Assembly (NCBI GenBank): GCA_030835085.1
Contig: JAUQWQ010000030.1
Location: 1-41,530 of the forward strand
Origin: Ignavibacteria bacterium
GTDB taxonomy: Bacteria; Bacteroidota; Ignavibacteria; Tepidaquicellales; OLB5
Direction: 5' to 3'
DNA: 41,530 bases
The translations under genes were made by a program, and so were the position numbers. Under the pieces are notes generated by a model that was not told where the DNA came from, made no database searches, and saw only the letters and a list, made by a program, of their open reading frames with translations. Of the stretch, positions 1-41,530 are shown in pieces; position 1 is the stretch's first letter; each line of letters begins with the position of its first letter.

Positions 1-653
1 TGCTCCTGGTATGAAAATATCCTGTTGAGTATATACGGTTTTGAAAGCACAAATAATACGGCAGCAGGTACCATGGAGGCTACCGTGATTGCCATATGTT
101 TCATCTTAACCTTACCAACCCAGAAAACCATGAGACTTGAAATAAAAATAACGCTTGCGGTTGAAAAATTTGGCTGAACAGCAATCAGCGCAACGACAGC
201 AAGAACATAGCCTAATACAGGCAGATAGCCATAATATAAATTATTAATGTAATCCTTCTTCTTTGAAAGCAGGTATGCAATATTTATTAAAAGTGCATAC
301 TTAACAAAATCAGCCGGCTGAAAGCTGAAACCGCCAATATATATCCACCTGGCAGCACCTTTTGTTGTTTCAACTCCCGCAAAAAGGAGATAAAGCAGTA
401 GCAGGATTGCAGCACCCATCAGGTATTTCCTGTACTTTACAAGGTGCAGGTAACTTACCCTTGAAACAAGAAATATCAAAAATATTCCCATGCCGGCTCT
501 CGTTAAATGATTACGGAACAGCATTGCACTGTCACCGCTCATTTTGGTTGACCAGCTGGAAGATGCGCTGTATACAACCCCAAGGCTGAACGTTATCAGA
601 GCCAGGATAGGTATCAGCAGCCACAGGTCTATTTTATTTATTCTTGGTTCCAC
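1..653 (-). CDS. ftsW: FtsW lipid II polymerase, N-terminal part (runs off window)
   Basis: SEDS-family glycosyltransferase that polymerises lipid II into septal peptidoglycan in the inner membrane, partnered with the FtsI transpeptidase. Only the first 217 codons are inside the window. The translation starts MEPRINKIDLWLLIPIL and shows several hydrophobic spans. It also has the family signature around KGAARWIYIGGFSFQPADF, where most relatives read QPSE. The start is a GTG at 653, four bases after the murD stop, which suggests translational coupling. RodA is the close paralogue; the position right after murD in a dcw operon makes FtsW the better call. The C-terminal end and the downstream dcw genes (murG, murC, ftsQ, ftsA, ftsZ if present) lie outside. 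Confidence 0.93.
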   Translation of the reverse strand, partial: MEPRINKIDLWLLIPILALITFSLGVVYSASSSWSTKMSGDSAMLFRNHLTRAGMGIFLIFLVSRVSYLHLVKYRKYLMGAAILLLLYLLFAGVETTKGAARWIYIGGFSFQPADFVKYALLINIAYLLSKKKDYINNLYYGYLPVLGYVLAVVALIAVQPNFSTASVIFISSLMVFWVGKVKMKHMAITVASMVPAAVLFVLSKPYILNRIFSYQE

Positions 654-657
654 TTTA

Positions 658-2028
658 TTATTTAAGTGAATTAACTATTTCTTTGAAAACCAATCCTCTG
701 TGTTCGTAATTATCAAACATATCAAAGCTTGCGCATGCCGGTGAAAGAAGTACAACATCATTGTTTACTGCACTTGCTTTTGCTTTTAAAACTGCGTCAT
801 TCATATCATCAGCCATTGTTACAGGCAGTTTATCATTGAAGTAATCAAATACCTTCTGTTTTGATGAGCCAATAGCGATTATGTGCTTTACGTGCTCTTT
901 AACTTCTTTTTCAATTTGACTGTAATCATTGCCCTTATCTTTGCCTCCAAGTATAAGCACTAACGGTTCTGTGAATCCTTTTAATGCATACCAAACGGAA
1001 TTCACATTTGTAGCCTTTGAATCATTGTAATATTTAATGCCGTCAAGCTCTCTCACATACTCAAGTCTGTGCTCAACACCTTTAAAATTCTCAAGAGTTT
1101 TCTTTATATATTCCTTTTCAATTCCGAAGATCTTTGCAGAAATTACCGAAGCCATTGCGTTGTAAACATTATGTTCACCCTTTATTATCAGCTTCTGGGT
1201 ATCAATAACATTTTCTTCACCCATGTAATAATAATAGATTAGGTCCATATTATTCACATATGCACCAGTACCTGTTTCCTGCTTAACACTGACATTCAGG
1301 CTGAAAGCCGATTTGCATGCATTCACACTGTTAGCTGAGCGGCGAACAAGCTCATCATCGTAGTTAAATACAAAATAGTCACTGCTGCCCTGATTTTCTG
1401 CTATTCTCATTTTTGATTCGAGGTATTTTTCAAAAGATTCATATCTATCCAGGTGGTCCGGTGTAACATTCAGTAAAATTGAAATGAACGGTTTAAAATT
1501 CTTTATATTATCAAGCTGAAAGCTGCTTGTTTCAAGTACAACAATTGATTTCTCATCCGTCTGTTCAACTATATCGCTGAATGCTATGCCGATATTGCCG
1601 CAGACAAACGTTTTATATCCGGCATCTTTAAATATTTCCCCTATCAGCGTTGTAGTTGTAGTTTTGCCGTTCGTTCCTGTTATTGCTATTACTTTTCCTT
1701 TGCAGAACCATGATGCCGCCTCAATTTCACTTACAACATTTATTCCTTTGGCCAGAGCCTTTTGAATAATTGCAGAATTTTGCGGTACGCCCGGACTTAC
1801 AACCATAATTTCGGAATCAAATGCTCTATCCGAATGAACACCGAATTCATGTGCAATTCCTTTTTCTTTTATTTCAGCTGAAAATGTTTTATCAATTTTA
1901 GCTTCATCAGTAGAATCGCTTAAGAAAACATCAAACCCTTTTCTCTTAAGCAGCTTTGCTGCGGCAACACCGCTTCTTGCCGCGCCTACTATCGTTACTT
2001 TCTTTTCTTTTTCTAAAATGTCTATCAA
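658..2028 (-). CDS. murD: UDP-N-acetylmuramoyl-L-alanine--D-glutamate ligase
   Basis: Cytoplasmic Mur ligase that adds D-glutamate to UDP-MurNAc-L-Ala using ATP. The 456-residue length is normal for MurD. An N-terminal Rossmann-like domain begins KVTIVGAARSGVAAAKLL. The ATP-binding loop GTNGKT is at residues 118-123. The C-terminal domain has YYNDSKATNVNS and LILGGKDKG, both typical of MurD. An in-frame TAA (the end of the upstream gene) lies just before codon 1, and the first usable start is TTG at 2028 with AAGG about nine bases upstream, so a TTG start is chosen. It follows the barrel gene by six bases and precedes ftsW by four, inside the dcw operon. Confidence 0.96.
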   Translation of the reverse strand: MIDILEKEKKVTIVGAARSGVAAAKLLKRKGFDVFLSDSTDEAKIDKTFSAEIKEKGIAHEFGVHSDRAFDSEIMVVSPGVPQNSAIIQKALAKGINVVSEIEAASWFCKGKVIAITGTNGKTTTTTLIGEIFKDAGYKTFVCGNIGIAFSDIVEQTDEKSIVVLETSSFQLDNIKNFKPFISILLNVTPDHLDRYESFEKYLESKMRIAENQGSSDYFVFNYDDELVRRSANSVNACKSAFSLNVSVKQETGTGAYVNNMDLIYYYYMGEENVIDTQKLIIKGEHNVYNAMASVISAKIFGIEKEYIKKTLENFKGVEHRLEYVRELDGIKYYNDSKATNVNSVWYALKGFTEPLVLILGGKDKGNDYSQIEKEVKEHVKHIIAIGSSKQKVFDYFNDKLPVTMADDMNDAVLKAKASAVNNDVVLLSPACASFDMFDNYEHRGLVFKEIVNSLK

Positions 2029-2034
2029 AGTAAT

Positions 2035-2688
2035 TTACCTTGGAAAAGTTACACCTACATTTAAGCCTATACCCTGGTACCTTAAGTCATCAAACTCCCT
2101 GAGGTAATTAAAGTATTTAAGCTCTATCATTATATTAAAATCGTAATTTCTGAAGAATACCGCACCTGCAATAAGATTAAGTCCAAGACCGCCGCGCGCG
2201 GCTACACTTGTTTTATTCGGATCGTCCCTATCCCTGCCGATAAAATGGAGCCCAAGTCCGCCTCCTACAAACGGGTCAACTTCTGATTTATTGGATGAAC
2301 CCAGGAACGGATACATTACGTTTATATCAAGTCCTATATCGGTAAATGCGGGACTTGTTTTAAACCTGAACGGAATACTTATCTCGGCCCAGAAGCCGTC
2401 ACCAACATATTTGCCGAATGCTTCAAGCGCTATTAACTGGTTGCCGTTGTAGTCACCCTGCAGGAAGAACATACCGATTTTGCCGCCCGGTACAAAGTAT
2501 ATTTTCTTTGTGGGCTTCTGCATCAGCCTGGTTTTTCCTTCTGATGATTTTAATTTATACGAGTTTAAATTCAAACCTGAATTATCATCAGATTTCAATT
2601 TAAGCTCTCCAACTGAAAGCTGCGAAAATGTAATTCCCGTAAAAAGGAATATTAAAACGAGGGTTCTTGTTAATTTTGTTTTTGTCAT
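2035..2688 (-). CDS. Predicted outer-membrane beta-barrel protein inside the dcw cluster
   Basis: No precise family recognised. The 217-residue protein begins with a Sec-type signal peptide (MTKTKLTRTLVLIFLFTGITFSQ). After a short linker it continues as Gly- and aromatic-rich alternating segments, for example FVPGGKIGMFFLQGDY, GGGLGLHFIGR, GGLGLNLIAGAVFF and the end YQGIGLNVGVTFPR. This pattern fits a small eight-stranded OmpA/PorT-like barrel with a terminal aromatic strand. AAAGGATC stands just upstream of the ATG. It sits between mraY and murD with gaps of 27 and 6 bases, so it is co-transcribed with peptidoglycan synthesis genes, which is not part of the usual dcw order. Function unknown; a link between outer membrane and cell wall is only an inference. 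Confidence 0.8.
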   Translation of the reverse strand: MTKTKLTRTLVLIFLFTGITFSQLSVGELKLKSDDNSGLNLNSYKLKSSEGKTRLMQKPTKKIYFVPGGKIGMFFLQGDYNGNQLIALEAFGKYVGDGFWAEISIPFRFKTSPAFTDIGLDINVMYPFLGSSNKSEVDPFVGGGLGLHFIGRDRDDPNKTSVAARGGLGLNLIAGAVFFRNYDFNIMIELKYFNYLREFDDLRYQGIGLNVGVTFPR

Positions 2689-2715
2689 ATCTGATCCTTT
2701 TATAGATTTAATTAT

Positions 2716-3825
2716 TTATCTTATCTTAAATGTTGCAAACGTCAATATCGCAAGGATAACCGCCACTATATAAAATCTTGTTACGATCTTCGGTTCGGGG
2801 ATTCCGCTAAGCTCAAAATGATGATGCAGGGGAGACATTTTAAGGATCCTTCTTCCTTCACCATATTTCTTTTTTGTATATTTAAAGTAATACCTTTGAA
2901 GAATCACAGAAAGCGATTCAGCGAAAAATATTCCGCCAAGTATAGGCAGCAAGAACTCTTTTTTTATCAGTATAGAAAGTGTCCCGATCGCTCCGCCAAG
3001 GGCCAGTGAACCGGTATCACCCATAAATACCTGCGCGGGGTATGAATTGAACCATAAAAATCCAAGTGAAGCCCCTACCAAAGCTGCGCAGTATACTGCA
3101 AGCTCACCGTTACCGGGCAGGTAAATTATATCAAGGTAGCGGCTGAAAATTTCATTACCTGATAAATAAGCAATTAAACCGATCGCAAGTCCGGCTATTC
3201 CAACCGTGCCTATTGCCAGCCCGTCGAGCCCATCAGTCAGATTCACAGCATTTGATGTTGCGGTTATAATGAATACCATTAATGGTATGTAGAAATACGA
3301 AAAATCAAATTCAATTTGTTTTATGAACGGAATTGTAGTGACCGAATTAATTTTTTCAAATTCCGGTAAAAAATATATCAGGCATGCAATTACGATTCCA
3401 AGACCTATCTGGTTCATAAGCTTGTACCTTGCAACCAGACCCTTTTTCATCTTCTTAACAACCTTAAGGTAATCATCTATAAATCCTACAAGTCCCATCC
3501 ATACTGTTGCCAGAAGCATAAGAAGTATATACGTATTTTTCAGGTCACCCCACAGGATCACAGGTACCAAAATCGCCAGTAGAACAATCACACCGCCCAT
3601 TGTTGGCGTACCTGCTTTTGAAAAATGTGTCTGGGGGCCATCGTGCCGTATTTCTTCACCAACATGTTTTCTTTTAAGTATCTTCAGAATCTTCGGGCCA
3701 ATCCAGAAACAGATTATCATTGCCGTAATAGCGGAAAGCGCAGATCTCCATGTTAAGAACCTGAACACATCAAATCCCGGGGGATTAAAAGTCTTGTTTA
3801 TATATTCCGCTAAGTAGTATAACAT
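2716..3825 (-). CDS. mraY: Phospho-N-acetylmuramoyl-pentapeptide transferase
   Basis: Integral inner-membrane enzyme that transfers phospho-MurNAc-pentapeptide from UDP to undecaprenyl phosphate, making lipid I. The 369 residues carry about ten hydrophobic spans and the catalytic motifs: FIDDYLK (Asp pair at 117-118), NLTDGLDG at 195-202, FMGDTGS at 267-273, and the cytoplasmic MSPLHHHFE at 330-338 specific to MraY against WecA-type relatives. The ATG at 3825 has AGGT upstream. It lies 16 bases after murF in the operon. Confidence 0.98.
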   Translation of the reverse strand: MLYYLAEYINKTFNPPGFDVFRFLTWRSALSAITAMIICFWIGPKILKILKRKHVGEEIRHDGPQTHFSKAGTPTMGGVIVLLAILVPVILWGDLKNTYILLMLLATVWMGLVGFIDDYLKVVKKMKKGLVARYKLMNQIGLGIVIACLIYFLPEFEKINSVTTIPFIKQIEFDFSYFYIPLMVFIITATSNAVNLTDGLDGLAIGTVGIAGLAIGLIAYLSGNEIFSRYLDIIYLPGNGELAVYCAALVGASLGFLWFNSYPAQVFMGDTGSLALGGAIGTLSILIKKEFLLPILGGIFFAESLSVILQRYYFKYTKKKYGEGRRILKMSPLHHHFELSGIPEPKIVTRFYIVAVILAILTFATFKIR

Positions 3826-3841
3826 TTACCTGTAAATTTTT

Positions 3842-5230
3842 TTAGTTTACGGATATGCTGTTTATTATATCTTCCATTTGTATTGAACGTGAACCCTTAA
3901 CCAGTACTACATCACCTTTTTTAAGCTGAAGGTTTAAGAATGCACTCATTGACTGCTTATCATCAAAGTAAAAATTATTCTTTACACCTTTAGCAGCTTT
4001 AAAAGTATTAAACGAATCCGGGCCGTACGTTAACAGGCTTTCAAACTTCATTTGCCTGACCATTTTGCCTATCTCAGCATGTTCTTTTTTGCTTGATCTT
4101 CCAAGCTCCAGCATATCACCAAGCACAACATATTTTTTACCGGTTGTTCCGTATGCCTTCAGGTTTTCAAGCGCAGCTTTAACGGAATCAGGGTTGGAAT
4201 TGTACGTATCATCAATAACCCAGACCCCGTTAATGCTTTTTAGCTGGTTGCGCCTGTTTGACTCAATTTTATACCTTGATATCCGTTGCTTTATGTCACG
4301 AACCGGGACTTCGAAGTAGAAACCAACTGCTGCGGCACAAAGTGCCGCGTTACAGCTTTGATACCCGATATTTTTTAATTGAGCTTTAATTTTTTTATTA
4401 TTAAAATTTATTTCAAGTTCCGGGTAAAACCCTTTGAAACCATTTACTTTTGCTTTAACTTCTGCCCTGGCTTTGAATCCAAAACTGCATGTCTTTATAT
4501 TATTATATTTCCTGTACTTTTCAAGATACTTATCATCTGCATTGAGAAAGAATGTTCCGTAAACCTTTTTAAGATACTCTACTAATTCACCTTCAGCCCT
4601 TGCTGCGCCTTTAATATCAATCAAAAATTCAAGGTGCTCTTTACCTATATTTGTGATTATCCCGAACTGCGGCTCAGCTATATTACAGAGTTTTTCAACC
4701 TCGCCGAAATGGTTAGTGCCTATTTCAATTACAGCAATTTCATGTTCAGCCCTTAACCTGAAAAGTGTCAGCGGAACTCCAAGCTGGTTATTCAGGTTGC
4801 CTACGGTCTTGAGCACATTGTACTTTGCTTCAAGTACTTCGGCTATAAAATCCTTGGTTGATGTCTTCCCGTTGCTTCCGCTGACTGCTATCACGGGAAT
4901 TACGAATTTATTTCTGTAAACCCGTGCAATTTCGCCAAGTGCCGTTTCAGTATCTTTAACTATTATGAAACATTTGCTTTTAAAAGAACGTTTTACTGCC
5001 GGTTTATTTTTGCTGAACCACTTTTCTGTTACAACTGCACATTTTGCTTTAACTTTGTCTACAAAATCATGTCCGTCGAATCTTTCACCCTTTATAGCAA
5101 AGAACAGGTCACTTGCACCGCATTTTCTTGAATCAATTGAAACACCTGTGAATTTTTTATTTTCAAATACCTCGGCGTTATGTATCTTAATTCCGCGAAT
5201 TTTCCTGATATCAGCAAGCTGCAGATTCAT
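3842..5230 (-). CDS. murF: UDP-MurNAc-tripeptide--D-alanyl-D-alanine ligase
   Basis: Cytoplasmic Mur ligase that joins D-Ala-D-Ala to the UDP-MurNAc tripeptide. It has 462 residues, with the N-terminal substrate domain (TGVSIDSRK, DLFFAIKGERFDGHDF), the P-loop GSNGKTS at 118-124, the central IEIGTNHFGEVE segment and the C-terminal domain with WVIDDTYNSNPDS and VLGDMLELG, all MurF hallmarks. Its ATG overlaps the murE stop in an ATGA arrangement, so the two are translationally coupled. Confidence 0.97.
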   Translation of the reverse strand: MNLQLADIRKIRGIKIHNAEVFENKKFTGVSIDSRKCGASDLFFAIKGERFDGHDFVDKVKAKCAVVTEKWFSKNKPAVKRSFKSKCFIIVKDTETALGEIARVYRNKFVIPVIAVSGSNGKTSTKDFIAEVLEAKYNVLKTVGNLNNQLGVPLTLFRLRAEHEIAVIEIGTNHFGEVEKLCNIAEPQFGIITNIGKEHLEFLIDIKGAARAEGELVEYLKKVYGTFFLNADDKYLEKYRKYNNIKTCSFGFKARAEVKAKVNGFKGFYPELEINFNNKKIKAQLKNIGYQSCNAALCAAAVGFYFEVPVRDIKQRISRYKIESNRRNQLKSINGVWVIDDTYNSNPDSVKAALENLKAYGTTGKKYVVLGDMLELGRSSKKEHAEIGKMVRQMKFESLLTYGPDSFNTFKAAKGVKNNFYFDDKQSMSAFLNLQLKKGDVVLVKGSRSIQMEDIINSISVN

Positions 5231-6717
5231 TTTCCGTACTTTTCAGCTAATTCCCTGTCGCTTAAATGGTGCTTAACACCCTTAATTTCCTGGTATGTTT
5301 CATGACCTTTACCGGCTATAAGTATAATGTCACCTTTGCCGCTTATTTCAATTGCTTTTTTAATTGCCAGTTCACGGTCAGCTTCAACGGTATAGTTATC
5401 GCTTGAGATTCCGGCTTTAATATCTTCAATTATACTCATCGGCTCTTCATCTCTTGGATTATCAGATGTTATTATCACTTCATTGCTGTTTGTGACTGCG
5501 ATATTTCCCATCATTGGTCTTTTGGCTTTATCTCTGTTTCCACCGCAGCCAAATACTGTTATAATTTTTCCTATTGAACCGCTTTCATCAAGTATTTCCC
5601 TGATGGTCGTAAGAGCTTTTAACAATGAATCCGGTGTATGTGAATAATCTATTATTGCATCCGCGCCATTATTCAATTTTACCCTGTTAAACCTGCCGTC
5701 AACTGAATTAAACTCAGCTATATACTTTACAATATCTTTATAGCTTACCTGCAGTGAATGCAGAGCTGCTATGGCGGCTAAAATGTTTGATACATTGAAT
5801 TTACCTGTCAGTTTTGTTTTTATTTTAATGCTGTCAATATCTTCACCATTCCTTGGCACAAGTACTTCAAAGCTCATACCGTTAATATCCATATCTATCT
5901 TTTTGGCAGTAAATGTACCGCACCCAAAGCCATAAGCAATTCTTTCCGCTTCGCTGCCTGAAACCATCTTAGAGCCGTAATCATCATTGCAATTGTAAAT
6001 TGCTGCAGGCTGTATTCCCTTAACGCCAATTCTTTTCAGTGAATCAAAAAGCATTTTTTTTGTATCAAAGTAACTATCCATATCACCGTGAAAGTCCAGG
6101 TGTTCAGGGGTTAAATTCGTGAAAACAGCTATATCGAATTCTATTCCGTATACCCTGCAAAGCGCCAATGAGTGTGATGATACTTCCATCACCGCAATTT
6201 CAATGCCTTCATCAGTCATCTCTTTAAGTAACCTGTTAAGCTCAATTGCATCCGGTGTAGTATGTTCAGTCTTTAAGAATCTTTTGTTGATATAATTTCC
6301 GTTTGTCCCTATGAGTCCTGTTTTTTTGCCAAGTGACTGCAGAACAAAATTTATCATTGATGTTACAGTAGTCTTGCCGTTGGTGCCGGTTACACCGACC
6401 ATTTTCATTCTTGCCGAAGGAAATCCGTAATAAGCAGTGCTCATCTGCGCCATCGTTCTGCGGGCATCGGCAACTTTGTGGATCCTTCCGTCAATTATTC
6501 CGGGATCGCCATCAGTGATTACTGCCTTTGCGCCTTTATTCAGCGCTTCTTTTACATACTTATTGCCATCAGTTACAAATCCTTTAATTGCAAAGAAAAT
6601 GTCGTTTTGCTCAACGTTATTTGAGCCAGCAGTAAGCTTATTGATCTCAAAATCAAAGCTTTCTTCCAGGTTGATCATTTCGTTTTTTGCAATTGTCAGC
6701 ATTTCACTGAATTTCAT
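5227..6717 (-). CDS. murE: UDP-MurNAc-tripeptide synthetase, meso-diaminopimelate type
   Basis: Cytoplasmic Mur ligase adding the third stem-peptide residue. In 496 residues the P-loop GTNGKT is at 111-116. The DNPR motif is at 419-422 followed by DEEP; this Arg-bearing motif is the established signature for meso-diaminopimelate, while lysine-adding enzymes differ here. That predicts Gram-negative-type peptidoglycan. LIAGKGHETYQ near the C-terminus is also typical. The gene lies 30 bases after ftsI and overlaps murF by four bases. Confidence 0.97.
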   Translation of the reverse strand: MKFSEMLTIAKNEMINLEESFDFEINKLTAGSNNVEQNDIFFAIKGFVTDGNKYVKEALNKGAKAVITDGDPGIIDGRIHKVADARRTMAQMSTAYYGFPSARMKMVGVTGTNGKTTVTSMINFVLQSLGKKTGLIGTNGNYINKRFLKTEHTTPDAIELNRLLKEMTDEGIEIAVMEVSSHSLALCRVYGIEFDIAVFTNLTPEHLDFHGDMDSYFDTKKMLFDSLKRIGVKGIQPAAIYNCNDDYGSKMVSGSEAERIAYGFGCGTFTAKKIDMDINGMSFEVLVPRNGEDIDSIKIKTKLTGKFNVSNILAAIAALHSLQVSYKDIVKYIAEFNSVDGRFNRVKLNNGADAIIDYSHTPDSLLKALTTIREILDESGSIGKIITVFGCGGNRDKAKRPMMGNIAVTNSNEVIITSDNPRDEEPMSIIEDIKAGISSDNYTVEADRELAIKKAIEISGKGDIILIAGKGHETYQEIKGVKHHLSDRELAEKYGK

Positions 6718-6747
6718 TTTAAATTAACGGCTTAGTATAATTTCCGG

Positions 6748-8856
6748 TTAAAATTTTCCCGGGGGATCACAATTTATTATTACCTGCTGATTCTTCGCTA
6801 GCTGCGTTCCTGCTTCAGGTACCTGGGCAGTCACTTTGCCGCACCCGTTCACCTTATACTCAATCCCTAGAGTAGACATTACTTTGATGCACTTCCTAAC
6901 GCTCATACCCCGCAGATCAGGCATCTTTACAGAATTATCCTTATGCAGCTTATCATCCTGGTTAGCGCCTGCGGTAACAAGTTTGATCTTCCTGTTCCCT
7001 TTTTCATCGGTGAACTGTTCCTGAGAAACAACTATAGCGTTCTTACGGGCTCCTTCAACTTCAAAGGGAATTTCATTTTCATTTAGGAATTTAACCGCAT
7101 CGCTGATATCAAAATTCACCAGGTTTAAAGAAGTGTTATCCACTTTGTTATTGGATGTTAATACTATATCAGCGTTATTTTCCGGGGCTGAAAATTCATG
7201 CAGACCCGTTAAATTAATTATCCTCTCAGCAATTTTTCTGAATATCGGCGCGGAAACTTTTCCGCCGTAATATTCTCCTGCACCGGGAGCGTCAATTATC
7301 ACTGCAATTACTATCTGCGGATTTTCAGCGGGAAAATAGCCCATAAATGATGAGGTATATTTGCTCTTCGAGTATTTACCCTCAACCATTTTCTGCGATG
7401 TTCCGGTTTTGCCTGCTATTTTAATATTCTCTATACGCGCATCTTTACCGGTACCGTTTTCAACAACACCAACAAAAAGCTCTGTAAGCGCTTTTGCTGT
7501 AGTTTTCGAAATTACATTTCTTATTTCAACCGGTTTATATTCTTTCAGCAATGTACCGTCGGGAGCGAGTATTTTCTTTATAATAAATGGCTTCATCATC
7601 ATTCCGCCGTTTGCAACACATGCGTAAGCGTTGGTCATCTGCAATGCTGTTACCAGCACTTCATATCCAATTGCCATGTAGTTCAGCGATACCGGTGAAA
7701 ATTCAACAGGTTTCTTTAATCTGCCTTTTACTTCTCCCGGCAGGTCAAGCCCTGTTGTAATGCCAAATCCAAAATCCCTTGCATACTTATAAAACTTTTC
7801 TTTGCCAAGGCGGTTTGCAACCTGAATTGTGCCGATGTTGCTTGATTGCTCGATTACCTGCTGGAAGGTCATACTTGATGATTTGTGAGCGTCCTTAATG
7901 TTCATATACTCGCCGCCGTATGTGTTTATTACATCAAACTTGCTGAGTATACTTTCTTCAAGCGCAGCAGCGCCGGTTACAATTTTAAAAGTTGAACCCG
8001 GCTCATACAGATCGGTAATTTCGGCAATTTTATCCTGGCTCGAGCCGTCATGATTAATTGAATGCATTGCAAGAATTTCACCTGTTTTTACATTCATAAC
8101 AATAACTTTGCCGCCTGTTGAATTATTTGCTTCAACACCTGCGGTAAGTTCTTCTTCTGCAATTTTCTGCAGGTTCATATCAACCGTTAAAATGACATTA
8201 TTGCCGTCAATAGGTTCCTGCCTTGGATACTCAACTGCGGGACGTTTTCTGCCAAGACCGTCTTTCTGCATGACGACATAACCTTCTTTACCGGAGAGCA
8301 TTTCATTGAGCTCAAGCTCTATTCCGCTTAAACCGTTATTATCAATGTTTGTGTAGCCTACTATCTGTGATGATAACTTATCATAATTGAATATCCTGTT
8401 CGGTTCATTAAGCTTTATTACCCCCGAAAAATTCATATCCTTTACCTGGGCCTCATACTTCGGGTCAATTCTTCTTTCAAGCCAAACGAATGAAGTATTT
8501 TTGGAATTCAGCTTATCCATGTAAAAGCTCTTATCTTTTTTGAAGATATGAGCAAATACCTGCGCAACTGAATCCTTGTTATCTACCATGTTGGGGTCAG
8601 CCGCAAATGAATACATAACAATGTTTGATACCAGTGAATTCATCTTGCGGTCAAAGATTATTCCGCGTGATGATTTAAGCGAGATCTTGCTTTCATACTG
8701 CTTTTTGGCTGCAAGCTGATACCTTGCTGCATCAATTACCTGGATTGTAAAGAGTTTATACAGGATCACCAGAAATAATAAAGCGAACACAGCCATAAAG
8801 ATCGTTATTCTTCTTTCTGTGTTCGCCTTAATATTTGTGTTTGTTCTTTCCCGCAT
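6748..8856 (-). CDS. ftsI: FtsI-type peptidoglycan transpeptidase (class B PBP) with C-terminal PASTA domain
   Basis: Septal DD-transpeptidase that cross-links peptidoglycan made by FtsW. A short cytoplasmic tail is followed by one membrane span (about 17-38) and the PBP dimerisation domain (SSRGIIFDR). The transpeptidase domain has all three active-site motifs: STFK at 288-291 with nucleophile Ser288, SSN at 338-340, and KTG at 483-485. A linker leads to a PASTA repeat at about 643-702 (MPDLRGMSVRKCIKVM, ending near VIINCDPP). At 702 residues it is longer than PASTA-lacking FtsI proteins. PASTA domains are best known from Gram-positive PBPs, and this resembles the SpoVD/FtsI type. It lies between ftsL and murE. 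Confidence 0.96.
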   Translation of the reverse strand: MRERTNTNIKANTERRITIFMAVFALLFLVILYKLFTIQVIDAARYQLAAKKQYESKISLKSSRGIIFDRKMNSLVSNIVMYSFAADPNMVDNKDSVAQVFAHIFKKDKSFYMDKLNSKNTSFVWLERRIDPKYEAQVKDMNFSGVIKLNEPNRIFNYDKLSSQIVGYTNIDNNGLSGIELELNEMLSGKEGYVVMQKDGLGRKRPAVEYPRQEPIDGNNVILTVDMNLQKIAEEELTAGVEANNSTGGKVIVMNVKTGEILAMHSINHDGSSQDKIAEITDLYEPGSTFKIVTGAAALEESILSKFDVINTYGGEYMNIKDAHKSSSMTFQQVIEQSSNIGTIQVANRLGKEKFYKYARDFGFGITTGLDLPGEVKGRLKKPVEFSPVSLNYMAIGYEVLVTALQMTNAYACVANGGMMMKPFIIKKILAPDGTLLKEYKPVEIRNVISKTTAKALTELFVGVVENGTGKDARIENIKIAGKTGTSQKMVEGKYSKSKYTSSFMGYFPAENPQIVIAVIIDAPGAGEYYGGKVSAPIFRKIAERIINLTGLHEFSAPENNADIVLTSNNKVDNTSLNLVNFDISDAVKFLNENEIPFEVEGARKNAIVVSQEQFTDEKGNRKIKLVTAGANQDDKLHKDNSVKMPDLRGMSVRKCIKVMSTLGIEYKVNGCGKVTAQVPEAGTQLAKNQQVIINCDPPGKF

Positions 8857-8904
8857 TGCTTTTTTGCCGGTTACACACTCCGGCTGATATTTATTATTTA
8901 CGTA

Positions 8905-9219
8905 CTATTGAGTGATATTTTCCAGTTCAGACCTCTCTATTGTGATCTTTTTGGGTTTGCTTGTTGAATACTGAAGCCCGAGTTTATCCACTGCAGTACT
9001 CTTAATATTATCAAAATTCGTTAAACGTTCTATTTCAGTCTGTAAATTATTGTTGGATGTAACGGTTTTGTTTATTTCTGTTCTTACATTGTTGTTATCA
9101 ACCACCAGGGAGTTCACAGAAATTATGTTGTTAACAAAGAAGACTATTATTCCCGCCGTTATGAACAGCATAACCATCAGGTTGAATAACGATATTTTTC
9201 TTTGTTTCGGGCTTCTCAC
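8905..9219 (-). CDS. ftsL: FtsL-like divisome protein
   Basis: Small bitopic membrane protein that, with its partners, controls FtsWI activity. In 104 residues there is a basic N-terminus (MRSPKQRKIS), one span (about 12-31) and a predicted periplasmic coiled coil rich in Asn, Leu and Val, ending in FDNIKSTAVDKLGLQ, which matches the A-x-x-x-LG-(L/M) ending common in FtsL. The start is a GTG at 9219 that directly follows the rsmH stop (TAAGTG). FtsL proteins diverge strongly, so the assignment rests on topology and on position between rsmH and ftsI. Confidence 0.85.
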   Translation of the reverse strand: MRSPKQRKISLFNLMVMLFITAGIIVFFVNNIISVNSLVVDNNNVRTEINKTVTSNNNLQTEIERLTNFDNIKSTAVDKLGLQYSTSKPKKITIERSELENITQ

Positions 9220-10158
9220 TTAAATATCTTTTTTGTATTTGTTTTTACTGCCCTGCTTATTGGAATCTTTTTCTGCTGCCCTGAGCTTTGCGCTTCTTGC
9301 TCTTACGTTTACACTTATTTCTTCTTCAGTTGCTTCAACAGGTTTTTTTGTCAGCACTTTCAGCTTTTCATTTGAGCGCAACGCGTTCTTTACTATCCTG
9401 TCTTCCAGCGAGTGGTAAGATACTGCTACTATTCTCGCTCCCTCTGTCATCAACGCCGGTGAATCTTCCAGCACACGCTCCAGGTTTTCAAGCTCATTGT
9501 TAACTTCAATTCTGATTGCCTGAAAAAGCCTTGATAGATCACTGTTCAAAAATCTTGGCGGAACCTTTGAGCTTAAGAGCTCTGTTAACTGGAAAGTTGT
9601 TTCAAATCTTTGTTCTTTCCTGTATTCAACAATCTCTCTGGCAATCTGCCTGCTGTATCGCATTTCAGCGTATTTATACAGAATATCAGCCAGATCCTTT
9701 TCACCGTATGTATTAAGAACGTCTGCTGCGGTTAACTGCTGGCTTTTATCTGCCCGCATATCAAGCTTTGTATCTTTCTGGTAACTGAACCCTGCTTCAT
9801 GGCTCAACTGGTATGTTGAAAGCCCAAGATCCATAACAATGCCGTCAATTCTTTCAAACCCTTCGCTTTGTACTATATCTTTAATATCTCCAAAGTTCCG
9901 CTGCTTAAAAATTATCCTGCCTGAGTATTCTGAAAGAACTTTTTTGCAGTGCTCAATTGCGTAAACATCTCTGTCTATTGCAATTACTACAGTTTCTTCG
10001 GGTGAACCTTCTAATATTTTTTTGGTATAACCGCCGCCTCCAAGTGTGCAGTCAACATAAACCCTTTTTGTACCTTGTGAATCGCCTTTGTGTGCTTCTA
10101 AAAGATACTGTGCAGTTTCATTCAGAAGAACAGGCTCGTGATAGAATTCTTCATCCAA
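9220..10158 (-). CDS. rsmH: 16S rRNA (cytosine-1402-N4)-methyltransferase
   Basis: SAM-dependent methyltransferase (MraW) acting on C1402 in the decoding centre of 16S rRNA. The 312 residues show HEPVLLNE at the N-terminus, the SAM-binding loop VDCTLGGGGYT at 35-45, and the conserved DGIVMDLGLSTYQL and FSYQKDTKLDMRAD segments, then SYHSLEDRIVK. The reading frame begins at TTG 10158 (no in-frame ATG ahead of the conserved start region), three bases after the mraZ stop. The C-terminal tail is Lys-rich. Confidence 0.97.
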   Translation of the reverse strand: MDEEFYHEPVLLNETAQYLLEAHKGDSQGTKRVYVDCTLGGGGYTKKILEGSPEETVVIAIDRDVYAIEHCKKVLSEYSGRIIFKQRNFGDIKDIVQSEGFERIDGIVMDLGLSTYQLSHEAGFSYQKDTKLDMRADKSQQLTAADVLNTYGEKDLADILYKYAEMRYSRQIAREIVEYRKEQRFETTFQLTELLSSKVPPRFLNSDLSRLFQAIRIEVNNELENLERVLEDSPALMTEGARIVAVSYHSLEDRIVKNALRSNEKLKVLTKKPVEATEEEISVNVRARSAKLRAAEKDSNKQGSKNKYKKDI

Positions 10159-10161
10159 AGT

Positions 10162-10623
10162 TTACTCACCGGTATTTTTGGTATAAAGCTTCGTCATCAC
10201 TTTCTGCATAACGCCTTCGTATGTATCCGGGCTCCCTTTAAGATACTTGTTATAAGTATCAGGATTCCAAAGCTCGATGCGCTCAAGCTGCCCGATAAGC
10301 AAAATATCTTTTTTGATGCCGACAATATCTTTCATTTCCTGGGGAATCAATATTCTGTGCTGTGAATCTACGGTAAGTTCATCAGCATAAAAGAACATCT
10401 GCCTTCTCATCAGTACTTCATCATCTGTATATGGATTGGTTGATCGTACGGTTTCGAGAACCTTCATCCATTCATTTGAAGGAAACAGCCAAATGCAGTT
10501 ATCACGTCCAAGGGTAACATTCAAAATACCATTAGCTTCCGGCAAGATGTGCTTGCGGAACTTGGCAGGAATAATTAATCTGCCTTTTTCATCAATAGTA
10601 GTATTTGAGTGCCCTTGAAACAA
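10162..10623 (-). CDS. mraZ: MraZ transcriptional regulator of the dcw operon
   Basis: AbrB/SpoVT-fold DNA-binding protein, typically an autorepressor of the dcw operon. It has 153 residues with two MraZ half-domains: DEKGRLIIPAKFR near the start and DSQHRILIPQEMK in the second half. Both fit the D-x-x-x-R-(I/L)-x-(I/V)-P signature. The start is TTG at 10623, giving MFQGH, which lines up with the MFRG beginning of known MraZ proteins, so the unusual start codon is well supported. It is the first gene of the operon, and its likely binding boxes lie 61 to 100 bases upstream of the start codon. Confidence 0.96.
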   Translation of the reverse strand: MFQGHSNTTIDEKGRLIIPAKFRKHILPEANGILNVTLGRDNCIWLFPSNEWMKVLETVRSTNPYTDDEVLMRRQMFFYADELTVDSQHRILIPQEMKDIVGIKKDILLIGQLERIELWNPDTYNKYLKGSPDTYEGVMQKVMTKLYTKNTGE

Positions 10624-10680
10624 TGATGGTTTTTTATTTATTTTTGAGTGATTTTAAACGAAATCCGGGTGAAAGTGTGG

Positions 10681-10720
10681 TGAAATCCCAAATCCTCCAC
10701 TTCCCTCCATTTTCCTCCAC
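10681..10720 (-). promoter_or_regulatory. Probable MraZ operator (tandem 10-bp repeats)
   Basis: On the minus strand GTGGAGG, ATGGAGG and GTGGAGG follow each other at exactly 10-base spacing (10720-10714, 10710-10704, 10700-10694). A weaker TGGGATT unit stands at 10690-10684. Known MraZ proteins bind direct repeats of a short TGG-containing box at 10-base spacing just ahead of mraZ. The first box overlaps the expected transcription start, so binding would repress. Confidence 0.8.
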
Positions 10721-10722
10721 TA

Positions 10723-10752
10723 CAAAAATACGAAAAAAAATCCATATGTCAA
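10723..10752 (-). promoter_or_regulatory. Promoter of the dcw operon
   Basis: On the minus strand TTGACA (10752-10747) is followed after 16 bases by TATTTTTG (10730-10723), which fits the Bacteroidota TAnnTTTG -7 element. The expected start point falls in the first MraZ box. The remaining upstream bases to the LysE gene are AT-rich with no gene seen. Confidence 0.65.
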
Positions 10753-10847
10753 GGGTTTTTTCGCTATTTTTTTAAATTTTTTAAATTTTCTTGGTAAAGG
10801 TATTTTACGGGTAAAACAGATTTAAACTATCCTGTTACTATAATATA

Positions 10848-11606
10848 CTAGAAAATATCGAACACTGTACCTGTTGCCTTACTGAAGAGAAATACTCCGA
10901 GAATGATAAGTACTATCCCTGCATAAAAATTAAGTTTGCCGATAGTATTTTTATTTATGCGGTGTTTATTGCCGGCTATTAATTTTAGCAGCAGCCAGAA
11001 CCAAAGTACTGTGCCTGTGAATGCACCAGCCGAAAAAACGAGTCCCCCGAAAACAGAGCTTTCAAGTACTCCAAAGCTCTTAACATATCCAACCAGAATG
11101 ACCCACGATGCAGGAAGAGTAATAGAGGATATACAAAGCATAACGCCCATTAAGAACTGTCCGAACATATTTGTATCACCTTCGGGCACATGAGATTTAG
11201 CGGCTAATTCTTTTGCCCTGCCTTTGGCTTTGGTTAAGTGTTCTGATTCCTTAGCTTCAAATTTTTCAAGGTCCATTTTTGTACGCATAATTTTTATACC
11301 GTACACTATTACAACAACGCAGCCTGCATAAGTAAGTATGATCTGGATCGTATTAATATTACCGTTTATTGCCTGCTCAAAACTAACCGGCAGAAAAGAA
11401 ATAAATAAAGATATTCCGCCAAAGGCGATCAATGCATACACCATATCCATAAAAGCTGAGCCGGACGCAATTGCCATACCATCCTTAACTTCACCCTTAA
11501 ATCCTTTTGAGATCAGTGCAAAGGCAATCGGGCCCAATGGCGGCACCGATACAATAAAGCCCGTAACTATCCCCGCAATAAGTGAGTATAAAAGAGAATA
11601 TATCAT
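10848..11606 (-). CDS. LysE-family membrane exporter
   Basis: Six-span inner-membrane protein of the LysE/RhtB type, which export amino acids or other small solutes. The 252 residues start with a hydrophobic segment carrying GFIVSVPPLGPIAFALISKGFKGEVKDGMAIASG, the family's N-terminal signature (a P-x-G-P motif after the first helix). A charged cytoplasmic loop of about 35 residues (near 106-145) separates the two halves and is longer than in small LysE proteins. Substrate cannot be told. A TTTG-N19-TATTTTG promoter candidate precedes it, so it is probably transcribed alone. Confidence 0.85.
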   Translation of the reverse strand: MIYSLLYSLIAGIVTGFIVSVPPLGPIAFALISKGFKGEVKDGMAIASGSAFMDMVYALIAFGGISLFISFLPVSFEQAINGNINTIQIILTYAGCVVVIVYGIKIMRTKMDLEKFEAKESEHLTKAKGRAKELAAKSHVPEGDTNMFGQFLMGVMLCISSITLPASWVILVGYVKSFGVLESSVFGGLVFSAGAFTGTVLWFWLLLKLIAGNKHRINKNTIGKLNFYAGIVLIILGVFLFSKATGTVFDIF

Positions 11607-11658
11607 TAAATTATCTGTTAATCCGCAATTTATCTATTTCTCATCATATAAAAACCAA

Positions 11659-11688
11659 CAAAATAGCCCCCCTGATATTATAATCAAA
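11659..11688 (-). promoter_or_regulatory. Candidate promoter for the LysE-type gene
   Basis: On the minus strand TTTG (11688-11685), a 19-base spacer and TATTTTG (11665-11659). The spacing matches the Bacteroidota -33/-7 arrangement, but the -7 element is one base short of TAnnTTTG. Confidence 0.45.
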
Positions 11689-11709
11689 GAGGCTGACTCA
11701 AAGTTCGTT

Positions 11710-11804
11710 ATAATTTGCGAGGAACGAAGTGACTAAGCAATCTCATAGATAGTGTCTTTTCGATACTTCCCTGATGAGATTGCTTCGCTTCGCTCTCAAA
11801 TGAT
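11710..11804. repeat. Imperfect palindromic intergenic repeat (REP/MITE-like)
   Basis: The core is a perfect 12-base inverted repeat, AAGCAATCTCAT at 11735-11746 and its complement at 11774-11785, with a 27-base loop. The arms extend imperfectly outward: the left arm reads TAATTTGCGAGGAACGAAG and the right arm, complemented, TCATTTGAGAGCGAAGCG. The GCGAGGAACGAAG...AAGCAATCTCA pattern resembles interspersed palindromic repeats known from many bacterial genomes. It lies between two minus-strand genes and could also act as a transcription barrier. Only one copy is in the window. Confidence 0.7.
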
Positions 11805-11806
11805 AA

Positions 11807-12616
11807 TTAATCCTTGGTTATTTCCCTGCTTTCAAGGTTTTCATTCAGCATTTCCAGAACTGCTTCATGTACTCTTCCGTTGGTTACTACAGCGCTTCCG
11901 GAATATATTGTTTCATTACCGTTAATATCTGTAAACCTGCCTCCGGCTTCTTCAACGCATATCTTTACAGATGCCACATCATAAGGAGCAACGTGCGGGT
12001 CAACCATTATCTCTGCTTTACCATTTATTATGTATGTATGTCCGTGGCAATCACCAAAACCCCTATCGTAATATGAGCTGTTAACAAGATTCACAAAATT
12101 CTGCCTGTACGGCTCGCTGAAAATATAATTCAGGCCGCCATGTATTAAATATGATTCATTTATTTTTTTGATCTTACTCACTTTAGCCTTTTTGCCGTTC
12201 ACTCTGCATCCTTTGCCTTTAGCTGCTATCATAAACTCGCCCAGTACAGGCATTGATATCACTCCAAGTACAACTTTCCCCTGGTATTCCAGCGCAAGCA
12301 GCGTTCCCCAGAAAGGATACTTCCTCATAAAGTTCTTCGTTCCGTCAATTGGATCAATGATCCATTTGAACTCAGATTGCTTTTCTGACTTACCATGCTC
12401 TTCTGCGTGAATGCTGTGTTCGGGGAATTTTTCTTTGATCTTTCCCAATATAAAATTTTCGCATTTTATATCGGCAACTGTGACCGGGGTAAGGTTATCC
12501 TTAACCCTGTGCTTGATCTTTTTGCTGTAATACTTCAGGGTAATAAGGTTCGACTTTTTTACAGTCTTTTCGGCGAATTCCATTAACCGCTCGAGATGTT
12601 TATTTTTTAATTCCAT
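11807..12616 (-). CDS. hisN: Inositol-monophosphatase-family phosphatase, likely histidinol-phosphatase
   Basis: Mg-dependent phosphomonoesterase of the IMPase/FIG superfamily. In 269 residues the metal-binding motifs are visible: EE at 72-73 (HAEEHG), DPIDGT at 88-93 and the C-terminal PYDVAS...EEAGG. The segments IIDPIDGTKNFMRKYPFWGTLLAL and PYD (instead of the PWD of inositol phosphatases) resemble the HisN/IMPL2 histidinol-phosphatase branch, so the last dephosphorylation step before histidinol oxidation is the favoured role. No his genes are nearby to confirm it; a general sugar-phosphate or inositol phosphatase is the alternative. Confidence 0.8.
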   Translation of the reverse strand: MELKNKHLERLMEFAEKTVKKSNLITLKYYSKKIKHRVKDNLTPVTVADIKCENFILGKIKEKFPEHSIHAEEHGKSEKQSEFKWIIDPIDGTKNFMRKYPFWGTLLALEYQGKVVLGVISMPVLGEFMIAAKGKGCRVNGKKAKVSKIKKINESYLIHGGLNYIFSEPYRQNFVNLVNSSYYDRGFGDCHGHTYIINGKAEIMVDPHVAPYDVASVKICVEEAGGRFTDINGNETIYSGSAVVTNGRVHEAVLEMLNENLESREITKD

Positions 12617-12746
12617 ATGTTAAAATTAAGCCCGTATTATTAATTTATTGTTAAATCTGAATTCAATCTTAATTAATTATTATATATGCATTGAAATTAT
12701 AATACATAACTCACCTGTGCCTAACAATTTCCTAACAAAAATAGCA

Positions 12747-12754
12747 TAACTTTG
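12747..12754 (+). promoter_or_regulatory. Candidate -7 promoter element for the metallophosphoesterase gene
   Basis: TAACTTTG matches TAnnTTTG, 26 bases ahead of the ATG at 12781. No clear -33 TTTG at the expected distance, so this is a weak call. The rest of the 12617-12780 divergent region is AT-rich without a visible gene. Confidence 0.4.
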
Positions 12755-12780
12755 GATCAAAAGTACACAAAAAAACATAT

Positions 12781-13728
12781 ATGAAAATTGCCCACATATC
12801 TGATCTTCATCTGGATGCGGTAAATAAAAAAGAAAATCTGCGAAATACCCTGCATCTGCTTGAATACATTTATTCCAATAACTTTGATCACGTAATAGTT
12901 TCGGGTGATATCACCGAAAATGGCGATAGTGCCTCGTTTGAGCTTGCCAGAAGTACCTTTCAAAAATTCGGACTGATGAACAAAGATAAGTTAAGCATTA
13001 CGATCGGTAATCACGATATATACGGCGGGGTATTTTACGCTGAAGACGTACTTAACTTCCCCGGGAAATGCCGTAGAACTAATTACTATCAAAAAGTAAG
13101 GGAGTTTGCTTATTACTTCAGGGAAACATTTTACGGCTCGCTGCAAAATAACGAATATATATTCCCATACGTTAAAGAACTGGATGAAATATTATTATGC
13201 GGTGTTAATTCAATTGCCTTTTATTCATCACTTAAAAATCCGTTTGCTTCGAATGGAAAGATCTCATCATCTAATACTACCAGACTTGGCAGGTTACTTG
13301 AGAAATACAGAGAATCTGCAAAGAAGCGGGTAATTGTATCTCATCATCATTTCAACAAAAACTCCGGTGAAGATACTGTTTCAGGCAGTACAATATGGCA
13401 GGCTATTGAAAGACAAACGATGAAGCTGAGAAATAAGAAAAAGATAATTAAACAATTCAGCGAATTAAAAGCTGAGCTTGTACTTCACGGTCACCTGCAC
13501 GAAAACAGGGAATACACAAGAAAAGGAATAAAATTCCTGAATTGCGGCGGTGCGGTGCTTGGTGATGATAAGTTCCTTAAGTTAAATGAAATTACTGTCA
13601 CAAATAATACAATTTCTAACCAAATCATTACGCTTGAAAAGCCCAATGCTGCCCCGCCCCTTCAAAAAGAACTCCATTTTCCCGCCGTACTGAAAAAAGA
13701 AAACATTTCCCAATTCTGCCTGAATTAA
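12781..13728 (+). CDS. Calcineurin-like metallophosphoesterase
   Basis: Two-metal phosphoesterase. The 315 residues contain the full motif set: D-x-H in ISDLHLD (Asp8, His10), GD in SGDITENGD (Asp43), GNHD at 76-79, the His of SHHHF, and HGHLHE near the C-terminal end of the core. No signal peptide is seen, so it is cytoplasmic. The substrate is unknown; relatives include CpdA-like cyclic-nucleotide phosphodiesterases and many uncharacterised enzymes. It is transcribed away from the HisN-type gene and ahead of prsA, which has its own promoter. Confidence 0.88.
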   Translation: MKIAHISDLHLDAVNKKENLRNTLHLLEYIYSNNFDHVIVSGDITENGDSASFELARSTFQKFGLMNKDKLSITIGNHDIYGGVFYAEDVLNFPGKCRRTNYYQKVREFAYYFRETFYGSLQNNEYIFPYVKELDEILLCGVNSIAFYSSLKNPFASNGKISSSNTTRLGRLLEKYRESAKKRVIVSHHHFNKNSGEDTVSGSTIWQAIERQTMKLRNKKKIIKQFSELKAELVLHGHLHENREYTRKGIKFLNCGGAVLGDDKFLKLNEITVTNNTISNQIITLEKPNAAPPLQKELHFPAVLKKENISQFCLN

Positions 13729-13765
13729 CCCGGCATTTCAGGCTTTTACTCCCAATCATAATAAA

Positions 13766-13796
13766 TTGATTATACAGATATTAATTGATAAATTTG
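13766..13796 (+). promoter_or_regulatory. Promoter of prsA
   Basis: TTG at 13766-13768, a 20-base spacer, then TAAATTTG at 13789-13796, a good match to the Bacteroidota-type promoter (TTTG...TAnnTTTG). The start point would be near 13803, giving a short leader with GAGGGG at 13817-13822. Confidence 0.6.
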
Positions 13797-13837
13797 TGTA
13801 TTCCACAAAACAATTCGAGGGGTAAGCATACTAACCA

Positions 13838-14776
13838 ATGGCAAGATCTGAGATACAGATTTTTTCAGGAAGAAACTCTAACTACTTAGTTAAACACATA
13901 TGCACTTATTTAGATAAACCGCTTGGCAAATGCCGTATCGTTAATTTTTCGGATGGTGAAATTTGGGTAAAGTATAACGATAACATCCGCGGCAAGGATG
14001 TATACATTGTGCAGTCAACCAACCCGCCATCAGATAACCTGATGGAACTGCTCATTATGATAGACGCCGCTGTTCGCGCATCGGCAAGAAGGATAACAGC
14101 TGTTATCCCCTACTTTGGCTACGCAAGGCAGGATAGAAAAGATATGCCCCGCGTATCAATTACCGCCAAACTGATAGCAAACCTGCTTACCAAAGCAGGG
14201 GTTGACCGTATCATAACAATGGACCTTCACGCGCCGCAGCTGCAGGGATTCTTTGATATACCTGTTGACCATTTATACTGCTCTGTTCTGCTTTTAAAAT
14301 ACTTCAAAAGATTAAAGCTGCGCAACCTTGCGGTTGCAGCGCCTGATGTAGGAGGCTCTAAACGCGCGCGCGCATACGCAAAGAACCTTGGCGCTGAACT
14401 TATACTGATTGATAAACGCAGACCCAAACCGAATGTTGCCGAAGTAATGAATATTATAGGCGATGTTGAAGGCAAAAATGTTCTGATCGTAGATGACTTA
14501 ATTGATACTGCAAATACATTCGTCGCAGCTGTTGATGCGCTGAAAAAGAACGGAGCAAAAGATATTTACGGCGCGGCAACTCACCCTATACTTTCCGGGC
14601 AGGCGCTGCAGAAGATAGAAAACTCAAGTCTTAAAAAACTTGTTGTTGCAAACACTGTTCCTTTGAATATCAAATCAAAGAAAATAGAAATTCTGGATAT
14701 ATCCAGACTCTTTGCTCATGCAATACTCAGGAATAACGAGAACCAGTCAATAAGCGCGCTGTTTAAGGTAGAATGA
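13838..14776 (+). CDS. prs: Ribose-phosphate pyrophosphokinase (PRPP synthetase)
   Basis: Makes PRPP from ribose 5-phosphate and ATP for nucleotide, histidine and tryptophan synthesis. The 312-residue length is normal. Class I signatures are present: FSDGEIWVKYNDNIRGKDVYIVQS, the ATP-binding PYFGYARQDRK (91-101), the catalytic His131 in DLHAPQLQGFF, and the PRPP-binding loop VLIVDDLIDTANT (215-227). An intrinsic terminator follows directly, so it is probably monocistronic. Confidence 0.98.
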   Translation: MARSEIQIFSGRNSNYLVKHICTYLDKPLGKCRIVNFSDGEIWVKYNDNIRGKDVYIVQSTNPPSDNLMELLIMIDAAVRASARRITAVIPYFGYARQDRKDMPRVSITAKLIANLLTKAGVDRIITMDLHAPQLQGFFDIPVDHLYCSVLLLKYFKRLKLRNLAVAAPDVGGSKRARAYAKNLGAELILIDKRRPKPNVAEVMNIIGDVEGKNVLIVDDLIDTANTFVAAVDALKKNGAKDIYGAATHPILSGQALQKIENSSLKKLVVANTVPLNIKSKKIEILDISRLFAHAILRNNENQSISALFKVE

Positions 14777-14800
14777 CCGGATTATTTAATTTTTATCTTA

Positions 14801-14826
14801 AGGGTGATACATATCACCCTTTTTTT
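14801..14826 (+). terminator. Intrinsic terminator after prsA
   Basis: Perfect nine-base inverted repeat AGGGTGATA / TATCACCCT (14801-14809 and 14812-14820) followed by a run of six more T, 25 bases after the prsA stop. Confidence 0.85.
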
Positions 14827-15045
14827 ATGCGTTGTGATATCCAGTAAGTACAAATTTGAGTCAAAAACTCCACAATTCCGAACTTTTTACTATTAAATAC
14901 CGTTTAAATAGGTGAATAAAAGTAAATTAATTTACATTGAAAATAGCGGGGTATTTTGCTATTTTTCAAGTATTAAAAAATTAAAAACCACCCGAAGCGA
15001 AAGCTCAATTTTATGGGTAAAAAACTTAAATTGGAGGATTACACT

Positions 15046-15465
15046 ATGTCAGAAGAAAAAGGCGTAGCAAAAGGTCTGTTCCTTGGATTCCTGGCCGGCG
15101 GAATTGTTGGCGGCGTTTTGGCGCTTTTATATGCGCCAAAAAGCGGTAAAGAACTTCGCGAAGATATCAGGAACAAAAAGGATGAAATGCTTGATGATGC
15201 CGAGGAATACATTGATATTGCAAAGCATAAAGCACAGGATATTATAAACGAAGGCAAAAAACGTTCAGAAGAGCTTATTTCTGACGCAAAGAAAAAAGCA
15301 GGTAACCTGCTTGATGATGCCAACAAGATATTGAATGTTGCTAAGGAAAAAACATCTTCATCATATGATGCTGCAAAAGAAAAGATCATAGATGAATCAG
15401 CTAAGGTTAAGGACGCAATTAAAGCCGGTGTTGACGCATATAAAGATGAACGCAGCAAAAACTAA
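15046..15465 (+). CDS. YtxH-domain membrane protein
   Basis: 139 residues beginning MSEEKGVAKGLFLGFLAGGIVGGVLALLYAPKSGKELREDI, the typical YtxH domain: a Gly-rich membrane segment ending in YAPKSGKE(L). A long charged helical tail follows, with KKAGNLLDDANKIL-like heptads. The start at 15046 is chosen because GGAGG (15033-15037) lies eight bases ahead; an upstream in-frame ATG at 15013 would place this site inside the gene and add 11 residues. It forms a pair with the DUF948 gene that follows, as in the Bacillus ytxG-ytxH arrangement. The exact role of the family is not established; envelope stress is the usual suggestion. Confidence 0.85.
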   Translation: MSEEKGVAKGLFLGFLAGGIVGGVLALLYAPKSGKELREDIRNKKDEMLDDAEEYIDIAKHKAQDIINEGKKRSEELISDAKKKAGNLLDDANKILNVAKEKTSSSYDAAKEKIIDESAKVKDAIKAGVDAYKDERSKN

Positions 15466-15514
15466 ACAGCGCATAAGTTAATTTATCGTTATTGTAAATT
15501 TAAGAGGCAGTTAA

Positions 15515-15994
15515 ATGCAGGAATTAGAATTCATCTCTGGCATTGCCGTAGTTGCGCTGTATGTTGCATTGATAGCGCTGGTAATATACCTCATAAGGGC
15601 TATAAAACGTATTGTCAGCGCTGTCGATAATATCAACAGCACAATTGATAATATCGAATCGAAAGTTGATCATATTACCACCAAAACCGAACCTTTAATA
15701 GAAAACTCTCTTCTGATAACAAATGATATCAAAGAGATCTCATCAAACCTCAAAATTCAGTCAGCAAAAATAAACGGAATAGTAGACACTGTTAAGGATA
15801 CGACGGATTCTATTGTTGATTTTGAGCAGAAGGTTCAAAGAGAAGTTGAAACGAATGTGTTTGATGCATTGAATATGGTCAGCGCAGTATCCAAAGGGAT
15901 AAAATCATTTTTAAATGTTCTCTCAGGAAGTAAGAACGGGTCTGTTCCAAGGAAAAAGATCAAGTCTTACGAAACTGAAGAAGATCTGTATTAG
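15515..15994 (+). CDS. DUF948-like membrane protein (YtxG-type)
   Basis: 159 residues with one N-terminal span (about 8-28, IAVVALYVALIALVIYLI) and then a long predicted helix of regular polar heptads (IVSAVDNINSTIDNIESKVDHI...), the pattern of DUF948/YtxG proteins. The C-terminal tail is basic. AAGAGG stands eight bases before the ATG. It follows the YtxH gene by 49 bases and is probably in the same transcript. Function not known; the coiled coil may pair with the YtxH partner. Confidence 0.75.
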   Translation: MQELEFISGIAVVALYVALIALVIYLIRAIKRIVSAVDNINSTIDNIESKVDHITTKTEPLIENSLLITNDIKEISSNLKIQSAKINGIVDTVKDTTDSIVDFEQKVQREVETNVFDALNMVSAVSKGIKSFLNVLSGSKNGSVPRKKIKSYETEEDLY

Positions 15995-16092
15995 CTGCTT
16001 ACGCGGTTTTTTCACTGCATTTTCGGCTTTGATCTCTAAATGGCAATCCCGTTTCACAATAAACTGAATTAAAATTAGTTTAAATTATTATA

Positions 16093-16136
16093 ATTTACTG
16101 CAATAAATTACCGGCAGTATACTGCCTGCAGTAAAT
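16093..16136 (+). other. Nested palindrome in the leader of the EF-G2-type gene
   Basis: Outer arms ATTTACTGCA (16093-16102) and TGCAGTAAAT (16127-16136) are exact complements. Inside lies the 14-base perfect palindrome GGCAGTATACTGCC (16113-16126). It ends 31 bases before the TTG start. It may be an operator or a structured leader; no known element recognised. Confidence 0.5.
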
Positions 16137-16167
16137 ATGCACTATTAATTAGAAGGGGCAGAATATT

Positions 16168-18264
16168 TTGGGTAACATTTCACCGGAAAAAATCAGGAAC
16201 GTCGTAATTGCGGGGCACGGCGGTTCCGGAAAAACTCTACTCGCTGAATCGATCCTTTACACCACAGGAGCTTTGAACCGACTGGGAAGCATTGAAGACG
16301 GTTCAACAACATCAGACTACAGCAAAGACGAAATCTCAAGAAAAATATCCATCAACTCATCTGTGCTGAATACACATTGGGAAGATTATAAGCTCAATAT
16401 CATCGATACACCGGGCTACACTGATTTTACCGGCTCGGTAAAATCCTCGATGAGGATAATGGATACTGCCCTGATAGTTGTTAACGCTACTGAAGGAGTT
16501 GAAGTAGGAACCGAGATCGCCGTTAACTATGCAAAAGAGTACGGTATTGAAATATGTTTTGTTGTCAATAAGCTGGATTACGAGAAATCTGATTTTGATT
16601 CTGCAATGGAACAGCTTAAAGAAAATTACGGAGGCCATGTTGCAGAGCTGCAGTTCCCTGTTAACCAGGGTTTCGGGTTTGACAGCATTGTTGATGTACT
16701 CAAAATGAAACTGTTAAAGTTTAACCCCGATGGAAAAGGTGATTACACCGAGCATGATATCCCCGACGCTTTAAAAGAAAAAGCAAACGCGCTTCACCAG
16801 GAGTTAATTGAAATTGTTGCCGAAGAAGATGAAGAGCTTATGAGCCGTTTCTTTGATGAAGGCGGCACGCTTACCGAAGAAGAGCTCATCGAAGGGCTTT
16901 CAAGGGAAATTAAAGCTAAAAAAATACTTCCGGTGCTTTGCACCGCGGGTTTACCGGGCATTGGAGTAAAACCGCTAACTGAATTTATCTGCAAATACTG
17001 CCCGAGTCCCCTTGATGCTGCCCCATTTATGGCGAAAAAAACAGGCGGTGAAGATTACGTTGAAGTTGCACCTGATCCGAACGGCGCGCCTGCTGTGTTT
17101 ATATTTAAAACTCTGAGCGAACCGCACGTTGGAGAAATGTCTTTCTTCCGTGTGCTCTCAGGCAGCGTTGGCGCAGGTGTTGATCTAACAAATCAGAACA
17201 GGAATAAAGTCGAGCGTTTAACCCAGATATTCCAGATGAACGGCAAGAACAGGAAAGATATGACCACTGCCGTTACAGGTGATATTGGAGCAGTTGTAAA
17301 ATTAAAGGATACCCACGTTAACAATACTCTTACCGGCAAGAACCTGAACGTAATGATAGATCCTATCATCTTCCCAGAAGCACTGATAGAGCAGGCGTTA
17401 CAATCAAAACAAAAAGGTGATGAAGATAAAATTGCTTCCGGTCTTGCACATTTACATGAAGAGGATCCAACCTTCCTCTTCCACTTTGATCCTGAACTTG
17501 GACAAACAATTATCTCAGGCCAGGGTGAGCTTCATCTGGCGATCATCATTGCAAGATTAAAGGAAAAATACGGAGTTGAAGTTAATATAGTTCAGCCTAA
17601 AATTCCTTTCAGGGAGACTATTAAAGGTAAGGTTGAAGATGTTGAATACAAGCATAAAAAACAATCAGGCGGCCACGGCCAGTACGGGCACGTACATTTA
17701 AGGGTTGAGCCCAAGAAACGCGGCGCCGGATTTGAATTTGCCAACGAGGTTGTCGGCGGAGCAATTCCCACAAAGTTCATACCTGCAGTTGAAAAGGGTG
17801 TGGTTGAGGCTCTTGTAAAAGGTCCCGTTGCACATTACCCGGTTGTTGATGTAAAAGTAACTGTTCATTTCGGTTCATACCATGACGTTGACTCATCAGA
17901 AATGGCGTTTAAAATAGCAGGCGCGCAGGCATTCAAAAAAGGATTCCTTGAGGCAAAACCCGTTTTGCTTGAGCCGATCTATGAAATCGAAGTAACTGTC
18001 CCCGAAACATTCATGGGTGACGTAATGGGTGATATTTCCTCACGCAGGGGAAAAATCTCCGGTATGGATACCAATGGCAAGATGCAGATAATTAAAGCTA
18101 CTGTGCCTCTGGCAGAAATCCATGATTACGCTACAAAACTCCGTTCAATAACCCAGGGCCGCGGAATATTCAAACGCCGCTTTTCGCACTACGAAGAAGT
18201 GCCAAAGGAAATTGAATTAAAGGTTGTTGCCGAAGCCCAGAAGGAACAGGAAGAGGCACATTAA
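16168..18264 (+). CDS. fusA2: Elongation factor G-like GTPase (EF-G2 type)
   Basis: 698-residue translational GTPase with the five-domain EF-G layout. The P-loop is AGHGGSGKT (15-23) rather than the AHIDAGKTT of canonical EF-G. Switch II reads DTPGY (80-84), with Tyr where canonical factors carry the catalytic His. Both features mark the EF-G2/EF-G-like branch, as in the Thermus second EF-G. NKLD for guanine recognition is present, and domain IV and V segments (GGHGQYGHV, GAIPTKFIPAVEKG, GDVMGDISSRRG) are intact. The start is TTG at 16168 with AGAAGGGG nine bases upstream. It is therefore probably not the housekeeping EF-G; its cellular role in this branch is unsettled. Confidence 0.93.
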   Translation: MGNISPEKIRNVVIAGHGGSGKTLLAESILYTTGALNRLGSIEDGSTTSDYSKDEISRKISINSSVLNTHWEDYKLNIIDTPGYTDFTGSVKSSMRIMDTALIVVNATEGVEVGTEIAVNYAKEYGIEICFVVNKLDYEKSDFDSAMEQLKENYGGHVAELQFPVNQGFGFDSIVDVLKMKLLKFNPDGKGDYTEHDIPDALKEKANALHQELIEIVAEEDEELMSRFFDEGGTLTEEELIEGLSREIKAKKILPVLCTAGLPGIGVKPLTEFICKYCPSPLDAAPFMAKKTGGEDYVEVAPDPNGAPAVFIFKTLSEPHVGEMSFFRVLSGSVGAGVDLTNQNRNKVERLTQIFQMNGKNRKDMTTAVTGDIGAVVKLKDTHVNNTLTGKNLNVMIDPIIFPEALIEQALQSKQKGDEDKIASGLAHLHEEDPTFLFHFDPELGQTIISGQGELHLAIIIARLKEKYGVEVNIVQPKIPFRETIKGKVEDVEYKHKKQSGGHGQYGHVHLRVEPKKRGAGFEFANEVVGGAIPTKFIPAVEKGVVEALVKGPVAHYPVVDVKVTVHFGSYHDVDSSEMAFKIAGAQAFKKGFLEAKPVLLEPIYEIEVTVPETFMGDVMGDISSRRGKISGMDTNGKMQIIKATVPLAEIHDYATKLRSITQGRGIFKRRFSHYEEVPKEIELKVVAEAQKEQEEAH

Positions 18265-18307
18265 GCCTGAATTTTTAGAACGAGTAAGATCGTGATTGTA
18301 TAACCTT

Positions 18308-18337
18308 GACCCCGGAGAAAATATCCGGGGTCTTTTT
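18308..18337 (+). terminator. Intrinsic terminator after the EF-G2-type gene
   Basis: Stem GACCCCGGA (18308-18316) and TCCGGGGTC (18324-18332), seven-base loop, then five T. Strong GC-rich stem. Confidence 0.9.
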
Positions 18338-18377
18338 ATTATGAGCATTTAAATTCTAAATCAATTATTTTTGAAAT

Positions 18378-18884
18378 ATGGAAAAACTCTGGTCACCGTG
18401 GCGCTCACAATACATAGATACATTTAAGGAAGAAAAAGAACCGCTTCCCGGTTCATTATTCACAAGGATACTTGCTGAAAATGACGACCGGAAAAATTAC
18501 CTGCTCTACCGGGGAAAAACTTGTTTCATTATAATGAATCTTTACCCGTATAACAGCGGCCATTTGATGATAGTACCTTATAAAGAAGCCAGGGAGCTTG
18601 CTGAGCTTGATGAAGAAACAAGACTTGAAATGTTCGCGCTGCTTGAGCTTGGCACAAAAGCGCTGAACGATGTTATGAAGCCGCATGGATTTAATATTGG
18701 GGCAAACCTGGGCCGTGTTGCGGGTGCGGGAATCGAAGACCACCTGCATTTCCATATCGTCCCCCGCTGGAACGGAGACACAAACTTTATGCCTGTATTG
18801 AACGATGTAAAGGTTATATCTGAAGAAATGGGAAGAACTTATGATAAGCTCAGGGTCTCTGTTGAACAATTACTGAAGGGATAA
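18378..18884 (+). CDS. HIT-family nucleotide hydrolase/phosphorylase
   Basis: 168-residue histidine-triad protein. HLHFHIVPRW (His122, His124, His126) is the H-x-H-x-H catalytic motif. The N-terminal LWSPWRSQYI and the NLYPYNSGHLMIVPY segment fit the AP4A phosphorylase/HIT branch, which acts on dinucleoside polyphosphates or other nucleotide esters. Cytoplasmic. It stands just after a strong terminator, so it has its own promoter, not identified. The truncated barrel pseudogene begins some 30 bases downstream. Confidence 0.92.
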   Translation: MEKLWSPWRSQYIDTFKEEKEPLPGSLFTRILAENDDRKNYLLYRGKTCFIIMNLYPYNSGHLMIVPYKEARELAELDEETRLEMFALLELGTKALNDVMKPHGFNIGANLGRVAGAGIEDHLHFHIVPRWNGDTNFMPVLNDVKVISEEMGRTYDKLRVSVEQLLKG

Positions 18885-18916
18885 AGAAATATTTCTAAAT
18901 ACCGGTTATTCTGCTG

Positions 18917-19264
18917 ACATTCAGTTACATTTCGATTCAGTTTTTACCGCAGTGGCGGTTTGAGCTGAATTCGAGTGATAAACTCTACTTTTTCGCAGGT
19001 CCAAAATTTGACTACAGAGCAGGAAATTCAAACTCCGATGACATTGAAGGTGTTAACATACCTGACTCCAAAGTAGAATTTGGATTTGCTGCCGGTATTG
19101 GAAATATTATGTGGGAACTGGTATACCTTGAATTAAAGTATGAACATTCATTTACAGATGTTTACACTATCAAGTACGGGAGTGAAAATTTCAGCAGACA
19201 TAACCAAACATTCCTGCTTCTGATGGGTGTTTCATTAAAGAAATTGCTTAAGGTGAACCTGTGA
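18917..19264 (+). pseudogene. 5'-truncated outer-membrane barrel gene (paralogue of the 19802 gene)
   Basis: An open frame runs from a stop at 18896-18898 to TGA at 19262-19264 without any early start codon. From about 18917 it reads FSYISIQFLPQWRF, continues DKLYFFAGPKFDYRAG, and ends LLLMGVSLKKLLKVNL. It aligns without gaps to the C-terminal half of the intact barrel at 19802 (FHYISLQVLPRWRF, DKLYVFGGPRFDLRIG, LLMGLSLKKLLKIHF), about 45 percent identical by eye. The N-terminal half and signal peptide are missing, because the HIT gene ends only some 30 bases upstream. There are no internal stops in about 115 codons, which points to a fairly recent deletion. Confidence 0.85.
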
Positions 19265-19304
19265 TCTCAGCGGATTTAACCGTTAAAAAAACTATCCTGA
19301 ATAC

Positions 19305-19799
19305 ATGAGAAAAATATCAGCAATCTTGATTTTTCTGTTACTATTATATTCCTGCAAAGAAGATAATATAATTATTCCAAAAGCAGGAGATACACCTTTT
19401 ACATTTACTCGGGCAAGGATTGAACTTATTGCCGATGGTGAAACGAATATTGGTTTTGTAAAGATAAATCTGCTTGGATATGTGATATGTGACAGCATCA
19501 GGATTTCGTATAACGGCTTTGCCAGGACGTACAGTTTTATAGGGACAATTGATAACGATACATCTGTTTCAATAATTGTCACACCAAAGGATTCCGCAGC
19601 TAATGACAGGCTGAAACTGAACGCAAAACAGACCGGCAGTATCCTCACAGGTTCACTCTTGTACTGCAATAATGCATCTAATTGCAGTTACACTGAAATT
19701 GGGAATATTATTGGTTTTTATACGAACAGATTTGAAGGCTTTTATTACACTCCTCTGTTTTTGGGCGAGTATTACATTTATCCAATGGAGGAAAAATAA
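19305..19799 (+). CDS. Putative lipoprotein paired with an outer-membrane barrel
   Basis: 164 residues with a type II signal peptide: MRKISAILIFLLLLYSCKED, with the lipidated Cys at position 17. The mature part is mostly beta-like and polar, with a Cys-containing CNNASNCSY segment. No known family recognised. Its stop is two bases from the ATG of the next barrel gene and the sequence GGAGG near its end serves that gene, so the two are co-translated. It begins 40 bases after the truncated barrel pseudogene. Confidence 0.75.
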   Translation: MRKISAILIFLLLLYSCKEDNIIIPKAGDTPFTFTRARIELIADGETNIGFVKINLLGYVICDSIRISYNGFARTYSFIGTIDNDTSVSIIVTPKDSAANDRLKLNAKQTGSILTGSLLYCNNASNCSYTEIGNIIGFYTNRFEGFYYTPLFLGEYYIYPMEEK

Positions 19800-19801
19800 A
19801 T

Positions 19802-20497
19802 ATGAAAAGATCCTGTATACCGGTACTTATCTTATTTTTAGGACTCATATTGGCCGGTCAGAATTCAAGTTCACAGGTAGTTAATAAGTTCGGGATTAAA
19901 GGCGGCTTGATTTTATCCAAACTATCAATGAATGAATTCGTTTCAGATGCATTTTCGTATGAACCGGAAAGAAAATATAAATTCCTGAGTTTTGATATCG
20001 GGCTGTATGCTGAGTTGTTCGATTCCAGATTCTTTTGTGTATCAACGGAGCTGCATTACAATGTTAAGGGTGAAGAATCGTTTGAGGACTTTATGATCCT
20101 TCAGCCCAACAGGCAAAATGATGGATTTGAATTCAAAAAAGTGAATGACAGGTTCCATTACATTTCACTTCAAGTACTGCCCCGGTGGCGATTTATGGTT
20201 AATACAGAAGATAAGTTATATGTTTTTGGAGGTCCAAGATTTGATTTAAGAATAGGCAGTTCCAAATCCGGCGGGACATCAGATATTCCGTTAAGTAACG
20301 GCATTATTGAATCCGGTTTTACTGTAGGTTTCGGGAATGAATTCTGGGAACTGCTGATCACGGAGTTCAGATATGAAATCAATCTTTCAAACGTTTACAA
20401 TATCACCTACGGCAATACAGTTGTGAAAAGAAAAAATCACTCATTTTCGCTTCTAATGGGGCTTTCTTTAAAAAAACTTTTGAAGATACATTTTTAA
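19802..20497 (+). CDS. Outer-membrane beta-barrel protein (PorT-like)
   Basis: 231 residues with a signal peptide (MKRSCIPVLILFLGLILAGQNSSSQ) and then VVNKFGIKGGLILSKLSM, the beginning typical of PorT/OMP_b-brl_2 barrels in Bacteroidota. Alternating strands with aromatic ends follow (YVFGGPRFDLRIG, ESGFTVGFGNEFWELLITEFRYE), and it finishes with a Phe. It is the intact relative of the pseudogene 540 bases upstream and forms an operon with the lipoprotein. Function unknown. Confidence 0.78.
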   Translation: MKRSCIPVLILFLGLILAGQNSSSQVVNKFGIKGGLILSKLSMNEFVSDAFSYEPERKYKFLSFDIGLYAELFDSRFFCVSTELHYNVKGEESFEDFMILQPNRQNDGFEFKKVNDRFHYISLQVLPRWRFMVNTEDKLYVFGGPRFDLRIGSSKSGGTSDIPLSNGIIESGFTVGFGNEFWELLITEFRYEINLSNVYNITYGNTVVKRKNHSFSLLMGLSLKKLLKIHF

Positions 20498-20553
20498 GAG
20501 TTTTCACGCATTTATTCATATTTTTGCCCCTTTTAAATATCTAAAATTTTACT

Positions 20554-20561
20554 TATTTTTG
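20554..20561 (+). promoter_or_regulatory. -7 promoter element for tRNA-Glu
   Basis: TATTTTTG matches TAnnTTTG and lies 18 bases before the tRNA 5' end, the distance expected for a short leader. No good -33 element seen. Confidence 0.5.
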
Positions 20562-20579
20562 TAATTCTGTTGAAAAATC

Positions 20580-20651
20580 GCTCCCATCGACTAGGGGTTA
20601 GGTCATCACTCTTTCACAGTGGAAACACGGGTTCGAATCCCGTTGGGAGCG
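20580..20651 (+). tRNA. tRNA-Glu (anticodon TTC)
   Basis: Acceptor stem GCTCCCA (20580-20586) pairs with TGGGAGC (20644-20650). The anticodon loop is CTTTCAC with anticodon TTC. The T-arm is ACGGG-TTCGAAT-CCCGT. CCA is not encoded, so it is added after transcription. Confidence 0.97.
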
Positions 20652-20653
20652 CG

Positions 20654-20691
20654 AAAAAGCTTCAAAATCTAACGGTTTTGAAGCTTTTTTT
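20654..20691 (+). terminator. Intrinsic terminator after tRNA-Glu
   Basis: AAGCTTCAAAA (20657-20667) pairs with TTTTGAAGCTT (20676-20686), flanked by a run of A and a run of T. It starts three bases after the tRNA. Confidence 0.9.
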
Positions 20692-20747
20692 ATGTTCAAA
20701 ATTAATTATATTCACAAAATAGTTCTGAAAATTAAGTATTGAACGAT

Positions 20748-21314
20748 ATGAATAAATTACAGCTATTTATAGTCTTGTTGGGCGGTTACAACAAAGGCGA
20801 CCTGCTTGAATCACATAACCTGTTTATTGGTGTGGGAACCGAACTGGAATCTATGAAGGTACAAATGAAAAAATCATGGCCCGCGGCAACTCATCTGGAC
20901 GCATACATGATATTAAATCATGTGGATGGTTTTGATATTAAAATTACAGAAGGAATTCCTTCAGAAAATGCCGGGAAAGAATTCCCGATGCTTGTTATAG
21001 GCAATATAGGCTATTATAAGGAAGGACATTTCACGGAATTCCATAAACTAATGCCGTTTGTGCTTAAAAATGCCGGTGACAGCATCAATGATAAATTGAA
21101 ACGCGACCCTGATTTTGCAGAAGGTCAGTCACTCACCGAAGCGACACGCTCGCACCTTGACGATAAACATATAGTTTCAGCATTTGATGTTGATGATGTT
21201 ATCAACGTGCAGCAAAATATACCAGGCTATATTATAGAGCTTGTGCCTTCTGATGTAAAAACTGAAAATGTTTTAAAGCTGGGCTACCAGTTTACCGATC
21301 TGAAAAAGATGTAA
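20748..21314 (+). CDS. DUF1543-type protein
   Basis: 188 residues starting MNKLQLFIVLLGGYNKGDLLESHNLFIGVG. The L(F/Y)-x-V-x-LGG-x-x-KG...E-H-x-x-F-x-G start, the WPAATHLDAY segment and VDGFDIKI fit DUF1543. The C-terminal third (DVDDVINVQQNIPGYIIELVP) looks like a partial repeat of the family core. Soluble, no signal peptide. The ATG at 20748 is preferred to the in-frame TTG nine bases earlier. It stands alone after the tRNA terminator. The function of the family is not known. Confidence 0.7.
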   Translation: MNKLQLFIVLLGGYNKGDLLESHNLFIGVGTELESMKVQMKKSWPAATHLDAYMILNHVDGFDIKITEGIPSENAGKEFPMLVIGNIGYYKEGHFTEFHKLMPFVLKNAGDSINDKLKRDPDFAEGQSLTEATRSHLDDKHIVSAFDVDDVINVQQNIPGYIIELVPSDVKTENVLKLGYQFTDLKKM

Positions 21315-21411
21315 ACCCTGAGATTCACCTTTAAAAAAAGCATTCTAAAGAATTGAAAATTTTTACATTCATTTACATACATTTCCAGAACCATGAGCAA
21401 TAATTGCCTGT

Positions 21412-21435
21412 TTTTATAATTAAACAATTATAAAA
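21412..21435 (+). other. AT-rich hairpin ahead of lipoprotein gene
   Basis: TTTTATAATT (21412-21421) and its exact complement (21426-21435) with a four-base loop, ending 16 bases before the lipoprotein ATG. Could be an operator or leader structure; low-complexity composition makes chance possible. Confidence 0.35.
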
Positions 21436-21451
21436 CAACAGAAAGGCATTT

Positions 21452-22153
21452 ATGCGAAACAAACATGGTTTTTATTCAATTATATTGTTATTATTGGGTT
21501 TAACAATGATATCAGTATACGGCTGCGGAGATGATAACAATTCCGTTACAAATTCACCCGGCAGTACATCTTTTATAAGCGGAACAATTTCAAATTATCC
21601 CGGTGGCAGTACAATAATCAAAGCAAAATTAACTGCAGGAACTCCTGCTGATTCTTTTTTTGCGGGTATAGATACTGTTGATAATAATGCAATGCTGAAT
21701 ATGAACCTATCAACACCACCTTCCAATTTTCTTACCTCTTTTAACTCCGGAACAATACCTCCCGGAGTAATTATTAGCGATACTACCACCAGGGCAGCGC
21801 AATTTGGTTCATTAAGGGCGTATGGGTTTTCAAATGAATTATTAGGAGAGCTTCAAAGGAAAAATTTTACTGATTCTCAGACGGTTGGTTCATTCGTGGT
21901 GCAATATCTGTATTCCACAAAACCTTTTACCATAACCGGATCTGATACAACAATTGGGTTGACAGATACTACACTTTACATATATAATGTAACATTTGCC
22001 GAAGGCTGGAATGCGTTCAGTTTCAGGATTGCGGAAATGCGTACTAATTATACTAAATATGAATTCATCTCAGGTGAAGCTTCAGGTGCTGCGTGGAATT
22101 ACACTCCTGTTACCATTGATATACTGAGGAATAAGAATTTTTTAATGAAATGA
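21452..22153 (+). CDS. Putative lipoprotein
   Basis: 233 residues with a type II signal peptide: a hydrophobic segment (IILLLLGLTMISVYGC) ending in a lipobox whose Cys25 is followed by GDD and a Ser/Asn-rich linker. The rest is Thr/Ser-rich and probably beta-structured. No known domain recognised. AGAAAGG lies upstream of the ATG. It is single, with a bidirectional terminator behind it. Confidence 0.72.
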   Translation: MRNKHGFYSIILLLLGLTMISVYGCGDDNNSVTNSPGSTSFISGTISNYPGGSTIIKAKLTAGTPADSFFAGIDTVDNNAMLNMNLSTPPSNFLTSFNSGTIPPGVIISDTTTRAAQFGSLRAYGFSNELLGELQRKNFTDSQTVGSFVVQYLYSTKPFTITGSDTTIGLTDTTLYIYNVTFAEGWNAFSFRIAEMRTNYTKYEFISGEASGAAWNYTPVTIDILRNKNFLMK

Positions 22154-22231
22154 AGAAATACTTATAAGTAAAATTTTAACATGGAGCTTTAGCCCTGTTT
22201 TTGGGGATAAAAAGTATATAGTTTAAAAAAA

Positions 22232-22262
22232 ACAGCCTCAATATAATTAATATTGAGGCTGT
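22232..22262. terminator. Bidirectional intrinsic terminator
   Basis: ACAGCCTCAATAT (22232-22244) and its exact complement (22250-22262) with a five-base loop. T-rich on the plus side and an A run on the other side, which becomes T on the minus strand. It lies between the convergent lipoprotein and barrel genes. Confidence 0.85.
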
Positions 22263-22304
22263 ATATTTTTAAAATTTGGATAAAGTCTGTTTTCAGAAAG
22301 TGTG

Positions 22305-23156
22305 TTAATGTTTCCTGTAGTAATATTCCTTTTCCATTACACCAAGATAATAATTAATCCCGATCCCGATAGATCCCCAGGCAAACTGCCTGTATCCTGA
22401 AAATCTCTCGCGGTTATCCACTTTCTGATCATTCAGATTTATCTCCCCGGGTACATCAGATATTTTGCTTTGTTTAAGCCATACATTAGCATGAGTGAAT
22501 TTAAGCCCGAAACTGAGTCCTACATTTTTATTGATCAGGTATTCAAAACCTGAATATATATTAAGCCCTACCCTGAATGCGGGATTTATACTGTATTCAG
22601 TAGCAGTTACGTTTTCGGTAATTTTTGCATTCCCTGAAATTACACTGCCGATAAAACCAATTCCTGCATAAGCACGTAATTTCAGCCCCGGGTTAAAATT
22701 ATCTTCAATTCCAAAACCAAGTGAATAAACATTATAATTTACAAAATCGTATTCTACATCATCAGAAAACACTTTGTTGAATTTACTTGTGAACCTGTTG
22801 TACATCAATGATGAAGTGACTCTCAGGTTCCCGGCTTTGTGAAGCGGATATTTGGCAATTAAGTTCAAACCGAATCCGTGTCTTACTCCGAAATTTTTAC
22901 CGTAAATGAACTGTTCCGCATTAAGATCTCCGTTATCATTGGCAGATAGCTCATAAATTCCGTAATCATAATCAACGGCAAACTGAACTGTCAATACCGG
23001 AGCATTACGGATAGTTAACTTTAGGTATTCATGTCCGCTGCTTATCGATGAATCTGTAATGATTTTAAAATCCCGCAAATTTGCAGGCTGGGATAGTGGA
23101 TGGAGGTTCGCCAGAATAAACATCAAAAGGGTTAATGATCTTTTCAATAGGATCAT
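22305..23156 (-). CDS. Predicted outer-membrane beta-barrel protein
   Basis: 283 residues. The N-terminal MILLKRSLTLLMFILANLHPLSQ is a Sec signal peptide. The mature part alternates short polar and aromatic strands, such as GVRHGFGLNLIAKYPL, LRAYAGIGFIGSVISG, FRVGLNIYSGFEYLI and FAWGSIGIGINYYLG, a barrel pattern. The end (YYYRKH) lacks the terminal Phe common in outer-membrane proteins. Not similar enough by eye to the barrels at 2035 or 19802 to call a paralogue. Unlinked to other genes; function unknown. The 276 bases upstream (23157-23432) are AT-rich and hold no gene. Confidence 0.68.
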   Translation of the reverse strand: MILLKRSLTLLMFILANLHPLSQPANLRDFKIITDSSISSGHEYLKLTIRNAPVLTVQFAVDYDYGIYELSANDNGDLNAEQFIYGKNFGVRHGFGLNLIAKYPLHKAGNLRVTSSLMYNRFTSKFNKVFSDDVEYDFVNYNVYSLGFGIEDNFNPGLKLRAYAGIGFIGSVISGNAKITENVTATEYSINPAFRVGLNIYSGFEYLINKNVGLSFGLKFTHANVWLKQSKISDVPGEINLNDQKVDNRERFSGYRQFAWGSIGIGINYYLGVMEKEYYYRKH

Positions 23157-23388
23157 ATTGGCACCTGTACTCTTCTAATTTAAGTATTTATGAGACAAAT
23201 TTTCCTTATATAAAAATAACACATTATTACTATCATTGAAATATATTTAAACTGCCTAATTTTATATATTTCCACTCTATCTCGTAGTGTACATGTTCAA
23301 TATTAATCATTTAATACAGGGTATTATATAAATTTAATATTATTAACATACATTTACATTTTGTTACAGTAAAAACAGAAACTTATGA

Positions 23389-23396
23389 TATATTTG
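23389..23396 (+). promoter_or_regulatory. Candidate -7 element for the DUF4476 gene
   Basis: TATATTTG matches TAnnTTTG, 36 bases before the ATG. The nearest upstream TTTTG (23359-23363) is about five bases too far for the usual -33 position. Confidence 0.45.
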
Positions 23397-23432
23397 TGTG
23401 GTAGAAACAATAAATTCACTAACTAACTGAAT

Positions 23433-23966
23433 ATGAATATGATGACCTCAAAATTTTTACTTTCTTTCTGCCTGATGGTAATTTCTTTTAATTCACTTCT
23501 TGCATACAACACTTCCGGAAACGGTTCCCGGTATTTCTCATCTGCAATTGATTTACAAAGAAATGAAAGTGACCCGGGAAGTACGGATGGACATTGCACC
23601 TGCACATGCGATGCATGCAGGAACTGCAGTCACGGGAATCCTGATAAAGAAACTTATTATGAAGAATATAATTTCAGGGTTATGAGCAGCCGGGATTTCG
23701 CGGATTTCAAAAAACTGATAGCTGACAGGACTTTTGAAACTACTAAATTTGATATGACAAAAAGTGTGATAGATAATAATCTTTTTACAACCGACCAGGT
23801 TAGGGAAATCTTAAGCTGGTTTGTGTTTGAATCAAATAAAATTGAACTTGCAAAATACACATTCAAAAATACTGTTGACAGGAACAATTATTACAAACTG
23901 TATGATATTTTTGTATTTGAATCAAACGTTGTTGAGCTTGATAATTATATAAAGAATTATAGATAG
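23433..23966 (+). CDS. Secreted DUF4476 protein with an N-terminal cysteine cluster
   Basis: 177 residues. A signal peptide (about 1-24, ending SLLAYN) is followed by a short linker, then HCTCTCDACRNCSH at 54-67 with five Cys in eleven residues between two His. The C-terminal region (about 80-177) matches the DUF4476 pattern: FKKLIADRTFETTKFDMTKSVI, TTDQVREILSWFVFESNKIELAKY, NYYKLYDIFVFESNVVEL, with the repeated F-V-F-E-S-N helix signature. DUF4476 is common in Bacteroidota secreted proteins without known function. The Cys cluster could bind a metal or form disulfides; this is inference. Confidence 0.78.
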   Translation: MNMMTSKFLLSFCLMVISFNSLLAYNTSGNGSRYFSSAIDLQRNESDPGSTDGHCTCTCDACRNCSHGNPDKETYYEEYNFRVMSSRDFADFKKLIADRTFETTKFDMTKSVIDNNLFTTDQVREILSWFVFESNKIELAKYTFKNTVDRNNYYKLYDIFVFESNVVELDNYIKNYR

Positions 23967-23985
23967 AAAAAACATTCAAATAGAA

Positions 23986-24019
23986 AAATGCCGGTCATAT
24001 TAAACTTTTACCGGCATTT
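23986..24019. terminator. Intrinsic terminator between convergent genes
   Basis: AAATGCCGGT (23986-23995) and ACCGGCATTT (24010-24019), 14-base loop. On the minus strand the stem is followed by five T, so it would end the AAA+ operon; on the plus strand it follows the DUF4476 gene. Confidence 0.75.
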
Positions 24020-24091
24020 AATTTATAACAATATTTTTACTTTTTCATTTTCCAAGTTTTAAGTACCCGGAAATTAAGGATTTTACCAAGA

Positions 24092-24508
24092 TCATTTCTG
24101 CATTTTTTTTGCCATTATCATCATTAATCCGTTCCATGAAAATGATACTCCATCAGCAACAGGATAGATAATATCGTTATCTTCTGCATCGATCTTCACA
24201 TTAATTTCCATTCCGGCCTGTACTTTTGGTGCGCCCATTGGATACACCTCCCAAATAGATTTTGCTGTATAAGAAGATTTATACGGACTCGATACTTCCA
24301 TTGTGAACTCATAAGCCTGGTACTGCCCGCCCTGTCCGGTTCCGGATAAACCTGCCGGTTCTGAGCTGACTATTTTAGCAGTTCCGTTTTCTGCCTTTGC
24401 CAGCCTTGCGGTTCTTTCTGCTTTCATCTTCTCACCGCCTTTAACCCCCCAAAAATAGAAACCAACAATTATTCCAACTACGCCAAGAATTATAATTATT
24501 TCAATCAT
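24092..24508 (-). CDS. Single-span membrane protein of unknown family (paralogue A)
   Basis: 138 residues. One N-terminal span (MIEIIIILGVVGIIVGFYFW) is followed at once by a basic stretch (KGGEKMKAERTARLAKAE), so the soluble part should face the cytoplasm. The soluble part is a small all-beta domain with GGQYQAYEFTMEVSSPY, IWEVYPMGAPKVQAGME and INVKIDAEDNDIIYP. It is clearly homologous to the gene just upstream (same span, same motifs). It is last in a three-gene operon with the double AAA+ ATPase, seven bases after its paralogue. Domain resembles the small beta-barrels seen in DUF3592-like membrane proteins, but no firm family is claimed. Confidence 0.78.
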   Translation of the reverse strand: MIEIIIILGVVGIIVGFYFWGVKGGEKMKAERTARLAKAENGTAKIVSSEPAGLSGTGQGGQYQAYEFTMEVSSPYKSSYTAKSIWEVYPMGAPKVQAGMEINVKIDAEDNDIIYPVADGVSFSWNGLMMIMAKKMQK

Positions 24509-24515
24509 AACACAA

Positions 24516-24953
24516 TTATTTAATTAACGGATTTTCGGCAGAAACTTTATTTTTCTTCTTATTCATCACCAGGTAATTCCAGCTCAATGCAAGTCCCTGG
24601 TCCATAGGATAAATTATCTGGTCATCTTCGGCATCAATTTTTACATTCACTTCCATCCCCTCCTGAACCTTCGGTGCACCCATTGGATAGACTTCCCACA
24701 CACATTTAGCGCGGTATGGTTCTTTATATGAATTAGAAACTTCAAGTGTGAATTCATATCCCTGGTATTGTCCCCCGCTTCCGGTTCCCCTTATACCTGC
24801 AGCATGCGCTCCTATGATAACAGCCTTACCTTTTTCAGCCCTGGCAATTCTTGCATCCCTTTCGGCAAGCATCTTGGCTCCGCTTTTTGAAGCATATATA
24901 AAGAACCCTATGATGGCTGCAAATACCCCGATAACTATTAGTACTTCTATCAT
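24516..24953 (-). CDS. Single-span membrane protein of unknown family (paralogue B)
   Basis: 145 residues with the layout of its neighbour: span at 1-20 (MIEVLIVIGVFAAIIGFFIY), basic helix (KMLAERDARIARAEKGKA), and a beta domain with GGQYQGYEFTLEVSNSY, VWEVYPMGAPKVQEGME, VNVKIDAEDDQIIYP and a final LSWNYLVM. About half the positions are identical to paralogue A by eye, with near identity in the VYPMGAPKVQ-GME core. It differs by a longer Lys-rich tail. It lies 18 bases after the AAA+ gene, so the three are probably one transcript. A membrane anchor or substrate for the ATPase is an attractive but untested role. Confidence 0.78.
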   Translation of the reverse strand: MIEVLIVIGVFAAIIGFFIYASKSGAKMLAERDARIARAEKGKAVIIGAHAAGIRGTGSGGQYQGYEFTLEVSNSYKEPYRAKCVWEVYPMGAPKVQEGMEVNVKIDAEDDQIIYPMDQGLALSWNYLVMNKKKNKVSAENPLIK

Positions 24954-24971
24954 ATCTTTAAATATTAATTT

Positions 24972-27584
24972 CTAAAATCCCATTCTTTTTTCTTCGTGGA
25001 TTTCTGTTGCCAGTTCCTGTACATCTTCAAGTTTAACTGTTCTGATCATTTCTGCGGTACGCTTATCCTTTGGCATTTCCGCTAACCTTAAATTCTGGTT
25101 CTTCACCGCTTCGCCAAGTGATTTCCTTATCTCGCGCGCATTCCCGAAAAATTTATCCCGTGAGCTGTGCAGTGAATGTATATGTTTTTTGAAATACTCC
25201 GATGCATCAGTGTCAAATTCAAGCTCCTGAGAGGTTAATATGACTTTTGCAATAGCAAACAATTCATCCGGCGAATAATCAGGGAAATTAAATTTCCTGT
25301 CGAAGCGTGATTTTAAACCCGGGTTCATTTTCAGGAAATTCTCCATTTCACCGGTATAACCGGCGCAGATAACAACAAACTCCCCGCGGTTATCTTCCAT
25401 TCGTTTAAGAATTATCTCAATTGCCTCTTTCCCGAAATCGTTATCACTTGAACCCATCAGTGAATACGCCTCATCAATGAAAAGCACACCACCCATTGCT
25501 GCATCTATTTTCTCTGCTGTCTTGATCGCTGTTTGCCCTATATATCCCGCAACAAGCTCTTCCCTGTCCACTTCAACCAAATGACCCCGTTCAAGAACTC
25601 CCAAAGCCCTGAATATCCTCGCCATGATCCGGGCAACTGTTGTTTTGCCCGTTCCCGGGTTTCCTGTAAATACTGAATGGAGTGAAAATGAGCGGGTTAC
25701 ATCTTTACCGATTTCCCTGTAATACCTGACAAGCTTAACCATTTCATGAACTTCACTTTTTAATTCCTGCAGTCCAACAAGTTTGTTAAGCTCTCCCAAA
25801 GAGTCACGCATCAGCTCTTCATCAGGAGGTATATCAACACTCTTATGCTGTTTCTTCCGGAATATCTCCTTGATATCATCCACTGTAACCACTGAAATTG
25901 CTTTTTCATCCAACGACTCCAGGCTGGTGTTTCCGCCCATTATACGCAGGCCAAGGTTCATTTTACCCTCATCCACAATTGAATTCACATACCTGGCATT
26001 ACCGAAAGTTCTGTCCCTATCCCTGTATGCCTCTACAAGCTTGGTATATAGAAATTCCTCAGCGTCTTTATCAAGATCAACATCAATTTGTTCCGCGTGG
26101 TAGTTACCTATTTGCAGCAGCTCAGTGGGTGAGTAATCCGGGAAATGGAAATTTCGGTTAAACCTTGATTTCAGACCGGGGTTAGATTCAATAAAATATT
26201 CCATCTCATCAGGATACCCTGCAACTATCACTGCAAGGTCACCGGGACCATCGCTCAATTCTTTAATAAGGATCTCTATAACTTCCTTCCCGTAATCTTT
26301 TTCAGTATCACCTTTTCTGGCAAGTGCATAGGCTTCATCAATAAAAAGAATTCCGCCTCTTGCTTTCTTTATGGCATCCTTAACCTTTGGACCTGTTTGC
26401 CCGATAAATTCACCTATCAGGTCCGCACGGTCAACCTCATGAACATGACCCTTGCTTAAAATTCCGAGATTTTTGTAGATCTTCCCAAGCATCAATGCAA
26501 CTTTTGTTTTCCCGGTGCCCGGGTTACCCGTAAAAACCGCATGAAGGTTTATTTTTTCGGAATCATCAAATCCTTTTTCTTTCCTCAGTTTTACAAATTT
26601 CAGGTAATCATACAGATCATTTATATCTTCTTTGATAGTAGCAAGGCCTATCATTTCATTGATCTCTTTCATTATTTCCGCTTCGGTCAGCTCTTTTGCC
26701 TGTTCCTGCTTTCCGTCTGTTCCTAATAGCGGTATGCTCTGTCCGGGCAGGTAAAATTTCCCTGCATCAGGATCTGTTTCTTCTTCTGCAGCAAATTTAA
26801 CGTATACTGTACCAAGCAACTGTTCAAGTAATACTACTTCTATAATATATTCACCGTCATACCAGCTTCCGGCTTCCCTGCTGCCCCAGCCCCTTGCAAA
26901 ACGGATAAGTTTCATGTTATTGTTATAGGTATAATAGTCCCTTATTTCAGCAATATTATCACCCACTTTACTTCTTATTCTGATAAAGAACTCACCCTGC
27001 CATGCTGCTTTTCCGAATTGCAGATTTTCACCTTCAATCTCTATCCACATGTATCTTGCTTTTACTGCATTAAAAACTTTAAGGTAATTTCTCTGTCCGT
27101 ACGGAGTATCTTCAAACGGTCCTTCATATAATTTAATTGAGCTCAAACTGAAATACGGATTACTTTCCTGCGTTACTTCACCTTCATCCAGCATATGAAA
27201 ATTTGCGGTTCCAAGCAATACGCCGTCAGCCCAGGCTTCCCAACGGTATGAACCCTTTGTCCAGTAAACGCCGGGATCTGCCTTACCCCATGAATACCTG
27301 ATGTACGCTGTATCTTCTGAGCGTATGATTGTCTGCGTAACCGGTTTATCGCAAAGTGAATAATTATTCACATCAAATGCTTTGAAGTTAACAGTTATCT
27401 GCCAGTCTGATTCATCAAATTTGAGATTGTTCAATGCAAGCTCAACATAAATGTATTTTATTGATTTTACGTTAAATACCTGGCGGTATTTTTTCTGAGA
27501 ACCGTAAAGCCATTCATTGCTTCCGTGTACCTTTAATGATTTGAATTTGTAATTTTTAGCGGGAATAGTGTTATTCTGTACCAT
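24972..27584 (-). CDS. Double CbbX/SpoVK-type AAA+ ATPase with duplicated all-beta N-terminal domain
   Basis: 870 residues, no signal peptide. Residues 12-265 consist of two copies of an all-beta domain: copy 1 has [25 protein letters not shown] and [10 protein letters not shown]; copy 2 has [26 protein letters not shown] and [10 protein letters not shown]. Two AAA+ modules of the CbbX/SpoVK clade follow. Walker A GNPGTGKT is at 353-360 and 641-648. Walker B is within [10 protein letters not shown] (412-421) and [10 protein letters not shown] (700-709). SRFNR and SRFDR (473-477, 759-763) are likely arginine fingers. Both ATPase sites look intact. The clade includes the Rubisco remodeller CbbX and EccA, so protein remodelling is the likely activity; the substrate is unknown. 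No Rubisco or secretion genes are nearby. It leads an operon with two paralogous membrane proteins. Confidence 0.9.
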
Positions 27585-27650
27585 ATTTTACAATCATAAA
27601 CTTATGTTATTTTAATTTCAATGTAAAACAAAAATTGAAATAAAATAAAA

Positions 27651-27672
27651 AAGGCGCTTAATTAAGCGCCTT
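27651..27672 (-). terminator. Intrinsic terminator after the M61 peptidase gene
   Basis: Perfect palindrome AAGGCGCTTAATTAAGCGCCTT followed on the minus strand by a T-rich run (27650 downward). It separates the peptidase gene from the AAA+ operon. The short space between 27585 and 27650 should hold the AAA+ promoter; only a weak TAAGTTTA -7-like match is seen. Confidence 0.85.
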
Positions 27673-27693
27673 TGGAGCTGATATTCAAAAATT

Positions 27694-29562
27694 TTACTGA
27701 TTAATCCAGGCTTTTCTTATCATTAACTGCTCAGCAGTAGGTGTATTCACAGGTTTTACTACAAATTGCTCTTCTTTATCTACAAGATATGTTTCAGTTT
27801 TCAGTACTTTTTTTACCAGGCTGGCTCCGTTACTCTTCCTCATTACTGTTACTTCTACTTCATCTCCCGGTTTTACACTGTTCTCAAAATCCCGGCTTAC
27901 GAATCTTAGGTTATGAGCATTTACTTCTTTTCCGTTCACCGCAATTACCCTGTCACCAATTTTGAGTCCCAGCTCTTTGCCGAAATCATAAACTTCCACT
28001 ACCTCAAGCGAGCCACCTTCACCAAACTCCAAAGCAGCCCCGATCATCGCAGGAACTTTTGTTTTTACTTTATCAAAATATTCATAACCTGCATATTCCA
28101 GGAATTGTCTGTAAGGAATCTTATTGCTTCCTTCTACATATAACCTGAAAAATTCCCTTATTTCGGGGTACGTCATTTCTGTAATGATATCAAACAGCTC
28201 TTCATCTTTAAATGATCTTTCAGGTCCGAATTTTTTACCCAGTTCAGATTTCAGGTTCTGTAATCCGTATTTACCATCAGAAAGCTTAAGCAAATAAAGG
28301 TCCAAACACATATTTATCAAAGCACCCTTTTGATAAACATTTATATATTGAGATTTATACTTATCCAGCGCTCCCTTGCTTAACTCCGTAAACGGAAGCG
28401 TATCATTCAGATACAGCATCGAAAAATACATCTTCTGCTGAAGCTTGTTAAAGTATTGTTCGGGAGTAATAACTCCATGTTTAACCTGTGCATGAATTGA
28501 GTAATATTCTGTTGAGCCTTCGTACAGCCAGAGGTGTTTGCTCATAACAGGGTTTATGAAATCAAAATTACCCACTTCTTCGGAGTGAATGCCAAGCGGA
28601 GTTACAATATGAAAAAATTCATGTGAAACCACATCCCTGAACGGCTGTATGAATTCATCATTGGAAACTTCCGGGTAACAAAAAGTTGTAGATTTGAAAT
28701 GCTCAAGAGCGCCTGCAGCATTTGATTTGAACCCGCCATCCGAAAGGTACACAAGTACCGAATATTTCTCCGTAGGAAGCTCGCCTCCAAGATACTCACC
28801 CTGAGCTTTGAATAACTCAGTAGTATGTTCTGCAAGATAAGATGATGTGATCTTTTTGTTTGGCGAGTATACTGATAAAAGCACTTTTGTGTTATTTACC
28901 ATTACCGATGCTGTATCAGGAACTGAGTACATCATCGGGTTATCATGAAGGTCAAAATAGTTTACAGGATTATAATAGTCTGTATTTCCGATTGTTGAAT
29001 TTAATGGCATTGAAGTTGCACCGTAAAACCCTTCGGGCTTTGTTATTGAAACAGTGTATGGCAGATCTTTGCAGCCTTCAAAATATCCTATTAATGTATA
29101 ATTGTTCAGCATAAAAACCTTACCTGAATCTATGCAGGTACCGGTAGGTTCAAATACTACCGGGAGACTTTCAGAATTATATGTATCTTCAACGCGGTAA
29201 ATGATCTTTTCCAGCCTGTCCGCTCCTGATATTTCCCATACATTGGTATCTATCCTGTTAACTGATAATAGTTTACCTTCACGGTCAATTGCACTGAAAT
29301 CAGTTACAAATCTTCCGAAATTGTTAATAACATATGTTCCGGGAACTATCTTTGGCATAAAGTATCTTACCGTTGATGAATTGATAGGCGGCGGCTGAAC
29401 TTCTACCATTAATTTATGGTCTGAAGTAGCCTTGGCCAGGTCAATATTCGCTATAGTCCGAAGGTCATCTCCTGCAGTAATCACATCAGTCTGTGCATAC
29501 ACAATCTTTAACATAGAAATGAATAAAACAGCAATAAAAGTAATATTTTTGATACTTTTCAT
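27694..29562 (-). CDS. Secreted M61-family metallopeptidase with PDZ domain
   Basis: Zinc aminopeptidase-like protein of the glycyl aminopeptidase (M61) family, exported to the periplasm. From the chosen start it has 622 residues. It has a signal peptide MKSIKNITFIAVLFISMLKIVYAQ, an N-terminal beta domain with the family's YFMPKIVPGTYVINNFGRFV, the zinc site HEFFH (about 314-318) with the third ligand in WLYEGSTEYY (Glu about 348), and a C-terminal PDZ domain with LGLKIGDRVIAVNGKEV. The ATG at 29562 is preferred because a TTG 45 bases earlier would precede the signal peptide and overlap the neighbouring terminator. Confidence 0.9.
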   Translation of the reverse strand: MKSIKNITFIAVLFISMLKIVYAQTDVITAGDDLRTIANIDLAKATSDHKLMVEVQPPPINSSTVRYFMPKIVPGTYVINNFGRFVTDFSAIDREGKLLSVNRIDTNVWEISGADRLEKIIYRVEDTYNSESLPVVFEPTGTCIDSGKVFMLNNYTLIGYFEGCKDLPYTVSITKPEGFYGATSMPLNSTIGNTDYYNPVNYFDLHDNPMMYSVPDTASVMVNNTKVLLSVYSPNKKITSSYLAEHTTELFKAQGEYLGGELPTEKYSVLVYLSDGGFKSNAAGALEHFKSTTFCYPEVSNDEFIQPFRDVVSHEFFHIVTPLGIHSEEVGNFDFINPVMSKHLWLYEGSTEYYSIHAQVKHGVITPEQYFNKLQQKMYFSMLYLNDTLPFTELSKGALDKYKSQYINVYQKGALINMCLDLYLLKLSDGKYGLQNLKSELGKKFGPERSFKDEELFDIITEMTYPEIREFFRLYVEGSNKIPYRQFLEYAGYEYFDKVKTKVPAMIGAALEFGEGGSLEVVEVYDFGKELGLKIGDRVIAVNGKEVNAHNLRFVSRDFENSVKPGDEVEVTVMRKSNGASLVKKVLKTETYLVDKEEQFVVKPVNTPTAEQLMIRKAWINQ

Positions 29563-29605
29563 TAGAATTTGAATTAAATTATTCCGGTATTTATGTATTA
29601 GATGC

Positions 29606-29634
29606 AAAAAACCCTCCTGTGGTTTCAGGAGGGT
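29606..29634 (-). terminator. Intrinsic terminator after the pit gene
   Basis: ACCCTCCTG (29611-29619) and CAGGAGGGT (29626-29634), six-base loop, followed on the minus strand by a T run (29610-29606). Ends the DUF47-pit operon. Confidence 0.88.
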
Positions 29635-29666
29635 CTCAAAAAAAAATACAAAAAATTAATTATATT

Positions 29667-30653
29667 TCATAAAAACAGGCTGAGAGCATAATAACACAAT
29701 GCACCAACCAGACCAGACAGAGGAATTGTAAGTACCCATGCCCAAACAATTTTCCCGGCAACTCCCCATTTAACTGCAGAAAGTCTTTTAACGCTCCCTA
29801 CCCCTAAAATCGAACCTGTGATAGTTTGTGTAGTGCTTACAGGTATACCGAACATAGCAGTCATAAGAAGTGTTGTTGCCCCTGAAAACTCTGCACAGAA
29901 TCCGCCAATTGGCTTCAGTTTGGTTATTTTCATTCCCATTGTTTTTACTATTCGCCAGCCGCCGAACATTGTACCAAGTCCGATGGCAAGATGACATGAC
30001 ATTACCACCCAAACCGGTACATAAAATTCATCCTGGAATTTTGCAGCAACAAGTACTGAAACAATAATTCCCATGGTCTTTTGCGCATCATTGGAGCCGT
30101 GCCCGAAACTGTAAAAAGCCGCAGATACAAGCTGCAGTTTTCTGAAAACGCTGTCAACTGCCCTGGGCTTTTTATTTTTAACTATCCAGCTTGTTACAAG
30201 CATGTTAATCAGTCCAAGTATAAAGCCCATTACCGGAGCAAGGAAAATGAACAATACAACTTTTTCAAATCCGACCCATATAATTACATCCCAACCGAGC
30301 TTTGCAATTGCTGCACCTCCGTATCCGCCAATTAATGCATGAGAAGAACTGACAGGTATCCCGTAATACCATGTGAAGATATTCCAGAATATAGCTCCAA
30401 GCAGCCCTGCAAGTATAATATAAATATCAACATTATCCAGCTTTACAAGTCCGCTGCCAACTGTTTTGGCTACAGCTTCGCCAAATGCAAATGCTGCAGC
30501 AAAATTAAAAAAAGCTGCGAACATAACAGCTTTTTGCGGAGACAGCACTCCGGTAGATACTATTGTGGCAATTGAATTCGCCGAATCATGAAAACCGTTC
30601 AAAAAATCAAACACTAAAGCAATGATTATTACAACCAGTACCAGTTCAAACAT
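29667..30653 (-). CDS. pit: PiT-family inorganic phosphate transporter
   Basis: Low-affinity, ion-coupled phosphate permease in the inner membrane. In 328 residues about nine or ten spans and both inverted family signatures are visible: GFHDSANSIATIV near the N-terminus and GHGSNDAQKTMGI in the second half, along with GIPVSSSHALIGG and GIPVSTTQTITGS. It lies three bases after the DUF47 gene, the classic pairing. Located next to the Pst operon and under a PHO-box-like repeat. Confidence 0.95.
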   Translation of the reverse strand: MFELVLVVIIIALVFDFLNGFHDSANSIATIVSTGVLSPQKAVMFAAFFNFAAAFAFGEAVAKTVGSGLVKLDNVDIYIILAGLLGAIFWNIFTWYYGIPVSSSHALIGGYGGAAIAKLGWDVIIWVGFEKVVLFIFLAPVMGFILGLINMLVTSWIVKNKKPRAVDSVFRKLQLVSAAFYSFGHGSNDAQKTMGIIVSVLVAAKFQDEFYVPVWVVMSCHLAIGLGTMFGGWRIVKTMGMKITKLKPIGGFCAEFSGATTLLMTAMFGIPVSTTQTITGSILGVGSVKRLSAVKWGVAGKIVWAWVLTIPLSGLVGALCYYALSLFL

Positions 30654-30656
30654 ACC

Positions 30657-31274
30657 TTACATATTCTTAATTAATATTCCTTCTATTACAGTTGCGGCAT
30701 TCTGGCATTTATCTACTGCCCGCTCAATTATCTCGAGTATTTCTTTTTTCTTTATGAGCTCAACGATATCCTTTTCATTTTCAAACAGGTCAAGAAGTGC
30801 ATCTTTAAAAACAATATCGCCTTCAGTTTCCAGTGTTTTAACCTGTACAATTTTATCAGGCGTCATCTTCGGGTTCTGCAGATTTTTTACCACATCGAAG
30901 AGAACATCAGTCTGTATTAAAAGAATATCTGTCATTTGCGGACCGAACTGTAAAGGGGTTTTGAGTTTATACATATTCAGTCTTGATGCGATGGTATCAA
31001 TTGTATCCACAATATCATCCAGTGAATTCACAAGCGAGAAAATATCTTCCCGGTCTATCGGGGTTATGAATGTATCGTTCAGGTCACTGATTACCTGGTG
31101 AGTCAGATCATCGCACCTGTTTTCTATGAAATGAATTTTGCTTGAATAATCAGAAAAGTTCTCATGTTTATCCATCATTTCATCAAGCATCTTTGCCGCA
31201 TCCAGAACAGACTCAGCCAGCTCGATAAGAATATCAAAAAATTTATTTTGTTTAGGCAAGAATCTTTTAAACAT
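30657..31274 (-). CDS. DUF47/PhoU-like regulator of phosphate transport
   Basis: 205-residue all-helical PhoU-like protein. FITPIDREDIFSLVNSLDDIVDTID is the DUF47 signature, including the acidic E/D-x-x-x-D metal-binding helix. DUF47 proteins generally accompany PiT transporters and are thought to modulate them. It is the first gene of the two-gene operon with pit, and a set of TTAACA-like repeats sits 65 bases upstream. Confidence 0.92.
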   Translation of the reverse strand: MFKRFLPKQNKFFDILIELAESVLDAAKMLDEMMDKHENFSDYSSKIHFIENRCDDLTHQVISDLNDTFITPIDREDIFSLVNSLDDIVDTIDTIASRLNMYKLKTPLQFGPQMTDILLIQTDVLFDVVKNLQNPKMTPDKIVQVKTLETEGDIVFKDALLDLFENEKDIVELIKKKEILEIIERAVDKCQNAATVIEGILIKNM

Positions 31275-31338
31275 AAACGTTCAGATTTACAATTTTTTTA
31301 TAAAAAATCGTTAAAATTTGTTAAATTATCGATTTTTT

Positions 31339-31366
31339 CGTTAGATTTTGGTTAGTATAATGTTAA
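31339..31366 (-). promoter_or_regulatory. PHO-box-like repeats upstream of DUF47-pit
   Basis: On the minus strand TTAACA (31366-31361), CTAACC (31355-31350) and CTAACG (31344-31339) at exact 11-base spacing. Two further copies at 31324-31319 (TTAACA) and 31314-31309 (TTAACG) are spaced by 10. The arrangement TTAACA-N5 repeated matches the known PhoP-binding pattern of Bacillus-type PHO boxes. Confidence 0.6.
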
Positions 31367-31460
31367 AATTATATAAAGAACTTGAAAAACATAACCAAAA
31401 AAAATTGAATATTTTTTATTATTTTATTAGTAAAGGATTTAGCAGTATATATTAATGAAA

Positions 31461-31481
31461 AAAGAGGGGGTTACCCTCTTT
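31461..31481 (-). terminator. Intrinsic terminator of the pst-phoU operon
   Basis: AAAGAGGG (31461-31468) and CCCTCTTT (31474-31481), five-base loop; on the minus strand the stem runs into TTTTTT. Lies 26 bases after the phoU stop. Confidence 0.85.
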
Positions 31482-31506
31482 GTTCACTGGTTACACTAAA
31501 ACAAAA

Positions 31507-32196
31507 TTATGCTTTTTCAGGAGTATCTTCAGGGTTAAAATCTTCTGACTGATGTCTGATAATCTCTCCGCTGCATAAGTAAACCACGTCTTCAGCAATG
31601 TTTGTTGCAGAATCAGCTATGCGCTCAAGGTTTTTTGAAATGGAACGGATACTGAAATATTCTTTTGTATGCTTGGGGTCTTTTTCAATGGCATTCATAG
31701 TTCTTTTCAGCATTTGTTTGGTCAGGTCATCAACTTCATCATCTGCTGCCAGCACTTCGCGCGCAAGAGCAACATCTGTATTTACAAGTGCATCAAGACT
31801 TTTTTTAACCATAATCTGAACTTTTTCACTGGCACCACGGAAATCTGTAATCAGATCAAGTTTTTCTTTTTTCGAGAGATATCTTGCGCGCTTGGCAATA
31901 TTTGCAGCAAGGTCGCCCATTCTTTCAAGATCGTTGTTCATTTTAAGAACAGCTATTACAAATCTCAGCTCTTTGGCAACAGGCTGGTACAATGCAAGTA
32001 TTTTCAGGCATTCTTCTTCTATCAGAATTTCAAGTGAATCCACTTCACGGTCACGCGCTACTACCTCATCAGCAAGCTCAGTATCACGCCTTTCAAGCGA
32101 TAGCATCGAACGCTGTATCTGTTCTTCTACTATAGCACCAAGGCTCAGTATCAGCTTTTTTAAATTTTCAATTTCTCTTTGCCAGTAATGTAACAT
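31507..32196 (-). CDS. phoU: PhoU phosphate-signalling protein
   Basis: 229-residue protein of two three-helix bundles, the PhoU fold, with the two family metal-binding helices visible (RMGDLAANIAKRA and RIADSATNIAEDVVYL). It links PstSCAB to the PhoR kinase and represses the regulon when phosphate is plentiful. It is 16 bases after pstB and the last gene before the terminator. Confidence 0.95.
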   Translation of the reverse strand: MLHYWQREIENLKKLILSLGAIVEEQIQRSMLSLERRDTELADEVVARDREVDSLEILIEEECLKILALYQPVAKELRFVIAVLKMNNDLERMGDLAANIAKRARYLSKKEKLDLITDFRGASEKVQIMVKKSLDALVNTDVALAREVLAADDEVDDLTKQMLKRTMNAIEKDPKHTKEYFSIRSISKNLERIADSATNIAEDVVYLCSGEIIRHQSEDFNPEDTPEKA

Positions 32197-32212
32197 TATT
32201 TATTTCTGCTTT

Positions 32213-32989
32213 CTAACCAAACCTGCCGGTTATATAATCTTCTGTTTGTTTTTGATTGGGTTTTGTAAATATTTGCCCGGTAGCTCCAAATTCGATCAGC
32301 TTACCTTCGTAAAAAAATGCAGTGTAATCCGATACTCTGCCTGCCTGCTGCATATTGTTCGTAACAATAATTATAGTATAATCCTTCTTCAGTTCGTTCA
32401 CCAGGTCTTCAATCTTCAGGGTTGATTTCGGGTCAAGTGCAGATGCAGGCTCATCCATAAGTACAACCTCCGGATTTATAGCAAGCGCTCTAGCGATACA
32501 AAGCCTTTGCTGCTGCCCCCCGGATAGCCCCATTGCGCTTTTATCTAGCCTGTCTTTTACTTCATCCCATAACGCTGATTTTATCAGGCATGATTCAACA
32601 ATTTCCATCAGCTGGTTCTTATCTTTTACACCGTGCAGTCTTGGACCGTATGCAATGTTATCAAATATCGATTTAGGGAAGGGGTTTGATTTCTGGAATA
32701 TCATTCCCACTTTTTTCCTTAATGCAACAACATCCGTCATAGGGTTATAAATATCGCTGCCGTCTATAAGTACTTTTCCTTCAATTCTTGTACCGTCTAT
32801 TATATCGTTCATCCTGTTAAGGGTTCTCAGGAAGGTTGATTTGCCGCAGCCTGAAGGTCCGATGAATGCGGTAACCTTCTTTTCGGCAATATCCATATTG
32901 ATATCAAACAATGCCTGCACATTGCCGTAGTAAAAATTCATATTTTCTACATGCACCTTATTATTATTATCAGTCAGTATTTCGCTCAT
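32213..32989 (-). CDS. pstB: Phosphate ABC transporter ATP-binding protein
   Basis: 258-residue ABC ATPase: Walker [11 protein letters not shown]-loop [18 protein letters not shown] (the NPFP and FDNIAYGPR segments are typical of PstB), signature LSGGQQQR, Walker [14 protein letters not shown]. It energises high-affinity phosphate uptake through PstC/PstA. Confidence 0.97.
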
Positions 32990-33020
32990 ATCACGGTTCC
33001 GTCAGCAAAAAGTTCAGTTT

Positions 33021-33875
33021 TTACCATTTATATTTTTTTCTAACTTTTATCCTTAAAATTATAGCAACAAAATTTAATCCGATAACTAAAAATAAAAGCA
33101 CCAGTGCAGTTCCGTACTGCATTGGAAGTATTTTCTGCGCTTCCGGGTGCTGAGTTGCAAGTATGTATAAGTGATACGGTAAAGCCATTACCTGGTCGTA
33201 TACAGAGCTTGGCAGCTCCGGCAAAAAGAATGCGGCCGCTGTCAGCAGGATCGGAGCGGTTTCGCCAGCCGCCCTGCCGATACCAAGAATTGCTCCGGTT
33301 AACATACCTGGAAGCGCATAAGGCAGCACATTTTTATAAATGGTTTCCCATTTTGTTGCGCCCAAAGCAAGACTTCCTTCTCTCATATATTTGGGTACTG
33401 CTTTTAACGCTTCTTCACTGGCAACAATTATAGTTGGCAGTATCATGCAGGCCAGCGTTAAGCTTCCGGCCAGAATAGACGCGCCGAAATCAAGTGCAAC
33501 CACAAACAAACCAAGGCCAAAGAGACCGAAAACGATGGATGGTACCCCTGCAAGAGTCACAATTGCCATTCTTATGGTTTGAGTGAATTTTGACTGCCTT
33601 GCATACTCAGTCAAATATATCGCGCTGAACATTCCGAGAGGCAAAGCAACTACTATTGTCCCTATAACCAAGAAGAGAGTTCCAAGTATCGCGGGAAAAA
33701 TCCCGCCTTCAGCACCGCTTTTTTCAGGGTCACCGGTTATAAACTCCCATGAAATTGCCGGCAGACCGTGTATCAGAATATCGATCAGGATGTAAGCAAT
33801 AAAGACCACAACAAGGTATGTTATACCCCGCATCAGCCAATATATTACTTTTTCCCCGGTTCGTTTGCTGTTCAT
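33021..33875 (-). CDS. pstA: Phosphate ABC transporter permease PstA
   Basis: 284 residues, six predicted spans, with the inner-membrane ABC permease EAA-type loop (MREGSLALGATKWETIYKNVLPYALPGMLTG) and the family IGRAAGETAPIL motif. Its ATG overlaps the pstC stop (TAATG), so the two permeases are translationally coupled. Confidence 0.96.
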   Translation of the reverse strand: MNSKRTGEKVIYWLMRGITYLVVVFIAYILIDILIHGLPAISWEFITGDPEKSGAEGGIFPAILGTLFLVIGTIVVALPLGMFSAIYLTEYARQSKFTQTIRMAIVTLAGVPSIVFGLFGLGLFVVALDFGASILAGSLTLACMILPTIIVASEEALKAVPKYMREGSLALGATKWETIYKNVLPYALPGMLTGAILGIGRAAGETAPILLTAAAFFLPELPSSVYDQVMALPYHLYILATQHPEAQKILPMQYGTALVLLFLVIGLNFVAIILRIKVRKKYKW

Positions 33876-34756
33876 TATTTATCTATCATTCCGTATTTTT
33901 TGAGTACCCTGTAAGATATCAGGTTCAGGCTGAATGTCATAAGCATTAATACAATACCAACCCAGAACAAAGCCATGTAGTGGTCAGAACCTATCGTTAC
34001 TTCGCCCATTTCAGCAGCTATGGTCGCAGTCATTGTCCTGACAGATGTAAACGGGTTCATACTGATAACAGGAGCGTTGCCTGTTACCATCATAACAGTC
34101 ATTGTTTCACCAACAACCCTGCCCATTCCCAGCATTACGGAAGCCACTATACCCGAAAGTGCAGCGGGAACAACAACTTTCCATATGGTTTCAAGCTTGC
34201 TGGCTCCAAGCGCAAGCGAAGCTTCCTTATATGCAGCCGGAACGCTTTTAATCGCATCTTCTGAAATTGACATAATTGTTGGAATTGCCATAAAGGCAAG
34301 CAATACTGCACCGGTTAATGCAGTTAAGCCGGTATTGAGCCCAAAAAGATCTTTTATAAAAGGTGCAATTACTATTAAACCAAAAAATCCAAGAACTACT
34401 GATGGAATCCCTGCAAGAATCTCGATGAATGGTTTCAGGAACTCCCTTTCTTTTGCCGAAGCAACTTCAGAAATGTAAACCGCGCCAATTATACCAAAAG
34501 GAATTGCAATTACGGTCGCAAGAATTGTAACAAGAACCGAACCGGTGATAAGCGGTACTAACCCGAATTCTTCTTTCTGGAATGAAACGGGGTTCCATAT
34601 ATTATGGAACAGCTCACCTATGCCCGGTGAGCCGATAAACGGGAAAGCTTCTTTGAAGAGGAATAAAAAGATCAGCAGAACTATGATTATCGAAAGAGAA
34701 CCACAGCTCTGCAGGAAATATTTTATTATCTTAGCCTTTAATCTTTGCTTGTTCAA
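33875..34756 (-). CDS. pstC: Phosphate ABC transporter permease PstC
   Basis: 293 residues, six spans; the EAA loop YKEASLALGASKLETIWKVVVPAALSG and GMGRVVGETMTVMMVTGNAP are diagnostic for PstC. An in-frame stop lies two codons upstream, so TTG at 34756 is the earliest possible start and fits the family N-terminus. It is 45 bases after pstS. Confidence 0.95.
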   Translation of the reverse strand: MNKQRLKAKIIKYFLQSCGSLSIIIVLLIFLFLFKEAFPFIGSPGIGELFHNIWNPVSFQKEEFGLVPLITGSVLVTILATVIAIPFGIIGAVYISEVASAKEREFLKPFIEILAGIPSVVLGFFGLIVIAPFIKDLFGLNTGLTALTGAVLLAFMAIPTIMSISEDAIKSVPAAYKEASLALGASKLETIWKVVVPAALSGIVASVMLGMGRVVGETMTVMMVTGNAPVISMNPFTSVRTMTATIAAEMGEVTIGSDHYMALFWVGIVLMLMTFSLNLISYRVLKKYGMIDK

Positions 34757-34801
34757 TAATTATCCGTAATTCCAATTAAAGCTTAAATTGTTTTTTTCTG
34801 A

Positions 34802-35668
34802 TTATTTAAGTGTAATGTAACCTGTCTCTTCAACAATTTTCTGTCCATCAGGCGACATCGCAAAATCAAGCAGCATTTTGTTGTTGTTTGCAGGCTCACC
34901 GTTGAAGTATAAGAACAGCGGCCTTGCAATACCGTAGGACTTATCCAGTACTGTTTCATGGGTTGGAGTAACAGCAGGCGAAGAATCATCTTTCTTAACC
35001 GGTACTACTTTAATGTTACCTTCTTTTGTATAACCAAGCCCTACATAACCAATTGACCATTTATCAGCAGATACTGACTGCACTATTGATGATGATGCCG
35101 GCATTAGCTTTACTGTCGGAGCATAATTTTCTTTGCCCAATACATGTTCCTGGAAGAATACATATGTGCCTGAATTACTTTCACGGGAAAGAGTTGTGAT
35201 AGGCTGATCGGGTCCGCCAAGCTCCTTCCAGTTCTTATATGCACCGGTATAGATCTTTTTTAGCTGCTCCATGGTAATATCTTTTACCGGATTTTCAGGG
35301 TGAACAACTATCGCGATTCCGTCAAATGCTATAACTTTTTCAACCGGGTTGATATTCTTTTCTTTTGCCTGATCTTTTTCTTTCTGCTGCATATCTCTGG
35401 ATGAAGCGCAAACATCTGTAGTGCCATTCAGCAAGGCTGCAATTCCGGTTCCGGAGCCGCCACCGGTTACTGATACCTGTACGTTCGGGTTTTTCTTCAT
35501 GAACGCTTCCGCCAGGGTGCTCATCAAATGCACCATAGTATCGGAGCCCTTTATTGTTACAGATTTCTTATCTTTTGAATCCGTTTTATCCTTCTTTGCG
35601 CAGCCTGCTGCCGCAAACGAAAACAAGACAAGTACTAACACTGCAAGCTTAATTGCTGAACTTTTCAT
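34802..35668 (-). CDS. pstS: Phosphate-binding lipoprotein PstS
   Basis: Periplasmic phosphate-binding component. 288 residues with a lipobox signal (LFSFAAAGCAKK, Cys22). Binding-site motifs are visible: GSDTMVHL near the mature N-terminus, GGGSGTGIAAL, CASSRDM and SRESNSGTYVFF, which in PstS provide backbone and side-chain hydrogen bonds to phosphate. It heads pstSCAB-phoU and has its own PHO-box-like repeats upstream. Confidence 0.96.
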   Translation of the reverse strand: MKSSAIKLAVLVLVLFSFAAAGCAKKDKTDSKDKKSVTIKGSDTMVHLMSTLAEAFMKKNPNVQVSVTGGGSGTGIAALLNGTTDVCASSRDMQQKEKDQAKEKNINPVEKVIAFDGIAIVVHPENPVKDITMEQLKKIYTGAYKNWKELGGPDQPITTLSRESNSGTYVFFQEHVLGKENYAPTVKLMPASSSIVQSVSADKWSIGYVGLGYTKEGNIKVVPVKKDDSSPAVTPTHETVLDKSYGIARPLFLYFNGEPANNNKMLLDFAMSPDGQKIVEETGYITLK

Positions 35669-35711
35669 TTCTTTTTGGATTTGTTTAATTTTAACTTATT
35701 AACTTTTAATG

Positions 35712-35766
35712 CAAATTATGTTAATAAATTTATTGTACTGTTAGGGAATTGTTAAGTTTCTGTTAA
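35712..35766 (-). promoter_or_regulatory. PHO-box-like repeats and promoter of pstS
   Basis: On the minus strand TTAACA (35766-35761), TTAACA (35755-35750) and CTAACA (35744-35739) are spaced by exactly 11 bases. A -7-like TAATTTG (35718-35712) lies 20 bases downstream, so a bound response regulator would occupy the -33 region, the expected place for an activator. It is in the 113-base gap between phoR and pstS. Confidence 0.65.
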
Positions 35767-35781
35767 GATTTATTTGAGGAA

Positions 35782-37551
35782 TTAATCGTTTTTTTGAGGA
35801 ATATTAAGGATAAATCTGGTGCCTTTACCCGGTTTGGATTCTACATCAATTGTGCCGTTCATTGTATTAACTATATGCTTTACTATTGCCAGTCCAAGGC
35901 CAGTACCGCCTTCATCCCTGCTTCGGCCTTTATCAACCCTGTAAAACCGCTCAAAAAGCCTTGGCATATGATCCTCACTTATCCCATAGCCTTCATCATC
36001 AACATATATCACCAATTGATCCTTTTTCATAAATGCGCCGACCTCAATGCGGGTCTTCTTATCACTGTATTTTATTGCATTATCCACAAGATTTCCTATC
36101 GCCTGCTCAGTGAGATGTTTGTTTATCCTGCCGGTCAGGTTTTCATCGCATTTTATATCTATTTTGATTTTCTTTTCTCCTGCCTTAAATTCGTAATCTT
36201 CTGTAACTGAATTCAGAACCCTGCTGATATTTTCTGTATCCATTTTTATTTCATCAGGCTTCTCTTCCAGTTTGGCAAGTATTAGCAGGTCATCAATAAG
36301 CATATTAAGCCTGTTGATATGTTTTGTTATTATGTTAAGAAATCTCTCAGCTGTCTCATGGTCATCAATTGCGCCTTCACGCAGTGTTTCAATGAATCCT
36401 TTAATTGTGGTCACAGGCGTACGCAGTTCATGAGAGACATTTGCAACAAGATCTTTTTTAAGCGTATCAAGGTGCTTCAGGTTTGATATATCATTAAACA
36501 CCACCAAAGCGCCCAGCGCTTTGTTGTCAACATCATACAAAACTGTTCCGCTCAGCTGCAGGAACTTGTCCTTTTCATGCTGCAGCAGGACTTCGGTTTC
36601 CTGCGGGTTGCCTTCAGAAAGCAGCTTCAGAAAGAACTTCTGAATTTCAGAAACACGAACAACTTCCTGCAGTGTTTTGCCGATCGTATTCCTGTCATTA
36701 ATACCAAGTATCTCTGCAGCAGTGCCGTTTAGCAGAAGAATTCTTTCATCATAATCTACCGCAAGAATACCCTCTTTCATGCTCTTTAATACAACCTGCT
36801 GCAGGTTATCCTGCTCACCTATTATATCAAGTTTTTCATCAAGCTGTTTTGCCATCGAGTTCAGGCTCTCAGCAAGTACTCTTAACTCTTCATCCCCTGC
36901 CGGATAAAGCTTCTGGGAAAAATCACCTTTTGAAATTTTCTCAGCCGCGCTGCTGATCTCTGTAATTGGCCTGGTCAGGTTCCTGATCGCAAAATATCCA
37001 AGTACAAGTATTATTACTGTAAAGAAAATTACAGTCAAAAACAGCGCTGTATTGGCATTTGCGGCTTCCTTTTGTACACCCGTCAGCGGATACCCTGTTC
37101 TTAAAATATATACTATAAGGCCTTCTTTGTTATAAACAGGAAGCGCTGCATAAATAAAATCAGCTTTTAATGTGAAACTATACCTTTGCGAAATGCCTGT
37201 TTTACCTTCAAGCGCTTCAATTACCTCAGGCCTATCGGCATGATTATCCATCTGTGAAGGCTCTTCGCGGGAATCAGCCGATACTTTTCCGTTTGGCTGA
37301 ATTATTGTGACTCTTGCTCCGCTTAAATTATCATACCTAACGGAAAATTGCTGAAGGTTAATAGTATCAATATCAGATGTTTCAAGTTTTTCTTTTATTA
37401 AGCTGGTTCTCTGGTGGAGTATCTCCAGGTCAGTTGTAATGAGCGTTTCATTAAAAAGTGACGAAGCGTACCAGGCAAGGATTATCATTGGAACAATTGC
37501 CAGGGCTGCAAAAATGTAATATGACTTCCAAAGGAATTTTTTCCTGAACAA
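35782..37551 (-). CDS. phoR: Phosphate-responsive sensor histidine kinase PhoR
   Basis: 589 residues. Two spans (about 11-31 and 170-188) enclose a periplasmic or extracytoplasmic sensor domain. HAMP follows (about 189-243), then a PAS domain (about 250-350), HisKA with NVSHELRTP (His374) and the ATPase domain with N-box Asn491 (NLVDNAIKYS), G1 VDDEGYGI and G2 GGTGLGL. The layout matches long, Bacillus-type PhoR rather than the short E. coli form. The start is TTG at 37551 with AAGGAGA well placed upstream. It lies 26 bases after phoB. Confidence 0.93.
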   Translation of the reverse strand: MFRKKFLWKSYYIFAALAIVPMIILAWYASSLFNETLITTDLEILHQRTSLIKEKLETSDIDTINLQQFSVRYDNLSGARVTIIQPNGKVSADSREEPSQMDNHADRPEVIEALEGKTGISQRYSFTLKADFIYAALPVYNKEGLIVYILRTGYPLTGVQKEAANANTALFLTVIFFTVIILVLGYFAIRNLTRPITEISSAAEKISKGDFSQKLYPAGDEELRVLAESLNSMAKQLDEKLDIIGEQDNLQQVVLKSMKEGILAVDYDERILLLNGTAAEILGINDRNTIGKTLQEVVRVSEIQKFFLKLLSEGNPQETEVLLQHEKDKFLQLSGTVLYDVDNKALGALVVFNDISNLKHLDTLKKDLVANVSHELRTPVTTIKGFIETLREGAIDDHETAERFLNIITKHINRLNMLIDDLLILAKLEEKPDEIKMDTENISRVLNSVTEDYEFKAGEKKIKIDIKCDENLTGRINKHLTEQAIGNLVDNAIKYSDKKTRIEVGAFMKKDQLVIYVDDEGYGISEDHMPRLFERFYRVDKGRSRDEGGTGLGLAIVKHIVNTMNGTIDVESKPGKGTRFILNIPQKND

Positions 37552-37577
37552 TTATATCTCCTTTGGATTAGTAAACA

Positions 37578-38267
37578 TTAAAAAGTCTCCCTGAATTTGT
37601 AACCAACACCGCGGACAGTTTCAATATACTCATTCTCTTCACCAAGCTTTTTGCGTAATGAAACAATATGAACATCAATGCTTCTATCGGTAACCGATAC
37701 ACCTTCCCCGCGGGTTGAATCAACTATCTGGTATCTTGTCATTACCCAGCCCGGTTTTTTGGCAAGTGTAAGTAAAATTCTAAACTCTAAATGAGTGAGA
37801 TCAACATGTTTTCCTTTAATGGTCACTTCATGCCTGCCAACGTGAATTTTCAGGTCACCTCTTTCAATGATGGGCTTCTCTTCTTCTTCCTTAGGCGGTC
37901 TGCGCCTTAGTGTCGCCTTTACGATTGCAAGCAGCTCTCTTGGGCTGAACGGCTTAGTAACATAATGATCCGCGCCAATTTCCAGACCCGCGACTTTATC
38001 AGCCTCATCTGCTTTAGCGGTAACCATGACTATAGGAATTCCCGCTTTTTGCTTATCAGCTTTGATTATTTTGGTGATATCAAATCCATCTACTCCCGGA
38101 AGCATCAGGTCAAGAATTATCAGGTCATAATCATTCTCTTTCACCAGCTCCAGGGCATCTTCACCCGTAGTTGCTGTTTTTACTCTGTATCCGTTCTTGG
38201 TTAAGTTGTAATCAATGAGCTCAAGAATATCTTTTTCATCGTCAACTACAAGTATTTTTTCCTTCAT
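37578..38267 (-). CDS. phoB: OmpR-family response regulator PhoB/PhoP
   Basis: 229 residues. The receiver domain has the acidic pair Asp9-Asp10, the phosphorylation site Asp53 in LDLMLPG, Thr83 and Lys105. The C-terminal winged helix ends SVTDRSIDVHIVSLRKKLGE and VRGVGYKF, typical of PhoB. With phoR and pst next to it, phosphate control is very likely. Confidence 0.95.
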   Translation of the reverse strand: MKEKILVVDDEKDILELIDYNLTKNGYRVKTATTGEDALELVKENDYDLIILDLMLPGVDGFDITKIIKADKQKAGIPIVMVTAKADEADKVAGLEIGADHYVTKPFSPRELLAIVKATLRRRPPKEEEEKPIIERGDLKIHVGRHEVTIKGKHVDLTHLEFRILLTLAKKPGWVMTRYQIVDSTRGEGVSVTDRSIDVHIVSLRKKLGEENEYIETVRGVGYKFRETF

Positions 38268-38323
38268 ATTAATGAATTTTTAATGTTCTAATAATTTTCT
38301 CTTTGTTAAAATTAGCATTACTT

Positions 38324-38340
38324 TGTTAATTTAATGTTAA
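38324..38340 (-). promoter_or_regulatory. Possible PHO box upstream of phoB (autoregulation)
   Basis: On the minus strand TTAACA at 38340-38335 and 38329-38324, spaced by 11 bases; another TTAACA at 38309-38304 is out of register. Weaker than the other two sites because only two repeats are in phase. Confidence 0.4.
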
Positions 38341-38456
38341 GAATATATTAGAAATCAAATTCAATCAAAAATAGCATTAAATGTTCTATAATTAAATTCC
38401 ATAATAATATGATTTGAATCATTTGCTGAATAAGTTTTTTTTGCCATTTTTGTATA

Positions 38457-38464
38457 TAAATTTG
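38457..38464 (+). promoter_or_regulatory. Candidate -7 element for the NicO-like gene
   Basis: TAAATTTG matches TAnnTTTG and ends only seven bases before the ATG at 38472. If real, the transcript would start at or next to the start codon (leaderless). No clear -33 element. Confidence 0.4.
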
Positions 38465-38471
38465 GTATTAT

Positions 38472-39182
38472 ATGAATACTGATATCTATATCCTCTCGCT
38501 CACTGCAGCATCCATCGGTTTTATCCATACACTAATCGGACCAGACCACTATTTACCCTTCATTATGATGGCGAAAGCCGGAAAATGGTCAAAAAACAAG
38601 ACAATTTGGGTTACAGTTTTTTGCGGAATAGGGCATGTGCTAAGCTCTGTTGTTTTAGGGGTTATCGGAATTGCAGCAGGAATTGCACTGGATAAACTTG
38701 AACTTATTGAAGGCACACGCGGTGAAATTGCTGGCTGGGCTCTGATTTCTTTTGGCTTCCTTTATATGATATGGGGAATAAAAAAAGCTTACAACAATAA
38801 ACCGCACTCTCACATCCATGTTACAGATACAGGCACATATTCAACCCATCACCATGAACATCATGGAGAGCACGTCCACGTTCACAATGAAGAAAAAAAA
38901 TCGCTTACTCCATGGATATTGTTCGTAGTGTTTATTCTCGGTCCGTGTGAGCCTTTAATTCCGCTGCTTATGTTCCCAGCCGCGCAGCACAGTGTAATTG
39001 GACTGACAACAGTTACTGCTGTCTTCGGAATAGTAACAATTTCAACAATGGTTTTAGTTGTTGCTGTATCAATGTGGGGATTAAACCTGATGCCAATGGG
39101 CAAACTGGAAAAATACTCACATGCACTTGCGGGATTTGCAATATTTGCATCAGGGCTGGCAATTAACCTGTTAGGTTTATGA
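38472..39182 (+). CDS. NicO/UreH-like membrane transporter with His-rich loop
   Basis: 236 residues, about six spans. The first helix carries H-TLIGPDHYLPF (His19, Asp25, His26), similar to the H-x(4)-DH metal motif of nickel/cobalt permeases, and GIGHVLSS follows. A cytoplasmic or periplasmic loop at about 112-138 contains many His (THHHEHHGEHVHVH). GPCEPLIPLLMFPA opens the second half. The pattern fits the NicO/RcnA/UreH-like group that moves nickel or cobalt ions; the metal is not determinable here. No urease genes are nearby. Its stop is one base from the end of the convergent DUF192 gene. Confidence 0.75.
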   Translation: MNTDIYILSLTAASIGFIHTLIGPDHYLPFIMMAKAGKWSKNKTIWVTVFCGIGHVLSSVVLGVIGIAAGIALDKLELIEGTRGEIAGWALISFGFLYMIWGIKKAYNNKPHSHIHVTDTGTYSTHHHEHHGEHVHVHNEEKKSLTPWILFVVFILGPCEPLIPLLMFPAAQHSVIGLTTVTAVFGIVTISTMVLVVAVSMWGLNLMPMGKLEKYSHALAGFAIFASGLAINLLGL

Positions 39183-39183
39183 T

Positions 39184-39729
39184 TTACCTGTGATCTAATT
39201 TATATTCTATCAGGTCACCTTCTTTAATTCCGTGCCGGTCAGAGTATCCGCCGTTCACTTCAACCACAAATTGTGATTTACCTTTCGAGGGCAATGGTTT
39301 TTCAGAATAAGGGACCGTGTTTTTGTGAATAGTATTTATAACTCCTTTGCTGTCTATAAACATTATATCAAGCGGAATGATCGTGTTTTTCATCCAGAAT
39401 GACTGCATATCATCCCTCTCAAAAATAAATATCATTCCTTTATCTTCATCCATTTTTGAGCGGTACATAAGTCCCTGCTGCCTTTCAGCCGGATTTATCG
39501 CGACCTCAACATCAATTTTGGCAAGCTTCTGCCGCGTATCTTTGCTAACAAATGTCACTTCCCCTTCTTTAACCCATTCAGGTTCATTTGAACTTTTTTT
39601 GATGTATAAAAAATAAATGGCAATGAAAACCACTACAGGTATTAATGCAATTAATACCTTTTTTGTTTTCCAAAATGGTACTTTGGGAATTTTATAGTTT
39701 TTATTTGATCTTTTATTTACTTTCGGCAT
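39184..39729 (-). CDS. Membrane-anchored DUF192 protein
   Basis: 181 residues: a basic cytoplasmic start, one span (about 25-44, VLIALIPVVVFIAIYFLYI), then the DUF192 domain with VEVAINPAERQQGLMYRSKM, GMIFIFERDDMQSFWMKNTIIPLDIMFID and FVVEVNGGYSDRHGIKEGD, the full family signature. DUF192 proteins are small extracytoplasmic beta proteins of unknown biochemical function. It is preceded by 47 bases after the nucleotidyltransferase stop and may share its transcript. Confidence 0.93.
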   Translation of the reverse strand: MPKVNKRSNKNYKIPKVPFWKTKKVLIALIPVVVFIAIYFLYIKKSSNEPEWVKEGEVTFVSKDTRQKLAKIDVEVAINPAERQQGLMYRSKMDEDKGMIFIFERDDMQSFWMKNTIIPLDIMFIDSKGVINTIHKNTVPYSEKPLPSKGKSQFVVEVNGGYSDRHGIKEGDLIEYKLDHR

Positions 39730-39776
39730 TCTAATATTTTTTGCTATTTATTTAATACCGGTAAAACAGAATAACT

Positions 39777-40619
39777 TCACTTCCTTAAAACCATTTCAAG
39801 TACTTCCCTTGAGCGCTTTGTACTTACTTCCGGCAAATGTTCATCTATCAGGTCAAATGTTTCTCTCACTAGATCAAACAATCCCTTTAATGCTTCGTAT
39901 TTTTCAGCAGATAATACAAAATTATACCGCTTAACTAAATCCCGTGGTTTTATATGCATTTTTTCAATGGTATGCTCTACACCTTTTGACTTTCCCGGAT
40001 GGTAAAATTTATTCAGTCCGCATAAAATGCCGATAATATTTCCAGTCATTTCAACCAGTGATTCATAGTAATACAGAATATCACCCCTGCCAATTGTCAT
40101 TTTTTCTATAGCCCATTCCGGGTGGAATTTTTTAAAATGAGTTACAAGCATTACCTGCAATTCTTGCGGATAATTATCCTCCGCTTTTTTTACCAGGGGA
40201 GCCAGCCAATTGGAATCCTTCAATATATAACCGTCAATAAGTCCCGATATCATAAGATGCTTTGTCTGTTCAACTTCAGGCTTATCAAGCATTTCATTTA
40301 TCAGCGTTTCTGTTTCACTGTAATGCCCGAAACCGAAATCACACATAACACCATCAATGTAATAATAAACCGCAAAGCCTTCTTCGGGTGAACCGTGATA
40401 AAAGTCGCCCCCGGATTCTTTAGCATCTTTGACGATTTTATCAAACTCACTCTGAGTCATCTGGTTGTTCAGAAAAACAATCGTATCAATATCTGAATTA
40501 TCATCGGCATATCCTTTGGCAACTGAACCTGTTACCGCAGCAGCGCGAATATCAAGAAAATCAAATAGCCCCAGATTATCTTTTGCCTGTGTAATTCTGA
40601 GTTTGCTTATTTCATTCAT
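39777..40619 (-). CDS. Nucleotidyltransferase-fold protein
   Basis: 280 residues. The N-terminal domain carries GSVAKGYADDNSDID at 31-45, the GS-x(10)-DxD motif of the polymerase-beta superfamily with metal ligands Asp43 and Asp45. A third acidic residue may lie in MCDFGF. The C-terminal part is helical and resembles the substrate-binding half of aminoglycoside-type or DUF4037-type nucleotidyltransferases. Substrate unknown; not a minimal MNT toxin-antitoxin enzyme because it is long and no HEPN partner is next to it. Its ribosome binding site lies in a hairpin. Confidence 0.8.
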   Translation of the reverse strand: MNEISKLRITQAKDNLGLFDFLDIRAAAVTGSVAKGYADDNSDIDTIVFLNNQMTQSEFDKIVKDAKESGGDFYHGSPEEGFAVYYYIDGVMCDFGFGHYSETETLINEMLDKPEVEQTKHLMISGLIDGYILKDSNWLAPLVKKAEDNYPQELQVMLVTHFKKFHPEWAIEKMTIGRGDILYYYESLVEMTGNIIGILCGLNKFYHPGKSKGVEHTIEKMHIKPRDLVKRYNFVLSAEKYEALKGLFDLVRETFDLIDEHLPEVSTKRSREVLEMVLRK

Positions 40620-40625
40620 ATAAAA

Positions 40626-40653
40626 TGCCCTCTATGTTTAATTTCAGAGGGCA
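40626..40653 (-). promoter_or_regulatory. Hairpin enclosing the ribosome binding site of the nucleotidyltransferase gene
   Basis: On the minus strand TGCCCTCT (40653-40646) pairs with AGAGGGCA (40633-40626) across a 12-base loop. The AGAGG of the 3' arm is the only Shine-Dalgarno match, nine bases before the ATG at 40619. It could also serve as a weak terminator for the upstream gene (only four T follow). Confidence 0.6.
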
Positions 40654-40670
40654 AAATTTTTGTTTAATTC

Positions 40671-40709
40671 GCCGGGCATGCCCGGCATGTCAGGTTACAA
40701 ACCTGACAT
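40671..40709. repeat. Tandem palindromes between the HerA-like and nucleotidyltransferase genes
   Basis: A perfect 16-base palindrome GCCGGGCATGCCCGGC (40671-40686) abuts a second stem-loop, ATGTCAGGTT / AACCTGACAT (40687-40696 and 40700-40709) with a three-base loop. The pair has the look of a dispersed extragenic repeat; only one copy is in the window. Confidence 0.65.
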
Positions 40710-40747
40710 TACAGTTAGTGTAATCAAGTGAATCAAGCAATTCATGG

Positions 40748-41530
40748 TCAAAACCAGCTTGATTTCTTCTTCGTCCTTGTGCCGCCTATTCCCAATATCC
40801 CAAGCAACCCGCGCGTAACTTCACGCGCAACAGTTCTTCCAACCTGTTTTGCCGTAGTGCTGGTCAATACTTTTTCAACTGTACTTTTTTCCGTCTTACT
40901 TGTTTTAGTCTTTGCTTCTTCTTTTTCCGCAGCCACTTTCTCTTGTTCAGCGGCATGTTCTTCAATTTTTTTGTTCAGTATTTCAAGTGCGCTTTCTCTG
41001 TCAATAACCTCATTATACTTAGCTGCGATCTTTGAGCCTGCCATTATCTCATCAATTTCTGCGGGTGTCAGAATATCCATCCTTGAGCGCGGAGCGCAAA
41101 GCAGCGTAGCTGCAAGCGGGGTCGGATTCCCTTTTTCGCTCAGCACTGTTACAGCAGCTTCGCCAATGCCCATGCTTGTCAGCAGGTCATCAATATCATA
41201 ATACTCACTCATCGGGTAATTCTCTGAAATTAGCTTTATATCTTTTCTATCCTTTGCGGTAAATGCACGCAAAGCATGCTGTACCTTCATGCCTAACTGG
41301 CTCAGCACAATATTTGGTATATCATTGGGATTCTGCGTGCAGAAGAATATTCCAACACCCTTTGACCTGATAAGCTTTATTATGCTTTCAATCTGACTCA
41401 ACAGCGCATCACTAGCTTCATTGAATAATAAATGAGCTTCATCAATAAAAATTACGAGCTTCGGCTGGTCCAGGTCACCTTCTTCGGGGAAGGTACTGTA
41501 TATTTCAGCAAGCAGGCTTAAAAGGAAAGT
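40748..41530 (-). CDS. HerA/DUF853-family ATPase, C-terminal part (5' end outside window)
   Basis: 261 codons remain before the stop at 40748; the frame stays open to the window edge. It begins in TFLLSLLAEIYSTFPEEG and contains the Walker B region LVIFIDEAHLLF, then GVGIFFCTQNPNDIP, LGMKVQHALRAFTAKD and GIGEAAVTVLSEKGNPTP, all typical of the DUF853/YjgR branch of HerA-like ATPases. A charged Lys/Glu-rich linker leads to a C-terminal GLLGILGIGG-type tail that recurs in this family. The role of YjgR-like proteins is unknown. The Walker A part is outside. Confidence 0.9.
   Translation of the reverse strand, partial: TFLLSLLAEIYSTFPEEGDLDQPKLVIFIDEAHLLFNEASDALLSQIESIIKLIRSKGVGIFFCTQNPNDIPNIVLSQLGMKVQHALRAFTAKDRKDIKLISENYPMSEYYDIDDLLTSMGIGEAAVTVLSEKGNPTPLAATLLCAPRSRMDILTPAEIDEIMAGSKIAAKYNEVIDRESALEILNKKIEEHAAEQEKVAAEKEEAKTKTSKTEKSTVEKVLTSTTAKQVGRTVAREVTRGLLGILGIGGTRTKKKSSWF

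Follow-up and report, generated by a model that had tools for sequence, protein, structure and literature searches.

Introduction

ClpX docks on ClpP by an Ile-Gly-Phe loop (PMC7112951), and the (L/I/V)-G-(F/L) motif of Clp ATPases binds hydrophobic pockets of ClpP (PMC8745299, PMC7112951). In E. coli, even the I268L substitution in ClpX weakens ClpP binding, and Arg192 of ClpP contacts the IGF loop (PMC7112951). For the CbbX/SpoVK/EccA clade of AAA+ ATPases, published analysis found no peptidase association, and its known members remodel their targets without degrading them (PMC10659427). Among other classical-AAA ATPases, actinobacterial Cpa and archaeal Cdc48, both of the Cdc48 type, were reported to interact with the proteasome (PMC6017811).

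We analyzed a 41,530-bp stretch of DNA from an Ignavibacteria bacterium (contig JAUQWQ010000030.1), hereafter the window, which encodes a double-ring ATPase of the CbbX/SpoVK/EccA clade. The ATPase resembles the clade in its Walker A and B motifs, GY sensor 1, NPGxxSR Arg finger, sensor-2 Arg, AAA_lid_6 and variable N-domain, but differs from it in having two rings, a putative ClpP-type docking peptide at the C-terminus and a double beta-sandwich N-domain, which is not listed for the clade (PMC10659427). It resembles ClpX and the other Hsp100 partners of ClpP in its threading pore loops and in carrying the docking tripeptide found in ClpX of the same genomes; however, its AAA cores belong with the classical AAA of the CbbX clade rather than with Hsp100/Clp, and its peptide is a C-terminal tail, whereas that of ClpX is an internal loop. 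Like Cpa and Cdc48, it would be a classical-AAA ATPase linked to a compartmental peptidase, the link to ClpP being a proposed one, but the peptidase, the N-domain and the AAA subfamily are all different. The most informative feature of the ATPase is this ClpP-type C-terminal motif, which had escaped the initial annotation.

Organization of the locus

The ATPase gene (24972-27584, minus strand, 870 aa) is followed directly on its 3' side by the gene for small membrane protein A (24516-24953, minus strand, 145 aa) and then by that for small membrane protein B (24092-24508, minus strand, 138 aa), the tandem paralogue of A. The intergenic gaps are 18 and 7 bp, and this spacing suggests that the three genes are co-transcribed. 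An intrinsic terminator of 10 pairs (27650-27673, minus strand, z -3.7) closes the upstream M61 peptidase gene and thus sets it apart from the ATPase gene. On the other side, a terminator-like hairpin followed by a T run (23986-24019; z -3.65 on the minus strand and -4.24 on the plus strand) lies between the gene for small protein B and a convergent gene (23433-23966, plus strand). The tight minus-strand trio and the flanking terminators described in the initial annotation were thus recovered, and its statement that no Rubisco, type VII secretion (T7SS) or sporulation partner lies nearby held for the neighbourhood; no T7SS component was found among the scanned window genes around the ATPase. 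Promoter-like hexamers in the 109-bp gap 5' of the ATPase gene (27593-27621, minus strand) are consensus matches only; such sites were no more numerous than in shuffled sequence, and the consensus used differs from Bacteroidota promoters.

The convergent gene encodes a DUF4476 protein. A pair of genes for a Pit-type phosphate transporter (PHO4) and a PhoU_div/DUF47 protein (29667-31274) lies 5' of the M61 peptidase gene, and its position beside the ATPase locus is kept across the genus. An outer-membrane beta-barrel-like protein with weak similarity to PorT/SprT is encoded at 22305-23156; a link to type IX secretion (T9SS) through this neighbour was rejected, as the PorT/SprT match reached only E 0.006, far under the cut-off.

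Domain structure and clade assignment of the ATPase

The N-terminal domain (aa 1-286; 26727-27584, minus strand) consists of two all-beta sandwich repeats and was predicted by AlphaFold2 to be almost entirely strands (mean pLDDT 89.6). It matched no Pfam family, and a Foldseek search against the PDB found nothing beyond generic proteins with tandem beta-sandwiches (TM 0.2-0.3). This domain is the predicted substrate- or adaptor-binding part of the protein. It is followed by two AAA+ rings. D1 (aa 292-575; 25860-26711, minus strand) has Walker A at residues 353-360, the pore loop FIG at 393-395, the Walker B DE at 416-417, NPGLKSR at 468-474 and the sensor-2 GNAR at 528-531. The corresponding motifs of D2 (aa 598-855; 25020-25793, minus strand) are at residues 641-648 (Walker A), 681-683 (pore loop YIG), 704-705 (Walker B DE), 754-760 (NPGLKSR) and 814-817 (sensor-2 GNAR). 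In all 63 homologues compared, the Walker A K/T, the Walker B D/E, the Arg finger and the sensor-2 Arg were invariant in both rings, and GY sensor 1, NPGxxSR and GNAR/GNGR were likewise present in both, with G814A as the single exception. The pore loop was Y/F-I-G in D1 and mostly Y/F-V/I-G in D2. Because the catalytic and pore-loop residues are kept in both rings, D1 and D2 should both be active threading rings.

The two CbbX-type AAA+ rings read from the DNA in the initial annotation were confirmed as two AAA domains with AAA_lid_6, and the scores with the SpoVK, CbbX and EccA models were far over chance. Each ring has the GY sensor 1, the Asn before the Arg finger and the sensor-2 Arg that define the clade. 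None of the three named families accommodates the protein. The SpoVK equivalog TIGR02881 applies to a single domain above 422.95 bits, and each domain scored approximately 270-275 bits; the whole-protein score of 534 bits passes only as the sum of two sub-threshold domains. Because of this summation, automatic annotation can label Bacteroidota members of the family as stage V sporulation protein K. The CbbX score (TIGR02880) was 454.2 bits summed over two domains, below the cut-off of 459.25, and the EccA score was 420.9 against 466.65, the N-domain being all-beta and not TPR. Assignment to Hsp100/Clp was also excluded, as the protein matched Pfam PF00004 and AAA_lid_6 and its ClpA/ClpC-type matches were weak. 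Two further candidates were rejected. The match to the anti-phage ATPase IetA in a PADLOC search for defence systems gave 50 bits against models of 330-395 aa and reflected the generic shared AAA domain. A plasmid-borne origin was discarded, as no plasmid match spanned 80% of the ATPase; the partial matches were Streptomyces beta-helix-CbbX and Bacillota AAA proteins.

A conserved Gly-Phe motif at the C-terminus

A C-terminal linker and putative docking motif follow D2 (24975-25019, minus strand), with residues 868-870 (24975-24983) forming M-G-F at the free carboxyl end. A terminus of the form [I/M/L/F]-G-F was present in 63/63 complete members of the family and in all 14 non-redundant ones (clusters below 70% identity). 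The first residue of the motif was I in 48 members, M in 9, L in 3 and F in 3. All were counted as peptides of the (L/I/V)-G-(F/L) type, 51 with I or L in the first position and 12 with M or F, and the tail of the window ATPase falls among the 12. The motif was followed by 0-9 residues and stood exactly at the free C-terminus in 11 members. Across the 14 clusters, the approximately 12 residues before it were near random, and entropy was zero at the G and the F. A conserved G-F after a variable linker is the pattern expected of a short linear docking motif.

Of 39 other CbbX-type proteins used as controls, 36 from the same class and three plasmid-encoded ones from other phyla, none had a G-F tail; these controls included TPR triple-ring, single-ring, Virgibacillus double-ring and Streptomyces double-ring types. 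Among approximately 730 unrelated neighbour proteins, at most 5 had such a tail.

Comparison of the tail with ClpX of the same genomes

ClpX loops were taken from 31 ATPase-carrying genomes, and 30 were paired with ATPase tails; the remaining loop was IGYK. The tripeptide was identical between ClpX and the ATPase of the same genome in 21 of the 30 pairs, and ClpX had G-F at positions 2-3 in 29. In Bacteroidia, the ClpX loop was TQAIGFK or TQSIGFK and the ATPase tail RSIGFK, KRSIGFK or KPSIGFK; in one locus (L121), for example, TQSIGFKN in ClpX accompanied KPSIGFKL in the ATPase. One lineage had IGFR in both proteins (L088; AQTIGFRN and PGKIGFRV). In genome G041, the loop was SSMGFG and the tail KPKMGFTA. 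The Ignavibacteria-like order had IGFG or MGFG in ClpX and MGF, LGF or FGF in the ATPase, so that a native MGF ClpX exists in the order of the window; in the genus of the window, the tail is MGF and the ClpX loop IGF. Agreement with ClpX at the fourth residue was above that after shuffling (permutation p 0.009), a value confounded by shared ancestry. Furthermore, ClpP was present in 33 of the 34 genomes searched, the exception being a MAG of many contigs, and ClpP of the window species has an Arg near its C-terminus (EKRIIDKK) that corresponds to E. coli Arg192 in a by-eye alignment.

Small membrane proteins

Small proteins A and B are 59% identical and arose by a recent tandem duplication. 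Both have a single hydrophobic segment (hydropathy of the best 19 residues 2.8 and 2.6) and, after it, a basic stretch with 6 K/R against 3 D/E, which should place the soluble part in the cytoplasm. These results agree with the earlier description of paralogous single-span proteins facing the cytoplasm. Protein A comprises an N-terminal membrane segment and long helix (residues 2-38), a beta domain (40-123) and a C-terminal helix (125-140). The fold had no significant match in the PDB, and the match to Pfam DUF3592 was not significant (E 0.16).

A small gene stood directly 3' of the ATPase gene in all 12 ATPase-carrying members of the genus, and a second copy was present in three genomes (G000, G005 and G006) and in part in G011. 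Beside the ATPase outside the genus, the small protein was absent: six genomes of the same order and approximately 50 Bacteroidia loci had the ATPase without it. The neighbourhood search thus upheld the pairing proposed in the initial annotation within the genus and not for the ATPase family beyond it. Distant paralogues of the small proteins adjoin unrelated genes, some of them in genomes that lack the ATPase. One such paralogue, elsewhere in the genome of the window, lies beside a 1247-aa protein with Pyr_redox_2 and Fer4_20 matches (L184:2048-6393), and two relatives have the same arrangement (L185 and L186).

The ATPase gene of seven Bacteroidia loci was followed, at a distance of -1 to +14 bp, by that of an unrelated 3-TM protein of 114-126 aa. 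Since this protein takes the place of the small protein, recruitment of a small membrane partner appears to have happened more than once. The 3-TM protein was rejected as a dedicated partner of the ATPase, as it occurs also in ATPase-free genomes beside J-domain genes; it is possibly a membrane partner of chaperones in general. In another family, its homologues lay directly beside a J-domain (DnaJ/CbpA-like) gene in genomes where the ATPase was not found (L270-L275). From gene order and topology, the small proteins are probably membrane anchors or adaptors, a reading weaker than that of ClpP docking, and this plausible role would not be essential to the ATPase family.

Proposed mechanism and alternatives

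We propose, with moderate confidence, that this ATPase of the CbbX/SpoVK/EccA clade unfolds substrates by threading them through its two rings and passes them to ClpP, which its tail would bind. This is the simplest reading, in which the protein would combine two established elements, the C-terminal tail docking of classical AAA ATPases and the docking peptide of ClpX. The ATPase would form stacked hexamers, the N-domain would bind a client or an adaptor, and the client would be threaded through D1 and then D2. Like the docking tails of proteasomal ATPases, the C-terminal tails may emerge on the distal side of D2, and their tripeptide may enter the hydrophobic pockets of ClpP in the manner of the ClpX IGF loops. 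In the genus of the window, the most likely role of the small single-span proteins, whose beta domain would lie on the cytoplasmic side, is to hold the machine or its clients at the inner membrane; elsewhere in Bacteroidota, another small membrane protein would take this part, or none would. In favour of the ClpP reading, a tail-less relative has a third AAA ring in the place of the tail. Against it, the tail of the genus has M and not I, no clpP gene was seen in the ATPase neighbourhoods examined, and the motif of 11 members stands at the free C-terminus, unlike the internal loop of ClpX. The fuller proposal, of an unrecognised class of ATP-dependent ClpP protease in which a CbbX-clade double-ring unfoldase has a flexible ClpX-type tail instead of a third ring and is held at the membrane in some lineages by small proteins encoded with it, has in our judgement slightly better than an even chance of being correct.

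The tail could instead dock another partner common to the family. The C-terminal tail of p97 binds adaptor domains, and the ATPase may be a dedicated chaperone or remodeller without proteolytic function, as CbbX is for Rubisco and SpoVK for MurG. Such a role would fit the diverse neighbourhoods, which gave no hint of degradation, and the characterised members of the clade, which are all narrow chaperones (PMC10659427). We consider it rather unlikely, however, since the peptide is that of ClpX in the same genomes, often to the fourth residue, and since no other conserved partner gene stands beside the ATPase across the family. A machine for extraction or assembly of membrane proteins, with the small proteins as clients or obligate anchors, is improbable: the constant position of the small gene in the genus, the 3-TM protein at the same place in Bacteroidia and the J-domain chaperone genes beside its homologues speak for it, but such a gene is missing from most ATPase loci, and both small families occur also without the ATPase. 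More improbable still is a purely structural tail, folded back on D2 or on the N-domain of its own hexamer without a partner. Some AAA+ proteins are known to cap themselves with their C-terminus, and the tail comes directly after D2; however, relatives without the tail keep the same AAA core, and a linker and end distance that vary around an unvarying G and F point to a short linear docking motif and not to a packed element.

If docking on ClpP is confirmed, it would be informative because it conflicts with the statement that the clade has no peptidase association (PMC10659427): the CbbX/SpoVK/EccA clade, so far linked only to non-destructive remodelling, would have a degrading branch, and ClpP in Bacteroidota would gain a further kind of unfoldase partner outside Clp/Hsp100. 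A search of the open PMC literature, with subscription papers outside its scope, returned no description of the ATPase family or of a ClpP partner from the CbbX clade.

Distribution and relatives of the ATPase

The ATPase was present in 12 of the 13 genomes of the genus, the 13th being 64% complete, in six further genomes of the order and in one more of the class sample. When the genomes of 84,980 species were scanned with the N-domain, 67 loci were recovered, almost all in Bacteroidota and mostly from uncultured organisms. The ATPase is thus a Bacteroidota family, mostly without adjoining small proteins. No shared functional theme was found in the wider ATPase neighbourhoods, which varied by lineage and included genes for M61 peptidase, Pit/PhoU, two-component, PurF-like, UbiA-like and PKS-like proteins.

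Relatives of the N-domain were found in proteins of approximately 1300 aa with TPR and triple AAA domains and in proteins of approximately 278 aa. A maximum likelihood tree built from individual AAA domains placed D1 of the family as sister to that of the triple-AAA family (97/96), and the D2 domains of both families fell together on one side of a 99/99 branch. In the triple CbbX proteins (L171-L178), one related beta domain precedes D1; they differ from the ATPase family in their TPR N-terminus, in a third AAA ring where the family has its tail, and in the absence of the G-F motif. This architecture of TPR, single beta domain and triple CbbX is common in the class (L171-L178, L190), and none of its matches reaches the SpoVK cut-off with a single domain. 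The double beta-sandwich of the N-domain also occurs alone in other genera of the class, in proteins of 275-306 aa that have no AAA domain and begin with a hydrophobic, signal-peptide-like stretch (L160-L164). In genome G021, a split CbbX-like copy (265 and 137 aa; L070:10617-11827) lies directly 5' of the intact ATPase gene; its downstream piece also ends near a G-F motif, and the copy is probably a decaying duplicate.
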